The notes under the pieces were generated by a model. It made no database searches. It saw only the letters and a program-made list of their open reading frames with translations, and was not told the DNA's origin. The position numbers and the translations under genes are program-made. Positions 1 to 58,971 of a DNA stretch of 58,971 nt are shown here, one piece after another (positions within the stretch are counted from its first letter, which is position 1; each line of letters starts with the position of its first letter). This stretch comes from Maricaulis sp. (GTDB taxonomy: Bacteria; Pseudomonadota; Alphaproteobacteria; Caulobacterales; Maricaulaceae), in the NCBI GenBank assembly GCA_029251785.1, contig JAQXCQ010000190.1, positions 1 through 58,971 on the forward strand, given 5' to 3'.

Positions 1-30
1 TAGCGTGTACGAGCGAAGAGGACAGTGACA

Positions 31-606
31 ATGAAACGACTCGCAATCCTATTGGCCACATCAAGCATGATGGTCTCCTGCGCAACCGACACAAATGCCG
101 GTCGCGGTAGCGCTCCCGAAGTTATCTATGTGCACGACACGGCCGTCGAAAACTCGATGCAAGTCTGTGAAGTGTCAACGCTTGCCGAGCAACGCTTGGC
201 AATGCTCGATGAAGCACACAGCTATCGAGAAACGATTGCCCAGGCCCAGTATGGCAGCGATACCAATCTGCAGACCCAGGTGATCGAGCTTGTTGCGGCG
301 TTTGAGACGGATCTGGACGCGTCCTACCGGTTCGCGACGACTTCCTGCCGTACTTACAATATTTGCTTGCAGGAAAATGGTTTCGGCGAAAACACGTGCC
401 GGCAAACCGCGGAAATGTGGCGCGACAGTCAAACCCGTTTCCACGAATTGTCCGCCATGCTCGCTGAAGTTCGCGAGCGCATCGCCCGGTCATGCGGTGA
501 TTGTAGCACCGGCAGAGCTCATCACGGCCGGGGTCATCATGCCAGCAATAATGGTCGCGGAGACGCCCGGGTGGGTTCGATTTTCTCAAGCGGCACCGGA
601 AACTAA
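31..606 (+). CDS. putative lipoprotein of unknown function
   Basis: The protein (191 aa) begins with a short basic, hydrophobic leader ending in MMVSC, a plausible lipobox, so it is probably a lipid-anchored envelope protein. The mature part is mostly helical and charged, with scattered cysteines, including an SCGDC cluster near residue 155. The tail is rich in His, Gly and Arg. I recognise no family. ATG 31 is chosen over an in-frame GTG at 25 because AGAGGA lies 8 bases upstream of the ATG. The next gene starts 3 bases after its stop, so the two are probably co-transcribed. The function is unknown. Confidence 0.72.
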   Translation: MKRLAILLATSSMMVSCATDTNAGRGSAPEVIYVHDTAVENSMQVCEVSTLAEQRLAMLDEAHSYRETIAQAQYGSDTNLQTQVIELVAAFETDLDASYRFATTSCRTYNICLQENGFGENTCRQTAEMWRDSQTRFHELSAMLAEVRERIARSCGDCSTGRAHHGRGHHASNNGRGDARVGSIFSSGTGN

Positions 607-609
607 TTA

Positions 610-987
610 GTGAAACAGGCGGCAGCCCACATCGGAGGCTGCCAGTGTGGACGATCGTCGTTTGACGTCACCGGTACACCCAAATTTGTCGCCCACTGCC
701 ATTGTCGAGATTGCCGACGGGCAACTGGCGCGCCGTTCGTGACATGGGTTGGCTGGCTTGATCATCAAGTTGAATGGATTGGGCAGCCGCGGAGCCAATA
801 CTCGAGTTCTGCCGGTGTGGCGCGTGGCTTTTGCGCGCAATGCGGCAGTCCGCTCAGCTATCAAGGCAGAAAATGGCCCGGTGAGACTCATCTTGTGGTC
901 GGGGCCTTCGAGGATGCGGACGCTTTTGAACCGAACGGCGAGGTGTTTGCCGACGAAGCCTTGCATTGGGTGAAAACTAAGGATTAG
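610..987 (+). CDS. GFA (glutathione-dependent formaldehyde-activating)/CENP-V family zinc protein
   Basis: This 125-residue protein carries the zinc-binding cysteine pattern of the GFA/CENP-V fold: GGCQCG near residue 10, CHCRDC near residue 30 and CAQCG near residue 75. Family members are small cytoplasmic proteins. One member (Gfa) was linked to S-hydroxymethylglutathione formation, but most are uncharacterised, so no reaction is assigned. It starts with GTG 3 bases after the upstream stop and has no clear Shine-Dalgarno sequence, which suggests translational coupling. No later start precedes the first Cys motif. It converges on the peroxiredoxin gene with a 21-base gap. Confidence 0.85.
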   Translation: MKQAAAHIGGCQCGRSSFDVTGTPKFVAHCHCRDCRRATGAPFVTWVGWLDHQVEWIGQPRSQYSSSAGVARGFCAQCGSPLSYQGRKWPGETHLVVGAFEDADAFEPNGEVFADEALHWVKTKD

Positions 988-1008
988 GCCCGGTGATTTT
1001 TGAGCGTT

Positions 1009-1545
1009 TTATTCGGTCCCTGCGCTCTGCAAGTCCTGCAATGCCTGTAAGGTCCCTGAGACATGTTCATTCGGGCTCATATCGGAATGCGTGAAGACGA
1101 TCATCGCGTCTTCATCGATCACGAATGAGCTGCGATCCGACCAGCCCGGGCGGGCCAGCAATCGCACTTCATAATCAGCTAGAATGGAGCCCTCCGCCGC
1201 GACGACCGGGAACGCGCTGGCGCAATGCGCCTCGGAAAATTCTTGCAGGCGATCTGTATTGCCTCCGGTCACACCAATCAAAGTGGCGCCGGCGGCCTCA
1301 AAGTCAGCCGCGGATTGAGCAAACAGGGCCGCTTCGATATTGCATCCCGATGTAAACGCCGCCGGAAAAAAGTAGAGCACAACAGGCCCTTCACTCAGGG
1401 CGTCGGCGAGATCGAAGCTGAAGGCTTCCCCGCCAAGATATCCATCGGCTTCAAAATTCGGCGCGACGTCCCCTATTTCAAGATCTGCCAAGGCAGGGGC
1501 TGAGAGCAGCATGGCTGCAATCGTGCTGATGACCAGGTTTTTCAT
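1009..1545 (-). CDS. exported peroxiredoxin (AhpC/TSA, thioredoxin fold)
   Basis: The first ~20 residues form a Sec signal peptide ending APALA, so the enzyme should act in the periplasm. The body follows the peroxiredoxin pattern: a GDVAPNFEA opening, then a strand running into PAAFTSGC, where the TxxC motif marks the peroxidatic Cys, and a later conserved Arg (SDRSSFVID). A second Cys (AHCASAF) could be the resolving residue. The expected role is thiol-dependent reduction of hydrogen peroxide or organic peroxides. A CGGAG ribosome site precedes the ATG. At 178 aa including the leader it is of usual size. lepA lies 81 bases upstream on the same strand. Confidence 0.88.
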   Translation of the reverse strand: MKNLVISTIAAMLLSAPALADLEIGDVAPNFEADGYLGGEAFSFDLADALSEGPVVLYFFPAAFTSGCNIEAALFAQSAADFEAAGATLIGVTGGNTDRLQEFSEAHCASAFPVVAAEGSILADYEVRLLARPGWSDRSSFVIDEDAMIVFTHSDMSPNEHVSGTLQALQDLQSAGTE

Positions 1546-1626
1546 GGCAGTCTCCGTAAAGCGAGGAATGAGTATTGCCTGCTTGTGTCAAACTGTCACC
1601 TCCTAAAGCCAATGCGAGATTTCAGT

Positions 1627-3435
1627 TTAATTGTCGTCCATTTTCAATGCGGCGATAAAGGCAGATTGCGGGATTTGGACACGACCAAATTCACGCATTT
1701 TCTTTTTACCTTTTTTCTGCTTGTCGAGGAGCTTCCGCTTGCGGCTGGCATCACCGCCGTAACATTTGGCGGTCACATCTTTGCGCATCGCAGATAAAGT
1801 TTCCCGAGCGATTACCCGGCCCCCCAGGGCAGCCTGAATCGGAATTTTGAACATGTGACGGGGAATCAGCTCCTTGAGCTTCTCACACATCGAGCGGCCG
1901 CGGGCTTCAGCCCGGCCTTTGTGGACGACCATGGAGAGGGCATCGACCGGCTCGTCATTAACCAGAATGGACATTTTGGTCAGATCACCTTCGCGGTTGG
2001 CAAACCAGGCATAATCGAAACTGGCATAACCGGCCGTGACGGATTTTAAACGGTCATAAAAGTCGAACACTACTTCATTGAGGGGCAATTCATAGATCAG
2101 CATGGCCCGGCTACCGGCATAGGTCAGCTCGACTTGCACGCCGCGCCTGTCCTGGCAGAGCTTGAGGACGCCGCCCAAATATTCGTCAGGTACGAGGATG
2201 GTGGCCTTGATCCAGGGTTCGGCGATCGACTCGATATGAACCGGGTCTGGCATGTCCGCTGGATTATGGAGTTCGATCAGCGTGCCGTCATTCATTGAGA
2301 TCTGATAAACCACTGAGGGTGCAGTTGTAATGAGCTCAATATTGTATTCGCGCTCCAGCCGTTCGCGGATAACTTCCAGGTGCAGCAGTCCTAGGAAGCC
2401 ACAGCGGAAACCAAAACCTAGCGCCGCGGATGTCTCCATTTCAAAGGAGAAGCTGGCATCGTTAAGAGCAAGCTTTTCAATGGAATCCCGTAGGTCTTCG
2501 AATTCGGCACTATCGACGGGGAACAAACCACAGAACACAACGGGCTGAGCGGGTTTGAAGCCTTTCAGAGGCTCATCTGCCGGTCGCCGGTCTTCAGTGA
2601 TGGTATCGCCAACCCGCGCGTCGCGGACTTGTTTGATGGAGGCGTTCAGAAAGCCGAGCTCGCCCGGGCCGAGCGCATCCACGTTTTCAATTTTCGGACG
2701 GAACACACCAACGCCATCGACGGGATAGGCGGCTTCGGTTCCCATCAGGCGGACCCGCATCCCCTTTTTCAGAGTGCCTTCAACCACACGAACCAGACAG
2801 ATCACACCCAGATATTGATCATACCAGCTATCCACCAGCATCGCCTTGAGTGGGGCTTCAGGGTCGCCTTCCTCTGGCGAGGGCAGGCGCGTCACGACAG
2901 CTTCGAGCACGTCCTTGATCCCGATACCGGTCTTGGCAGAAATCTCTACAGCTTCGGACGCATCAATGCCGATCACGTCCTCAATCTGAGCGCGAACACG
3001 ATCCGGCTCTGCCGCTGGCAGATCAATTTTATTGAGCACGGGGACAATTTCGTGATCGACTTCGATCGCTTGATAAACATTGGCGAGAGTCTGCGCCTCA
3101 ACGCCCTGCGAAGCATCCACGACCAGCAATGATCCCTCGCACGCGGCCAGAGATCGATTGACCTCATAGGCGAAATCGACATGCCCCGGGGTGTCGATCA
3201 AATTCAGAATGTAGGTCTCACCATCATCGGCCTTGTAGTCCAAACGGACGGTTTGCGCCTTGATGGTGATGCCGCGTTCCTGCTCGAGTTCCATATTGTC
3301 CAAGACTTGTTTGGACATCTCACGGTCCGACAAGGCACCGGTGAACTGAATCAGCCGATCTGCCAGAGTGGACTTGCCGTGGTCGATATGGGCCACGATG
3401 GAAAAATTGCGTATGCGGGATTGATTTGTAGACAT
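1627..3435 (-). CDS. lepA: elongation factor 4 (LepA), ribosomal back-translocase GTPase
   Basis: LepA is a translational GTPase that binds the ribosome and affects initiation and elongation fidelity. The protein (602 aa, the normal length) shows G1 [27 protein letters not shown] and NKIDLPAA, followed by the EF-G-like domains and the LepA-specific C-terminal region, ending [15 protein letters not shown]. The frame stays open for 72 codons further upstream. ATG 3435 ([20 protein letters not shown]) fits the universally conserved start of the family, so the extension is taken as untranslated. No strong Shine-Dalgarno sequence is visible. Confidence 0.97.
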
Positions 3436-3571
3436 GGGCGGGGAGGTAGCATTGGCAGACGCGTTGGCCAAGCGTGCAACGCCGGAGATCGCGAAATTAC
3501 TGAAGTTCCCTGATCCTGCCGTCTCTCCCGGTGAGCTGGGTTTCGGGCGGCACCGCCTTGTAAACAAGCGA

Positions 3572-3599
3572 ACGGCCGAAGGATAACTCCTCCGGCCGT
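3572..3599 (-). terminator. likely intrinsic terminator after the M3 peptidase gene
   Basis: A 12-bp stem with one mismatch (ACGGCCGAAGGA / TCCTCCGGCCGT) and a 4-base TAAC loop lies 24 bases past the stop of the minus-strand peptidase gene. On that strand the stem is followed by TCGCTTGTTT, a moderate T-rich run. It separates the peptidase gene from lepA. Confidence 0.6.
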
Positions 3600-3622
3600 C
3601 CACCAATTCGTGATGTTTATGT

Positions 3623-5797
3623 CTATTCGGGAACCGGGAATCCACGGTCACGCATCAGGGCCGATACTTCGGCATCGCGCCCGCGGAACGCACGATAGGC
3701 GTCAGCAGGATCGATGGAATTGCGCGGAGCAAACAGATTGTCGACCAATCGCGCAGCGACTTCTGGATCATAATACCCACCCGGAGCTTCTTCAAACGCC
3801 TGCGCGGCATCCGAGGTCAGCACATCAGCCCACATATAGCCGTAATACCCGGTGGCATATCCTTCACTCGAGAAGATGTGGTTGAATTGAGTAGAGCGGT
3901 GACGCATGACGATTTCATTCGGCATTCCCAATTCTTCGAGCGTTTCACGCTCGAAGCTGTCGACGTCAAGATCGGTCGGGTCCATCGTGTGATAGCGCAT
4001 GTCCATTAAGGCAGACGCCAAATATTCGCCCGTCGAGAAGCCCTGGTTGAAATTGGCTGCTGCGCGAATTCGATTGACCAATTCTGCAGGAATTGGCTCG
4101 CCGGTTTCAACATGCACCAGATAATTATTGATCACACGGTCCGTCAATAACCAGCGTTCCAGTAATTGAGACTGAAACTCGGTATAGTCCCGAACACCAC
4201 CATTGAGTGTTGGATAAGCCACGTTTGAAGACAGGCCGTGCAGCGCGTGACCAAACTCGTGGAAGAATGTTTCCGCGTCCGACCAGGAAACCAAAACCGG
4301 TTCCCCGGGAGCCCCGGCAACAAAATTTGAATTATTGGTCGCTAGGACGTTTTGCTGACCGTCAAAGGTGGTGTGGCTGCGGAACGAATTGGCCCAGGCT
4401 CCGGAGCGTTTGCCTTGTCTTGCGAATGGATCAAGATACCAGATACCAACATGGTCTCCGCTCTCGCGATCTGTCACCTCCCAAACGTGAACATCTTCAT
4501 GCCAAACAGGAACGGTGCCGTCTTCAAGCGCCGTAAACTGGAAACCAAATAGCTCACCGGCTACATCGAACATGGCTTCACGCAGATTGTCGAGCTGCAG
4601 GTATTGGCGTACCTCTTCGCTGTCCAGATCGTAGCGGTCCCGGCGCACTTTCTCCGCGTAAAAACGATAATCCCAGGGGGCGATCGTTATGTTGGCACCC
4701 TCGGCGTCCGCCATCGACTGCATGTCGGCGACTTCTTCACCAATGCGGGCCACAGCGGCCGGCCAAACCGCCTCCATAAGTTCAAGAGCACGCTCGGGCG
4801 TCCCCGCCATCCGATTACCCAATCGCCATTGGGCGTAATTATCGAAGCCAAGTAGGGCGACACGCTCATCTCGCAAGATGAGAATTTGCCGGATCAGGTC
4901 GTTATTGTCGAACGCGTCACCATTATCACCGCGATTGTAATAGGTATTCCAAACCTGCTCGCGTAACGCGCGATTCTCCGAATAGGTCAGGAAAGGATCC
5001 ATAGACGACCGCGTATTGGTGATTGCATACTCGCCGTCACGTCCCCGTTCTGTCGCCGCCGCCGCCGCGGCCTGGATGATGCCATCAGACAATCCTTCAA
5101 GCTGGTCGGCACCCAGATAAGTCACATATGTGCTTTCATCGTTCAGCACGTTATTGGCGAAAGTCTGATGCAGACCGGACAATTCTTCATTGATCGCCGC
5201 ATAACGGGCGGCAGCATCCCCTTCAAGGGTTGCGCCATTACGGGCAAAACCGTCATATCGTAGCTGCACGACACGCTGTTGGTCAGGGCGCAGGCTCGCC
5301 ATCTCATCGCCATCATGGACCGCCTGAACGCGGGCGAAAAGTGCTGCATTCTGCGTGATCTGTGACCCGTAAGCGGAGAGCATAGGCGCTAGCTCACCAT
5401 TGATATCCCGGAATTCTTGAGTCGACATGTTGCGAGACCAGATGCCCCGGTAGGACTGAGCGCGACCGAGGGCCTGACCAGCGCGCTCCATAGCGACGAT
5501 AGTGTTTTCAAAAGTCGCTGGCTCCGGGTTATTGGCGATGGCCTCGATTTCAGTGAGACTCAACGCGATACCTTCCTCGATTGCCGCGCGCAGATCACCC
5601 AGCGTCGCTTCATCGAAATTGGGTGTGCCCTGGAAGGGGCCAGTCCACTCAGCCAGCAAAACATTGTCAGACATGGTCATAGCGGCCTCTTGCGTCACGC
5701 CGGTATCGGTGTGTTCGCCGTCCCCGGTTGTTTCGGCGGAGCAGGCTGCCAGCAAAAGTGCGGAAGCGCTGACGGTTATCATCATAAGTTTAGTCAT
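3623..5797 (-). CDS. M3 family zinc metallopeptidase lipoprotein (Dcp-like peptidyl dipeptidase)
   Basis: The product (724 aa) is a thimet/Dcp-type oligopeptidase, expected to cleave short peptides or remove C-terminal dipeptides. The zinc motif HEFGH is at residues 513-517 and the third ligand is likely the Glu in SQLLERW near 547. Unlike cytoplasmic E. coli-type homologues it has a signal peptide ending LLLAAC, with Cys19 as lipidation site. It should therefore sit on the periplasmic side of a membrane, and peptide scavenging or leader-peptide turnover are plausible roles. GGGGAA precedes the ATG. The gene is divergent from eipA across 217 bases. Confidence 0.93.
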
Positions 5798-6014
5798 GGA
5801 AAATTCCCCAAAAAATTGTTGGCAGCAACATACAGAAATTGCGGGCGGTCCGACATTACCATTTCACCATGTGACTGCACATCTCCGTGTGATCGGCGCG
5901 GTGGGGTGGGTGAGGTAATCTTGAAAATTAATCATCTGCTAACCTCTTTGCCGCGCTCTGGCCCTAGTCGTGTCGCACAAGCACGACTTTGTTGATCTCT
6001 CGGAGTAATCGGCC

Positions 6015-6617
6015 ATGCGCTTTCTGATCGCCATTTTTTCAACCCTGATATTGGGACTCGGACTGCCGGCCGGTGTGTCAGCGCAGGAGCCAGAGCCGGA
6101 ATACGGTCAGCCAAGCGAGTATTCCGAACCAATTGATTCCTATTCCGAAGATGAAATTACTGACGCAGTGACCGACTTTTTCGGCGTCACGGCCGAAGCC
6201 GCAGCTAGTGTTCTGGAGCGCGTGTTCTCGGATCTTGGCAGACCGGTTGGGTATATCGCCGGTGAGGAAGTTTCCGGCGCGGTTGGAATCGGCCTGCGTT
6301 ACGGCGAAGGATATTTGACGCTGCGAAACGGTGAACGTCACAAAGTGTACTGGCGCGGTCCCTCGGTGGGCTGGGATGCGGGTGGAAACGCCAGCCGGGT
6401 TTTCGTCCTTGTCTACAATCTCGATAATGTAGATCGCCTCTACCAGCGATACCCTGGTGTGGAAGGCACAGCGTATTTGGTCGCCGGCATGGGCGTCAAT
6501 TATCAGCGCGCCGATGATGTGACACTTGCCCCGATTCGTTCGGGCGTCGGTCTCCGAGCGGGAGCAAATGTCGGATATTTGGCCTATTCCCGCCGCCGGG
6601 CCTGGTTGCCCTTCTAG
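6015..6617 (+). CDS. eipA: EipA/DUF1134 family envelope integrity protein
   Basis: This 200-residue exported protein has a signal peptide (cleavage near VSAQEP), a short acidic Glu/Pro/Tyr-rich linker, and then the DUF1134 domain. Recognisable stretches include GIGLRYGEGYLTLRNG, WRGPSVGWDAGGNASRVF and a C-terminal GVGLRAGANVGYLAY segment. In Brucella the family member EipA supports cell-envelope integrity, and the family is confined mostly to alphaproteobacteria. The exact molecular activity is not known. GGAG lies 9 bases before the ATG. The stop shares one base with the GTG of the next gene (TAGTG), so translation is coupled. Confidence 0.88.
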   Translation: MRFLIAIFSTLILGLGLPAGVSAQEPEPEYGQPSEYSEPIDSYSEDEITDAVTDFFGVTAEAAASVLERVFSDLGRPVGYIAGEEVSGAVGIGLRYGEGYLTLRNGERHKVYWRGPSVGWDAGGNASRVFVLVYNLDNVDRLYQRYPGVEGTAYLVAGMGVNYQRADDVTLAPIRSGVGLRAGANVGYLAYSRRRAWLPF

Positions 6618-7138
6618 TGCAAATCCGACCGGCTGAATTCACCGATCATGGTTCAATAGATATTCTGCTCAAGACGGCATTTTCGGGCCCTGACGAAGCG
6701 CGCCTGGTCGTGTCCCTACGAGCGGCCCAAGCTGATGCGCTTGAATTGGTGGCTGAGGCTGATGGTGTCGTGCAAGGGATGGTTTTATTTTCACCGGTGA
6801 CCCTAAAGCCTGATTTGGGCGAGGCGATATTTGGGCTAGGTCTTGCCCCCTTGGCCGTTCTCCCTGCAGTACAAAACCGTGGTATTGGCGGAGCGCTCGT
6901 AGAGGCCGGTCTGGGCTTTATGCGACCGTTGGGCGCACCGTTTTGCGTGCTGTTGGGCGACCCGGCCTATTATCGGCGGTTTGGCTTCCAGCCGGCGCGC
7001 GCCCAGAATTTACATTGGGACAATGATCTCAACGATCAGCACGGGGACGCATTTCAATATCTGAGCCTGGCCCCCGAGAAAATCGGATCATTGTCCGGCG
7101 TCGCAAGCTATCACGCGGCTTTCTCCGCGCTCGAATAA
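6617..7138 (+). CDS. GNAT-family N-acetyltransferase (YhbS-like)
   Basis: The 173-residue protein has a GNAT fold. The acetyl-CoA pyrophosphate-binding segment LAVLPAVQNRGIGGALV matches motif A (Q/R-x-x-G-x-G/A), and the following GDPAYYRRFGFQPA is typical of YhbS-like acetyltransferases. The substrate cannot be predicted. It starts with a GTG overlapping the eipA stop by one base, so it forms a two-gene unit with eipA. Whether the two are functionally related is unknown, since coupled GNAT genes are often incidental neighbours. Confidence 0.88.
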   Translation: MQIRPAEFTDHGSIDILLKTAFSGPDEARLVVSLRAAQADALELVAEADGVVQGMVLFSPVTLKPDLGEAIFGLGLAPLAVLPAVQNRGIGGALVEAGLGFMRPLGAPFCVLLGDPAYYRRFGFQPARAQNLHWDNDLNDQHGDAFQYLSLAPEKIGSLSGVASYHAAFSALE

Positions 7139-7249
7139 CCCGATTGCCTGGATATCGGGACAAACTTGTTAACCTTCCCCCTATCGCACCCACGACGTGT
7201 AATGCCATACTCCCTCCAGATATGCGGTTGAGCGTAAGGGAATAAGTTT

Positions 7250-8587
7250 ATGGACGAATCTTCAATGAGCGGTGTGATCCTGTTGGTGAGCATTGCAGGT
7301 CTGTTCGTCCTGGTTCTTGCGCGCCAGATGCCGTTACAACTCCTCGGGCGTTTGCTTGCACCGATTTTTCGGCCGATCGCGAAACTACTAGGCATCAAGG
7401 CCATCACACGCGCTGGTCCGAGCGGCGTGAAGCCCGCTCATATGGGCCCCAGCGCTTGGGCCGCTTTGTCGAGGGCGTCACGCCCTCAAACCGAGACAGA
7501 GCGCGCCCTTGGTAAGGACTATGCCCATGAAGATCAGCATACCGAACAACACGGTTTGCTCTTTCACTGGGTGAGCGTCGTAGTGGGCTATATTCAGGTG
7601 CCCGGGGAGCTGACCCGCGAGGTTGCCGAAGACTATTACAAGCAGGGCGCACAATTCCTCAATGGACGGGTCAGAATTTCTGCGAATCCGGAAAATCTCT
7701 ATGAGGACGAAGAAGGGGCTCTGATCGCCGATTATTTTCCAGCGGATAATGGCAGTCTCTACCTGCTCAACACGATGCGCAAAACCATCAATTCAAACGT
7801 TCGCAAATTGACCGTTATTTTCTCCACAATCATGGCGACCGTTTTGATTGCCAACCTTGTTTACAACACGGGCGAAATGCTCGATGCCCACGCAGCGCTG
7901 GGGTTGAGCGGGTCATTGGTGCTCGGGCCCTTGGAAATGACTCGGCTGGACATCAATCAGGCGGTGTTCGGTGCACTGACAACGCTCTTGGGTGCGTTCT
8001 TGATGTGGATCATCTACTTTGTCGAATACGTTCCCTACCAGCGAAACAATTTCCGCGAATTGGCCAATTTTATTACTCGGTATTTGGCCCGTCTCAATGA
8101 CCATTTTCGGACCGCGGCCGGGCAAGCGAAATCGGTCACCGTTGGCCAGGAGACAGATGCCGCGAAATTCGCTCACTCGGCTCGTAAATGGCACACAAAC
8201 GTGTTGTGGATCGCATTGCGCATATTTTTCATCGAGAGTTATGTCCGCAATATCATGTTCCAGATGTTGCGAAATTCAGGATATTATCTGGTGTTTGTGC
8301 CTCTATTGTTCACGGCAGTCCTTGCTGGATTGAACCTCGCAATGCCCGAGTTTAATGTCGGTGCACGCATCGCAGATCTTGGACTAATTTTTCTGGCATT
8401 ATTTGTCGTTTTGATCTCGATTTACGCACATTTTCTGCGGCGCTCTATGACCAGTATCGATGAGATAAATCAGGATGAGTGGATCGGCTTCGATAGTCTT
8501 TTGCTGGAAAATGTTCTCGGGGATATCGTCGGTAAATATGCGGAGGACGTTGGCTATTGGAAGAACCGCCTTGGCGGGGGGATCTGA
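7250..8587 (+). CDS. uncharacterised multi-pass membrane protein
   Basis: I do not recognise this 445-residue protein. It has an N-terminal membrane segment (about 8-28), then a soluble stretch of ~150 residues. Two membrane segments follow at about 180-205 and 230-255, then a cytoplasmic-looking loop of ~90 residues with many charged residues (FVEYVPYQRNNFRELANF). Two last segments lie at about 340-365 and 372-398, followed by a soluble tail. No catalytic motif, signal cleavage site or repeat was found. AAGGGA lies 9 bases before the ATG. The stop codon directly abuts the stop of the convergent MerR gene. A channel, scaffold or envelope-stress role cannot be distinguished. Confidence 0.8.
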   Translation: MDESSMSGVILLVSIAGLFVLVLARQMPLQLLGRLLAPIFRPIAKLLGIKAITRAGPSGVKPAHMGPSAWAALSRASRPQTETERALGKDYAHEDQHTEQHGLLFHWVSVVVGYIQVPGELTREVAEDYYKQGAQFLNGRVRISANPENLYEDEEGALIADYFPADNGSLYLLNTMRKTINSNVRKLTVIFSTIMATVLIANLVYNTGEMLDAHAALGLSGSLVLGPLEMTRLDINQAVFGALTTLLGAFLMWIIYFVEYVPYQRNNFRELANFITRYLARLNDHFRTAAGQAKSVTVGQETDAAKFAHSARKWHTNVLWIALRIFFIESYVRNIMFQMLRNSGYYLVFVPLLFTAVLAGLNLAMPEFNVGARIADLGLIFLALFVVLISIYAHFLRRSMTSIDEINQDEWIGFDSLLLENVLGDIVGKYAEDVGYWKNRLGGGI

Positions 8588-9022
8588 TTAGTTTTCCGGC
8601 TTCCAGTGCGCGTGATTGCAGAGAGAGTGATCCGATAGGGTCTCAATGACCCGGCACTCCCCAACGGTACCATGTGCACAGCTTTGAACCATGCGTTTCA
8701 ATTCAGAGCGAAGAGCGCGCAAACCCTTTAATCGTCGTTCCACTTCAACCAATTGTTGGCTGGCAATAGCGTCTGCCGCCTCGCAGGATTGATCCGGATT
8801 GTCCGACAGGGATTGGAGCGCTCGCAAATCCTCTAGGCTGAAACCAAGGTCACGCCCGTGTCTGATGAAGCGCAGACGTTGCAGGTGATGATCAAGATAT
8901 CGCCTTTGCCCTCCCGCGGTCCGGGGAGGTTCGTCCATCAAGCCGATGGTTTCATAATATCGGATGGTAGGTATTTTGACGCCCGAGCGTTTAGACAACG
9001 CGCCGATGGTGATTTCTGACAT
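8588..9022 (-). CDS. MerR-family metal-responsive regulator (ZntR/CadR/PbrR-like)
   Basis: The 144-residue protein has the MerR winged helix at residues 4-70 (IGALSKRSGVKIPTIRYYE) and a long dimerisation helix. Cys80, Cys115 and Cys123 occupy the spacing used by ZntR/CadR/PbrR sensors to bind Zn, Cd or Pb. An extra CNHAH motif sits near the C-terminus. Such regulators distort an over-long promoter spacer when metal binds. It is divergent from a CDF exporter gene, and the shared promoter carries the expected 19-bp spacer. It should therefore activate the exporter and probably autoregulate. The precise metal is inferred only by cysteine pattern. Confidence 0.9.
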   Translation of the reverse strand: MSEITIGALSKRSGVKIPTIRYYETIGLMDEPPRTAGGQRRYLDHHLQRLRFIRHGRDLGFSLEDLRALQSLSDNPDQSCEAADAIASQQLVEVERRLKGLRALRSELKRMVQSCAHGTVGECRVIETLSDHSLCNHAHWKPEN

Positions 9023-9028
9023 TTGCGC

Positions 9029-9059
9029 TTGAACCTCTAGTTACTAGAGGAATTAGGCT
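9029..9059 (+). promoter_or_regulatory. MerR-type promoter/operator for the CDF exporter
   Basis: A -35 box TTGAAC (9029-9034) and a -10 box TAGGCT (9054-9059) are separated by 19 bases instead of 17. The spacer carries the palindrome CCTCTAG-TTA-CTAGAGG (9034-9050). This is the classic MerR-family operator architecture, and the palindrome closely resembles CadR/PbrR sites. It lies 7 bases upstream of the regulator's ATG on the other strand and 32 bases upstream of the exporter ATG. Confidence 0.88.
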
Positions 9060-9090
9060 GCATCTATCGAAATTTTGCAAGGCCGGGTCG

Positions 9091-9711
9091 ATGTCAGGAA
9101 ATTGCGGGGCAACACACACATTTGACGGGTCATCTTCGGGATTTCGACGCGCACTCTTGGTAGTCATCGGCATCAACGCGCTGATGTTTGGCGTAGAGAT
9201 GCTGGCTGGCACCGTCGCGCAATCCCAGGCGCTTAAGGCCGACGCGCTGGATTTCCTTGCTGACACGTTGACCTACGGCCTGTCGCTTTGGGTGATTGGT
9301 AAGCCGCAAAGCTGGCGCACCAATGCTGCCCGCCTTAAGGGTTATAGCTTACTGCTGATGGGTGTGATGGTGTTTTCCCTGGCCGTCTGGCGCGCCGTCT
9401 TTGCGGCAGAGCCACAGGCGGAATTAATGGGGGGAATTGCCCTTTTGGCGTTGGCGGCAAACCTGGCGAGTGTCTTCATTCTGGTACGTTGGAAAGACGG
9501 TGATGCCAACGTCCGTTCTGTTTGGCTTTGTTCGCGAAACGACGCGATTGGCAATGTCGCCGTTTTTGTGTCGGCCGCCGCCGTTTGGCTAACGGGCACG
9601 CACTGGCCCGATATAATTGTGGCGCTGGGTATGTCCGGACTGTTTGTCAGTTCGGCCTTGCAAATCCTGCACAAGGCGGATGAGGAATCGCGCAGCGTAC
9701 CCGGACACTAG
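9091..9711 (+). CDS. CDF-type cation efflux transporter, short form
   Basis: The 206-residue protein shows the six-helix core of cation diffusion facilitators. The metal-site segments are ALKADALDFLAD (helix 2) and SRNDAIGN (helix 5). It exports divalent cations, probably Zn, Cd or Pb given the paired MerR regulator. It ends shortly after helix 6 and lacks the usual ~90-residue cytoplasmic metallochaperone-like domain. The helix 5 site reads D-x3-N instead of the usual H/D-x3-D, so metal preference may differ. It is transcribed from the 19-bp-spacer promoter at 9029-9059 and converges on the ABC exporter gene with a 15-base gap. Confidence 0.85.
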   Translation: MSGNCGATHTFDGSSSGFRRALLVVIGINALMFGVEMLAGTVAQSQALKADALDFLADTLTYGLSLWVIGKPQSWRTNAARLKGYSLLLMGVMVFSLAVWRAVFAAEPQAELMGGIALLALAANLASVFILVRWKDGDANVRSVWLCSRNDAIGNVAVFVSAAAVWLTGTHWPDIIVALGMSGLFVSSALQILHKADEESRSVPGH

Positions 9712-9726
9712 CAGTCTACCCGACCC

Positions 9727-11628
9727 CTAAGCGTCGGCCGATTGCCCGATATCGTCACCGAGCGTGGAAAATTGAAGTTTGATATAGCGGGCGTACAAGC
9801 CGCCACGTGATAGCAAATCCTCATGGCTTCCTTGATCGACAATTTGGCCCTCATCCATCACCACAATATAATCCGCGTTGCGGACTGTCGCCAGCCGGTG
9901 GGCGATTACCAGGGTTGTTCGGTTCCGAGACAGCGCTTCAACGGCGGTTTGGATAACTTGTTCATTCTCCGAATCCAGCGCGCTGGTCGCTTCGTCCAGC
10001 AACAAGACAGGAGCATCCCTCAAGATCGCTCGTGCGATCGCCAAACGTTGTCTTTGGCCGCCGGAAAGCGTGCTCGCATTCTCCCCCAACTGCGTATCAT
10101 AACCCTGTGGTAGCGCGTTGATGAAATCGTCGGCATTGGCCGCCCGGGCCGCATCGAAAACTTCTTTATCGGATGCAGAGGACCGGCCAAACCTAATATT
10201 GTCGGCAACAGAGCCGCTAAACAGCGGTGCATTCTGTTGCACAATTGAAATGGCGCTTCTCAACTCGGTGGGGTCGAGCTGGCTGATGTCGACACCATCG
10301 AGGCGCAGTAGGCCGGTATTGGGATCGTACAATCTCAGCAGCAATTGGAACATGGTGGTTTTGCCGGCACCTGACGGCCCGACGAGAGCGACAGTCTGAC
10401 CCGGTTCAACTTTAAGCGATACGCCACGCAAGGCCGGTACATCGGGTCTGGTTGGATAGGAAAAGGCGACATCCTCAAAAACCAATTCGCCGCGGACAGG
10501 GTGAGGCAGAGATGTTGGCTTTGCGGGAGCCTTGATGTCGGGTTTCGCCGCCAGCAATTCCATCAAACGCTCGGTTGCACCCGCGGCACGCATAATCTCG
10601 GTATAGGTTTCCGTCAGCATGCCAACACCGCTAACCGCCACAAACGCGTACATCACAAACTGCGTCATCGCACCCGGCGTAATGGCGTTGTTTTGCACTT
10701 GCACCGCGCCAAACCACAGCACAGCGATCAGACCTGAGAGGATGACCGTGAAGATCACCGCAGTCATGATGGAACGAACGGCAATCCGGGTGAGGGATGT
10801 CTTGAAAGTGTTTTCTACCGCCTCGCCAAACCGGATGATTTCCTCAGGTTCGCGAGTAAAGGCCTGAACGGTCTGGATCGCTTGCAGGCTCTCCGTGGCG
10901 CGCGCGGAAGCTTCCGCCAGATTGTCCTGACTGGACCGCGACAGGCGCTGCATCCGGCGACCAAACAGCATGATCGGACCGAGGATTAAAGGTCCCATTG
11001 CCAGCACCATAAGGGCGAGCTGCCAATTCACAACGACCATCAAGACCAAAGCGCCAACGGTTGTCGCGACAGTGCGCAGCGCGATCGAGACCGACGACCC
11101 AACGACCGTTTGAACCAGTGTTGTATCGGTTGTCAGCCGGGACAGCACTTCGCCTGTCCGGGTCGTGGCGTAAAAACTGGGACTCAGATCCAGCAAATGA
11201 TCAAAAACCGCGCGCCGAAGATCAGCAACGACCCGCTCACCGAGCCGACTGATGAAGTAATAGCGCAGCGCACTGGCGATACCGAGCAGGGCTGCCACGA
11301 TCATGCCAGCGATGAAATAGGTGGACAGGTCTGAACTGATCGAAAAGCCTGTACAAAGATCAGAAGTAGCCGCGCCCCCAAAACCGCAATCCACCACCAG
11401 ACGAAACGCACCCGGAAGCAGGAGGGTAAGCGCGGACGCCAGGATCAAAAACAGCGTGAAGGCGGCCAGCAAGCCGGGATAGGCGAGGACGTAGGGGATC
11501 AGTCTGCGAAGTGGTTTCGCCGTTCTCGCCTTATCGCGATGAGCGCGATCACGCTCCAATTCTGATGCAAAGCTGGACCCGCGATCGACATTGGCTTGCT
11601 GGTCAGATGTGGTGGTTTCGGTTGTCAC
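9727..11628 (-). CDS. ABC exporter half-transporter (fused membrane and ATPase domains)
   Basis: The 633-residue protein is a type IV ABC exporter half-molecule of the MsbA/multidrug class, which should work as a homodimer. After a charged ~40-residue N-terminal tail it has six membrane helices (about 50-330), with a cysteine-containing extracytoplasmic loop near residue 80-95. The ATPase follows: Walker A GPSGAGKT, signature LSGGQRQRLA, Walker B VLLLDEATSALD and the H-loop AHRLATV. The substrate is unknown; lipid, drug or peptide export are all possible. It uses a GTG start. The upstream 150 bases hold a small GCGCAT-TT-ATGCGC palindrome (11658-11671) that might be an operator. Confidence 0.92.
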   Translation of the reverse strand: MTTETTTSDQQANVDRGSSFASELERDRAHRDKARTAKPLRRLIPYVLAYPGLLAAFTLFLILASALTLLLPGAFRLVVDCGFGGAATSDLCTGFSISSDLSTYFIAGMIVAALLGIASALRYYFISRLGERVVADLRRAVFDHLLDLSPSFYATTRTGEVLSRLTTDTTLVQTVVGSSVSIALRTVATTVGALVLMVVVNWQLALMVLAMGPLILGPIMLFGRRMQRLSRSSQDNLAEASARATESLQAIQTVQAFTREPEEIIRFGEAVENTFKTSLTRIAVRSIMTAVIFTVILSGLIAVLWFGAVQVQNNAITPGAMTQFVMYAFVAVSGVGMLTETYTEIMRAAGATERLMELLAAKPDIKAPAKPTSLPHPVRGELVFEDVAFSYPTRPDVPALRGVSLKVEPGQTVALVGPSGAGKTTMFQLLLRLYDPNTGLLRLDGVDISQLDPTELRSAISIVQQNAPLFSGSVADNIRFGRSSASDKEVFDAARAANADDFINALPQGYDTQLGENASTLSGGQRQRLAIARAILRDAPVLLLDEATSALDSENEQVIQTAVEALSRNRTTLVIAHRLATVRNADYIVVMDEGQIVDQGSHEDLLSRGGLYARYIKLQFSTLGDDIGQSADA

Positions 11629-11778
11629 AGACAGGCTCCGATTAAGCTTGAAACCGCGCGCATTTATGCGCCAACGGAGTATCGTAGTGATCAGTGGTAT
11701 CAGTTGGGGTGTCTGTCGGGTAGATCAACCACCGGCACACGACAAGTCCCTATTGAACATGCAGATCATGCAATTCTA

Positions 11779-12381
11779 TCAGAGCCAACCGTTTTGACGC
11801 GCGCTGCGAAACGCTTCAACCCGATTGCTTGCACCCAACTTGCTCATCGCCTCGGCGAGATAGTTTCTGACAGTTCCCGACGACAAATTCAGCTCGAGAG
11901 CAATTTCCTTGTTTTGCTTGCCGGCTTCTACTAGTCGCAGGATTTGTCGTTCTCGATTGCTGAGCGGATCTGGCATGGACCACGCGGCCTCGACAAGGTC
12001 CTTAGCAACCACGCGCACACCGGAATGAACCTTGCGTACAGCATCGGCCAATTCCTCGCTGGGTGTGTCCTTGAGCACATATCCCCCAACACCCGCATCC
12101 ATAGCGCGCTTGAGGTAACCAGATCGAGCAAAAGTCGTCACGATCAGGATCTTTGTACCTAACTTTTCATCTCGAATTTTCTCGGCCAGTTCAATCCCGG
12201 TCAGACCCGGCATTTCGATATCCGTTACCAGAACGTCAGGTCGCTTCGTGACAACTTCATCATAGGCAAGTCGCCCGTCTTCTGCCTGCGCGATGACCTC
12301 GATATCGTCCTCAAGCGCAAGCAGGGTCGAGAGCGCCCCTCGAAGAAGGGACTGATCTTCGGCCAGGATAATCTTGATCAT
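11779..12381 (-). CDS. NarL/LuxR-family response regulator (DesR-like)
   Basis: The 200-residue protein has a receiver domain with acidic residues Glu8/Asp9, phospho-acceptor Asp54 (LVTDIEMPG) and the conserved Lys in YVLKD. A C-terminal LuxR-type helix-turn-helix follows (about 140-190, SNRERQILRLVEAGKQNKEIA). It should bind DNA as a dimer once phosphorylated by the kinase encoded just upstream, with which it overlaps by 4 bases (ATGA). It is the last gene of the five-gene operon. The tandem repeat at 17055-17089 in front of that operon is the most likely target. Confidence 0.92.
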   Translation of the reverse strand: MIKIILAEDQSLLRGALSTLLALEDDIEVIAQAEDGRLAYDEVVTKRPDVLVTDIEMPGLTGIELAEKIRDEKLGTKILIVTTFARSGYLKRAMDAGVGGYVLKDTPSEELADAVRKVHSGVRVVAKDLVEAAWSMPDPLSNRERQILRLVEAGKQNKEIALELNLSSGTVRNYLAEAMSKLGASNRVEAFRSARQNGWL

Positions 12382-13511
12382 GTCAGCGCGCCCTTGATGC
12401 CGGTTTTGCCGTCGGGAATATGCATCGAGATGCGAAACCCTGCGGCGAGCGAAATCACGACGCGCCCGTTCAGTGCCTCGACGCGCTGGCGCAAACCCTT
12501 CAGGCCGGAACCTTCATCTATGCTGCCGCCATCCCCGTCATCCTGCATCTCTACAACGACGGCCTGACCATCGTGCTGCAATTGTAGGCAAGCCTGCCGC
12601 GCTCCGGAGTGCCGGATGATATTCGTCGACGTTTCGCGGACCGCCAGACCCAATACCTGGCTGCGCCGCGCATCCAGATCGGGAATATCGCCTTCGACGG
12701 TGAAGTTGATACCCGCCGCATTGAAGGCGTGCCCCGCGTGGGCAATCTCTTCTTCCAGAGTCGTGCCCCCCATATTGGCAACGGCCTTGCGCACGTCCTG
12801 GAGCGCGCCGCGCGAGGCATCGCGAATTTCACGAATTTCCCGGGCGGCCCGTTCGGGCTCCGTCGTTAGAAACTTTTCCGCGACCTGCGATTTGACCGCC
12901 ACCATAGTCAGCGTGTGGCCCAGCAAATCATGCAGATCACGCGCGATACGCTCACGCTCTGCGATGGCGGCAAGCTGTTGATCTAGCACACGTGCCCGCT
13001 CTAGCCGGCCCTGACGGTCTCGATATTCCGCACTGGCCATACAGCTGATACCGACGATGAAGCCCATCACCAGATTGAGCGCTATTTCGAAAACATGGCT
13101 TTGGAGGTACAGGCTGGCGGCGAGGAAGACCGTAGAGAGTGCGATCAGGTAGAACATGCCGTAGCGGCTTGGCTTTTGATAGCTGGCCTGCACGCACGCA
13201 TAGATATGAAAAACGCCGTGCGAGCCATGGAATGGCATTGCCGCGATTGAGATCACCTCCATCGCAATCATGATCCAGAGATCCCGCGGCGTCGAATTTT
13301 CAAAGCCTCGGTAAAAGAGCGGCAGGAACACAGCGAGCGCAACAACCAAGACACCGATATCTATCAATTCCGGCGCACGAAAAAACCAGGGCACGCCGTA
13401 GAAGAGCAGATAAACGAGGTAAAACTCTCTTCGTGATCCAAGCATCTTCGGTCGCCAGGGCGTGCCACGGTCGCTTTGGTCAGTCTTCGATATGGTTTCA
13501 GGATCGTCCAT
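12378..13511 (-). CDS. DesK-type sensor histidine kinase
   Basis: The 377-residue kinase has four to six membrane segments between residues 28 and 155 and no large periplasmic domain, so it probably senses the membrane or an intramembrane ligand. A HisKA_3 dimerisation domain follows, with phospho-acceptor His194 in ERIARDLHDLLGHT. A compact ATPase domain carries the N box (Asn297, ETSTNIIRHS), DDGDGG and GSGLKGL. This is the DesK/NarX class that pairs with LuxR-type regulators, matching the next gene. The ABC transporter genes upstream suggest a stress-sensing and export module like those for lipids or antimicrobial peptides. Confidence 0.92.
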   Translation of the reverse strand: MDDPETISKTDQSDRGTPWRPKMLGSRREFYLVYLLFYGVPWFFRAPELIDIGVLVVALAVFLPLFYRGFENSTPRDLWIMIAMEVISIAAMPFHGSHGVFHIYACVQASYQKPSRYGMFYLIALSTVFLAASLYLQSHVFEIALNLVMGFIVGISCMASAEYRDRQGRLERARVLDQQLAAIAERERIARDLHDLLGHTLTMVAVKSQVAEKFLTTEPERAAREIREIRDASRGALQDVRKAVANMGGTTLEEEIAHAGHAFNAAGINFTVEGDIPDLDARRSQVLGLAVRETSTNIIRHSGARQACLQLQHDGQAVVVEMQDDGDGGSIDEGSGLKGLRQRVEALNGRVVISLAAGFRISMHIPDGKTGIKGALT

Positions 13512-13516
13512 GGGCG

Positions 13517-15310
13517 TTATTGCAGCCTCACATTGTCGACTTCATAGACAAACTCGCCTGATTGCGGGCCGGCGACAATAGCCAGGCCAACGAAATCTTC
13601 GGGATTAAAATCGACGAAGTCAGCAATTTCCATAGAGACAATCTGCCAGCTATTCGTCACCTCGAAGCGCTGATTGGGGGGTGTCCCAGCAAGTGTTGAG
13701 TTGAACATCATGACCGAATACTCGCCCGGCGTGCCACGCACTTGGAAAACAATACTATCATATTCGGCGATGCTGCCCGTCTGCTCAAGCCCCATGGATA
13801 TGCCGGCCCAAGGGGCAAAGAAACCTGGTTGGACAGAGGCGTCGATAGACGCCGCGCCCGCTGACCCGTTGGCTCCCGGTTGAATATGCGAGATGGCGGC
13901 GGTTGACGCCCCGCCCATCATGGAATCGTCGGTGGACGTCCATGACACAGGCGTTTCTCCGTCCAGCCCGGTCTCAAAATCGCCTAAGCCAGCATCCTCG
14001 AGGCGAGGCGCTGTGCGGGGCGTAGTGAGCGCACGTTCGACGATATAGCCATTCTTTATGACCGTATTGATGTCACGAATACCGGCAGTGCCAATCCGGG
14101 GGTCACCATTGATAATCACCAGATCAGCGCGGGCACCGATCTCAATTCGACCTCTTCCAACAAGGTCGAATGTCTCGGCTGAAGCGCGTGTCGCTGCGTG
14201 AAGGGCGTCAGTAATTGTCAGTCCAGATTGAACCAGCAATTCGATTTCGTGCAACAGGCTGGCACCATAGGTCGTCCCCGGGTTGGGCGCGTCAGAGCCT
14301 GCGAGGATAACGATTCCGGCCTCATGTAATCGGCGCACATTTTCTTTTGCCAGATCAAAATCAAACCCCGGTATCCCACCTGGGAAGTTGTTGTTCAGGC
14401 TCTGCGCCTGCGTCGGTGTCAAAAATGTTTCGATTGAGGGGTCGGAGGCGAATTGCGCACTGCTCTGCGTATTGGCGACTGATGCGATCACCGTCAAAGT
14501 CGGGATGATAAAGATTTCATTGACGCGTGCTGAGGATATGAAGTCTTCACTCACTGCGACATCGGCAAACAGATGAACGAGTCCGTCCACACCGTCATCG
14601 ACCATGTCTTGTGCCGCTTGCATCGTGGAGATATGCGCCACGACCATCACACCTTGCGCATGCCCTTCCCGAATGATTGCGGCGGCAGTTTCTCTGTCCA
14701 GGCTGGGAAGGCGGTTTTGTCCGGGAATATAGGCCAGCTTGATATAGTCCGAACCTTCCTCGATCCGCCGGCTAACCCAGCCGGAGGCCTCTTCCGGCGT
14801 GCTCAGTGTTTCGATCGGCACACCAAATTGTGTGCCGTGTCCGCCTTCAATGGTCGCCATATTACCGGCGCTATAAAAGTCGGAGAGCGTGGTCTGGTCT
14901 AGACTGTCGCGAAGGGCCGCATTGCTCTCAAGCAAACCTGGGGCGGTAAACATGTCGAGATTAGTTGTGACTCCAAATCTGAGACTGTCAGTCAGCGCTT
15001 GTCCAAAGACATGGGTATGAGCATCGATCAGGCCCGGCAGCAGCGTCTGGCCCTGACCGTCAATGACCTGCATGTCGTCCGATGCGGGTAGGTCGATACC
15101 GATATCGGCAATACGACCTTCGCGGACCATTACATCGTGATCGTCCAACCAGGTTGTGCCATTAAAAACATCGATATTTCGTACCATCAATCCAGCGGAT
15201 GGATCGAATGTTGTTTCGTTCGACGATACAGGTGTCGGAAGCGAAAGCATGACAGTTCCGACGGCGACAATGACGACCGAAATAGCCGTAAAGAGAACGC
15301 GCTTCAGCAT
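13517..15310 (-). CDS. exported amidohydrolase with C-terminal CIA30-like domain
   Basis: The 597-residue protein has an N-terminal signal or anchor segment (about 1-30). An imidazolonepropionase-like metal-dependent amidohydrolase follows: HTH at 98-100, Lys191 (probable bridging lysine), His226, His246 and Asp340 (LAGSDAPNPG). Residues ~444-597 form a beta-rich domain resembling CIA30 (LGDFETG...SWTSTDDSMMGGAS). Related secreted amidohydrolases hydrolyse dipeptides or cyclic amides; the substrate here is unknown. It sits between the ABC-2 permease (21-base gap) and the DesK-type kinase (5-base gap). It may degrade or process whatever the transporter and kinase deal with. Confidence 0.86.
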   Translation of the reverse strand: MLKRVLFTAISVVIVAVGTVMLSLPTPVSSNETTFDPSAGLMVRNIDVFNGTTWLDDHDVMVREGRIADIGIDLPASDDMQVIDGQGQTLLPGLIDAHTHVFGQALTDSLRFGVTTNLDMFTAPGLLESNAALRDSLDQTTLSDFYSAGNMATIEGGHGTQFGVPIETLSTPEEASGWVSRRIEEGSDYIKLAYIPGQNRLPSLDRETAAAIIREGHAQGVMVVAHISTMQAAQDMVDDGVDGLVHLFADVAVSEDFISSARVNEIFIIPTLTVIASVANTQSSAQFASDPSIETFLTPTQAQSLNNNFPGGIPGFDFDLAKENVRRLHEAGIVILAGSDAPNPGTTYGASLLHEIELLVQSGLTITDALHAATRASAETFDLVGRGRIEIGARADLVIINGDPRIGTAGIRDINTVIKNGYIVERALTTPRTAPRLEDAGLGDFETGLDGETPVSWTSTDDSMMGGASTAAISHIQPGANGSAGAASIDASVQPGFFAPWAGISMGLEQTGSIAEYDSIVFQVRGTPGEYSVMMFNSTLAGTPPNQRFEVTNSWQIVSMEIADFVDFNPEDFVGLAIVAGPQSGEFVYEVDNVRLQ

Positions 15311-15331
15311 TGGAAATATCCTTCTAATCTA

Positions 15332-16078
15332 TCAGCTTGAGCGCTGGCGAGCCCAGGAAAACAGTGCCAAGGCCGCGAGTCCGCCAGTCATCGCCAACAC
15401 CACAACAAGGCTCTGCATGACGTGGTGTGTGCCCGGGGCCTGGCCGACGAATAAGGCAATTTCAGCGAGATGATAGGAGGGCAGGAACTGGGCGATGGAC
15501 TGAAGAGCGGGCGGGAAAATCACCACGGGGATCCATAAGCCGCCCAGTGCCGACATCACCATGAATACCAGATTGGTGACGGCGACCGCAGCGTTGGACT
15601 CAAACGAGAATCCCAAGGTCAGACCCAGCAAAACGAAGGGGAGGGAAGCCAGTAATTGAACGCCGAACAGCGAAACCCAAACTTCGCGCTCCATGACAAC
15701 GCCCGCGCCAAAGCCTGCTATGACGTAGACCAGGCCAAGCGAAACCGAAGCAAACAGTAAAGTCGCTGTCAATTTGGAGGCGATATAGACAATCCCAGGC
15801 GCTGGACTAGCACGTTTTAGGTCGAGCCAGCCGCGGGCACGTTCATTGGCCACTCCGACACCGAACCCAAATAAGGATGGGCCCATGACGGCAAACACAC
15901 CGAAAGTTGCCAACATATACTCAGCGTTCTGATGGCTGCCGGGCAGTGCAATCGCAAACAGGGCGTAAAAGCCGGATGGCATGACCAGGGTTGGAATGAA
16001 AAATTCCGGGGCACGCAACAATTTCAGCAATTCCGCGCCGGCTTCTTTTTGAAAGGCATTCCAGATCGAATAGCTCAT
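15332..16078 (-). CDS. ABC-2 type permease
   Basis: The 248-residue protein has six predicted membrane helices and the ABC-2 permease layout: a first helix near 27-50, a cytoplasmic RGWLDLKRASPAPG coupling segment, then paired helices ending in a helix near 225-242. It should form the channel of a two-subunit exporter with the ATPase encoded immediately upstream, whose stop it overlaps by 3 bases (ATGA). DesK/DesR-linked ABC-2 exporters in other bacteria handle lipids, antibiotics or peptides; no substrate can be read from the sequence. Confidence 0.88.
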   Translation of the reverse strand: MSYSIWNAFQKEAGAELLKLLRAPEFFIPTLVMPSGFYALFAIALPGSHQNAEYMLATFGVFAVMGPSLFGFGVGVANERARGWLDLKRASPAPGIVYIASKLTATLLFASVSLGLVYVIAGFGAGVVMEREVWVSLFGVQLLASLPFVLLGLTLGFSFESNAAVAVTNLVFMVMSALGGLWIPVVIFPPALQSIAQFLPSYHLAEIALFVGQAPGTHHVMQSLVVVLAMTGGLAALALFSWARQRSS

Positions 16079-16992
16079 GGGTCCGTCTTTCCGTTGGTTC
16101 TGTTGGTCAGGCCCAGGAAGGCCTCTTCGAGTGACGGTCGCTCAATTGTGAGGTCGCTCAACTCAGGATCGATTTCTAGGAGTGCCCGCAGGCTGGCAAC
16201 GGCATCCGCGCTCAAAATTTCCACGAATCTGCCGGCGAAATTGACCGAGCGCACAGCGCTCAATGTTGCGAGCTGGCGTGCATTAATGCGGGTAACACAG
16301 CGGATCAAGGCACCGCCAACGGTGTCGCGAATTTCAGTTGTCGGGGCATCCGCGATGATGCGTCCCTCATTCATGACGATGATCCGGTCAGCCAACGCGT
16401 CGGCTTCTTCCAGATAATGCGTGGTCAGTATGATGGTCACATTCTGCTCAGCCAAGGTCCGGACCGTTTTCCACAGAATGCGACGCGCATCGCTATCGAG
16501 CCCAGTGGTTGGTTCATCAAGGAAAATAAGCCGAGGTCGACCTACGATCGCGAGGGCAAATTGCACGCGACGCTTCTGGCCACCGGATAATTTTTTGTAC
16601 TGAACATCACAAAATTCCCGCATTTCACACAGGCCAAGCACCTCATCAAGCGCGCGGGGATCAGGGTAATAACTGGCCATCAACTCGATGTTTTCCCGAG
16701 CTGTTAGCAGGTCGGGAAGATCTGAATTTTGTAGCATGGCCCCTGTGGATTGCCGGGCAAGGGCATGCCCAGATTTTTGGCCAAGCACGCGGATATCACC
16801 CTTGCTTTGCGCGGTCAGTCCGAGCGCACAATTGATAAGCGTCGTTTTTCCGGCACCATTAGATCCCAGAAGTGCGGTTATGCCCCCGGCAGAGATTTCC
16901 AGATCAACACCATCAAGCGCCCGTGTGCGCCCGAAGGTTTTGACCAGATCTGTTGCGATAATCGCTGGTTGGTTTGTCTTTTCATCCAACAC
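16075..16992 (-). CDS. ABC transporter ATP-binding protein (ABC-2 exporter)
   Basis: The 305-residue ATPase has Walker A LLGSNGAGKTT, the Q-loop region with MLQNSDLPDL, signature LSGGQKRRVQFA, Walker B LIFLDEPTTGLD and H-loop TTHYLEEAD. A ~90-residue C-terminal extension follows, typical of drug/lipid ABC-2 ATPases (DrrA/NatA-like). It is the first gene of a five-gene operon (ATPase, permease, amidohydrolase, kinase, response regulator). It appears to use GTG at 16992. A tandem 12-bp repeat lies 63-97 bases upstream and may control it. Confidence 0.92.
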   Translation of the reverse strand: MLDEKTNQPAIIATDLVKTFGRTRALDGVDLEISAGGITALLGSNGAGKTTLINCALGLTAQSKGDIRVLGQKSGHALARQSTGAMLQNSDLPDLLTARENIELMASYYPDPRALDEVLGLCEMREFCDVQYKKLSGGQKRRVQFALAIVGRPRLIFLDEPTTGLDSDARRILWKTVRTLAEQNVTIILTTHYLEEADALADRIIVMNEGRIIADAPTTEIRDTVGGALIRCVTRINARQLATLSAVRSVNFAGRFVEILSADAVASLRALLEIDPELSDLTIERPSLEEAFLGLTNRTNGKTDP

Positions 16993-17054
16993 ATTTGCAC
17001 CCGTAATTGCCCATCAGAAATTCGATAGTGCACAGCGCAGCCGTCCTCGTGAAT

Positions 17055-17089
17055 TGACAGACGTCACGGTCGGAAGGTGTCAGATGTCA
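17055..17089 (-). promoter_or_regulatory. tandem 12-bp repeat, candidate response-regulator site
   Basis: TGACAGACGTCA (17055-17066) and TGTCAGATGTCA (17078-17089) match at 10 of 12 positions, and their starts are 23 bases apart, about two helical turns. Each has TGAC/TGTC and GTCA half-sites. They lie just upstream of the ABC ATPase GTG and about 125 bases from the divergent PRMT-like gene. Two same-face dimer sites are what a NarL/DesR-type regulator would use. The assignment to the operon's own regulator is inference. Confidence 0.45.
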
Positions 17090-17212
17090 TAGTCCTGATC
17101 GTTGGCTAATCCGGCGATTGAAGCAGAGCCGCATTGCATCTTGGCGCGCAGGGCAGAACACATTTAGGCTTTGGTCAATGAATGCAAACCGTCGCAAAAT
17201 TCGGGAAATTTG

Positions 17213-18655
17213 ATGACTGCAGTAATCGATGTCGACACTCAAATCGCACAGGGTGTTTCGCTGATCGAAGCGGGCCGCACCGTGGAAGCTCTGGAAGTCT
17301 TTCAGGATATTCTCAAGTCAGACACCGGCAATGTCCAAGCCCTTGGCTGGAGTGGAGTTGGTGCATTCCTTCAGGGTGATAATGAGCGCGCGATTTCCTT
17401 CCTGCAGAACGCTCATGCACTTGCTCCCGAAGATTTTCAGATATTGGCCAATCTGGGTAAGGCGTGCATGGCTGCGGGCCAAGTGGCGGCGGCCCACTCA
17501 TCGTTTCAAAAAGCCTATGAGATTAGTTCGAACGACGCGGAGGTCTGCTATTATCTTGGATACATCACCGAGCATGCAGGAGATGCGGTCGGTGCAGAAA
17601 CGCTCTACAGGCAAGCGCTCAAGATAAACCCGGCTGACCGTCAGATTCATCTGCAATTGTCGAATGTCCTGCACCTTCAAGGCAGGCAGCGTGAGGCGCT
17701 GCGTGTATTACGCATCGCCGAAGCTCGCTTCCCCGATGATCGCGACATCACCTTCGTGCGTGGCCAACTCGCTTCCAATTCGGTTCCCGGCTGGCATCTT
17801 CCCATGCTGGCGGACCAGGCGCGAAATGACGCCTATGAACGGGCCATTATCGCAAAGGTGCAGCCCGGAGATATCGTGCTCGATATCGGAACCGGTTCCG
17901 GCTTGTTGGCCATGATGGCGATACGCGCCGGTGCGGCGCATGTTTATGCCTGCGAGGCCGATGAAATTCTGGCGGATCTCGCGCGCGAAATCGTCGAACG
18001 AAATGGGTTTCAGAACCAGATCACCATTCTCCCAAAACACTCCACCTCCCTGGTCATTGGAGAAGACATGCCACGTCGCGCAGATCTCCTGGTCACCGAG
18101 ATTTTTGACCGTGCCGTTATTGGTGAGGGTGTGCTGCCGACAATGAACCATGCCTGGCAGAATTTGTTGGACAAAAAAGCCCGTGTCATTCCAGAGGGGG
18201 CCACGCTATTTGGTGCCTTGACGCAAGCGCCGCATTTGCAGCGCTTCCATCACATCGAAACCATCAACGGATTCGACCTCAGTCCGATGACCGTCCTCGC
18301 CCACCCGCTCACGTATCGCGATGCCCAAATTGATTTTTCTAAATCGGATCAATGCCATATCCTCAGCGAACCATTTGCCGTGAGAGCGTTCGATTTTCAG
18401 GTCGCGCCGGATCTCGCATTTCGAACCGAAAATTCGGTCCGGATTTCGGAATCCGGCGAGGCAGATTCCATCTTGATGTGGTTTGACTTGCAGTTGGCAC
18501 CCGGTGTGGTGTTTTCCACCCACAACACGCTGGAACATCAACACTGGCGCCAAGCCACACAAATCCTGCTCGATCGAGTCGATTGCCAAAGCGGACAATC
18601 TGTCGACATAAGCAGCGCCTATAACGGATATTTCGACTTCAGCATTGGCGTCTAG
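17213..18655 (+). CDS. TPR-domain protein arginine methyltransferase-like protein (PRMT7/9-like)
   Basis: The 480-residue protein joins about five TPR units (residues 10-180) to a PRMT-type methyltransferase. Motifs, numbered from ATG 17213: an N-terminal segment VPGWHLPMLAD, motif I VLDIGTGSGLLA (222-233), acidic post-I Glu248 (ACEADE), the double-E loop TEIFDRAVIGEG with Glu296 and Glu305, and a THW-like QHW ending near 445. These are hallmarks of protein arginine methyltransferases. The IFD..IGEG wording resembles PRMT7/PRMT9, and TPR-PRMT is the layout of animal PRMT9. The expected reaction is SAM-dependent methylation of arginine in a partner bound by the TPRs. ATG 17213 is preferred to an upstream TTG at 17171. 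Confidence 0.82.
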   Translation: MTAVIDVDTQIAQGVSLIEAGRTVEALEVFQDILKSDTGNVQALGWSGVGAFLQGDNERAISFLQNAHALAPEDFQILANLGKACMAAGQVAAAHSSFQKAYEISSNDAEVCYYLGYITEHAGDAVGAETLYRQALKINPADRQIHLQLSNVLHLQGRQREALRVLRIAEARFPDDRDITFVRGQLASNSVPGWHLPMLADQARNDAYERAIIAKVQPGDIVLDIGTGSGLLAMMAIRAGAAHVYACEADEILADLAREIVERNGFQNQITILPKHSTSLVIGEDMPRRADLLVTEIFDRAVIGEGVLPTMNHAWQNLLDKKARVIPEGATLFGALTQAPHLQRFHHIETINGFDLSPMTVLAHPLTYRDAQIDFSKSDQCHILSEPFAVRAFDFQVAPDLAFRTENSVRISESGEADSILMWFDLQLAPGVVFSTHNTLEHQHWRQATQILLDRVDCQSGQSVDISSAYNGYFDFSIGV

Positions 18656-18730
18656 CGGCATGGGGCGCTACACCCTCCTCTGGACCCAGGCCGGATGGAT
18701 GAGTTTCGATTATGTCGCGCATAAACTCTG

Positions 18731-19777
18731 ATGACTGAAAGCTCGCTGAAAGATCTCGGCTGGAGCGACTATTTCGCAGACCAGATTCGGCCTGAGGAAA
18801 TAGCGCTGACCCCGCCTGTGAGGGTGACCGATGTGCATCGCAACAGAATTTCTGTTCAATCTGGAAATGGTCATCAGGACCTGGCCTTTCCCGATGGAAT
18901 CCGATCAAGCGATGTCGCTGTTGGTGATTGGGTGCTCAGCGATCCTATAACTGGGCAGCTTATCCGAGTATTGGGACGCCAAACGGTGCTGCAACGCGCG
19001 TCTGCCGGCGACGCATCGACGGAACAATTGATCGCCGCCAATATCGACACTTTGCTGATTGTCTCGTCCTGCAATGCCGACTTCAACCCGGCGCGGCTGG
19101 AGCGTTATCTGGCGCTCTCCGCGGGCAGTGGAACGCGGGCAGTGATTGTACTGACGAAGGCAGATCTAAGCGCCGAAGCCGAGGCGTATGGCGGCCAGGC
19201 CGAAGCGCTGTCATCGCTTGCTTCTGTTGTGGTGCTAGATGCGCGAGACCGTAATTCGCTTGATAAGTTGAAGCCCTTTTTGAAGGCGGGTGAGACCGCC
19301 GCCCTGGTCGGCTCATCCGGCGTCGGAAAGTCCACGATCATGAACGGTCTGTGCAATATAGAGGCGGCAACCCAGGACATCCGAGAGGATGATGCCAAGG
19401 GGCGGCACACGACGACATCCCGATGTTTGAGAGCGACCGTCTACGGGTCCTGGCTCGTGGATACACCCGGTATGAGATCGCTGGGCATGAGCGACATTGC
19501 CGACGGTATAGATCAGGTGTTCTCCGATATTTCTGATTGGGTTACCGCCTGCAAGTTTTCGGATTGTAACCATGCCACCGAGCCCGGCTGTGCGGTACAG
19601 GCAGCGATATCGTCGGGACAACTCGATCGGGATCGGTTCCATCGTTGGCAAAAGCTGCTGAAGGAAGATCGGCACAATTCTGAGACCATTGTCGAGTCCC
19701 GCTCACGCCACAAATCAAACAGTCGCCTTATCAAAGCAACGCTGAAAAGCAAACATCGCCAGCGTTACGAAGATTGA
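18731..19777 (+). CDS. rsgA: ribosome small-subunit GTPase RsgA (YjeQ)
   Basis: RsgA is a circularly permuted GTPase that helps late maturation of the 30S subunit. The 348-residue protein has an N-terminal OB-like domain. The G-motifs come in permuted order: TKADL (G4) before GSSGVGKST (G1, near 195) and DTPGMRS (G3). A zinc-finger helical domain follows, with CKFSDCNHATEPGC. All key elements are present and the length is normal. It lies 75 bases downstream of the PRMT-like gene in the same direction, so the two may be co-transcribed. A ribosomal protein would then be a natural methylation target to test. Confidence 0.95.
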   Translation: MTESSLKDLGWSDYFADQIRPEEIALTPPVRVTDVHRNRISVQSGNGHQDLAFPDGIRSSDVAVGDWVLSDPITGQLIRVLGRQTVLQRASAGDASTEQLIAANIDTLLIVSSCNADFNPARLERYLALSAGSGTRAVIVLTKADLSAEAEAYGGQAEALSSLASVVVLDARDRNSLDKLKPFLKAGETAALVGSSGVGKSTIMNGLCNIEAATQDIREDDAKGRHTTTSRCLRATVYGSWLVDTPGMRSLGMSDIADGIDQVFSDISDWVTACKFSDCNHATEPGCAVQAAISSGQLDRDRFHRWQKLLKEDRHNSETIVESRSRHKSNSRLIKATLKSKHRQRYED

Positions 19778-19932
19778 TGAAATCAGATCGCGATAAATTA
19801 GAAATTCGTCATCATTTGTGTAGCAACGCAGCTTTACCGTCATTTTTGTGATGCCTTGGATCTAAACCTGTTTAATATTCCAACTTCGCTGACCGGTGAT
19901 GTTTCGCCTTATCCACAATGTTGGGAGCAAGT

Positions 19933-21444
19933 ATGAGCCAGGGAAAATTTCGCAAGCTGGTGGTCGTTGGCGGTGGGTCCGCAGGCTGGATGGCTGCGGC
20001 AGCAATCTCTCAGGCACTTAACAGCGGCTGCGAGATCGAAGTCGTCGAATCCGAGGTGATTGGTGTCGTCGGCGTAGGCGAGGCAACAATTCCGCCGATC
20101 AAAACCTTCAATCGTCAGCTTGGAATCGATGAAGCCGAGTTCCTTAAGTATACCAATGGATCATTCAAACTGGGCATCGAATTTGTCGACTGGACCCGCC
20201 TCAATCATCGGTATTTCCATCCCTTTGGCAGCTTCGGTTCGAATTTCGACCCAATCGCTTTTCACCACCATTGGATTAAATCTCGGCAGGATGGAAACGA
20301 ACTGCCCTTTGAAGACTATTCAATGGCCTGGCACATGGCGCGCGCCGGCAAGTTTTCTCGACCGGATACGAATCCGAGTCGTATTCAGTCCAGTTTCGAT
20401 TATGCCTACCATTTTGATGCGGTCCTCTACGGTAAATTCCTGCGGGCGTATTGTGAGGATCGAGGCGTAATCAGAACAGAAGGCATAGTTTTAGATGCAA
20501 AGTTAAACGGGGAAACAGGTTTCATTGAAAGTCTCATTCTCGATGATGGTCGAGAAATTTTTGGTGACTTTTTTATCGACTGTAGTGGGTTTCGCGGCCT
20601 CTTGATCGAGGGGGCCTTGAAATCGGGCTACGAGGAGTGGTCGAATTGGTTGCCTTGTGATCGTGCTGTCGCCGTGCCCTGCGAGCTGGCCGGGGAATTT
20701 TCTCCCTATACAAGATCGACCGCGCGCGAAGCGGGGTGGCAGTGGCGCATCCCACTTCAGCACCGTATCGGCAACGGGTATGTATATTCCAGTCGGTACC
20801 TGGATGATGACCAAGCAGCTGTAGACACACTGATGGCGAACCTCGATGGCAAGCCGCTCGCCGACCCTCGGATGTTACGCTTTACGACCGGGCGGCGGAA
20901 AAAGTTCTGGAATAAAAATTGTTTGTCTTTGGGCCTTTCCGCAGGGTTTATCGAGCCTCTTGAATCAACAGCTTTGCATTTGGTTCAGGCGGGAATCGCG
21001 AGTTTTCTTCCATTTTTCCCCGACGGCAATCCGGACCCTCTTGCAGAGCAAGCTTACAATCAGCGCCTAACGCGCGAATTCGAAGCCATTCGCGACTTCA
21101 TCATCCTTCACTATCACGCCAATGAACGAAATGACTCAGATTTATGGCGCGATGCTGCGGCGATGGAAATCCCTGATACTTTGGCCGAAAAGCTGGCGCA
21201 TTTCAAAAGTCACGGACGCGTCTTTCCTGAATCTTGGGATCTTTTCCAGAGTCCCAATTGGTTGGCTGTGTTACTTGGTCAAAACGTTATGCCGCAGAGC
21301 TATCACCCGTTCGTGGATCTAAGAGGAAAGAGTGGTGAGGCGTCTCTTGCTCGTCAGCATGAGGCTATGGTTCAAGCGCTCGTGAATATGCAGCCACATG
21401 GAAAGTTTATTGACCGGTACTGCAAGTCAGATGTGGCCGATTAA
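19933..21444 (+). CDS. flavin-dependent tryptophan halogenase family protein
   Basis: The 503-residue protein belongs to the PrnA/RebH flavin halogenase family, which uses FADH2, oxygen and halide to make hypohalous acid and halogenate an aromatic substrate. Numbered from ATG 19933: the FAD motif VVGGGSAGWMAA starts at residue 11, catalytic Lys79 (GSFKLGIEF) is in the PrnA position, WQWRIP is at 269-274, and IEPLESTALH carries the conserved Glu-Ser region. GGGAG 5 bases before the ATG favours this start over an in-frame ATG at 19918. Many such genes in Caulobacterales-like genomes occur near TonB receptors with unknown substrates. No biosynthetic cluster surrounds this one. Confidence 0.92.
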   Translation: MSQGKFRKLVVVGGGSAGWMAAAAISQALNSGCEIEVVESEVIGVVGVGEATIPPIKTFNRQLGIDEAEFLKYTNGSFKLGIEFVDWTRLNHRYFHPFGSFGSNFDPIAFHHHWIKSRQDGNELPFEDYSMAWHMARAGKFSRPDTNPSRIQSSFDYAYHFDAVLYGKFLRAYCEDRGVIRTEGIVLDAKLNGETGFIESLILDDGREIFGDFFIDCSGFRGLLIEGALKSGYEEWSNWLPCDRAVAVPCELAGEFSPYTRSTAREAGWQWRIPLQHRIGNGYVYSSRYLDDDQAAVDTLMANLDGKPLADPRMLRFTTGRRKKFWNKNCLSLGLSAGFIEPLESTALHLVQAGIASFLPFFPDGNPDPLAEQAYNQRLTREFEAIRDFIILHYHANERNDSDLWRDAAAMEIPDTLAEKLAHFKSHGRVFPESWDLFQSPNWLAVLLGQNVMPQSYHPFVDLRGKSGEASLARQHEAMVQALVNMQPHGKFIDRYCKSDVAD

Positions 21445-21473
21445 TTGTGAATTGGTTCGTTTGCGGACCTATT

Positions 21474-21956
21474 TCAAATCAGCGGCGCTTGTGACGAATT
21501 TTCGTATATTCGGTGCAGCCAGTTTATCCCAATAGCGATAGCGAGCCAGGGTCCCAGAGCGAGGCTGGAGTGCCGGTCTACGCGTTGGCCGTTTAAAAGG
21601 CTGCGAATAAGAATATGAGCGATCCCGCCCAGCGCGGCGACCAGAACGATATAGGGGAGTAGCCAGGCCCCACACCAGGCCCCGCCGGCAGCGAGCAATT
21701 TGGCATCGCCGCGTCCCAGGCCATCCACGCCGCGAAAACGGCGATAACCCATCTCGATTGCCCAGAAAAATCCGTACCCGATTATGGCACCCATCAGCGA
21801 AATCAAGCCAGTCTCTAAAACGTAAAAATTTGTTGCAAGCCCAAATCCGATGAGCGGCAGGGTCAGCTTGTCTGGAAGACGGCGCGTGCGCGCGTCAATA
21901 ATCGCAAGTGCCAGCAAAGCAGCCAGCAAAAAAAATGTCGCGAAGTGAATCAACAT
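21474..21956 (-). CDS. minimal A24 prepilin peptidase
   Basis: The 160-residue protein is an aspartic-type leader peptidase for type IV pilin-like or pseudopilin substrates. Catalytic Asp residues are in IIDARTRRLPDKLTLP and in the GxGD motif GRGDAKLL. Four to five membrane helices are visible. The cytoplasmic methylase/zinc domain of PilD/GspO is absent, so it is only the peptidase half, as in CpaA/TadV. The helix 1 wording is nevertheless PilD-like. No pilin or secretion genes lie nearby, so it is an orphan in this window. It converges on the halogenase gene with a 29-base gap. Confidence 0.9.
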   Translation of the reverse strand: MLIHFATFFLLAALLALAIIDARTRRLPDKLTLPLIGFGLATNFYVLETGLISLMGAIIGYGFFWAIEMGYRRFRGVDGLGRGDAKLLAAGGAWCGAWLLPYIVLVAALGGIAHILIRSLLNGQRVDRHSSLALGPWLAIAIGINWLHRIYENSSQAPLI

Positions 21957-22038
21957 AAATCGTCTCTTGATGTCAGCATTTTATCGGAGTCTAATTCGCC
22001 CCGGTTGAACAAGGCAAGCGCGGGAAGATCGTCATCAT

Positions 22039-23142
22039 ATGAGTATCAAAACGCTTGCATCTCAGATTCTCACAAGCCGCCGCGTGCGGGACACCGTGCG
22101 AAATTTTCATGCAGCTAAACGCAGGGCGCTGGGTCGCAAACGAACACTTCACGTCTTTCTCGAAGCGGGGGAACCTTATTCCGAGGTGCTGCGGCAGTGT
22201 TTGCCTTTGCTAAAGGAGCGCTATGACATCAGCTGTGTGGAACACGCGGTTGGCCCGCCGGCGAAACAGGCCGCGTCTCAGCCTGAAATGTTAGCGCGAT
22301 ACGCGGCATCGGATGCAGTTGTCTTGGCCCAAGCCCACGGTCTGGAACCGCCGGGTCTGCACGATACCGGAGATATCTCGAACGCAGTCGCCATTGCTAA
22401 GGGCGAAGCCCTTCGGGCGCGACTGGGGCATTATGCCAGCGCCATGATCTGGTTTGAAGGGGAGTGGTATTGGGGGGTAGATCGGCTCCATTATCTCGAA
22501 GCTAGGCTGTCAACTTCCGACCAACCACCACTGTTCGGATTGCGTCCGGAGATCGCCAACAATACCGACATCAAACAGCTTGAGGTCTTCATTTCTTTCC
22601 GAAGTCCCTACAGTTATCTGGCCGTGATGCGCCTATTTGATTTGGCTGAGCAGTGGCGGGTGCAGCTGAGCATTCGTCCAGTCCTGCCGATGGTGATGCG
22701 CGGTTTACCAGTTCCAAGGGCAAAGCGATTTTACATCGTTCGCGATTGCAAGCGAGAAGCCGAGCGTCTGGGTTTGCCCTTCGGAAAAATTTGCGACCCT
22801 CTTGGTAGCGGTGTTGAGCGGGGCTTGTCGCTCATCCCGCTGGCGAGAAGCGAGGGTGTTATGCGCGAATATGTGCAGAGTTTTCTCTCAGCGGTTTTTG
22901 CAGAGGGTATCGATGCAGCGTCCGATATTGGAATGCGTCGGATCGGAGAGCGGGCTGGTCTCCAATGGTCTAGCATGCAGTCCGCGATGAAAGAGAAAGA
23001 TTGGCGCAAGGAAATGGAGGAAAACCGGCAGGCCCTCTTCGAGCATGGGCTCTGGGGTGTCCCGAGCATGGCATACGGCCGGCAAGCGACCTTCGGTCAG
23101 GACCGCTTGTGGCAGGTTGCAAACTGGTTTCAGACGCCCTGA
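22039..23142 (+). CDS. tandem DsbA-fold protein, HCCA-isomerase-like
   Basis: The 367-residue protein contains two thioredoxin/DsbA-fold segments. The first (about 36-157) ends in GEWYWGVDRLHYLE, the typical end of an HCCA-isomerase/DsbA domain. The second (about 181-365) starts VFISFRSPYSYLAVMRLF and ends GVPSMAYGRQATFGQDRL. The SPYS motif in place of CxxC matches 2-hydroxychromene-2-carboxylate isomerase and kappa-class glutathione transferases, not a disulfide oxidase. A glutathione-dependent isomerase or transferase role is likely; the substrate is unknown. It converges on the DUF2855 gene with a 23-base gap. The duplicated fold is unusual. Confidence 0.82.
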   Translation: MSIKTLASQILTSRRVRDTVRNFHAAKRRALGRKRTLHVFLEAGEPYSEVLRQCLPLLKERYDISCVEHAVGPPAKQAASQPEMLARYAASDAVVLAQAHGLEPPGLHDTGDISNAVAIAKGEALRARLGHYASAMIWFEGEWYWGVDRLHYLEARLSTSDQPPLFGLRPEIANNTDIKQLEVFISFRSPYSYLAVMRLFDLAEQWRVQLSIRPVLPMVMRGLPVPRAKRFYIVRDCKREAERLGLPFGKICDPLGSGVERGLSLIPLARSEGVMREYVQSFLSAVFAEGIDAASDIGMRRIGERAGLQWSSMQSAMKEKDWRKEMEENRQALFEHGLWGVPSMAYGRQATFGQDRLWQVANWFQTP

Positions 23143-23165
23143 GTGGCCCGCCTTACCCTCTGTCA

Positions 23166-24245
23166 CTAAAACGACAGAATGAGGCCTTCTGTGGGGTTGG
23201 AGCGTCCATCGCGCAAAGCGCCAAATGTATCCACTACAATAGAGGCACCATCTTTCTCCACGATGTTGAGCCAGGGCATGCCCGAACTCGCCCAGGCGTG
23301 GAGGTCTGCCGCAATCCGCTCTTGTAGAACGGCCCCGCCCCATTCCGAACGACGCTTGAGAGCCTGATCGGGTGCGAAAAAGAATATTGGCTTGGCACCG
23401 GGCATAGGCCCTGTATCGGCAAACTGATCCCAGTGGCTCATGCCGACAGCGCAACTATAAACCATCTGGTCGCCGAAATGGTTGTGCAGCGATTGTCGGA
23501 CCTGAGCATTGCCGGCGATATCAATGTAGCTGCTGGGCATTTCTTGCGGGATTTGCTTGATCTCATCATACGGCAAGACGATATCATACAATCCAAGCCC
23601 CTCAACGAACGCATGGTTTCCGGCAGAGGTCAGACCGATAATTCGAGGCTTGGGGCCCGTGCTCTGTGCGAATTGTCGTGCGACGCCCATTGCGGTTTTG
23701 CTGGAGGCGCTGCCGAGGATAATCGCCTCCGCGCCGAAGCAGTCATTGTCGACAAAGAAGTCGTGCAACAGGAAAGACGTTGCAAACAGTGGCTGAAACA
23801 ACATCTGAATATTCTCGAGCGCAGCGGTCTTCGTCGTGCTCACCCGGTGGTATTCGTTATACAAGGCGGGCAGCGCCTGACGATGGGTGGCCGTGTCGAC
23901 GAACCCGTTTTCCCTGACTTTGCCGGGCTGAAACTGCACATGGCTCGATGACGGGAAAAAACCGTAAATCCGCTCGCCGACGGAAAGTTCACTGCAGTTT
24001 GAGGCAATAATATCGGCGAAGCCCCAAACCGGAACGAGGCCCCATGGATCATCGACCGGGAAGAACTTCCAATAGCCGATGAGATCACCCGATGCCGCAT
24101 AGGTCACATTATTGGCCGTCAATGCAAAGCGATCGATCTCCAGTATAATCGCGCCATCGGGCAGGTCGTCGGACAGTTCATGCTCTGCGATCCGTGTTTC
24201 ACGAATATCGCTTCGGTTAACCTGCATTTGTGTGACATGAACCAT
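23166..24245 (-). CDS. DUF2855 family protein (medium-chain reductase-like)
   Basis: The 359-residue protein matches DUF2855, a family resembling medium-chain dehydrogenase/reductases. Recognisable parts are LTANNVTYAASGDLIGYWKFFP near the N-terminus (substrate-side loop), VPVWGFADI, a nucleotide-fold segment AIILGSASSKTAMGVA, and YIDIAGNAQVR. An NAD(P)H-dependent oxidoreductase or enoyl-reductase-like activity is possible but unproven. ATG 24245 (MVHVTQMQVNRSD) with GGGGAC upstream is chosen over a TTG at 24296. It is divergent from the small membrane protein gene at 24374. Confidence 0.85.
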   Translation of the reverse strand: MVHVTQMQVNRSDIRETRIAEHELSDDLPDGAIILEIDRFALTANNVTYAASGDLIGYWKFFPVDDPWGLVPVWGFADIIASNCSELSVGERIYGFFPSSSHVQFQPGKVRENGFVDTATHRQALPALYNEYHRVSTTKTAALENIQMLFQPLFATSFLLHDFFVDNDCFGAEAIILGSASSKTAMGVARQFAQSTGPKPRIIGLTSAGNHAFVEGLGLYDIVLPYDEIKQIPQEMPSSYIDIAGNAQVRQSLHNHFGDQMVYSCAVGMSHWDQFADTGPMPGAKPIFFFAPDQALKRRSEWGGAVLQERIAADLHAWASSGMPWLNIVEKDGASIVVDTFGALRDGRSNPTEGLILSF

Positions 24246-24373
24246 GGCGCGTTTGTCCCCTTTGCTGACGCTCAGCTTAACCACACGATCGCGCAACGGG
24301 CCAGCGGCATCAGTCGCGCCGGAGATGCGTTTCTTTACGATTAATTGGGGTCTTGGGGGTTACGACAAACGTC

Positions 24374-24667
24374 ATGGCAAGACGCGCACCAAGTATTCCC
24401 CCCGTTTCAACGGAATTTTCTGAGAATACAGAAACCGCAACACAGATTGATACGAGACGCGTCCCGGGATTGATCACCGGTCAAACCGAAGCAGGAGAGC
24501 CATCTCCCGTGGAGGCACTCACCCGAAATTTGGCACGGACGTTACCGCAAAATCTGGTCGAATCCGACGTTCGCTGGTCTGCTCGACGCTCATTGGCATT
24601 TATTTTGGTGACCAGCCTGGGGCTCTGGGGCGGGATTATCTGGTTCGTTCGGTCCGTCATTTCTTGA
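24374..24667 (+). CDS. small single-pass membrane protein
   Basis: The 97-residue protein has a polar, Thr/Glu-rich N-terminal ~60 residues and one C-terminal membrane helix (about 70-92, LAFILVTSLGLWGGIIWFV) followed by a short tail. No signal peptide or known domain is visible. It converges on the initiating sugar transferase gene with a 30-base gap. A regulatory or assembly role at the membrane next to the polysaccharide locus is possible but not supported by a motif. ATG 24374 is chosen over a TTG at 24353. Confidence 0.6.
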   Translation: MARRAPSIPPVSTEFSENTETATQIDTRRVPGLITGQTEAGEPSPVEALTRNLARTLPQNLVESDVRWSARRSLAFILVTSLGLWGGIIWFVRSVIS

Positions 24668-24697
24668 CGACCGACGTCATCGACCCGAAAGCTTCAT

Positions 24698-25441
24698 TCA
24701 GGAAGCGCCGCGGCCAAACAAGACAGCCGGGACAGTCCGGAGCAAAATCAGGAAGTCTTGCCAGAGTGACCATGTTTTAACGTAGTGCACATCGAGTGCG
24801 ACACGATCAGCAAACGTGGTGTCGGCCCGCCCGCTGACCTGCCACAATCCGGTCATGCCCGGTCGGGTCATGATGTAATAATGGAAATCTGGTCCATACA
24901 GGCCGCGATCATCGAGATCATCATTGGTGTCCATCACCATCGGCCGGGGACCCACAACAGACATTTCACCCCGAATGATGTTTATCAGCTGCGGCAATTC
25001 ATCAAGGCTGGTTTCCCGTAAAAACTGGCCCAATGCCGTTATCCTTGGATCTCGCGGCAATTTCCTTTGCCGACGCCACTGATCGGCAGTTTCCTGATTT
25101 TCTGACAGCATATTTTCCAGCGCGCCGTCGGCACCCGGGCGCATGGTGCGAAACTTATAGAATCGAAAAGTAGTGCCGTTTTGACCGTAGCGGCTTTGCG
25201 TGAAAATCGCTTTCCCACCGTCAATCAATTTGATGCAAATGGCGATAATCAGCATCAATGGTGATACCAAAATCAGAGCAGGGATCGCTACGAGCAAATC
25301 AAGAAATCGTTTAAGTTTACTGTTGGCCGGGCACGAGCGGGGCAAGGCTTGCACGTCGGGTGGAGATAAAGGCGCAGGATTGCGAGCAGCTGTTTCCAGC
25401 TTCGCATCCAAATCAGCACCTTTTCTACTGGCGTCTAACAA
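24698..25441 (-). CDS. undecaprenyl-phosphate sugar phosphotransferase (initiating sugar transferase)
   Basis: The 247-residue protein is a monotopic polyprenyl-phosphate hexose-1-phosphate transferase (WcaJ C-terminal/ExoY/PssY type). It starts repeat-unit assembly on the lipid carrier. Diagnostic segments are KRFLDLLVAIPALILVSPLM (re-entrant helix), YGQNGTTFRFYKFRTM, FLRETSLDELPQLINIIRG and RPGMTGLWQVSGRA. It lacks the N-terminal multi-helix domain of full-length WcaJ. It starts with TTG, supported by GGGGGA 7 bases upstream. It is the distal gene of a minus-strand group: secreted protein, outer-membrane barrel, tyrosine autokinase and this gene. Confidence 0.93.
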   Translation of the reverse strand: MLDASRKGADLDAKLETAARNPAPLSPPDVQALPRSCPANSKLKRFLDLLVAIPALILVSPLMLIIAICIKLIDGGKAIFTQSRYGQNGTTFRFYKFRTMRPGADGALENMLSENQETADQWRRQRKLPRDPRITALGQFLRETSLDELPQLINIIRGEMSVVGPRPMVMDTNDDLDDRGLYGPDFHYYIMTRPGMTGLWQVSGRADTTFADRVALDVHYVKTWSLWQDFLILLRTVPAVLFGRGAS

Positions 25442-25577
25442 ACCAATTCCCCCGATTTACAGACCAAGAAACGATGCGCTGACCGTAGAAGTCAGCTTCA
25501 GTCGATTCTGTTTTCTACTTATCTGACACGCTCATTTTGAGTCAAAGTCAGCTTGAATCACGCATAAGAAACTGAAG

Positions 25578-27806
25578 TCATTCATTATAGTATTGTTGGT
25601 ATCCTTGGTAATAAGCACCATAAGCACTGCCGCCATATTTGGATTGCTCTTTGAGATTCACACGCGTCAGAACAACGCCCAGGATGTTCGCTCGCACTTT
25701 GGCCAGACTGGCAAGCGCGGTTTTAGCCACACCGGCTTTGGTCTTTTTCCAGGCAGATTGGAACACTACAGCATCAACGCGACTCGCCAAATCCAGCGAA
25801 TCCGCGACGGCTAAAACGGGCGCAGAATCGAGTATGATTAAATCATAATTTTGCCGCAAGGCATCGAGCATGCGTTCGAAACTGGCTGATCCAAAAACGT
25901 CACGCGGCGAGAATTTGCCACGGCCGAGTGGCAAAATGGCCATTCCCGTTTTTTTGTCGGTTTTCATAACCGAACTAAACTTCACGCTGCCATTCATCGC
26001 CTCCAGCCAACCTTGCTTGGCATTCGGGCACAATTCGGCCGACAGTCGTTTGCGCCGCAGGTCGCAATCGATGACAATTGCACGACTTTCAGCCATAGCG
26101 GCAATTTTGCCCAGGCAAATACTCGTTGTGGTTTTTCCCTCATCCGGCAGGGCCGAGGTTACAACAATGATTTGAGCGGGACCATCCGCGCTTGCGAGAT
26201 TGATAGACGAGCGGATAGCACGAATACTCTCGGCAAACGCAGACATGGGTTTCTTGACCACATAGTCCGAGGGTGTCGACACGCCGGTGACCAGCCGAGA
26301 AAGAGCGTTGAACTTTAACAGAGGAACCGAGGCCAGGTGCGGCATGTCCAATTTGGATTCAACGTCGACATCGGTGTGCAGACCAGTCCGCAGCATCTCC
26401 AGCAGCAATATGGTGCCGAAGCCCGCCGCAATACCGAGCGCGAGACCTGTTAGAAGGCTCATTCCGACATCAGGAGCGCTTGGGTCAAGCGGCCTAGACG
26501 CTGTAGCGACCACGCGCGCATCGGATTCTGTCAAAGACACTTGCTCGCTGGTTTGCTGATAGCGTGTCAAAATCGACTGGAACATCGTCCGGCTTGCATC
26601 CGCCTCACGCTCAAGTTCCCGCAAGCGAACTATTGCGTTGTAATTGACACCCAGATCCCGACGAAGGCGGCCAAGACTGCCCGACAACGACCGAACCCGC
26701 TGCCTTGCAATATCGGCTTCATTTGACAGATTCGCGACGATGCGCGCCACTTCCTGGTCAATTTGTCTATCCAGGTCAGATTGCTCTCGGATAACTGTGA
26801 CCATTTGCGGGTGACGTGGACCGTAGCGTGTCGACAATTCGCCGCGGCGGCGTGTGACATCCGCCTGCCTCTGACGAAGGTCGCGGATGACTTCTGACCG
26901 GAGAACTTCGGCGATAGTTTCAGCGCTGACTCCGCGCTCAATTTGATCACGCACATTACGCAACCGTGCTTCCGCCTCCGCCAATGCCGCTCTCTGCATA
27001 ACCAATTGTGCGTTCACATCCGAAATTTGTTGCTCTGTCAGGGATGCGCCTTCTGCATCCAGCAAACCCGCAGATTCACGATATTCAGCAACCGCAGTTT
27101 CTCGCGTTCTCACCTCTTCGCGTAAGACCTCCACGCGGTCATTAAGCCACGCATTGGCGCGCTCTGTTGCGGCAAATTTTTGCTCGAGCTGAGCGTCGAG
27201 ATAGGCCTCGACGAATGTATTGGCGATATCTCTCGCCAGGCTTGGCGACCAAGATGTCGCGGAAACATCAATGAGATACGACACACCCGCTCGATCAATC
27301 GAGACATGACTCATCAAGCTGGCAATCACACGTTCGCGCTCATACTCGGTCGTTTCACGCTGGATATCCGGCTGAGTTTGTTGCGGACTCATCGATGTGA
27401 TCCAGCCCGTAACAGTGGAGCGTACCTCACTTAGAAAAGATGGGGCCCGCAAGGCAGAGTTAAACTCAGGGACATCGACCAAATTGAGTTCGTCGACGAC
27501 GACACCGGCGAGACGATTGCTATTAAAGACAACAACTTCCGTATCCATCATCGCTGAATCAGGTGCGCGGCCGGTGAGGACCGCATCAAAATCAACGATT
27601 CGGCTTTGAGGCGCGTCAAGGGCGACTTGTGATGTGGCGGTATAGGTGGGAGTGGCCTGAAGCGTTACCAGTGCGACAACCGTGAACACAAGTCCCGACA
27701 CCGGCAGTAAAGTCCAGAGTCGTCTGAACACCACATTGATCATGGCTTGCAGATCAATAAGGTCGTCAGTCGCGACTACTGAGTTCTGTATTTGAACGCT
27801 GGACAT
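25578..27806 (-). CDS. Wzc-like polysaccharide co-polymerase with tyrosine autokinase domain
   Basis: The 742-residue inner-membrane protein has a Wzz/chain-length domain with two membrane helices (about 35-52 and 450-470) flanking a long coiled-coil periplasmic region. A cytoplasmic BY-kinase follows: Walker A SALPDEGKTTT with Lys558, Walker A' VIDCDLRRKR, Walker B LIILDSAP with Asp660. The C-terminal tail carries seven tyrosines in 17 residues (Y724-Y740). It should control chain length and export through a phosphorylation cycle and contact the Wza-like protein. A 311-base gap with a strong hairpin separates it from the barrel gene upstream. ATG 27806 is preferred to TTG 27818. Confidence 0.95.
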   Translation of the reverse strand: MSSVQIQNSVVATDDLIDLQAMINVVFRRLWTLLPVSGLVFTVVALVTLQATPTYTATSQVALDAPQSRIVDFDAVLTGRAPDSAMMDTEVVVFNSNRLAGVVVDELNLVDVPEFNSALRAPSFLSEVRSTVTGWITSMSPQQTQPDIQRETTEYERERVIASLMSHVSIDRAGVSYLIDVSATSWSPSLARDIANTFVEAYLDAQLEQKFAATERANAWLNDRVEVLREEVRTRETAVAEYRESAGLLDAEGASLTEQQISDVNAQLVMQRAALAEAEARLRNVRDQIERGVSAETIAEVLRSEVIRDLRQRQADVTRRRGELSTRYGPRHPQMVTVIREQSDLDRQIDQEVARIVANLSNEADIARQRVRSLSGSLGRLRRDLGVNYNAIVRLRELEREADASRTMFQSILTRYQQTSEQVSLTESDARVVATASRPLDPSAPDVGMSLLTGLALGIAAGFGTILLLEMLRTGLHTDVDVESKLDMPHLASVPLLKFNALSRLVTGVSTPSDYVVKKPMSAFAESIRAIRSSINLASADGPAQIIVVTSALPDEGKTTTSICLGKIAAMAESRAIVIDCDLRRKRLSAELCPNAKQGWLEAMNGSVKFSSVMKTDKKTGMAILPLGRGKFSPRDVFGSASFERMLDALRQNYDLIILDSAPVLAVADSLDLASRVDAVVFQSAWKKTKAGVAKTALASLAKVRANILGVVLTRVNLKEQSKYGGSAYGAYYQGYQQYYNE

Positions 27807-28044
27807 CTCACTAAACAAAACTTTTCTGCTTGAAACTCAGACAGATTTAAAGTGCGTGTCTCCTAATGGACTCAGGGTGAATGGATTAAGGCCGAAATAT
27901 GAAACGGAGGCCGACCGGTTTGAGAAGGAAGTCCCGCGCCGGTCTGACCCAAGTCTTTACGATAGGTTAATTGTGGACCCTGGGAGCGCATTAATCCACA
28001 TAAATCAACAAATTAAGATTATTATTCTACGAAGTTGCAAAAGA

Positions 28045-28100
28045 AGAGTTTTGTATTGCAAAGCGCTTCATGGTTGTTGCATTTTGCAATACAAAGCTCT
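28045..28100 (-). terminator. long hairpin between barrel and autokinase genes (terminator or attenuator)
   Basis: Arms 28045-28062 and 28083-28100 pair over 18 positions with a single non-Watson-Crick position, around a 20-base loop. The 13-bp inner part TTTGTATTGCAAA / TTTGCAATACAAA is perfect. It lies 17 bases past the barrel gene stop. On the minus strand it is followed by TCTTTTGC, so it may end transcription or trim read-through into the autokinase gene. The rest of the 311-base gap (27807-28117) is AT-rich around 27995-28045 and has a smaller GACCGG/CCGGTC stem at 27913-27944. No ORF is convincing there. Confidence 0.55.
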
Positions 28101-28117
28101 GATGAATGGTGAGCGAG

Positions 28118-29428
28118 TCACGGCCGCAGGATGAGGCGCAGGCCAATGGTATTGATTTCGAAGTCCCGTCCGGCTGCCAAACCTGTCGACTCTTGATCGG
28201 TTCGACGGATTTCGCCGCGAATGCCGACATGGCGATTCATCAGGTAGGTGGCAGAGGCAGACGTCGACCAGCGTTCATCTTCTCGATCGATCCCAAGATA
28301 GTCATCGGATTGACGCTCTATGGAGGCAGACAAAATCACATTGCGGCGCAATTCATGATCAATACTGACGGAGAGCGATGTGGCAGTTAATCCACCCGTG
28401 TTGACGATCGGCGAATCCTCAATGTAGCGGGAGCCAGCAAAGGTGACCGTAGTCAGGCGCGTCAAATACCATTCGAGAACGCCGTCAACACCAAATCCCT
28501 CTAGCGTTCCGAAGGCTGGATTGTCGTAGTCTTGCTCATTGTACCCGACACCGATAATGCCACGCGCAACACCATCAATGTCAAAATCTGCCCCAACATC
28601 AATCATATAGCCTGACGAGTCTCGGGTTGCGGCGACCGCTGGCGGTTGCAGGTCATACTGCCGATCATTGCTGCGCACCCGTACGAAAATTGAACGATCA
28701 GGATTCAAAGCGAAATCACCGCGCAGCGAAAAAATGGTCTCGTCGCGATCCCTGAAATCCTGGTCAGCTACGCCGCCCAAGATAAAGACGCCATCATCAT
28801 AGTCATAGCTGTTGAGCTCCGCGCCGAATTCAATCCGAGTGCGGGAGAATTCTTGGGATATCTTCGCCTTATAGCTCGATGTCTCAAATTCGATTGGATC
28901 AACGGTCATACTGGCGAAGCCAGAACTCCAGCGTGGTTCACTCAAATTCGCGAAATCTGCGCCGATATCAAAACGCGTCCGAGGCGCAAAATCGATATGT
29001 CCCGCCGCACCAAGGGCGGATGTCCAGAGACTTTCGTCGCTGAAATCGGAATATTCTAATTGGTGTCCGGAAACATAGGCTTCAAAGCCGTGCACAGACC
29101 AAGTTGTCTCAACTTCCAAACTTGGATTGATTGAATAAATCAGATCCGACTGGGTATTCGTCGCGGAGGCATAAATGTTATCGTCACTAAGTACCCCAAG
29201 GCGGAGAACGGGTTTCCAGATCCAGGCACCGCGTTGAATTCCCTCTGACTGGAACTGAGGCCGTTCGCGATCAATAACGCTATCATTGCGGTTGCGATAA
29301 AATGCAGAGTCGTGCTCATGGCCGGATTGTGCGCTCTGCGCCATGGCCGGTGCAATCAGTCCACCAATGAGCGAAGCAAACAACACTGCGCGTCCAGCGG
29401 TTTTGTAATTGATCATAACTTTTCCCAT
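28118..29428 (-). CDS. outer-membrane beta-barrel protein (BBP2-like)
   Basis: The 436-residue protein has a signal peptide (cleavage near AMAQSAQ) and then alternating beta strands throughout, with many Tyr/Phe/Arg residues, ending GLRLILRP. It resembles the putative beta-barrel porin family BBP2_2, often encoded in exopolysaccharide loci. The likely role is an outer-membrane partner or conduit for the polysaccharide made by neighbouring genes; this is inferred from context. It lies 61 bases downstream of the proline-rich secreted protein gene. Two candidate starts exist (29428 and 29416), each with a fair Shine-Dalgarno sequence. Confidence 0.82.
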   Translation of the reverse strand: MGKVMINYKTAGRAVLFASLIGGLIAPAMAQSAQSGHEHDSAFYRNRNDSVIDRERPQFQSEGIQRGAWIWKPVLRLGVLSDDNIYASATNTQSDLIYSINPSLEVETTWSVHGFEAYVSGHQLEYSDFSDESLWTSALGAAGHIDFAPRTRFDIGADFANLSEPRWSSGFASMTVDPIEFETSSYKAKISQEFSRTRIEFGAELNSYDYDDGVFILGGVADQDFRDRDETIFSLRGDFALNPDRSIFVRVRSNDRQYDLQPPAVAATRDSSGYMIDVGADFDIDGVARGIIGVGYNEQDYDNPAFGTLEGFGVDGVLEWYLTRLTTVTFAGSRYIEDSPIVNTGGLTATSLSVSIDHELRRNVILSASIERQSDDYLGIDREDERWSTSASATYLMNRHVGIRGEIRRTDQESTGLAAGRDFEINTIGLRLILRP

Positions 29429-29489
29429 TCACCTTTATTTATCGGCCATTTGTGCCGTTATTGTGTCGTACTTACAGGGCCGCAAGGCC

Positions 29490-30395
29490 TTAATAATCGG
29501 AATTTCCGCCACCCGGGGGCGGAGCAGGCGGTGTGATGCGATATCCCACACCTGTTGGGGGCTCACGACGGTTACACAGATTTATCTCCGCGCGCCCACG
29601 TCCGGTTGAAGTCGTGTAGCCGGTATCAACCGGCATGTGAGAGCCGAGTGAATCAAGCGCTCGCAACGCCGCAATCGTACCGCTCCCAACCTGGCGGGTA
29701 TAGCCGAGCGCATTGTTCTGGCCACTCGCCTGTAACCCAGTGTTTTCGAGGATGACCCGCACGATATGTTCGAATTCGCATTGAGTCGTGTATCGCGGAG
29801 CGTCTTGAATCGCCGCGACAATTTCATCCCCTACCGTTGCCGAAGGGTCGGGAGGCGGGGGAATGTAGACCGGAGGTGGCGTGTCTTCTACCACAGGCTC
29901 AGGGTCGGGCTCTGGTTCAGGTACCAGTTCTGGTTCCGGAGCCGGCTCGGGTGTGATAGTTGGCGGAGCTTCAACCGGGTTTGTGCAGCTATTTTCAAAG
30001 CCAGAATCCGGAGAATAACCAGCATCTCCCTCAGGTTGGAACAAGTCTACATTTATCAGCGCGTCAAGTACGACGAAGCTGCAATCTTCATTGGCGGCGA
30101 CGATCGATAGAGCGCGCAATTCCGTAGCAGCACTCGCTCCGGATTGGCGTAAAATTCTTTGGATTTCTGCCTCGAGCTCGCACTGCGTGGCTCCGCGCAT
30201 GGAGTCAATTGCATTCTGAATTTGCGCGGCCAGTGCCTGCGCAGCTCCTTCATCAGCCGGCGTCGGCGCTTCTTTTTGGTCGAGAGTGACGAGGGTCGCG
30301 ACTGCATAACCGGCTGCCGGAGCAGCAGTTATAAATGCCAAAGCCGCGACACCAAGGCCGAGATTTCTCGAAAATTCGCGAATGGCATTCGGCAT
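29490..30395 (-). CDS. secreted protein with Pro/Glu-rich linker
   Basis: The 301-residue protein has an N-terminal hydrophobic segment (about 12-35, LGLGVAALAFITAAPAAGYA) that is either a signal peptide or an anchor. A domain with three Cys (about 50-150) follows, then a ~45-residue PEPEP/PPPP linker, then a second similar domain (about 200-275). The two domains look like repeats: each has an IQ(N/D)A segment, a TQCE(L/F)E motif and I(L)R(Q/V)xL. The proline-rich linker suggests spanning of the periplasm or peptidoglycan. I recognise no family. It heads the minus-strand polysaccharide gene group, with GGGGGGAAG 6 bases before its ATG. Confidence 0.75.
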   Translation of the reverse strand: MPNAIREFSRNLGLGVAALAFITAAPAAGYAVATLVTLDQKEAPTPADEGAAQALAAQIQNAIDSMRGATQCELEAEIQRILRQSGASAATELRALSIVAANEDCSFVVLDALINVDLFQPEGDAGYSPDSGFENSCTNPVEAPPTITPEPAPEPELVPEPEPDPEPVVEDTPPPVYIPPPPDPSATVGDEIVAAIQDAPRYTTQCEFEHIVRVILENTGLQASGQNNALGYTRQVGSGTIAALRALDSLGSHMPVDTGYTTSTGRGRAEINLCNRREPPTGVGYRITPPAPPPGGGNSDY

Positions 30396-30736
30396 TATTG
30401 CTTCCCCCCGGAAGGCTCTGCTGGATAATTCTTCAGAGCGTGCACGTTGTGGCGGTCGGTATGCTATCTTCAGCCCGTTGCATGAGCCCGTGTCCCCCGC
30501 ACTCCGGCAATGGTTAAAAATCTATCAACACAACGAGCGATGTGCTTCACCCATTTGGGTGAACGGGTATGAAATGGAGCTAGTAAGATATTCCTGTTGG
30601 AGCTCTTTATATGTGGCCTAAGCCTGTTTCGTTTGGTGTGAAGCATTTGATGACGCTATAAATCTGCATGCTCAAGGCCCGACCGACCTTCCTAGGGATC
30701 GATCGGGTAGAGCTTCGAAGGTAGGATCGAAAATCT
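30396..30736. promoter_or_regulatory. divergent promoter region of the polysaccharide locus with palindrome A
   Basis: This 341-base gap separates the minus-strand secreted-protein/barrel group from the plus-strand phosphatase. It holds the perfect palindrome TTCACCCA-TT-TGGGTGAA at 30546-30563. A possible -10 box TAAGAT at 30584-30589 would place the palindrome centre near -42 of a plus-strand start, the usual spot for LuxR-type activators. No coding sequence is convincing here. Confidence 0.6.
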
Positions 30737-31483
30737 ATGTGGTCGTTTTTTTCCCGTAACGCCAAATCGTCCAAAAACAAGCCTGTATTGTCGACCCTGA
30801 CCTATGCGGTCGGCGATATTCACGGCCGACTTGATCTACTCGAGCGCCTGCTAGATCTCATCCAAATCGACCGGAATGGGCGCGACGCGGAGATCGTGTT
30901 TTTGGGAGATTACATTGATCGCGGTGCTGATTCCGCCGGTGTTGTAGAAGCCCTTGCGACGCGTAAGGGAATGGAGGGGTTAAATCCGATCTTTTTAAAG
31001 GGAAACCACGAAGCGACACTGATTGAGTTCCTCAAGTCGGGGCAGGGTGGTCCGGCCTGGGCAAAATTTGGCGGGCTTGAGGCTTTGGCGTCCTACGGTG
31101 TGCGACCGCCAAAGAAGAGAACCAATAGAGCTCAGTGGTCGGAAGCCCATGCTCAATTGCAAAAGGCTATTCCTGAACATCACCTCGAATTTTTGGAAAA
31201 GTTGGAATTGACGGCACGACGCGGACCCTATCTTTTTGTCCACGCAGGCATTGACCCCAATCGTCCGATATCAGAGCAGGGCGAGGCTGAGTTTCTATGG
31301 ATTCGCAAAGCGTTTTTGACCAGCTCCAAACGGCTGGAAGCGATTGTGGTTCATGGTCATTCTGTCACCGGTAAGCCTAAACGCTCTAAATACCGTATCG
31401 GAGTCGATACCGGTGCATATATGAGTGGTCATCTTACAGCGGTGAAACTGCTGGATGATCGTGTGGATTTCATCGCCACCTGA
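30737..31483 (+). CDS. PPP-family metallophosphatase (Ser/Thr protein phosphatase-like)
   Basis: The 248-residue protein has the phosphoprotein-phosphatase metal motifs in order: GDIHGR (near 27), GDYIDRGAD (near 55), LKGNHE (near 91), and late His residues in FVHAGID and VVHGHS. It resembles lambda-phosphatase/PrpA-type enzymes with a two-metal centre, which remove phosphate from Ser/Thr and sometimes Tyr. It is cytoplasmic. Its place in a polysaccharide locus that also encodes a tyrosine autokinase and a kinase-like flippase suggests it reverses one of those phosphorylations. That link is inference. Confidence 0.9.
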   Translation: MWSFFSRNAKSSKNKPVLSTLTYAVGDIHGRLDLLERLLDLIQIDRNGRDAEIVFLGDYIDRGADSAGVVEALATRKGMEGLNPIFLKGNHEATLIEFLKSGQGGPAWAKFGGLEALASYGVRPPKKRTNRAQWSEAHAQLQKAIPEHHLEFLEKLELTARRGPYLFVHAGIDPNRPISEQGEAEFLWIRKAFLTSSKRLEAIVVHGHSVTGKPKRSKYRIGVDTGAYMSGHLTAVKLLDDRVDFIAT

Positions 31484-31509
31484 GCAAAGGGCGTGTTGGA
31501 GCCCGTGTC

Positions 31510-31557
31510 CCTAACCGTACCCCTAACCGCGCCCCAAACCTTGCTCCTAACTATGCC
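31510..31557 (+). repeat. four tandem degenerate 12-bp repeats
   Basis: Units CCTAACCGTACC, CCTAACCGCGCC, CCAAACCTTGCT and CCTAACTATGCC follow directly, 27 bases after the phosphatase stop. The period of 12 keeps reading frame, but no credible gene covers them. They could be a remnant of coding repeats or a binding array. The remainder of the gap to 31717 holds palindrome B and the upstream region of the next operon. Confidence 0.55.
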
Positions 31558-31636
31558 CGTATCGGGCCGGTGTGCCGTTCGCTCGAAGCCCTTTCCGGGT
31601 TCCATATTCAACTCTATCCAGTCAAAGCTCGGCAAC

Positions 31637-31652
31637 TAACCCATTTGGGTTA
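31637..31652. promoter_or_regulatory. palindrome B upstream of the glycosyltransferase operon
   Basis: TAACCCA-TT-TGGGTTA is a perfect 7+2+7 palindrome sharing the core ACCCATTTGGGT with sites at 30546 and 41697. It lies 65 bases before the GTG of the WecG/TagA gene. It is a likely operator for the polysaccharide operon. Confidence 0.6.
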
Positions 31653-31717
31653 AAGGAGGTTGGAGCGGATTTGCTACCCTTAATTTATAGTTAACGTCCG
31701 CAATTAGGGGGAGTGAA

Positions 31718-32554
31718 GTGACTGATTTTGTTTCCGCCCCTCCGATTGGCAAGGGTGTTGTTACACTCAAGAAAGCGCATCAAACCTTCGACGTGCTCGG
31801 TGTGCCAGTCTCCGTCACCTCACTCGCGGATGCGAGCGATACCATTTTGCAATGGGCGGCCGACGCGCGGGGAAGGTTTGTCTGTATCCGTGATGTGCAC
31901 GGTGTGATGCGAGCCCGCAAAGATGCTGAATTGATGCGGCTGCATTTCCAGGCGGATATGGTCACTCCCGATGGTATGCCATTGGTTTTGCTGGGAAAGG
32001 TAAAAGGGCATTCCGTCGAGCGGACGTGTGGGGCCGATCTGATGGAGGACGTCTGTAGACGGTCTCCAGCGCGTCGCATTAAGCATTATTTCTACGGCGG
32101 AAATGAAGGTGTCGCCGAGCGAATGAAAGCGAAATTTGAAGAGCGATTCCCGGGTATTGAAATTGCCGGACACGAAACGCCCCCCTTTCGACCGCAAACC
32201 GCGGAGGAAGATGAAGCCACCGTTGAGCGCATCCGAAAAAGTGGTGCCGATGTGGTGTGGGTCGGCCTTTCGACCCCCAAACAGGAGCAATGGATGCGGC
32301 AACACGTAGACCGTGTGCCAGCAACCTTAATCGGTGTCGGGGCCGCCTACGATTTTCATACTGGCGCGATTCGACGGGCTCCGGTTTGGATGCAACGCAA
32401 TACCTTGGAGTGGTTGCACCGGCTCATCTCCGAGCCTCGGCGCCTCTGGCGACGTTACTTGATCATGGCTCCTAAGTTTCTCGTCCTCGCGACGCTAGAC
32501 GTGTTGGGGGTCAGTACAAAGCGTGCAGCACCACGGCCGCAAAACGGTCGGTAG
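31718..32554 (+). CDS. WecG/TagA/CpsF family glycosyltransferase
   Basis: The 278-residue GT26 enzyme should add a sugar (often N-acetylmannosamine-type) to the lipid-linked first sugar. Diagnostic segments are VTPDGMPLVLLGK with the catalytic Asp, ERTCGADLMEDVC, WVGLSTPKQEQWM and IGVGAAYDFHTG, then RAPVWMQRNTLEWLHRLISE. HfsJ of the Caulobacter holdfast pathway belongs to this family. It starts with GTG preceded by AGGGGGAG. It opens the plus-strand operon that continues through the flippase, polymerase, deacetylase and GT4 genes. Palindrome B lies upstream. Confidence 0.94.
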   Translation: MTDFVSAPPIGKGVVTLKKAHQTFDVLGVPVSVTSLADASDTILQWAADARGRFVCIRDVHGVMRARKDAELMRLHFQADMVTPDGMPLVLLGKVKGHSVERTCGADLMEDVCRRSPARRIKHYFYGGNEGVAERMKAKFEERFPGIEIAGHETPPFRPQTAEEDEATVERIRKSGADVVWVGLSTPKQEQWMRQHVDRVPATLIGVGAAYDFHTGAIRRAPVWMQRNTLEWLHRLISEPRRLWRRYLIMAPKFLVLATLDVLGVSTKRAAPRPQNGR

Positions 32555-32556
32555 GA

Positions 32557-34803
32557 TTGGTGTTTCCTTTTCTGACAGGCCTGTTACGGCGGCATAGCCA
32601 AATAAATTGGGTGTTGATGGATCAGGCGCTTGTGTCGGGAAGCAACTTCCTGACAGGCATACTCCTGGCCAGGACTCTGGGTCTCGAGGGGTTTGGCAGC
32701 TTCACACTGGCTTGGTTGGTGGTTCTATTTGTTCAAGGCCTGCAGCACGCCGCGATCAATGCGCCAATGTTGACCCTCGGACCGCAGCAGTCAGAGCCAG
32801 ATCGGCCGCACTACTTTGGCGGAGTCCTCGTACTCCAGCTTCTATTCGCCGTCGGCAGTGTTCTCGCCGCAATTGTAATTTTGTATGGAATGGCTCAGTT
32901 TCAACCGGAGTGGGATCTGTTGTCTTTGATCTTGCCGCTTGGCTGTGCGGCATTCATTTGCCAGATACAGGATTTCCTCCGGCGCTACTATTTCACTCGT
33001 GATCGACCTCACCGAAGTTTGATCGGCGATGTGTTGCGATATGGCGGGCAAATACTTGGAATATTCTTGCTATCGAGCGGCCTGCTGCTGTCCATGACAG
33101 TCCAGTCGGCTCTATGGGTGCACGCGCTCACGGCCGCGATTTCGGCAGGATACATGCTGGCAAATCTTGGGAGTTTGCGTTTTACCACCGCCGCACTTGT
33201 CAAGGCAGCCTCCGGTCATTGGATGATCGGGAAGTGGCTGACAGGTTCCGCGATTTTACGGTGGGTGTCGGGCAATTTGTTCATTTTGGCGTCCGGCGGC
33301 ATGTTGGGTGTCGCGGCGGCGGGGGCGTTAAAGGCTGCCCAAAACATTCTGGGCCTGGTGCAAATACTCTTTCAAGCTTTAGAGAATTATTTGCCCGTCA
33401 CCGCGTCACGACATTTTAAAGTCGGCGGAGTGCAAGCGCTCCGCAAGTTTTTGGGGCAAGCTACGCTGCGCGGTGGTGTGGTTGTGACCACACTGGTCAT
33501 TGGATTTATTGCGTTTCCGGAGTTCTGGCTCGCTTTATTTTATGGGGATCAATATTTAGAATTTGGCTATGTGGTGCAAGGTTTCGCTGTCGCTTATCTA
33601 TTGATTTATCTTTATATTCCGTCTGAGTGTGCACTTCGAACCCTCGGGAGGGCCCGGGCAATTTTTATCGCGACGGCCCTCGCGTCGGTCATTGCTCTTG
33701 CAAGCGTTTACACCTTGATATCGGAATTCGGTATCGTCGGGGCCCTGCTCGGGATCATCATCGTTCATGCAACAAAATTGCTGGTCGGCAGTCGATGGGC
33801 ACAGCATGAGTTACGTCATTATGAAGCTCAGTCGACGACGTCTGATCTCGATCTGTGTCGCCGAGTGTTGGCGGAGATGGGATCTGCATCGACCAAGGCG
33901 ATATCCAGCGTCGAGCTTTTGGTGGTGGGCAAGCATGGCCGTGTGTTCCGGGTCGACCAATCAGGCGGAAGCCCGATGGTTTTTAAATTTTATGAGACCG
34001 ACCTGGACCTGGCATTGGTTAAGCGAACAGGCGAGGCGAAGGCCGTGAGCAACATGCATCAGGCATTAGGTCACAAAACATCGGTTGCATCCTGGACGGT
34101 CAGAGCTCCAGCATTGATTGGTGAGACAGCAGACCCGTCATGCCTGGTCACCGATTTTGTTGAAGGAGTAACCGTCGATAAATGGCTGCGGGACGCGAAC
34201 GATGCCCTCTATCACGAGCATCGCGATGCCCTCGCTAAATCTATCGCGTTGGCGTGGTCGCATTATTGGTCAAATCAAAAAGAGGTCATTGGCGACGTCA
34301 ACTACTTCAACGTGATGGTCGATATTTCGAATCAGGAAGTGGCGATCATCGACCCCGGAATGCCCCACGCTTACTATCTCTGCCCCAGTGTGGAAAAAGC
34401 ATTCTTCCCAGCATCTCGGGACTTGGCGTATCTCGCGTGGGAGTTGACCCTCGGTAATGTACGGCGAACCGCAAGCGGCGAATGGCGCGCGGTGCGTCGA
34501 CGCAAAGACTTGTTCCAGCGCATTATGCTCGCAGCCATTGCTGCGGTATCCCCGGAGAAAGAACACAAATTTCGACAGGAAATTTTTGATTGTTGGTGTG
34601 CGCACCGGGCCTGGGTGCGGCAAGCGCACGAAACGAGGCAGAAGACGTCTGGGAACATGCTAAATGCGCGAATTCTGGCGTTTTTGACTGAACCGCAGGC
34701 AAAGTTACATATCTTAGGCAATACCGCCGCGGCGCCATCAATGCGCTCAGGCAAAATCGATGTCCGTGGCTCGATCGTTGAGGAGAGTGCCCATGATCGA
34801 TAA
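32557..34803 (+). CDS. polysaccharide flippase fused to a protein kinase-like domain
   Basis: The 748-residue protein has an N-terminal MATE/Wzx-type lipid-linked oligosaccharide flippase of ~12 helices (about 20-415), linked without a break to a cytoplasmic kinase-like domain (about 450-700). That domain keeps every core catalytic feature: Lys477 (MVFKFYE), Glu493, a hinge CLVTDFVEG, a catalytic loop GDVNYFNVMVD with Asp580 and Asn585, and metal-binding Asp599 (AIIDPG). The loop resembles aminoglycoside or LPS kinase-type enzymes more than eukaryotic-type Ser/Thr kinases. It may phosphorylate the glycan, its lipid carrier or a protein. Start is TTG 32557 or GTG 32560, just after the WecG stop. 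Confidence 0.9.
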   Translation: MVFPFLTGLLRRHSQINWVLMDQALVSGSNFLTGILLARTLGLEGFGSFTLAWLVVLFVQGLQHAAINAPMLTLGPQQSEPDRPHYFGGVLVLQLLFAVGSVLAAIVILYGMAQFQPEWDLLSLILPLGCAAFICQIQDFLRRYYFTRDRPHRSLIGDVLRYGGQILGIFLLSSGLLLSMTVQSALWVHALTAAISAGYMLANLGSLRFTTAALVKAASGHWMIGKWLTGSAILRWVSGNLFILASGGMLGVAAAGALKAAQNILGLVQILFQALENYLPVTASRHFKVGGVQALRKFLGQATLRGGVVVTTLVIGFIAFPEFWLALFYGDQYLEFGYVVQGFAVAYLLIYLYIPSECALRTLGRARAIFIATALASVIALASVYTLISEFGIVGALLGIIIVHATKLLVGSRWAQHELRHYEAQSTTSDLDLCRRVLAEMGSASTKAISSVELLVVGKHGRVFRVDQSGGSPMVFKFYETDLDLALVKRTGEAKAVSNMHQALGHKTSVASWTVRAPALIGETADPSCLVTDFVEGVTVDKWLRDANDALYHEHRDALAKSIALAWSHYWSNQKEVIGDVNYFNVMVDISNQEVAIIDPGMPHAYYLCPSVEKAFFPASRDLAYLAWELTLGNVRRTASGEWRAVRRRKDLFQRIMLAAIAAVSPEKEHKFRQEIFDCWCAHRAWVRQAHETRQKTSGNMLNARILAFLTEPQAKLHILGNTAAAPSMRSGKIDVRGSIVEESAHDR

Positions 34804-34845
34804 ACGTCGAGTGTGCAGAGCGCGGCTTGTTCGGGAGGTCAGTGA

Positions 34846-36051
34846 ATGATCGATCGAGCAGAGAGTAGTGTAACGCAAGCAGGCGGTGCGCCGGGTCGAA
34901 ATGGAGGCAGTCTTTCGTCTGTGGTGCCGGTCCTGCGCTGGTCGGTCATCCTCTATCTGGCGTTTCTCCCGATCTATTACATTCTACCGTCTGACAATAG
35001 TATTCGGGATATCATCTATCTGTTTCCACTGCTGATCGTCGCTGAGTGTTTGCGGCGCGAGGGTGTTAAAATTCGGCGTGCGGGTGTGGTTTGGATCCTG
35101 GCCTATGCCGGTTTCGGCATCATTATGCTGACGCAGCTGAATTTTGCCGAAATCGCGCTGAAGGAATACGTATTTATTTTACTGTCGATCAGCCCGTTTG
35201 TATTGAAATTTGCGGTGTCCAGACGGTTTGCCAAATATTTGGTCGTCGTCGGTTTGGTGAATGTAGTCATTATCCTCACATCAACGGATGCAACCGGGCT
35301 GGACCTCTCTGTCGGCTCGTCCAGTGGTCGTGCGGAATCAAGCTTTGGTTTGATCGTCCCGATCGTGTTTTTCGCGCTCTATATCCAAAAACGGTGGATG
35401 TGGAGCCTTGTGGCGATTGTCATTTGTTTTCTGATGTTCAAGCGAGTAGCCATCATTGCAATGATTTTGGCGGTTGGTTTCGATTTGGTTTTGATCGGCC
35501 AGGCTCGCAACGCCTTCAAGCAAATGCTGAAGCCAATCGCAGGCGTGACTTTGCTCGCATTCACAATGCTCGTTAGCTTGAATTCCGTCGTATTCTACGA
35601 GACAGCGTCAATTTTTTTACTGGATAGTTTTGATCTTCGTATTTCGCCAAATGCGCTTTCATCGGGCCGGTATTACACCGTCGCCGTATTCACACATCGC
35701 GTGCTTGATGATGTAAGCTGGGTGCAAATTGTCTTCGGGCATGGGCCCGGAGCCAGCAGTTATTATCTGTCGAATATGACCGCGCTTGGCGAAGGACAGT
35801 TTTCGCTGCTTCACAATGACTGGTTACGGATTTTCACGGACTATGGGCTGATTGGAATTAGCGTCGTCTCGGTTGCTTTCTACAAAGCGGTCATGTCGAA
35901 ACGCTTTATCGCGATGGTCGGGGTCTACACCATGGTGATCTTTATGTCGGACAATGTCGCGACCTATCTAATTTTCTGGCTAGCCGTTGCATTATTATTT
36001 GCGGGTACATTGGATCGGGTGCACGGCCGCATCGAGGGTAAGCGCGCGTGA
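34846..36051 (+). CDS. O-antigen polymerase/Wzy-like membrane protein
   Basis: The 401-residue protein is hydrophobic, with about 10-12 membrane helices. A large loop (about 240-320) contains SGRYYTVAVFTHR and FGHGPGASSYYLSN, and HNDWLRIFTDYGLIG follows. This layout is that of Wzy polymerases and O-antigen ligases, which join lipid-linked repeat units in the periplasm. GGGAGGT lies before the ATG. Its last 4 bases overlap the deacetylase start. A second such protein lies at 39820, so one may polymerise and the other ligate, or each may act on a different glycan. Confidence 0.88.
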   Translation: MIDRAESSVTQAGGAPGRNGGSLSSVVPVLRWSVILYLAFLPIYYILPSDNSIRDIIYLFPLLIVAECLRREGVKIRRAGVVWILAYAGFGIIMLTQLNFAEIALKEYVFILLSISPFVLKFAVSRRFAKYLVVVGLVNVVIILTSTDATGLDLSVGSSSGRAESSFGLIVPIVFFALYIQKRWMWSLVAIVICFLMFKRVAIIAMILAVGFDLVLIGQARNAFKQMLKPIAGVTLLAFTMLVSLNSVVFYETASIFLLDSFDLRISPNALSSGRYYTVAVFTHRVLDDVSWVQIVFGHGPGASSYYLSNMTALGEGQFSLLHNDWLRIFTDYGLIGISVVSVAFYKAVMSKRFIAMVGVYTMVIFMSDNVATYLIFWLAVALLFAGTLDRVHGRIEGKRA

Positions 36052-36812
36052 CCAAAAAAGTTGGGCTAAAATTGACAACGTCCTGGGATGACGGACACCC
36101 ACTCGATGACCGTTTGGCCGATTTATTGATGCGGCACGGTGTGCGCGCTACGTTCTATGTGCCCGGAGAGAACTGCGAACAGAGAGACGTGATGAGCACG
36201 GCGGCATTGCGAGCCTTGCACACGCAATTCCAAATCGGCAGCCATACTCGAACCCATGCCAATTTGAAGACGCTGACATCAACCGCCTCGGCAGCGGAAA
36301 TCAGGTCAGGTAAGGCGCATTTAGAAAATCAACTTGGGACAGCTGTCGATCATTTTTGTTATCCGGGAGGGGGCTTTAACAACGCAATCGCGGCGCAGGT
36401 TCGCGCTGCCGGGTTTCGGTATGCCAGAACGGTGAAAAGCTTCTGCACGACTCGTGTGTTCGACCCGTTTCAGATGCCGACGACCTTGCAGGTCTTCCCC
36501 CACACAAAAGCTGACTATTTCAGGAATTTCCTTCGGTACGGACACCGGGCACATCGGGCCAAACCATTCTTGCTCGCACTGTCGAAGGCCAAGCTTGTAG
36601 ACCGTCTTGTCGCGCTCGCGGAGCTGGCGCATGATCAAAATGGATGCCTGCATATCTGGGGCCATTCCTGGGAATTGGAGGCGGTGGGACTTTGGGCATC
36701 GGTCGATGAAGCGTTGAGTGTAATCGTTGGCAGTTTTGATGTGCAGCATGTTGATAATGCTGCAGAAACGGTGTGCAAAACGCCACCGAGCCCCCAGCGC
36801 GTCGTGTCCTGA
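36048..36812 (+). CDS. polysaccharide deacetylase (NodB-fold, CE4-like)
   Basis: The 254-residue protein has the NodB homology motifs: TSWDDGHP with the catalytic/metal Asp pair, HGVRATFYVPGEN, the metal-binding SHTRTHANL (H-x3-H), HFCYPGGGFN and a late His in CLHIWGHSWE. It should remove N- or O-acetyl groups from the polysaccharide or its precursor. HfsH plays that role for the Caulobacter holdfast. No signal peptide is visible, so it is probably cytoplasmic and acts on lipid-linked intermediates. It overlaps the polymerase gene by 4 bases (ATGA-type), which supports co-translation. Confidence 0.93.
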   Translation: MTKKVGLKLTTSWDDGHPLDDRLADLLMRHGVRATFYVPGENCEQRDVMSTAALRALHTQFQIGSHTRTHANLKTLTSTASAAEIRSGKAHLENQLGTAVDHFCYPGGGFNNAIAAQVRAAGFRYARTVKSFCTTRVFDPFQMPTTLQVFPHTKADYFRNFLRYGHRAHRAKPFLLALSKAKLVDRLVALAELAHDQNGCLHIWGHSWELEAVGLWASVDEALSVIVGSFDVQHVDNAAETVCKTPPSPQRVVS

Positions 36813-36814
36813 GC

Positions 36815-38011
36815 GTGCGCGTTTTACTGGCCCATAACACCTATCAGCATGCCGGTGGGGAGGATTCTGTCGTCGCCAATGAGCATGATCTGCTGATCGC
36901 TGCGGGTCATGAAGTCCATCTCTATACGGTGTCTAATGAAGGTATCCGGTCTCTGTCCGACAAGTTCGCGGCATTTCTGCACACGCCTCATAATAATCGA
37001 TCACGCATCGACTTCGCCCAAGAGATCGATCGTTTCCAACCCGATATCGTGCATGTCCACAACACCTTTCCGCTTTTATCTCCTGCGATCTACAGCCCCT
37101 GTCACGAGCGGGGAATACCGGTCGTGCAGACGCTTCACAATTACCGAACGGTCTGTGCCAATGCGCTATTGATGCGGCAGGGGCGTATTTGCGAAAAATG
37201 TGTGACAGGCAGCAAATATTGGGGCGTCTACCACCGCTGTTATCGAAACTCCGCCGTCGCTTCACTGGCCGTTGTGCGTTTGCAAACACGCGCTGTTGAG
37301 CAACAGACATGGCACAACCGAGTCGATCGATTTATTGCGCTGACGCGGTTCGCTCGAGACAAATTTATTCAGGCAGGGCTACCGGCAGATCGCATCGTCA
37401 TCAAACCCAACTTTGTGCCGGACCCATTGCGCCAGGGCGAATACGCGAGCCATGCCCCTGCCAGATTGCCTCCGGAAAAAACCCGCCGTGGGGCGCTGTA
37501 TGTGGGGCGCCTGAGCGAAGAAAAGGGGGTCGATATTTTAGTGCGTGCGTGGCGCAGTGTGGACCAGATCCCGCTTCGTATTGTTGGTGATGGACCGCAA
37601 ACCGAGCAATTGAAGGCCCTCGCGCCATCCAATGTTGCATTTGTTGGCCGATTGAATCCAGATCAGGTGCGCGCGGAAATGTTGAGCGCGGCGGCATTGA
37701 TCCAACCCTCGATTTGTTATGAGGGCTTCCCGGCGACAATCGCCGAAGCCTATTCCAGCGGTTTGCCGGTCATCGCGTCCGATATTGGCTCCTTGACAGA
37801 ATTGGTTGAGGTCAATCAGACCGGAATCCTAGTAAAGCCCGGCGATGTCGCTGCATTGGCGGTCGCAGTCAATAAAACCTTCGCGAATGCTGACGCGCTG
37901 CAGGCCATGTCGAGAACGGCTCGCCTAACCTATGAAGCCTCCTATACCGCCAAGAACAATCTTGCGGCCCTTGAAGGACTTTATTCTGAATTGCTTTCCG
38001 CGGCCCGGTAA
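36815..38011 (+). CDS. GT4-family glycosyltransferase
   Basis: The ~398-residue retaining glycosyltransferase opens VRVLLAHNTYQHAGGEDSVV. It has the C-terminal nucleotide-sugar site ALYVGRLSEEKGVDILV and an E-x7-E motif in CYEGFPATIAEAYSSGLPVI. It transfers a sugar from a nucleotide donor to the growing repeat unit at the cytoplasmic face. A middle segment has several cysteines (CEKCVTGSKYWGVYHRC), common in a subgroup of these enzymes. GTG 36815, 2 bases after the deacetylase stop, fits the family's N-terminus best; GTG 36773 is possible. Its 3' end overlaps the convergent galE by 31 bases. Confidence 0.9.
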   Translation: MRVLLAHNTYQHAGGEDSVVANEHDLLIAAGHEVHLYTVSNEGIRSLSDKFAAFLHTPHNNRSRIDFAQEIDRFQPDIVHVHNTFPLLSPAIYSPCHERGIPVVQTLHNYRTVCANALLMRQGRICEKCVTGSKYWGVYHRCYRNSAVASLAVVRLQTRAVEQQTWHNRVDRFIALTRFARDKFIQAGLPADRIVIKPNFVPDPLRQGEYASHAPARLPPEKTRRGALYVGRLSEEKGVDILVRAWRSVDQIPLRIVGDGPQTEQLKALAPSNVAFVGRLNPDQVRAEMLSAAALIQPSICYEGFPATIAEAYSSGLPVIASDIGSLTELVEVNQTGILVKPGDVAALAVAVNKTFANADALQAMSRTARLTYEASYTAKNNLAALEGLYSELLSAAR

Positions 38012-39036
38012 CCGTCGCGATTTCCAGATTGCCAACGCCAATGATCGCGACACATCTCATCGAGCGATCTTGTGGCCGCCCAACCGAGCAGTTTTTCCGC
38101 CCGTGACGGATTGGCGAAACTCATCGCCACATCACCCGGCCGACGGTCCACCAATTCAATCGGGATGTGTTTTCCGGCCGCTCGGGAAAATGCGGAAATC
38201 ACTTCAAGAACACTGTGTCCGTGCCCTGAGCCCAAATTGATTGGCATGACATCTCCGCGATTTTGGTTGGTCAAATAGTCCACAGCCGCCAAGTGTCCAA
38301 GGGCGAGATCATCAACATGGATGTAATCGCGTATTCCGGTCCCATCCGGCGTGTCGTAATCGCCTCCGAAAACGCTGACATGAGGTCGCCGCCCGACCGC
38401 AACTTGGGCAATGTAGGGAAAAAGATTGTTGGGGATTCCGGTCGGGTCTTCACCGATCAAACCAGACGGGTGTGCGCCGACCGGATTGAAATAGCGCAAA
38501 TTGATGACCTGCCATTTTGAGCGCGCTCTGGCGTGGTCAGCTAACAAGCGCTCATTGAGGATTTTGGTTGAACCGTATGGATTGGCAGCGGACAAAACCC
38601 CTTCTTCTGAAACGGGGGATTTATTCTCGGCACCATAGACCGACGCAGATGACGAAAAGACCAGTTTAGTCGCGTTCAACTGGTCTAGAATATTTATCAA
38701 ATTCAATGTGGTATTGATATTTACATCATAATATCGGCTCGGTTGTTCGACCGATTCCCCAACCGCTTTCAGACCCGCCAAATGCACCGCGCCCCAAATG
38801 TCGTGCGGGCGCAGCTCATCGAGAACTGTTGCCGCTCCCTGTGCGGAGGCCAGGTCTGCTTCAATCAGTTTCGGGCGTCGCCCCGTGATACGCTCGAGTC
38901 GATCGAAAACCACGGGCGAGGAATTGGCAAAGTTATCGATGATGATGATGTCGATATCGCGCGCCAACATCAGGGCAGCAATATGAGAGCCGATATAGCC
39001 GGCTCCGCCTGCGAGAATAATGCTTTTGGATGTCAT
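37981..39036 (-). CDS. galE: UDP-glucose 4-epimerase
   Basis: The 351-residue extended short-chain dehydrogenase interconverts UDP-glucose and UDP-galactose (or the GlcNAc forms), supplying sugar donors. It has NAD-binding GGAGYIGSH at the N-terminus, LVFSSSASVYG, the catalytic YGSTK, and YFNPVGAH, NNLFPYIAQVA and RDYIHVDDLA, all GalE hallmarks. ATG 39036 (MTSKSIILAGGAGYIG) is chosen over an open-frame extension of 40 codons. The gene stands alone on the minus strand within a plus-strand locus. It overlaps the GT4 gene tail by 31 bases and is divergent from the export lipoprotein gene. Confidence 0.95.
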   Translation of the reverse strand: MTSKSIILAGGAGYIGSHIAALMLARDIDIIIIDNFANSSPVVFDRLERITGRRPKLIEADLASAQGAATVLDELRPHDIWGAVHLAGLKAVGESVEQPSRYYDVNINTTLNLINILDQLNATKLVFSSSASVYGAENKSPVSEEGVLSAANPYGSTKILNERLLADHARARSKWQVINLRYFNPVGAHPSGLIGEDPTGIPNNLFPYIAQVAVGRRPHVSVFGGDYDTPDGTGIRDYIHVDDLALGHLAAVDYLTNQNRGDVMPINLGSGHGHSVLEVISAFSRAAGKHIPIELVDRRPGDVAMSFANPSRAEKLLGWAATRSLDEMCRDHWRWQSGNRDGYRAAESNSE

Positions 39037-39243
39037 GGCACCGTGTCTTTTCCTCAGCAATGACAGTACTGTAGCGACATTCAACAAGGTTGTCGCGATA
39101 TGTCGCAGCATAGCAGGGTCACAACACCATTTCCGGCGCGGCGATTGTCGACACATTTCATCGGCGCACTGCTAATCGGGAGCTATGCGCCTGCGAGGGT
39201 CCCTGCTATAGATGTCTTAGGGTAACCAAGTGTGGGGAGTATG

Positions 39244-39810
39244 ATGGTTCGTTTCGTTTTAATTGCCTTGAGTGCGGTTTTTCTTGCGGCTTGCCAGACG
39301 ACGGCACCTGCTTCCGATTCAACGGGTTTGATGCCCGCCCTTCAACAAGGCGCGGAATATCGGCTTGGTTCCGGGGACCAGGTCAGAATCATCGTTTTCA
39401 ACGAAGAAACCTTGTCGGGCGAATTCGTTGTGGATGGCGGCGGGCGCGTGTCTTTGCCGTTAATTGGTGAAGTTTCAGCGGGGGGCGCGACCTTGCGGGA
39501 ATTCGAAGCGGCCATCGTCGCCGAATTGTCGGAGGGATATCTCAATGACCCGCGGGTCAATGTAGAGGTGTTGAACTACCGCCCTTATTATATTCTGGGC
39601 GAGGTGGAACAAGCCGGAGAGTATCCCTACACAGACGGATTGACGGTCATGAACGCCGTTGCAACGGCCGGGGGCTATACATATCGGGCTAATCAGCGTG
39701 TCGTGTTCATCAAACGTGCGGGTTCTGATGAAATGGTAGAATACCCGCTGTCGGCTGTGATTTCAGTGCAACCTGGCGACACCATCCGGATCGGTGAGCG
39801 TTTCTTCTAG
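39244..39810 (+). CDS. Wza-like polysaccharide export lipoprotein (short form)
   Basis: The 188-residue protein has a lipoprotein leader ending FLAACQ, the poly-export domain YRLGSGDQVRIIVFNE...GRVSLPLIGEV, and one SLBB-type domain YYILGEVEQAGEYPYTDGLT. It should form the outer-membrane/periplasmic export channel for the polysaccharide together with the Wzc-like protein. At 188 residues it is about half of E. coli Wza and lacks the C-terminal helix that forms the outer-membrane pore. The beta-barrel protein encoded at 28118-29428 may supply that pore. ATG 39244, with GGGGAG 4 bases upstream, is preferred to GTG 39232 or ATG 39241. Confidence 0.93.
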   Translation: MVRFVLIALSAVFLAACQTTAPASDSTGLMPALQQGAEYRLGSGDQVRIIVFNEETLSGEFVVDGGGRVSLPLIGEVSAGGATLREFEAAIVAELSEGYLNDPRVNVEVLNYRPYYILGEVEQAGEYPYTDGLTVMNAVATAGGYTYRANQRVVFIKRAGSDEMVEYPLSAVISVQPGDTIRIGERFF

Positions 39811-39819
39811 GCGCCAATT

Positions 39820-41097
39820 ATGCCTGCCAGAATGACCAGTTGGGGGGCGACCCTTCTCTGGATGCTGCCGCTTGGCATCATTCTGATATCGGCTGGGTTT
39901 TATGGTGCCGATGCTCCGCTTGCATCTTTGCTTTTGTCGGCCGGGTTGATCGTGCCGACGACCGTGATTGTGATAACGGGCCGACAACCTCCCTCCCTTC
40001 TGACCTGGTTTGCCGCCGGCGTGCTCGCTGCGTTCTGCGGCTACGGCTTCTGGCGCGGATGGATAATATCGGGCGCCCATGAGTATGCCGTCCTGATCGC
40101 CGCGGCTGCGGTTTTCTATTTCGCCAAGGCCGGCGCACAATCATCCAAACGCGCCGATCAAATGTGGCTCTTCACATTGTTTGCCGGAGGGGTTTTGGTC
40201 GCCGCAGGGTTTCTCGATTTCATGAGCGACCCGTCCACTAATTTTGGCCGCGAGCGTCCCTATCATCAGGACCGCCTGTCTGCGCCATTTCTCTCCGCCA
40301 ACACAGCCGCAACATTCTGCAGTCTCGTATTGTTGCAATCACTTGGACAGCTCATGCGTCACTCCCGGCGAATCGACGATTCTGACGGTAGATGGGTAGA
40401 GCTTCTCATCAGCAAGGTGTCGTTGCCGATTATCACTTTGTTGCTTGCGGTTAGCGCCCTGTTCCTGACCGCATCCAGAGCCGGTGTCGTTGCGGCCATG
40501 ATCGCTGCGATCTTGTTGATTGGCTGGGAAATGTCTGCGCGATTGAAGCGGCGGGAGGCGAGTGGGTCCACATTAATGGCCCTGGCTTGGCTTTTTATAT
40601 TTAGTGCAGTTTTGGCGGCGGCCTATTTTTTGTCAGGCGAGATGTTCTGGGAACGCATGACGATCGCAGATGCGGACGTAACGCGGCAATCTTCGCTGTC
40701 ATCGTATTTTGATGCGATCTGGTATCAGCCGCTATTCGGCCACGGACTGGGCGGCTTTCAATTTGTGAATGACTTTGTCGCTGGCAACGGCGATGCGGAT
40801 CTGCTGCAGGGGCAGGGGGCCGCGCACAACGTCTATCTGCAATGGATGATTCAGGCCGGACTAGTCGGCGCTACGGCCATGTTTGGCGCGATGCTGGTCA
40901 TTGTTTTCAGATTGCTGCGCGGTCTTCGCAGGCGGCAGAGGCAACGTTCAATGATACGAACCGCCATTGTGATCGTGGTTTTTGTCGGTCTGCATGGATT
41001 GGTCGATTATGGTTTGGAAATTCCATTCATATCATGGTGGCTGGCTTGGCTGCTGGGTATCAGCGTCGGTACCGCTTCGCGCACCGGTCGATCTTAG
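39820..41097 (+). CDS. O-antigen ligase/polymerase-like membrane protein
   Basis: The 425-residue protein has about 10-12 membrane helices and a Wzy_C-type region. Relevant segments are NTAATFCSLVLL, SRAGVVAAMIAAILL, a large loop with PLFGHGLGGFQFVNDF, and AHNVYLQWMIQAGLVGA (H-N-x-Y/L pattern of WaaL/PglL-like enzymes). It could polymerise repeat units or ligate the finished glycan. It follows the export lipoprotein gene by 9 bases and precedes the small anchored protein by 15. It is the second polymerase/ligase-class protein of the locus. Confidence 0.88.
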   Translation: MPARMTSWGATLLWMLPLGIILISAGFYGADAPLASLLLSAGLIVPTTVIVITGRQPPSLLTWFAAGVLAAFCGYGFWRGWIISGAHEYAVLIAAAAVFYFAKAGAQSSKRADQMWLFTLFAGGVLVAAGFLDFMSDPSTNFGRERPYHQDRLSAPFLSANTAATFCSLVLLQSLGQLMRHSRRIDDSDGRWVELLISKVSLPIITLLLAVSALFLTASRAGVVAAMIAAILLIGWEMSARLKRREASGSTLMALAWLFIFSAVLAAAYFLSGEMFWERMTIADADVTRQSSLSSYFDAIWYQPLFGHGLGGFQFVNDFVAGNGDADLLQGQGAAHNVYLQWMIQAGLVGATAMFGAMLVIVFRLLRGLRRRQRQRSMIRTAIVIVVFVGLHGLVDYGLEIPFISWWLAWLLGISVGTASRTGRS

Positions 41098-41112
41098 GAG
41101 GGGCGAGGACGC

Positions 41113-41655
41113 ATGGCTATAATTTCGCGACTCCTATTATCCGGATTACTTTTGGCCGTTTTCGCTCTGATCGGAGGCATTGCTCTGGATCGGGCGGATG
41201 CCGAACGAATAGCGATCATGGATGAAGTAGAGGTTCGTGAAAGGTTCAGCCAGCCTTGGCCGGTTTTGGCGTCGGCGGCTTGGTATGAATCAATCGCGGA
41301 ACGCGCTGTGCGGATGACCCCTCCCTTCACACCTTTCGCAATTGAAGCGCTTGAGCGAGCGGTTTCGCTTGAGCCGCGTAATGGCGAAACTTGGGCGCGT
41401 CTGGCGTATGCGCGCGCATTGGATAATTCGGTCGATCGATCTGAGAGCGCCGCAGCCCTTCAACAGTCCTATTATCGAATGCCGGTTGCCGAAAACGACT
41501 TCCGCAAATGGCGATTGGCGTTGGCCAATGCTCTGTGGCCCTATTTGTCAGAGACGGGGCAGGCCGCTATCCGCCGCGAGGCTCGATTTGAAACCGCTGA
41601 TTGGGTTAGAGATCATGTTCCGGCGATTTACGCCAGTTTGACGACGTCCTCGTAA
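41113..41655 (+). CDS. membrane-anchored protein with TPR-like segment
   Basis: The 180-residue protein has an N-terminal membrane helix (about 5-25) and then a soluble helical part. TPFAIEALERAVSLEPRNGETWARLAYARAL reads as one or two TPR-like repeats. GGAGG lies upstream of the ATG. It is the last gene of the plus-strand export/ligase group, 15 bases after it. A scaffold role in assembling the polysaccharide machinery is plausible from the TPR-like segment and its place; no specific family is recognised. Confidence 0.72.
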   Translation: MAIISRLLLSGLLLAVFALIGGIALDRADAERIAIMDEVEVRERFSQPWPVLASAAWYESIAERAVRMTPPFTPFAIEALERAVSLEPRNGETWARLAYARALDNSVDRSESAAALQQSYYRMPVAENDFRKWRLALANALWPYLSETGQAAIRREARFETADWVRDHVPAIYASLTTSS

Positions 41656-41696
41656 AGCAGCCAAATCTCTCATCAGCATGATACGACTCATTATTG

Positions 41697-41718
41697 AACT
41701 CACCCAAATGGGTTAGTT
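41697..41718. promoter_or_regulatory. palindrome C upstream of the LuxR-type regulator gene
   Basis: AACTCACCCA-AA-TGGGTTAGTT forms 10-base arms with one mismatch around a 2-base centre. It is the same core as palindromes A and B read from the other strand (ACCCATTTGGGT). A possible -10 box TAATCT lies at 41741-41746. Its place suggests autoregulation of the downstream regulator gene. Confidence 0.6.
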
Positions 41719-41943
41719 TGGCTTGGCTAGCGATGGTTTTTAATCTAAACCAAACGTCGTGCTGCAAATGTTCGTGGCCGTCGGTAGCCGTCATTCTGCA
41801 AAAAACCCGCATCGATTCTGATGGTGTTTAGCCATCGAGCTTTTGCCGGAATTGCAAGTCAGCGGTTTGAGTTGGTGGTGTGGTCGGAGGTCACTTTCGA
41901 GGTGAGCTTCGGCAGGAGAAGTCCTATTAGCGTTGTTGAAAAC

Positions 41944-43077
41944 ATGGACCGGGCGATAGCCAATCTCTCGGCCGCCCCGCTCGTGCAGGGCGGGTGGAAA
42001 CTCGCTCTACGGGATATCGCCGCCACAGTCGGAAGCAACGGCCTTGTCTGCCTCCAGATTGCCGATGCTAGTGCCGATCATTTCGAGCATTTTAGCCACT
42101 GTTTGACGCCAAACGGCGATGACCTTCCCCTAGATCACACGGTGTTGCCGAAGTCGGGTATCTGGAATCAGAAATTTTCACGTATTGATCGGTCGCGAGT
42201 TCTTTCGGCAAGTTCGGGCTCCGATGACATCATTCCGTCACTCTGTCTGTGCGACAGAACAGCAAGATACATTCAAAATGCCAACGACTATTTTGCCGTT
42301 CTTGTTAGCCTTGGAAGTGTTCGCGCTATGATAACGGTGTTCGCCGCGGTCGATGATCAACCGTTTGAGCAAAGCAATCTCGCGGCGCTGAAGAAACTGG
42401 TGACTCACATAGAGCGCGCGGCACTGGCGCATTCGGCGATCGGTGCGATACGGGCAAATTTGTCGGTGTCGTCCTCACTGCTTGACCAACTTCCTTTTGG
42501 CGTCGTGATGATCGATTCCGACGGGCGTGTTATCGACCGCAACGTCACCGGTGAGCGTCTCGTGGATGATCACGCCATGTTGTCGATTCAAAATGGCCTG
42601 TTGTGCTGCACAGATCCGGATGAGGATCAGATTCTGCAGGCCGCCCTCTCGAGGGCGTTGGTTGGGATTCTCAGCAAGGATGGGAAAAGACCGGCAAGAA
42701 GTGGGGCTGAGGCGCTCAAGCTTTATGGCTCAGACGGAATGAAGCCCTGGAGCCTAACCGTTTCGCCCGTTTCGGGGGCTGAAAATGAACTGGCCTGGGG
42801 GCGAAACCGACCCCGCGCCGTCGTTTGTGTTTCCGATCGCCAACCGATTACACAATTGCGCGCCGGCCAAGTGTCAGCGGTATTCGGTTTGTCGCCGCAG
42901 GAACAGATGATCACTGCCCGACTGGCTGCAGGTGACACATTGAATGCGATCGCCGAGAGCACGAATCGAAGTGTTGAAACCTTGCGCACCCAACTTCGGG
43001 CGGTCTTTCAGAAGACAGAAGTCGCCACGCAATCACAACTGGTGCAGTTGGTGTTGTGTGCGCCAATGGGCATTTAG
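41944..43077 (+). CDS. LuxR-type transcriptional regulator with sensory N-terminus
   Basis: The ~377-residue protein has a GAF-like N-terminal region (about 1-190) and a short PAS-like segment (SLLDQLPFGVVMIDSDGRVIDRN, about 200-260). A C-terminal LuxR-type helix-turn-helix follows (about 320-372: GLSPQEQMITARLAAGDTLNAIA). It lacks an obvious acyl-homoserine lactone pocket signature, so the signal is unknown. The frame is open back to ATG 41821, but those 41 residues look non-conserved and no ribosome site supports either start. It lies downstream of palindrome C and probably governs the polysaccharide locus through palindromes A-C. Confidence 0.82.
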   Translation: MDRAIANLSAAPLVQGGWKLALRDIAATVGSNGLVCLQIADASADHFEHFSHCLTPNGDDLPLDHTVLPKSGIWNQKFSRIDRSRVLSASSGSDDIIPSLCLCDRTARYIQNANDYFAVLVSLGSVRAMITVFAAVDDQPFEQSNLAALKKLVTHIERAALAHSAIGAIRANLSVSSSLLDQLPFGVVMIDSDGRVIDRNVTGERLVDDHAMLSIQNGLLCCTDPDEDQILQAALSRALVGILSKDGKRPARSGAEALKLYGSDGMKPWSLTVSPVSGAENELAWGRNRPRAVVCVSDRQPITQLRAGQVSAVFGLSPQEQMITARLAAGDTLNAIAESTNRSVETLRTQLRAVFQKTEVATQSQLVQLVLCAPMGI

Positions 43078-43143
43078 CCACCTGTGAGTGCTTAAAGCGA
43101 AGTCGTTCCGAGCATCCGCTTAATCACCCAAGTCACATAAAAA

Positions 43144-43171
43144 AGGGCTGACTGGTTTCCCGGTCAGCCCT
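43144..43171. terminator. bidirectional intrinsic terminator
   Basis: AGGGCTGAC / GTCAGCCCT (9 bp, extendable by inner pairs) forms a strong GC stem between the convergent LuxR-type gene and TonB receptor gene. On the minus strand it is followed by TTTTTATG, the canonical U-tract after the receptor gene. On the plus strand TCTTCTTG follows, weaker. Confidence 0.82.
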
Positions 43172-43205
43172 CTTCTTGTAATCGAAGTTATCGCTTCAGC
43201 GTGTC

Positions 43206-45599
43206 CTAGAAATCGAGAACGCCGCGGAAGTAGAACGAACCACCTTCATAGTTCGCTGCGCTCCGGCGTGGGTATTGAAGGCCAACGCTCAAGCGGTTGG
43301 CGTTCGGGGCACCAATTTCGTCGATATAAGTATCAAAGATATTGGAGGCACCACCAACAATGCGGAACGTATCCGTCATCTGATAACCAACTTCGGCGTC
43401 GAAATAGACAGTCGCGTCAATTTCGGCCGATGGGCTGGTCGCCGCACCAATGGTTCCACGTTCGTCATAGTGTGAGCCGTAGAAGTTGGCACGAACCATA
43501 AAGTTCAGACGGTCATTGAGGTGGGTGTTGGCGGTCGCAACAAAGCGGAGATCGGGATAATTGTTCTCGATATCCTCAATTGTGCTGGCGCTAACAGGGT
43601 TGATTCCACCAACAGGTGACTGTCCCACAACTTCCATGCTGTTGTAATTCATAGCGAAGGAGAAGTCGGTGTCGAAGCCGTCACCCCAGTCATAGTTCGA
43701 CGACAGAACCACATCGATACCCTGTGACACAACGTCGAGGGCATTAGTATAGAACGAGATTGTGGCGCCAGTGGAGCTGCCCGGTACCGGAATGTCGCCG
43801 GTGCGGTAGATACGATCGTTGACTTCAATGCGGTAGAAGTCCACGGCCAGCGTCGTGTTGTCATCGACGGCATGTGTTACGCCGAAGCTGTAATTCGTCG
43901 CAGTTTCTTCCTGAAGCGGAGCACCGCCAACAGCCAGTGCGCCTGCGCTGGTTGGTGGAACGAGGCCTTCTTCAACCTGCAGGCCGGATACACCATCAAA
44001 CGTGGTGATCGTCGTCCGGACATTGGACTGGCCCGGTGTTGGCGCGTGGAAGCCGGTTGAGATTGCTCCGCGGAGCGTGGTCCGGTCGGAGAGGTTGTGA
44101 CGCATGGCGATTTTGCCGTTCAGCGTGCCACCAAAGTCCGAATAGTCTTCGTAACGAAGCGCATACTGGATCAGCGTGTCGTCGCTCAGATCATGCTCGA
44201 GATCGACGTAACCACCCCAGTTGTCGCGACGGAATGTGCCGGAGTCGGCTGGGTTGAAGCCACCAAGACCGTTGGAGCCAGAACCGAAGTAGGAATTATA
44301 CTCACCAGGATTAACCACATAGGTTTCCTGACGATATTCCATACCAAAGGCGAGGTTCATATCGGAACCAAGGGCCTGGGAGAAATCAGCGTTCAAATTG
44401 ATTTCTTCCTGCTCATAACCACCAACATTGAAGTCGCGTTGCACCGGGTTAAGGGAGGCATCGAGACCCAGGGATGGGTTCAGTGTATTGTTCAGGAAGT
44501 AATCCAGCGCGTTCTTGCCGAAGCTGGCGCTGAAATCATAGAAGAAATCGCCTTCGATTTCGCCGCGAATTCCAGCGACCAGGCTCATATCTTCCTGATG
44601 ACCGTCCAGATATGGTGTGTAACCATTTGGCAGGCCAGTGAAGCCGAGACCATTGAGCGTCACGATCGTAGAGTGACCAGGGTTGCGGTAGAAGAAGCGG
44701 TAACGACCATCGGTCTGCGCGTAGTTACCGTGCATGTAGAAATCAGCCATATCGCTGAGTTCGAAGCCGGAATTCATGAACCAACGCGTCGCGCTCGTTT
44801 CCGGACGGCCCCACGTTTGAACGAATGGAGCATCACCAAACGGCGAATCTGAGCCAACGCCGGTCGCGCCGCCATCGATCAATGCCTGTGCGTCGGGACG
44901 CTGGATGCCGCGGGAAAGCGCATCATTGTCGACCCACTCACCACTGATTGTGATGAAACCTGTATCGCCGATTGCGAAGCCAGCACGCGCTGACATCATA
45001 TAGCTGCTCTCGCCGTCATAGAACTGACCGAATTGGCCAATCGCCTGTCCGCCTTCAGTGTCTTCACGAGTGATGAAGTTGATTACACCGGCAATCGCAT
45101 CAGAACCATACTGAGCGGCGGCGCCATCACGAAGAACTTCAACGCGCTGAAGTGCAATGCCCGGGATCATGCTGACGTCCGGGCCGTGCGCACCGTTACC
45201 GGCGGCGGGCGCGAAGAATTGCACAAGCGCGGAACGGTGGCGACGTTTGCCATTCACCAGAACCAGAGTTTGGTCCGGTGACATGCCACGCAGGGATGTC
45301 GGGCGAATAAATGCGCTACCGTCGCCAGTGGCTGGTGTCGCCGTATAGGATGGGATCAATGAGCGAAGATTGTCAGTCAAGCCAGAGCTATTGCCCAAGC
45401 TGTTGAAATCGTCAGCATTGATGACATCGACCGGCACAGGTGAATCCACGGCAACGCGCGGCTTGGTGCTGCGTGAGCCGAGAATTTGTAACTGTTCGAC
45501 GGATTGATCATCCTGAGCCATGGCCGGTGCGCTGAACGCTGCCAGTGTAGCTGCCGATGCGGCGGCCATCAGGCCGTACTTAAACTTGTTGAGAATCAT
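43206..45599 (-). CDS. TonB-dependent outer-membrane receptor
   Basis: The 797-residue protein has a signal peptide (cleavage near APAMAQDD), a TonB-box-like N-terminus, a plug domain (about 40-170: SLRGMSPDQTLVLVNGKRRHRS, RVEVLRDGAAAQYGSDAIAGVINFIT) and a 22-strand barrel ending in Phe (FYFRGVLDF). It should import a bulky substrate using TonB energy. The neighbouring catabolic genes upstream on the same strand suggest an organic nutrient more than a siderophore, though this is not provable here. ATG 45599 is preceded by a strong GGAGGGG site, so the 9-codon extension upstream is rejected. Confidence 0.95.
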   Translation of the reverse strand: MILNKFKYGLMAAASAATLAAFSAPAMAQDDQSVEQLQILGSRSTKPRVAVDSPVPVDVINADDFNSLGNSSGLTDNLRSLIPSYTATPATGDGSAFIRPTSLRGMSPDQTLVLVNGKRRHRSALVQFFAPAAGNGAHGPDVSMIPGIALQRVEVLRDGAAAQYGSDAIAGVINFITREDTEGGQAIGQFGQFYDGESSYMMSARAGFAIGDTGFITISGEWVDNDALSRGIQRPDAQALIDGGATGVGSDSPFGDAPFVQTWGRPETSATRWFMNSGFELSDMADFYMHGNYAQTDGRYRFFYRNPGHSTIVTLNGLGFTGLPNGYTPYLDGHQEDMSLVAGIRGEIEGDFFYDFSASFGKNALDYFLNNTLNPSLGLDASLNPVQRDFNVGGYEQEEINLNADFSQALGSDMNLAFGMEYRQETYVVNPGEYNSYFGSGSNGLGGFNPADSGTFRRDNWGGYVDLEHDLSDDTLIQYALRYEDYSDFGGTLNGKIAMRHNLSDRTTLRGAISTGFHAPTPGQSNVRTTITTFDGVSGLQVEEGLVPPTSAGALAVGGAPLQEETATNYSFGVTHAVDDNTTLAVDFYRIEVNDRIYRTGDIPVPGSSTGATISFYTNALDVVSQGIDVVLSSNYDWGDGFDTDFSFAMNYNSMEVVGQSPVGGINPVSASTIEDIENNYPDLRFVATANTHLNDRLNFMVRANFYGSHYDERGTIGAATSPSAEIDATVYFDAEVGYQMTDTFRIVGGASNIFDTYIDEIGAPNANRLSVGLQYPRRSAANYEGGSFYFRGVLDF

Positions 45600-45757
45600 T
45601 TTCCCCTCCGGTGTGAATGCGGGCATCTGTCTGCATCCGTGAAATATTTACAATTGTGACGTCCATTATGATTTTTTGCAATCTCTGCGAAGACCCAGTG
45701 GAATTCGCTTTGATTTGTAGTCCTCACCGCCAACATCAACCGGATCGGTCAAGGCCA

Positions 45758-46582
45758 TTAGTGTAGTCTGAACAGGCGTCTTACATCGTCCGCGCACGCC
45801 ACTCTGCGACCCGCTTGGGAGGCAATTCGGCAAGCATTCTTGACCAGCTCAGCATTGTCGGCCGCCAGACTTCCGTCCGCCCGCCACAAATTATTTTCGA
45901 ACCCGACTCGTATATGGCCACCCAATCGGGCAGCCAGCGGAGCAGCTTCATATTCATTCCTGCCAAAACAGCAGAGGGCCCAGGGCCCGGAGTGTGAATT
46001 AGGGGCGTCTCGATATTGTTTTATCTCGCGAGACACGTCCCTTTCCGACCGTTTACCATTTCCGAGGACGCGTAGCACAAAAGAAGTTTTGTTTGCAAAC
46101 GCATTGGATTGCTTCATTTCTTCGTATTGTCGGCAATCTTTTTCGTCGTAGAGGATCACTTGGGAAAATATTCCCGCATCGCGCATCCATGAAAAAAACT
46201 TTGCTGTTTCGTCAATTTTGTCACTATCAGGACATATTTCACGCAAGGCAATCGACACAGCTTCAGGGCGCAATTCCCGGATCATATCCATTTGCTCGCA
46301 TGCGCTATACTGGCCAACAGATTCGGATGTCACCTGAATGATCAGGGACTTGCCTACCTTTTCCCGAATGGCGTCGATTGCAACCTGATAGCGTTTCACA
46401 TCCAGCGTGTGGTGCCCGTCTTCATCGCGAACATGCAGATGCAGGATACTCGCGCCGGCCGCCAAAACTTGTTCCGCACAATCGGCCAATTCCACCGGTG
46501 TGATCGGCAGAGCCGGGTGGTCGGATTTGCTGCGTCGCGCCCCGTTGGGGGCGCACATGACAATGAATGGCTCAGACATCAA
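45758..46582 (-). CDS. beta-keto acid cleavage enzyme (BKACE/DUF849)
   Basis: The 274-residue TIM-barrel protein belongs to the BKACE family (3-keto-5-aminohexanoate cleavage enzyme and relatives). These condense a beta-keto acid with acetyl-CoA to give acetoacetate and a new acyl-CoA. Zinc-ligand segments are visible: LHLHVRD near residue 48 and the late GFENNLW Glu. APNGARRSK at the start and SVSIALRE are typical too. Substrate cannot be fixed from sequence. Its start overlaps the aminotransferase gene by 11 bases, so the aminotransferase probably makes its beta-keto substrate. Confidence 0.93.
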   Translation of the reverse strand: MMSEPFIVMCAPNGARRSKSDHPALPITPVELADCAEQVLAAGASILHLHVRDEDGHHTLDVKRYQVAIDAIREKVGKSLIIQVTSESVGQYSACEQMDMIRELRPEAVSIALREICPDSDKIDETAKFFSWMRDAGIFSQVILYDEKDCRQYEEMKQSNAFANKTSFVLRVLGNGKRSERDVSREIKQYRDAPNSHSGPWALCCFGRNEYEAAPLAARLGGHIRVGFENNLWRADGSLAADNAELVKNACRIASQAGRRVACADDVRRLFRLH

Positions 46583-47891
46583 AGACCTCGTCGAGAATCG
46601 AATCCAGCTTTGTGATCATCTCGTCGATATGCGTGTCTGTCAGAATGAAAGGAGGCGCAAAAAGGATGTGGCAGCCATGGCCCGGGCTGCCACCGCCAGG
46701 GTAGCAGATCAAGCCATAGCGCATCGCAGTGTCGCGTAACTGGCGGGCAAGAGCGGGGCCGTTGGGGAGGGGTGTCTTGTGGTGCTTGTCGACAACAAAT
46801 TCGATGGCCCGCAACAAGCCTCTCCCACGAATGTCACCGACATTGGGGTGGTCTCGAAAATGCTCAACCAATCGGTCGTGCAATAGATGTCCTTGATGGA
46901 TAACGGCGCCGAGTAGCTGATATTTCTCAATGGCATCCACCACGCCTGCCCCTGCGGCGCATGTGCTGGCATGGCCCACATAGGTGTGGCCATGATCAAA
47001 GGCATTGCCCTCCGCCGCGAATAATTGCGCGATCTTGTGTCGCGCTATCGTTGCGGCGAGGGGCTGATAACCGCCGCCCAGGCCCTTGGCCAGGGTAACG
47101 ATATCGGGGAGAAAACCCTCCTGTTCGTAGGCGAAAAACGTCCCGGTGCGACCGGTGCCACACATGATCTCATCGGCAATGAGCAATATTTCATACTGGT
47201 CGCAGATTTCCCGGATACGATGAAAATATCCAGCAGAGGCAGTCACCGCACCCAGGGAGGCACCGCCGACCGTCTCGACAATTAAGGCCGCGACGGTTTC
47301 TGGCCCCTCCCTCAGAAGTGTGGCCTCCAGCGCGTTAGCGGCCCGTATGGCGTACTCAGCCTCGCTCTCATCGTCCCGCTGATACCGGTAGGCATAACAA
47401 GGATCGATGCGGGGCCAGTCCTCCAAGACCTGTGACATCGGCGCGCGTCGCGCTGGGTTTCCGCTGGCCGACAGGGTCGCCAACGTATTGCCGTGATAGC
47501 TGTGCTCCCGGCTGATGATCTTGGTTTTCCTCGGTTGGCCGAGTATGCGCCAATACTGCCAGGCCATCTTTAGCGCCGTTTCATTGGCTTCTGAGCCCCC
47601 AGAGGTGAAATAGGTCTTCGCGCCCTCTTCGCCGAAACGAACGGACAGGGCGTCGGCCAGTTTCTCCTGCGGAAGATTGGTGAAAAAGGCCGAATGGGCA
47701 AATGCCATCGTGCCGATCTGGTCTTGCAGCGCTTCAATCACATCGGGGTGCTGGTGGCCAAGGCAGGACACGGTGGCCCCGCCGCTCATGTCCAGATAGG
47801 CCTTGCCGGCGGAATCATAAATATGCATTCCGGTCGCTCTGACAGCGACCGGGTATTCGTGTCGCAAATCTCGCAAAAACACTGCGCCCAT
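46572..47891 (-). CDS. class III pyridoxal-phosphate aminotransferase
   Basis: The 439-residue protein has the omega-aminotransferase pattern: SGGATVSCLGHQHPDV near the N-terminus, TSGGSEANETALKMAW, HSYHGNTLATLS, LIADEIMCGTGRTG, and the Schiff-base Lys in VTLAKGLGGGYQPLA. It moves an amino group from an amine or beta-amino acid to pyruvate or an oxo acid. Coupling with BKACE (11-base overlap) suggests a beta-amino acid as substrate. ATG 47891 (MGAVFLRDLRHEYP) with TTGGAG upstream is chosen over an upstream extension of 22 codons. It is divergent from the LysR gene. Confidence 0.93.
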   Translation of the reverse strand: MGAVFLRDLRHEYPVAVRATGMHIYDSAGKAYLDMSGGATVSCLGHQHPDVIEALQDQIGTMAFAHSAFFTNLPQEKLADALSVRFGEEGAKTYFTSGGSEANETALKMAWQYWRILGQPRKTKIISREHSYHGNTLATLSASGNPARRAPMSQVLEDWPRIDPCYAYRYQRDDESEAEYAIRAANALEATLLREGPETVAALIVETVGGASLGAVTASAGYFHRIREICDQYEILLIADEIMCGTGRTGTFFAYEQEGFLPDIVTLAKGLGGGYQPLAATIARHKIAQLFAAEGNAFDHGHTYVGHASTCAAGAGVVDAIEKYQLLGAVIHQGHLLHDRLVEHFRDHPNVGDIRGRGLLRAIEFVVDKHHKTPLPNGPALARQLRDTAMRYGLICYPGGGSPGHGCHILFAPPFILTDTHIDEMITKLDSILDEVFDV

Positions 47892-47954
47892 GGGCGATAC
47901 TCCAAATGTCTTTCCAACTCTTTTTGGAGATTGGCAAGATTCAATCTCGCAGAA

Positions 47955-47992
47955 CAATTTATAAAATTGCCTTGGGTATAAGATTTGCTTAT
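47955..47992. promoter_or_regulatory. divergent promoter with candidate LysR-type sites
   Basis: Two inverted repeats lie in the 110-base gap between the aminotransferase and LysR genes: CAATTT-ATA-AAATTG (47955-47969, perfect) and ATAAG-ATTTG-CTTAT (47978-47992, perfect). The second is a T-N11-A motif, the classic LysR-regulator recognition form. It sits 10 bases before the LysR gene's ATG, which would suit autorepression; the first could activate the divergent catabolic operon. Confidence 0.6.
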
Positions 47993-48001
47993 GGGAAGGG
48001 T

Positions 48002-48922
48002 ATGAACGGGCGACAGATCGAAATATTTCACGCTGTCATGCGGGCCGGCACGGTGACTGAGGCCGCCGAGCGATTGGGTGTCACCCAGCCAGCGGTGACG
48101 GCGGGGCTCAAGCAGATCGAGGCGACCCTTGGGTTTAACCTGTTTCAGCGCGCTGGCGGGCGTCTGCATCCGACGGAGGAGGCGCGCATCTTGATTGGTG
48201 AAGCGGAGCGGATCCAGGACTCGCTGGATGTGTTCAGGAAGATGGCACATCGCCTCAAGCAGGATCTGGTCGAACATTTGCGGGTCGCCACCCCCACGGC
48301 CTTCAGTCACATGTTGATCCCTGACGTGATGACGGGCTTTGTCGCCGGAAATCCGACCTGCCTGGTCGATGTGACCACCCAACACCACGAACAGATCCTA
48401 AACGACCTCGCCAGCAAAGCCGGAGGCAATAGTCTGGGCTTCACATTCGGGTTGGGGGATCGCCGCGGAATTGGGTCGATATCAATTGGCAATGCACGGC
48501 TGGTGGCGCTTGTTCCGGGAAACTGGGGCATGGCCAAACAAAGCAGTGTCAGCATTGACGAAGTCGCGGAGGGGCCGGTCGTCGGCACGTTTCAGGGTGA
48601 GCCGCTGGGGGATGCGGTAGACCGGTTGATGCGGTCATCACAATTAACCCCGGACCCGGTGATCCGAGTCCATAACCATTCTCTGGCGGCACAGCTGGCC
48701 ATCCGCGGCGTCGGAGCCACGATCATCGACGCGTTAACCGCTTATCATATTGAAAGCACGAATAATTCAAGTGATTATGCGCTCATTCCGCTGGAGCAGT
48801 CTCCCCCGCTCGATGTGACGGCCATCTATTCTTACGAGCATCCGCTCAATCGCCACGCGAAGACCTTCATCGATGGTTTCCGTACCCAGTATAATCGCCT
48901 CGGCGACCTCTACACGCCCTAG
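48002..48922 (+). CDS. LysR-family transcriptional regulator
   Basis: The 306-residue regulator has the LysR winged helix at residues 1-60 (IEIFHAVMRAGTVTEAAERL, then VTQPAVTAGLKQIE) and a periplasmic-binding-like effector domain (about 90-300). Divergent orientation from the aminotransferase/BKACE operon and T-N11-A sites between them make that operon its likely target. Alternatively it could act on the DDAH gene, with which it converges: the two stop codons overlap. ATG 48002 with GGAAGGG upstream is used; the frame is open further upstream. Confidence 0.92.
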   Translation: MNGRQIEIFHAVMRAGTVTEAAERLGVTQPAVTAGLKQIEATLGFNLFQRAGGRLHPTEEARILIGEAERIQDSLDVFRKMAHRLKQDLVEHLRVATPTAFSHMLIPDVMTGFVAGNPTCLVDVTTQHHEQILNDLASKAGGNSLGFTFGLGDRRGIGSISIGNARLVALVPGNWGMAKQSSVSIDEVAEGPVVGTFQGEPLGDAVDRLMRSSQLTPDPVIRVHNHSLAAQLAIRGVGATIIDALTAYHIESTNNSSDYALIPLEQSPPLDVTAIYSYEHPLNRHAKTFIDGFRTQYNRLGDLYTP

Positions 48923-49710
48923 CCAAACCACCGAAGTGACATGCACGACAATCCGGCATCTACGCGCGAAATCGGTTCGGTTGGCAGCGGAATAACCTTG
49001 TAATTATTCGCCTCCAAAACCGTGCGGGTCTTGTTGTACTCCTCACCCAGAAGCACAACATCATTGATCCGTAACGCATTGGCTGCGGCGTCTTCGCCCG
49101 GTGCGACATGGATGGTGTTTAGGCCCTTAAATACACCAGACGCGGCCAAGCGCTCGGTGCACAATACGGTTTGCTCATCCAGCAGCGAACAGTCCGTTTT
49201 GAAGTGCAACACACCCGGCGGGGTCTCAACGATCACACCCTTGCGCCCAAATTCGGCCAGACAGTCCTGCAGGGCAGCAGCCCCTTCCTGCGTGGTTCTA
49301 TCCGACAAGCCAATCATTACCGCATCTGGCGTGGTCAGAATATCACCGCCTTCAACCTGTCCCGCTCCCAGCGTCAGCACGCGCTCAAACAGGTGGTTCA
49401 GTGTCGGAGCCATCTCGGCGCTCTCACCGGCGCGACTGACAGCACCGGGTGCCAGAACAATAGCGCCCTCGGGAAACACCAGCGCCGGATCTTCAACAAA
49501 CATAGAATCGGGAAACGCCTCCAGCGCCTCCAATACATGAACCTGCACCCCGGCGCGCTGCAGCGCGTCCTGATAGCGATCATGAACCATCACAACATCT
49601 TCATAGGTCGGCGCACCACGATCAACCGCGCGTAAGCCCTGCGTAATCGAACGGGATGGTCGGCGGACAATCGCCTGGTTGAAATGAAACACATTGTTTG
49701 GTTTCGGCAT
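48919..49710 (-). CDS. dimethylarginine dimethylaminohydrolase family protein
   Basis: The 263-residue protein has the amidinotransferase/DDAH beta-propeller motifs: FVEDPALVF (substrate Glu/Asp), VEGGDILT, the catalytic His in VLHFKTDCSLL, and C-terminal catalytic Cys in GLSCMSLRW. DDAH converts methylated arginine to citrulline and dimethylamine; related enzymes act on arginine or agmatine. ATG 49710, with GGGGA 5 bases upstream, is favoured over ATG 49722 and a TTG at 49782. Its stop overlaps the LysR stop (CTAG). It is divergent from the purine operon, whose link to arginine derivatives is unclear. Confidence 0.9.
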   Translation of the reverse strand: MPKPNNVFHFNQAIVRRPSRSITQGLRAVDRGAPTYEDVVMVHDRYQDALQRAGVQVHVLEALEAFPDSMFVEDPALVFPEGAIVLAPGAVSRAGESAEMAPTLNHLFERVLTLGAGQVEGGDILTTPDAVMIGLSDRTTQEGAAALQDCLAEFGRKGVIVETPPGVLHFKTDCSLLDEQTVLCTERLAASGVFKGLNTIHVAPGEDAAANALRINDVVLLGEEYNKTRTVLEANNYKVIPLPTEPISRVDAGLSCMSLRWFG

Positions 49711-49778
49711 CAGATTCCCCATTGAATGCGTGCCTCGATTTGTGCGGCCGACCGTGAAGGATTGCAAGGCAACCTGTC

Positions 49779-49789
49779 TCAAAATTTGA
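49779..49789. promoter_or_regulatory. small inverted repeat between DDAH and purine operon
   Basis: TCAAA-A-TTTGA is a perfect 5+1+5 inverted repeat in the 140-base divergent region, 62 bases before the uraH ATG. It might be an operator for either transcript. Nothing else stands out in this gap. Confidence 0.25.
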
Positions 49790-49850
49790 ATTCAGGATCG
49801 AACAGCGTATTGTTTGGCAATCTCTTTTGCGTTCGCCCCATGAGGTTTTG

Positions 49851-50204
49851 ATGGCCGGATTGACCACCCATATTCTCGATCTGTCTCTCGGTCAGCCCGC
49901 CCGTGGGGTGAGGATCGAGCTGCGTCGACAAGACGATTCCGGTGCAAAACTGATTTGCACGGCCACCACCAATGCCGATGGTCGTTGTGATAAGCCGCTA
50001 TTATCACCCGACCAGATGCGGGCGGGGACGTACGAATTGCTGTTTTTCGCCGGCGACTATTTCGACGGGCTGGGCCTTGATCTGCCAGAGCCGAAATTTC
50101 TAGACCAGATCCCGCTGCGTTTCGCCATTTCTGACATTGACAGCCACTACCATGTTCCCTTGCTGCTCTCGCCCTTTGGCTATTCCACCTATCGGGGCAG
50201 CTAA
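49851..50204 (+). CDS. uraH: 5-hydroxyisourate hydrolase
   Basis: The 117-residue transthyretin-like enzyme hydrolyses 5-hydroxyisourate to OHCU after urate oxidation. It has the N-terminal LTTHILDLSLGQPA with the active-site His, an Arg in IELRR, and the C-terminal signature YSTYRGS. All are diagnostic of HIUase rather than transthyretin. ATG 49851 with GAGG 6 bases upstream is used. It heads the operon uraH-xdhA-xdhB-xdhC-guaD with only 2 bases before xdhA. PuuD, its upstream partner in urate breakdown, is at the window end. No uraD or puuE is in the window. Confidence 0.96.
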   Translation: MAGLTTHILDLSLGQPARGVRIELRRQDDSGAKLICTATTNADGRCDKPLLSPDQMRAGTYELLFFAGDYFDGLGLDLPEPKFLDQIPLRFAISDIDSHYHVPLLLSPFGYSTYRGS

Positions 50205-50206
50205 CA

Positions 50207-51661
50207 ATGCGTGATCACCTCAAATTTATCCTCAATGGTGAAGTGCGTCGCGTCGACAAGGTCGACCCGACCGCGACCCTGCTCAACTATTTGCGGGACA
50301 GTCAGGGCCTGACGGGCACCAAAGAGGGCTGTGCCGAGGGTGATTGCGGCGCGTGCACAGTGACGCTGACTCAACACGCTCCCGATGGCGGTGTTGAACA
50401 CAAGGCAGTCAATGCCTGCATCTGCCTGCTCCCAATGCTCGACGGCAAGTCGGTGACCACCGTTGAGGCCTTGCAAGGCAAAGCGGGGCAACCTCATAAT
50501 GTCCAGAAGGCAATGGTCGATCAGCACGCTTCTCAATGTGGTTTCTGCACGCCAGGCATCGTCATGTCGCTGCATGCAGCCGGGCTCAATGCCGACCGGC
50601 TCGACGGAGAAACCGCCCCCGATATTCTGGCCGGAAATCTGTGTCGCTGCACAGGTTATGGCCCGATCCTCAAGGCGGCAGAAGCGCTTGGAAGCAAGGG
50701 TGAAGCCGCCCCCGTCAGATCCGATTTGTCTGCCCTGGAAAGCCTTGTCGGCGAAGACATGACCTCCGGCGAAACCAAGGGTCGGCGCTTCTTCATCCCG
50801 ACCCGGCTCGACCAGCTCGACACGCTCTGCGCCGACCATCCCGAGGCCACAATGGTCGCCGGCGCCACCGATGTTGGTCTCTGGGTCACCAAGGCTCACC
50901 GCCAGCTTGAGACCGTCATTTATCTCAACCAGATCAGCGAATTGAAGACGATCCGCACGGGCGATGACACCCTCTGGATCGGTGCCGGGGTGACCTATGA
51001 AGAGGCCCTGCCAGCCTTGTCCAAGCACTGGCCGGATCTGGGTGAGCTGGTTCGCCGCCTGGGTTCAAAGCAGGTCCGCAATACAGGCACAATTGGTGGG
51101 AATATCGCCAATGGTTCCCCGATCGGCGACATGCCGCCAGCCCTCATTGCGCTGGAGGCGAGCCTGCATTTGCGGGGGGATAGGGGCCGACGCACCCTCA
51201 AGCTGGAAGACTATTTTATCGACTATGGCAAGCAGGACCGGACGCCAGGCGAATATGTCGAGGGCGTCGAAATTCCCCTGCCAGACAAGGTTGATCGGCT
51301 GCGTTGCTACAAGCTGTCCAAACGGTTCGATGTCGATATCACCGCCGTGCTGGGCTGTTTCGACATTGCCGTGCGTGAGGGACAAATCACCTCTGCCCGC
51401 ATCGCCTATGGCGGCATGGCGGGCATTCCCAAGCGCGCAAGCCACGTCGAAAACGCCCTAGCAGGCCAGCCCTGGACCGAAGCGACAATCCGCGCTGCCA
51501 TGCATGAATACAAACATGACTTCAGCCCCTTAAGTGATATGCGTGCGAGTGAGGAATACCGGGCCAAGGCCGCGCAGAACCTGCTGCTCAAATACTTCCT
51601 GGAAATGCAGGGCGATCGTAGCCAGACCCGGCTCGTCGGCCTCGGATCGAACCTGTCATGA
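50207..51661 (+). CDS. xdhA: xanthine dehydrogenase small subunit (2Fe-2S and FAD)
   Basis: The 484-residue subunit carries the electron-transfer centres of xanthine dehydrogenase. Residues 1-165 hold two [2Fe-2S] clusters: Cys42, Cys47, Cys50 (CAEGDCGAC) with Cys71 or Cys73, and Cys111/Cys114 with Cys146/Cys148 (CGFC, CRC). Residues ~190-370 are the FAD-binding domain (MVAGATDVG, TGTIGGNIANGSPIGD), followed by the C-terminal CO-dehydrogenase-flavoprotein domain. It passes electrons from the molybdenum subunit to NAD. Its last 4 bases overlap xdhB. Confidence 0.97.
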   Translation: MRDHLKFILNGEVRRVDKVDPTATLLNYLRDSQGLTGTKEGCAEGDCGACTVTLTQHAPDGGVEHKAVNACICLLPMLDGKSVTTVEALQGKAGQPHNVQKAMVDQHASQCGFCTPGIVMSLHAAGLNADRLDGETAPDILAGNLCRCTGYGPILKAAEALGSKGEAAPVRSDLSALESLVGEDMTSGETKGRRFFIPTRLDQLDTLCADHPEATMVAGATDVGLWVTKAHRQLETVIYLNQISELKTIRTGDDTLWIGAGVTYEEALPALSKHWPDLGELVRRLGSKQVRNTGTIGGNIANGSPIGDMPPALIALEASLHLRGDRGRRTLKLEDYFIDYGKQDRTPGEYVEGVEIPLPDKVDRLRCYKLSKRFDVDITAVLGCFDIAVREGQITSARIAYGGMAGIPKRASHVENALAGQPWTEATIRAAMHEYKHDFSPLSDMRASEEYRAKAAQNLLLKYFLEMQGDRSQTRLVGLGSNLS

Positions 51662-54018
51662 CGGGGGTAGGGCCGATATCGGGCGATGCCACCCCAAGCC
51701 GTATTTCCGGCGGGGTCCGGCGCTCTGTTTCCCATGACAGTGCGCTCAAGCACACGCAGGGTTCCGCCCTCTATGTTGACGATATTCCGACCCCGCTCAA
51801 TTGCCTCAATGTCCATATAGCGCTGAGTGATCGCGCTCATGCGCGCATTCTGTCGGTGGATCTGGAAGCAGTCAGAGGCGCGCCCGGCGTGGTCTGTGTT
51901 TTGACCGCTTCTGACATTCCCGGCAGCAATGATGTGGCCCCGGTTTTCGGCGATGACCCCATGTTCGTGGTGGGGGCACGGGAGGCTTTGGTGCAATGCG
52001 CCGGGCAATCGCTCTTCGCTGTCGCCGCTGAGACGCTCGAACAGGCCCGCCATGCCGCCACTTTAGTAGAAATCGAATACGCCGATTTGCCTGCCCTGCT
52101 TGATATCGAGGCGGCGATGCAGGCCAAGGCGTTCTTTGAAGAGCCCTATCAATTCGTCCGCGGCGCTTCCGAGTCCGCCATTTCCGACGCAAAACACCAA
52201 TTATCCGGCCGGATTGAGATGGGCGGCCAAGAGCATTTTTATCTGGAGGGCCATGCCGCTCTCTCTATCCCCGCAGAAGACGGGGATATCGTCCTGCATT
52301 GCTCCTCCCAGCATCCCAGCGAGATCCAGCACAAGGTGGCGGGCATGCTCGATGTGCCCAATAACGCCATCAATGTGCAGGTCCGCCGCATGGGCGGAGG
52401 TTTTGGTGGCAAGGAAACCCAGGGCAGTCTGCCCGCGGCCGTCGCGGCGCTGGCCACCCGTCTGACCGGGCGCCCCGCCAAGGTCCGCTATGACCGTGAT
52501 GACGATATGCGCGTCACCGGGAAGCGCCATGATTTTCGTATTGATTACACGGTCGGCTTTGATGATCAGGGCCGCATAGATGGCATCGAGATGGACCAGG
52601 CCGCACGCTGTGGCATGTCGCATGATCTGTCGCTGGCGATCTGCGACCGCGCCATGTTCCACGCCGACAATTGCTATTATCTGCCCGCCGTCACCATCAC
52701 CTCCTATCGCTGCCGTACCAACACCGTCTCCAACACGGCGTTTCGCGGCTTTGGCGGCCCGCAGGGCATGGTCGGCATTGAGCGTGTCATCGACGAAATC
52801 GCCCACCACCTTGGCAAGGATCCACTCGATGTGCGCAGGGCCAATTTCTATGCATCATCCGGCACCGCATCTGACCGCAATGTGACGCCCTATCACATGA
52901 CCGTCGAAGACTGTGTGATTGACGATCTGGTCGATGATTTGGTGGCCAGTTCCGACTATCACACCCGCCGCGACGAGATCCGCACCTGGAATGAAAACAG
53001 CCCCGTCCTCAAGCGCGGCATTGCCCTGACCCCGGTCAAATTCGGCATCTCCTTCACCGTCACCCATCTCAATCAGGCCGGTGCGCTTGTGCACGTCTAT
53101 TCTGATGGTTCCATCCACCTCAATCATGGTGGAACGGAAATGGGGCAGGGCCTGTTTCTTAAGGTCGCCCAGGTGGTTGCCGAGGAGTTCCAAGTCGATC
53201 TAGATCGCATCAAGATCACCGCCACCGATACCGCAAAAGTGCCCAACACCTCGCCTACCGCCGCCTCTTCCGGAACCGATCTGAATGCGATGGCTGCCCG
53301 CAATGCCGCCAAAACCATCAAGGGTCGGATGATCCAGTTTCTCGCCGAACACTGGTCTGTGGTCCCGTCCAGTATCGTCTTCGATGCCGGCCAGATCAGC
53401 TCCGGCGCGCATGCCATGAGCTTCGATGACCTCGCCCACTCTGCCTATATGGAGCGCGTCTCCCTGTCTTCGACCGGCTATTACGCCACGCCAAAGATCA
53501 GCTGGGATCGCAAGGCGGGCAGGGGGCGACCATTCTATTATTTCGCCTACGGAGCCGCCGTTTGTGAAGTCGCCATCGACACGCTGACCGGCGAAAACCG
53601 AATCCTTCGCGCTGATCTGCTCCAGGATGTCGGTCAGTCGATCAATCCGGCCATCGATCTCGGTCAGATTGAAGGCGCCTTTGTGCAGGGCGCGGGCTGG
53701 CTGACCACCGAGGAGCTGGTGTTTGACGCGGCGGGTATCCTCAAAACTCACGCGCCCTCCACCTACAAAATCCCGACCATTTCCGACCGCGCACCCGATA
53801 TGCGCATCCATCTCTGGGATCGCGGCAAAAACCGCGAGGACGTGATCTACAAGTCCAAGGCCGTCGGCGAGCCACCCTTCATGCTGGGCATTTCCGCATT
53901 GATGGCCCTGTCCGATGCCATCGCCCAGGCCCGGCCAGACAATGCCTATCCAGATCTCGGCAGCCCCGCCACGCCCGAACGCGTGCTGATGGCCGTTGAG
54001 CGTGAGGGACAAAAGTGA
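51658..54018 (+). CDS. xdhB: xanthine dehydrogenase large subunit (molybdenum cofactor)
   Basis: The 786-residue molybdenum-cofactor subunit hydroxylates hypoxanthine/xanthine to urate. Motifs include GGGFGGKETQG, TAFRGFGGPQGM, GGTEMGQGL and the catalytic Glu in AVGEPPFMLG near the C-terminus. Length is normal for a bacterial XdhB. It overlaps xdhA and xdhC by 4 bases each. Codon use here is visibly richer in GC-ending codons than in the polysaccharide locus, as in the rest of this operon. Confidence 0.97.
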   Translation: MTGVGPISGDATPSRISGGVRRSVSHDSALKHTQGSALYVDDIPTPLNCLNVHIALSDRAHARILSVDLEAVRGAPGVVCVLTASDIPGSNDVAPVFGDDPMFVVGAREALVQCAGQSLFAVAAETLEQARHAATLVEIEYADLPALLDIEAAMQAKAFFEEPYQFVRGASESAISDAKHQLSGRIEMGGQEHFYLEGHAALSIPAEDGDIVLHCSSQHPSEIQHKVAGMLDVPNNAINVQVRRMGGGFGGKETQGSLPAAVAALATRLTGRPAKVRYDRDDDMRVTGKRHDFRIDYTVGFDDQGRIDGIEMDQAARCGMSHDLSLAICDRAMFHADNCYYLPAVTITSYRCRTNTVSNTAFRGFGGPQGMVGIERVIDEIAHHLGKDPLDVRRANFYASSGTASDRNVTPYHMTVEDCVIDDLVDDLVASSDYHTRRDEIRTWNENSPVLKRGIALTPVKFGISFTVTHLNQAGALVHVYSDGSIHLNHGGTEMGQGLFLKVAQVVAEEFQVDLDRIKITATDTAKVPNTSPTAASSGTDLNAMAARNAAKTIKGRMIQFLAEHWSVVPSSIVFDAGQISSGAHAMSFDDLAHSAYMERVSLSSTGYYATPKISWDRKAGRGRPFYYFAYGAAVCEVAIDTLTGENRILRADLLQDVGQSINPAIDLGQIEGAFVQGAGWLTTEELVFDAAGILKTHAPSTYKIPTISDRAPDMRIHLWDRGKNREDVIYKSKAVGEPPFMLGISALMALSDAIAQARPDNAYPDLGSPATPERVLMAVEREGQK

Positions 54019-55055
54019 GCATAGGCTTGGACGATATCCCCGCCCATCTTGACCGCTGTGAGGCCCTCGTCCGTATCGTGGTGATCGCGTCGCAAGGTTC
54101 CGTGCCGCGCGAGGCCGGGGCCAGCATGATCGTGTCACGACAGGGGCAAGAGGGGACCATTGGAGGGGGTGCCTTAGAGCTCTCGGCCGTGGATAGGGCC
54201 CGATCTCTGCTCGACGCCCCCGACACCCCTTATCTCAGATCCGTGATAAGTGTGCCGCTTGGCCCGAATTTGGGCCAATGTTGCGGTGGAAATGTCAAAA
54301 TTCTGTTTGAGCGATATTTTCGAAATTCTCAAATAGAGCAAAACGAAACAGGGGGAGAGGCGGGCCTTTATGCACGTTCGCTGGCCTCTGGATCCGCTCC
54401 AATTTTGCTGCGCGATCGAAAGGCTTTGCCTGAGACATTGCCCCTGCATGTTCGAAGCGCGGTCATGGCCATGTTGATCGGTCGTGAGCCGCACCGTCCG
54501 CTGCTGGTCGATCCCGCCGGCGAGGATCAGGCCTGGTGGATCGAACCGGCCCGGCCGCAGATCACGAATATCGCCCTTTACGGCGCCGGTCATGTCGGTC
54601 GCGAAATCGTTCGGGTGATGGCTGGCCTGCCAATAAAGATTATCTGGATCGACACGTCGTTAGAACGATTTCCCGACATCTTGCCCGTTCACGCCCAAAG
54701 ACTGATCGCGCAAAGCCCCGTCGATGCTGTCGCCCACATTCCCGCCGACAGCCTCCATCTGGTGTTGACCTATTCTCATGCGTTCGACCTCCAAGTCTGC
54801 CTCGCAATTCTGGCACGCAATGAATTCGGTTTCCTCGGCCTGATCGGGTCAAGCACGAAGCGCGCCCGGTTTCTCAAACGCCTTGGCGAGGCCGGCATAG
54901 ACCAAGCCCGCCTGTCCCGTCTGACCTGTCCCATCGGCATTGGCGACATCCATGGTAAGGAGCCGGCGGTAATCGCCGTCTCCGTCGCCGCCCAGTTGTT
55001 GCAGGTCATCCAGCGGCGCCAGATCGACCAGACAATTCTGAAAGAACACGCATGA
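54015..55055 (+). CDS. xdhC: XdhC, molybdenum-cofactor insertion and sulfuration factor
   Basis: The 346-residue protein binds molybdenum cofactor, helps its sulfuration and delivers it to XdhB. It has an N-terminal XdhC/CoxI domain with REAGASMIVS and LGQCCGGNVK (Cys pair), and a C-terminal Rossmann-like domain with YGAGHVGREIVR and FLGLIGSSTKRARF. It overlaps xdhB upstream and guaD downstream by 4 bases each. Together these give a full set for making active xanthine dehydrogenase. Confidence 0.95.
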   Translation: MSIGLDDIPAHLDRCEALVRIVVIASQGSVPREAGASMIVSRQGQEGTIGGGALELSAVDRARSLLDAPDTPYLRSVISVPLGPNLGQCCGGNVKILFERYFRNSQIEQNETGGEAGLYARSLASGSAPILLRDRKALPETLPLHVRSAVMAMLIGREPHRPLLVDPAGEDQAWWIEPARPQITNIALYGAGHVGREIVRVMAGLPIKIIWIDTSLERFPDILPVHAQRLIAQSPVDAVAHIPADSLHLVLTYSHAFDLQVCLAILARNEFGFLGLIGSSTKRARFLKRLGEAGIDQARLSRLTCPIGIGDIHGKEPAVIAVSVAAQLLQVIQRRQIDQTILKEHA

Positions 55056-56371
55056 GCCAGTATCGCACTCCGCCCGTCATTCTGCGCGGTCAGACCCTGG
55101 CCTTTAATGGCAATCCCTTCAAACAGGATCCGAGTTCAACCCTGCGCCATGAGTGTGACGGTGCCGTGATGCTGGAGGGTGGCCGGATCATTGCGGCCGG
55201 CCGGGCTGGCGATGTGATCAGCGCCAATCCCGGCTATGACGTGACCCATTATGGTGACGACGCCTTGATCATGGCCGGCTTCGTCGACACGCATATGCAC
55301 TACCCCCAGACCGACATTGTCGCCTCCTATGGCGAGCAATTGTTGGAATGGCTCGAACGCTACACCTTCCCGGAAGAGCAGCGCTACGGCGACCCAGACT
55401 ATGCGCGTCTGATGGCAGATGTTTTCCTCGAACAGTGTTTACGCAATGGCACGACGAGCGCTTCGGTGTATGCGACGGTCCACCCCGAATCCGTTGACGC
55501 ATTCTTCCAGGCCGCGAGCGACCGCAACATGCGCATGGCCTGCGGCAAGGTTTGCATGGACCGAAATGCGCCGGCTGAATTGATCGATACCGCGCAAACG
55601 GCCTATGACCAATCCGCGGCCCTGCTGAAGCGATGGCACGGCAAGGGTCGCAATACCTACGCGATCACGCCGCGTTTCGCGCCGACCTCAACGCCCGAGC
55701 AGCTCGAGGCTCTGGGGGCGCTGTGGCAGGAAAACCCGAATGCCCTGATGCAGACGCATATCTCTGAGAATGCCGAAGAGATTAAGTGGGTCACCGAATT
55801 GTTCGACGATCTGCCGGACTATTTCGGTGTCTATGATGCTTTTGGCCTGACCGGTCCTGGCGCGATATTTGGCCATGCCATCCATCTGACGGATCGCGAA
55901 CGGGCCGCCATGGCGGCCTCGGGGTCTGCAATTGCACACTGCCCAACTTCCAATGCGTTCCTTGGATCGGGCGTGTTCAATATGGCGGTTAATCGCGGCA
56001 CCCCGATCAGCCTTGCTTCAGATGTTGGCGGTGGCCCGGATTTTTCGATGTTCGCCACCCTGCGAGCGGCCGCCCAGGCCGCGCGCTATCATGGCCACAG
56101 CTTGCATCCGGTCCAGGCTTTCTGGTTGGCGACCATCGGGGGCGCGGAGGTTCTCAGGATGGGTGATCGGGTCGGAAATCTCGCCGTCGGCATGGAGGCG
56201 GATCTGACGGTCCTTGATCTTAAATCCACCGAACAGATCGCGCGCCGTATCGATCGCGCCGAAAATATCGAGGACACGCTCTTTGCGCAGATGATCCTTG
56301 CTGACGATCGGGCGGTGCGGGAAACCTGGATCGGAGGCGTGCGCCAATATCAGGCCACGTTGGATCGATAG
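55052..56371 (+). CDS. guaD: guanine deaminase
   Basis: The 439-residue zinc amidohydrolase converts guanine to xanthine, feeding xanthine dehydrogenase. Metal and active-site motifs are GFVDTHMHYPQTDIVASYGE, TFPEEQRYGDP, TQTHISENAEE, FGHAIHLTDRE, CPTSNAFLGSG and SLASDVGGGPDFSMF, all close to bacterial GuaD. It is the final gene of the purine operon. Its 3' end overlaps the end of the convergent hybrid kinase gene by 22 bases. Confidence 0.96.
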   Translation: MSQYRTPPVILRGQTLAFNGNPFKQDPSSTLRHECDGAVMLEGGRIIAAGRAGDVISANPGYDVTHYGDDALIMAGFVDTHMHYPQTDIVASYGEQLLEWLERYTFPEEQRYGDPDYARLMADVFLEQCLRNGTTSASVYATVHPESVDAFFQAASDRNMRMACGKVCMDRNAPAELIDTAQTAYDQSAALLKRWHGKGRNTYAITPRFAPTSTPEQLEALGALWQENPNALMQTHISENAEEIKWVTELFDDLPDYFGVYDAFGLTGPGAIFGHAIHLTDRERAAMAASGSAIAHCPTSNAFLGSGVFNMAVNRGTPISLASDVGGGPDFSMFATLRAAAQAARYHGHSLHPVQAFWLATIGGAEVLRMGDRVGNLAVGMEADLTVLDLKSTEQIARRIDRAENIEDTLFAQMILADDRAVRETWIGGVRQYQATLDR

Positions 56372-58110
56372 AGCAAGCCGAAGACCCGCCGGAGCGCGGC
56401 CGAATTTATCGGCTTGAGGAGCACATGATCGAATCCAGCCGCCAGCAATTCTTCCTCTCGATAGGCCGCGGCGGGCGGGAGCATCGCGAGCATTTTCGTG
56501 TGCGCGGCGCTCTCTCGCTGACGCATGGATGTCATCAAAGTTTCACCACTCATATCCGACATCTGAAGGTCGATGAGCACGACATCATAGGATTGGCGCC
56601 CGAAGTGATTCAGGGCCGATTTTCCGGTCCGAACACTATCGAATTGAACACGACCGCCGGTCAGCGAGTCTTTGATAGAGGACTGCAATACTAGCTGGTT
56701 GGTCCGGCTCTCTTCAACGAGTAGAATGCGAATATCTGAGTTCAGCAAAATCGGTTGCTGGACAAGTGGTTGCGTCGGAATTGAGTGCTGGTCGCCGCGT
56801 TGAAGCGGTAAGTCGATTGTCAGTGTCGTGCCCTGGCCTGCTTCACTGTGGATGGAGAGCGTACCCCCCAGGATTTTGGTGAGTCTGGACGCCATTGCCA
56901 GTCCAAGACCTGCCCCGCCATAGAGTCGGGTTTTGGAGCTGTCGACCTGATGGAATGGGTTGAAAATATCCTGTCGGTGCTCCGGAGCAATTCCGATTCC
57001 GGTATCCGTTACCTCTATGCAGGTTTGAATCACACGCGTCCGGGGGTCTTGGGATTGACGAACCGCAATTTTGACGGAGCCGTTTGCGGTGAACTTCACG
57101 GCATTGCTCAGAATGTGCTCGAGTGTTTGACGCAGTTTTTCGACATCGCCAAACAGGCACGGGTGGGACATGTCCATGAGGTCGACCGACCAGTTCAAAT
57201 TTTTGGCTTTCGCAGTTCCGATCCAACGCGCGGAGGCGCGCTCAATCAGGTCCGACAGCAAGAAATGCTGCTTTTCGGTCGTTGCGGAGGCGGTGTCGAG
57301 TTGCGCGAGATCCAGAACATCCGTCAACATTTCTAGCAATGTCTCTCCCGACTCTGTCATCAATTCGAGAATGTTTTCCTGTTTTTCCGACAATCCACCT
57401 TCCATCCGAAGCGCCATGGTGAGGCCGAGGACCCCGTTGAGCGGTGTCCGGGTTTCATGCCCCATATTGGACAGGAATTCCGACTTGGAACGATTGCCCG
57501 CCTCGGCCGCCTCAAGGGCGTGGCTCAGCTCGGAATAGGCTTGCATGGTTGCGGATCGGAAGGTGGAGCCCAAAAAGACGGCCCACCCACAGGCCGCGAC
57601 ACACGCCAGGACCAAAACAAGGGTCGGCGCCGCAGCTCCGTCAACGACCGTGCCGGGAACAGTTTGCATATTGGCCAGCCAGACCACGCCAGCAAAAAAC
57701 AGGATGAGGGGAATCGAGAATACCATCGCTCCAACACGACCCCAGGCGATGTAGACGCCCAAAAGTATGCCGGGCAGGTAAATCGCTGCCGGCGGGAAGC
57801 CGCCGCGATTGCCCCATGCCGCGAGAACGGTGATGATCAGCGTGATCGCCAGATTGACCGCAATGGAGATATCCGGCTTGCGAAATCGGCCGCCCGCATA
57901 TGCCGTCGCTGCATACATAAACGCGCCTGCCAGACCCAGTAATGCCATACCGGGCCGGCCCAGGCCCGTGATCGATAGAACGAGCGAATTGCCCAGTGCA
58001 GTGGCTGTCATCATCACGCCGAAGGCAATAGCGATACGGGCGCGGATTGTATGATGATGGTCTTTGCGCAAATCTGATTGCGTAAATTGATCAACAAAAT
58101 TCCAGAACAT
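56350..58110 (-). CDS. hybrid sensor histidine kinase with receiver domain
   Basis: The 586-residue kinase has six membrane helices (about 25-180) with very short loops. Next comes a HisKA domain with His218 (SNMGHETRTPLNGVLG), a HATPase domain (EHILSNAVKFTANG, DTGIGIAPE, GAGLGLAM) and a C-terminal receiver with phospho-acceptor Asp514 (VLIDLQMSDMSG) and Lys in LLKPINS. The acidic pair that usually reads DD or ED is Glu-Glu here (LLVEES). No output regulator is encoded nearby, so a phosphorelay partner must lie elsewhere. It sits between guaD and puuD; a role in sensing purines is possible but unproven. ATG 58110 with GAGG upstream is used. Confidence 0.92.
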   Translation of the reverse strand: MFWNFVDQFTQSDLRKDHHHTIRARIAIAFGVMMTATALGNSLVLSITGLGRPGMALLGLAGAFMYAATAYAGGRFRKPDISIAVNLAITLIITVLAAWGNRGGFPPAAIYLPGILLGVYIAWGRVGAMVFSIPLILFFAGVVWLANMQTVPGTVVDGAAAPTLVLVLACVAACGWAVFLGSTFRSATMQAYSELSHALEAAEAGNRSKSEFLSNMGHETRTPLNGVLGLTMALRMEGGLSEKQENILELMTESGETLLEMLTDVLDLAQLDTASATTEKQHFLLSDLIERASARWIGTAKAKNLNWSVDLMDMSHPCLFGDVEKLRQTLEHILSNAVKFTANGSVKIAVRQSQDPRTRVIQTCIEVTDTGIGIAPEHRQDIFNPFHQVDSSKTRLYGGAGLGLAMASRLTKILGGTLSIHSEAGQGTTLTIDLPLQRGDQHSIPTQPLVQQPILLNSDIRILLVEESRTNQLVLQSSIKDSLTGGRVQFDSVRTGKSALNHFGRQSYDVVLIDLQMSDMSGETLMTSMRQRESAAHTKMLAMLPPAAAYREEELLAAGFDHVLLKPINSAALRRVFGLLYRSNVA

Positions 58111-58224
58111 GCGCCACCCCTCGCTATGAGCGGGACATGATGCAGGCAAGCGGTTAAACTGTATCTAATTTGGAGGTGGTTTTCGGAGGCAACCGGACAT
58201 GTTGTGTGGTGAGACTTTTTGCGT

Positions 58225-58245
58225 CCCTTTTGGAACCAAAAAGGG
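58225..58245 (-). terminator. hairpin just after puuD, possible terminator
   Basis: CCCTTTTGG / CCAAAAAGGG around AA forms a stem with one bulged A, 6 bases past the puuD stop. No T-tract follows on the minus strand, so termination is uncertain. The rest of the 141-base gap shows nothing clear. Confidence 0.35.
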
Positions 58246-58251
58246 TGGCCG

Positions 58252-58971
58252 TTACTGAGCCACCCAGGCCCCCAAAACCGCCCGTTCCTCATCCGTCATC
58301 TCGGTAAAATTACCCGGTGGCATGGTATTCGTCGTCACGGACTGCATCAGTATCCGTGCCGAGTTCGCCCGGATTTCGGCAATCGTATCCAGGCGCAGAC
58401 CGGCCGGGGCGACGTCCATATACTCATCCGTTGGCGACGCGCTGTGACAGGTCGCGCAATGTGTCTGGACGATCTCCAAAACCCGCGCATCCGGGACACC
58501 CGTCTCCATCACGGGCGCAGCGTCACCCGGTTTCCAGCTGGCAAACAGCATCATCGCGATCATCAGTGCGATCGCCGTCGGCCATTGCCAGGCGAGCGCC
58601 TTGCCATGCCCACCGGCGTCATGCGTGTTGAACCAGTGTCGGATCACCGCGCCAATCGGCAGCAGGAAGGCCACGATTACCCAGCTGGCCTCGTGCCCAA
58701 ACGTCATCGGGTAGTGGTTGGAGATCATAAGGAACAGGACGGGCAGGGTGAGGTAGTTATTGTGGGTCGAGCGCAGCTTGGCGATGATGCCAAACTCGGG
58801 GTCTGGCGTCCGGCCGGCCTTGAGATCCTCCACCACAATCTTTTGGTTGGGGATGATCACAAAGAACACATTCGCCGACATGATCGTACCGATCATCGCC
58901 CCCACATGCAGGAAGGCCGCACGGCCGGAAAACACCTGGCCCAGCCCCCATGTCGCGCCAACAAACAGCAC
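58252..58971 (-). CDS. puuD: PuuD-like urate hydroxylase (membrane, cytochrome c fused), 5' end cut
   Basis: Only the C-terminal 239 residues are in the window; the gene continues past 58971. The fragment holds four to five membrane helices and a C-terminal cytochrome c domain with heme motif HCATCH (C172, C175, H176 of the fragment) and a likely axial Met in TNTMPPGNFTEMT. PuuD-type enzymes oxidise urate to 5-hydroxyisourate and pass electrons to the respiratory chain, without releasing hydrogen peroxide. This supplies the substrate for UraH. The GTG at the window edge is not taken as the true start, because family members are about twice as long. Confidence 0.93.
   Translation of the reverse strand: MLFVGATWGLGQVFSGRAAFLHVGAMIGTIMSANVFFVIIPNQKIVVEDLKAGRTPDPEFGIIAKLRSTHNNYLTLPVLFLMISNHYPMTFGHEASWVIVAFLLPIGAVIRHWFNTHDAGGHGKALAWQWPTAIALMIAMMLFASWKPGDAAPVMETGVPDARVLEIVQTHCATCHSASPTDEYMDVAPAGLRLDTIAEIRANSARILMQSVTTNTMPPGNFTEMTDEERAVLGAWVAQ

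Follow-up and report, generated by a model that had tools for sequence, protein, structure and literature searches.

The modification of polysaccharides and their flipping are normally carried out by separate proteins. MviN, a MurJ-type flippase of the MOP superfamily, moves lipid II. In Mycobacterium tuberculosis this flippase is described as carrying a carboxy-terminal pseudokinase of the ActPs3 family, in which the VAIK, HRD and DFG motifs are degraded (PMC12599244). The kinase domain of WbdD phosphorylates the terminal mannose of the polyprenol-linked O-antigen (PMC3482155), and TacF of Streptococcus pneumoniae, a gatekeeper flippase of the MOP superfamily, recognises phosphate groups on the teichoic acid that it transports (PMC13385700).

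The window analysed here, a stretch of 58,971 nucleotides from Maricaulis sp., contains an exopolysaccharide locus of the Wzx/Wzy type in which one open frame joins a flippase to a kinase-like domain. As in MviN of Mycobacterium and its relatives, a MOP flippase and a C-terminal kinase-like domain share one polypeptide; unlike in MviN, the flippase is predicted to be of the Wzx type, its gene neighbours include WecG, a putative Wzy and Wza, and the kinase has kept its Lys, Asp, Asn and Asp. The degradation of the VAIK, HRD and DFG motifs that marks MviN and ActPs3 was found in none of the eight kinases of the fusion family. Kinase activity is also tied to Wzx/Wzy loci through the Wzc-type tyrosine autokinases, and a Wzz+AAA protein is encoded in the window; the fold of BY-kinases, however, is of the P-loop kind and has no relation to that of protein kinases. 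WbdD of E. coli O9a, likened here by its description, would resemble the proposed domain in having a kinase fold, a place in a polysaccharide pathway and a polyprenol-linked glycan substrate (PMC3482155), but its own fusion partners are a methyltransferase and a coiled coil, and it terminates chains in a pathway that exports by ABC transporter, whereas the partner of the present domain is a flippase in a Wzx/Wzy-type locus. TacF shares with the fusion the MOP flippase, and its transport depends on phosphate-bearing groups of the substrate, but its phospho-modifying enzymes LicA, LicC and LicD are separate proteins (PMC13385700).

The first-pass annotation knew of no described flippase that carries its own kinase. 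This was too strong because MviN, with its C-terminal pseudokinase, already joins a flippase to a kinase-like domain (PMC12599244). Such a joining is thus known, and what appears to be new is an apparently intact kinase on a Wzx. No description of a Wzx with an active kinase domain was found in the openly licensed literature by title or by the start of the abstract, and the portion of PMC3924187 at hand describes no flippase-kinase fusion.

The fusion gene and its two domains

The gene and its parts are as follows.

32557-34803, + strand: flippase-kinase fusion gene, a single open frame of 748 aa with a TTG start
32557..33816, + strand: predicted Wzx-type (MOP superfamily) flippase domain, residues 1-420 of the fusion (from model, Foldseek and tree)
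33829..34701, + strand: predicted kinase-superfamily domain, residues ~425-715, with G458, K477, D580, N585, D599 and D622
34702..34803, + strand: C-terminal tail and stop codon, poorly conserved in the alignment

The single frame uniting the two domains, reported by the first-pass annotation, is confirmed at 748 aa, and the residue numbers given there are exact: K477 (in VFKFY), E493, D580 (in IGDVNYFN), N585 and D599 (in IDPG). The gene starts 2 nt after the stop codon of a WecG gene, and GC3 is unchanged across the flippase/kinase junction. An artefactual join, such as a frameshift linking two genes in this assembly only, is unlikely because the architecture recurs in six other genomes and GC3 stays constant at the junction. 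The joining of a flippase of the Wzx type to a domain of the kinase superfamily is genuine and recurs.

For the flippase half (residues 1-420), AlphaFold gave a model with a pLDDT of 90.3 and a pTM of 0.87 from an 18-row alignment, and Foldseek matched this model in the PDB to MATE transporters (E 3.4e-8), MurJ (2.5e-7) and WzxE (9.7e-7); the Pfam scan of the same residues was without any match. As modelled, residues 1-420 are a MOP flippase of the Wzx type, whose predicted role is the transport of a lipid-linked oligosaccharide. It sits in a Wzx/Wzy-type locus with WecG, Wzy (an assignment below the Pfam cut-off), Wza and Wzz/Wzc.

The kinase half was placed mainly by profiles. Taken alone, the window kinase has Pfam matches to ABC1 (1.1e-4), PK_Tyr_Ser-Thr (2.4e-4), RIO1 and APH, all below the curated cut-offs; the score is 21.9 bits against ABC1/UbiB (PF03109; cut-off 22.9) and 14.5 bits against APH (PF01636; gathering cut-off 23.2). 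Among the seven kinase members scanned with Pfam (all but L082), APH is the only family matched by every one, and weakly so (E <=1; best 8.7e-6); ABC1/UbiB is matched at E <=1 by the window kinase only (1/7), and weak Kdo/WaaP matches occur in 4/7 (best 0.01). A profile of seven members reaches 1.8e-7 in its best match to solved kinases in the PDB, and each of the best 60 of its 458 PDB matches bears the name of a kinase or of a kinase-fold protein, the top ones being a Bud32-like kinase (8k20, which we take to be Bud32), ULK2 and TP53RK, among many protein kinases. When built without the window kinase, the profile retrieves it at 86 bits (E 1.1e-24), and every non-member frame of the fetched loci stays at or below 23.7 bits. 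These two profile results uphold the kinase-like domain claimed earlier, and on the strength of such comparisons residues ~430-710 are assigned to the kinase superfamily. The window kinase gave only chance matches to ankyrin proteins when its single sequence was compared with the PDB by phmmer, a chance match only in NCBIfam, a weak PD-T4-6 match in PADLOC (0.0035, 14.5 bits) and a single-sequence AlphaFold pLDDT of 36. It has no hydrophobic segment after residue 430, and a second copy was not found in its own genome.

Six residues (G458, K477, D580, N585, D599 and D622) are invariant in the eight-row alignment, in which the other seven kinases are 20-26% identical to the window kinase. The full catalytic set that the first-pass annotation saw therefore stands in part: Lys477, Asp580, Asn585 and Asp599 are kept in 8/8, and homologues do not lose them freely, but E493 does not hold as the conserved helix-C Glu, since in the other seven kinases the acidic residue, Glu or Asp, stands two positions further on, at the place of Lys495 in the window kinase. 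The latter also has Ile578 in place of the catalytic-loop His, which is present in the other 7/7. From the DFG-type Asp to the αF Asp there are 18-24 residues in all eight kinases, against 40 and 43 residues in two Ser/Thr kinases, L052 and L055. By this spacing the fusion kinases appear unlike Ser/Thr protein kinases of the eukaryotic type, with less than a full activation segment; the short form is typical of APH-like and Bud32-like kinases. The closest pair of relatives, L069 and L070, has a dN/dS of 0.22 for the kinase part and of 0.41 for the flippase part, so that in this one pair the kinase is under purifying selection.

Gene neighbourhood, relatives and history

The genes around the fusion that bear on its role are listed below.

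25578-27818: Wzz+AAA (Wzz/Wzc-like) protein, by Pfam
30737..31483, + strand: calcineurin-like (PPP) phosphatase, Pfam PF00149 2.4e-14, two genes upstream of the fusion
31718..32554, + strand: WecG/TagA-type glycosyltransferase, Pfam PF03808 6e-61, directly upstream of the fusion
34846..36051, + strand: putative Wzy polymerase, from Pfam Wzy_C 8e-4 (below cut-off) and its position between fusion and deacetylase
36048..36812, + strand: polysaccharide deacetylase, Pfam PF01522 2.4e-18
36773..38011, + strand: GT4 glycosyltransferase, Pfam PF00534 1.2e-30
37981..39156, - strand: NAD-dependent epimerase/dehydratase, Pfam PF16363 1.6e-47, without a match in the syntenic Maricaulis loci L083/L084
39232..39810, + strand: Wza-type export protein, Pfam PF02563 3.5e-23

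Beyond Wza lies a ligase-like protein, and the phosphatase side of the locus contains a sugar transferase, the Wzz/Wzc-like protein and a BBP2-type porin. The protein at 29490-30395 has no Pfam family above cut-off and is conserved in Maricaulis relatives; it is probably repetitive, since the relatives match in several overlapping pieces. Holdfast was considered as a product of the locus, and we do not claim it.

Relatives of the kinase are rare near the window. In the family, a whole-protein search matched 3/137 genomes, G071 and G072 in the flippase part only, and two syntenic Maricaulis loci are without the kinase domain. The kinase half was found in its own genome only in the order sample (1/299), as was the kinase profile in the genus (1/19). 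In 385 class genomes the kinase half gave two further weak matches, a 47-codon match and what by eye is a UbiB-like protein, and in 220 class genomes the profile added three genomes with short kinase-motif matches only. Among the 398 genomes sampled across the phylum, and apart from the genome that contains the window, G947 alone was matched clearly (E 1.1e-10); nine further matches were at E 7.7e-4 or weaker. In G947 the kinase ends a 772-aa frame that starts with a Wzx-like flippase. Within the genus of G947 the kinase is clear in 6/80 genomes, a seventh, weak match having been dropped, and the six comprise five full fusions (L069, L070, L071, L072 and L074) and one locus with separate genes (L073). 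A further genus of the same family adds the fusion L082 (2/74 genomes matched, the other being G947). With the window there are thus eight kinase loci, fused in seven and separate in one, and the seven others come from a second family within the class, where they are spread over two genera. The eight are not independent because seven come from one family and six of these from one genus; distant members may have been missed, since the samples were searched with different queries, mostly one divergent sequence.

Among the genome contigs scanned with the kinase half there were 28 pattern matches and no relative among them; viral contigs and phages gave no match, and plasmids matched only to flippase, deacetylase or sugar-nucleotide enzymes. 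Several candidates were set aside as well. L006, L007, L052-L060 and L076-L079 have short or general kinase matches; frames were read for L006, L007, L052, L053, L055 and L085 of G440, and the remaining non-members were judged by match tables and scores of <=31 bits. G1130 was rejected as a member (E 8.7e-4, 34% over ~95 residues, with a TAG inside), and the 1310-aa open frame of L015 is a flippase with overlapping open frames that the kinase query does not match.

Relatives of the window flippase were found at 22 loci (L028-L049) in the scan of named genomes; 20 of them are 33-46% identical over most of the flippase and two, L047 and L048, are short pieces. Some of the 22 duplicate genes fetched in other genome searches, and L038 and L039 encode an identical protein. 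A kinase of the fusion's family was found at none of the relatives of the window flippase that were examined.

The setting of the kinase is conserved. The pairing with WecG genes that the first-pass annotation proposed to tabulate holds in 8/8 kinase loci, where WecG lies upstream (cut by the contig end in L082 and in two frames in L074), and a deacetylase and a GT4 enzyme lie downstream in 8/8. Between the kinase and these two genes are Wzy in the window, one other gene in L069 and L070, and a 0.9-kb stretch in L082. At the 22 loci of unfused flippases, with flanks of <=6 kb and several shorter, a deacetylase occurs in 0/22 and a GT4 at >=100 bits in 5/22. The syntenic locus of G071 is collinear with the window, but the kinase, deacetylase, GT4 and epimerase were not found within 30 kb. 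A strict linkage of kinase with deacetylase and GT4 is weakened by the plasmid locus L088, which has a deacetylase, a GT4, WecG, a PPP phosphatase and a Wzc-like protein and no match to the kinase profile; the window deacetylase is closer to that of L088 (172 bits) than to those deacetylases of the kinase loci that are intact (110-133 bits).

The PPP phosphatase also occurs in L003, L004, L011-L013, L029, L034, L036 and L037 (some of these being one gene fetched twice), in addition to L088, and it was not detected in the kinase loci L069-L074 or L082. Homologues of the window phosphatase (30737-31483) often lie beside WecG in kinase-less loci of related flippases.

Other genes and frames of the kinase loci deserve mention. 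A protein of ~970-1000 aa follows GT4 in L071 (3669-6629), L072 (12658-15573) and L074 (12317-15334), and its C-terminal part matches the HAD hydrolase family (PF08282) in L071 and L072. L069 (7079-8518) and L070 (9340-10776) encode a protein with a thymidylate-kinase-like P-loop domain, homologues of which occur in 10/22 unfused flippase loci (L028-L049), so that it is present with or without a fused kinase. In L074 (7273-10391) the 3' part of WecG runs stop-free and in the same frame into the flippase-kinase, the 5' part of WecG being in another frame, and in L070 (6953-9395) the extreme C-terminal tail of the fusion shifts to another frame, past the kinase core.

In a tree built from 37 flippases, that of the window groups as sister with the unfused ones of Maricaulis (96/88), and the fused flippases of the other family form a distant clade. 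The tree left out L022 (no match for trimming), L023-L026 (weak), duplicates, short pieces and L082, a later addition to the set. A single clade of all kinase-bearing flippases is rejected by the AU test (p 0.014), for a group that was defined by kinase carriage, in a test run after the tree was seen and on a tree with long branches. Because the kinase-bearing flippases fall in two lineages, there were probably either two joinings, one in each lineage, or an exchange of the flippase part in a gene that was already fused. By BLASTP the window protein aligns with the G947 fusion from end to end across the junction (154/681 identical, E 9e-28), an alignment that may also be compatible with a single origin of the fusion.

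In the split locus L073 (3984-9561), the flippase and kinase genes are separated by genes for an FAD oxidoreductase and an ATP-grasp protein; the kinase adjoins the deacetylase and GT4, and the flippase is two genes away. Both frames keep residues resembling the final helix of the flippase in the fused forms; flippase and kinase may therefore once have been a single gene, as after gene fission.

A candidate glycan kinase and its alternatives

Our preferred reading, which we hold tentatively and at a little short of an even chance, is that the domain at the C terminus works as a glycan kinase on the cytoplasmic side, anchored to the flippase, and adds phosphate to the lipid-linked repeat unit. 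WecG and GT4 enzymes would build this unit on the inner face of the membrane, the kinase would move a phosphate from ATP onto one of its sugars, perhaps acting together with the deacetylase, and the MOP flippase to which it is joined would carry the phosphorylated unit across the membrane for polymerisation by Wzy. The fusion would thereby hold the enzyme that modifies the unit at the entrance of the transporter. This reading is based on the fusion, the superfamily recognised by sequence, the conserved catalytic residues, purifying selection in one pair and the conserved setting, and from these we infer the cytoplasmic side, catalysis, the glycan substrate and the order of the steps.

Several lines of evidence argue for a glycan kinase. 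The Lys, Asp, Asn, metal Asp and αF Asp are kept in eight divergent kinases, and the kinase of the L069/L070 pair has the low dN/dS of 0.22. APH is matched by all seven members scanned, and the DFG-to-αF spacing is short. WecG, deacetylase and GT4 accompany the kinase at every one of the eight loci, and in L073 the kinase stays beside the deacetylase and GT4; the window, unlike the syntenic G071, has the kinase, deacetylase, GT4 and epimerase. WbdD (PMC3482155) and TacF (PMC13385700) serve as precedents. Against it stand the window kinase's want of a catalytic-loop His and of a clear helix-C Glu, the occurrence of deacetylase, GT4 and WecG with no kinase in L088, to whose deacetylase that of the window is nearer, and the best PDB profile matches, which are protein-kinase-like (the Bud32-like kinase, TP53RK) and not small-molecule kinases. 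In a stronger version, which is unlikely though worth stating, the flippase's own kinase would phosphorylate the lipid-linked glycan and the cavity would admit only, or preferentially, the phosphorylated unit ('phosphorylate-to-flip'); the kinase would have been joined to two distant Wzx lineages together with the deacetylase-GT4 set.

The same loss of the catalytic-loop His, with the ambiguity of the helix-C Glu (E493, K495), would also suit a regulatory domain like that of MviN, one whose binding of ATP or of partner proteins would gate the flippase, with no phosphorylation of sugar. MviN, however, has lost its Lys, catalytic and DFG motifs (PMC12599244), whereas Lys, Asp, Asn and Asp are kept here in 8/8, and an FHA domain was not found among the 20 window proteins scanned with Pfam; we regard such a domain as a serious but rather improbable candidate. 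The protein-kinase-like PDB matches and the PPP phosphatase two genes upstream would suit a protein kinase that acts on a protein of the locus (the flippase itself, WecG, Wzc or Wzy) and is opposed by that phosphatase. Such a writer/eraser pair is set back by the phosphatase itself, which accompanies unfused flippases and was not detected in L069-L074 or L082, and the short DFG-to-αF spacing also speaks against a protein kinase, which makes this explanation decidedly unlikely.

The APH fold class phosphorylates small molecules, and the weak APH matches in 7/7 members scanned, like the position of the domain at a lipid-carrier transporter, could be read as signs of a kinase for undecaprenol or its phosphate that recycles the carrier at the flippase. 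We consider this very improbable: the domain accompanies one specific group of glycan genes (deacetylase, GT4) and not flippases generally, and no kinase of its family lies at the examined relatives of the window flippase. That the fusion is a product of chance without function, or a misassembly, is scarcely credible; its restriction to one genome of the 19 in the genus would fit, but the architecture is present in six other genomes, the catalytic residues are invariant, one pair is under purifying selection and GC3 is constant at the junction.

An apparently intact kinase on a flippase, found repeatedly beside one set of partner genes, provides a system within a single polypeptide for testing whether flippases check or drive modification, and the six fused relatives and the one naturally split version provide material for direct tests. 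If the 'phosphorylate-to-flip' version were true, modification and export would be one licensed step. On the glycan-kinase reading that we favour, the fusion is a hint that Maricaulis, and a second family within its class, may make phosphorylated exopolysaccharides.
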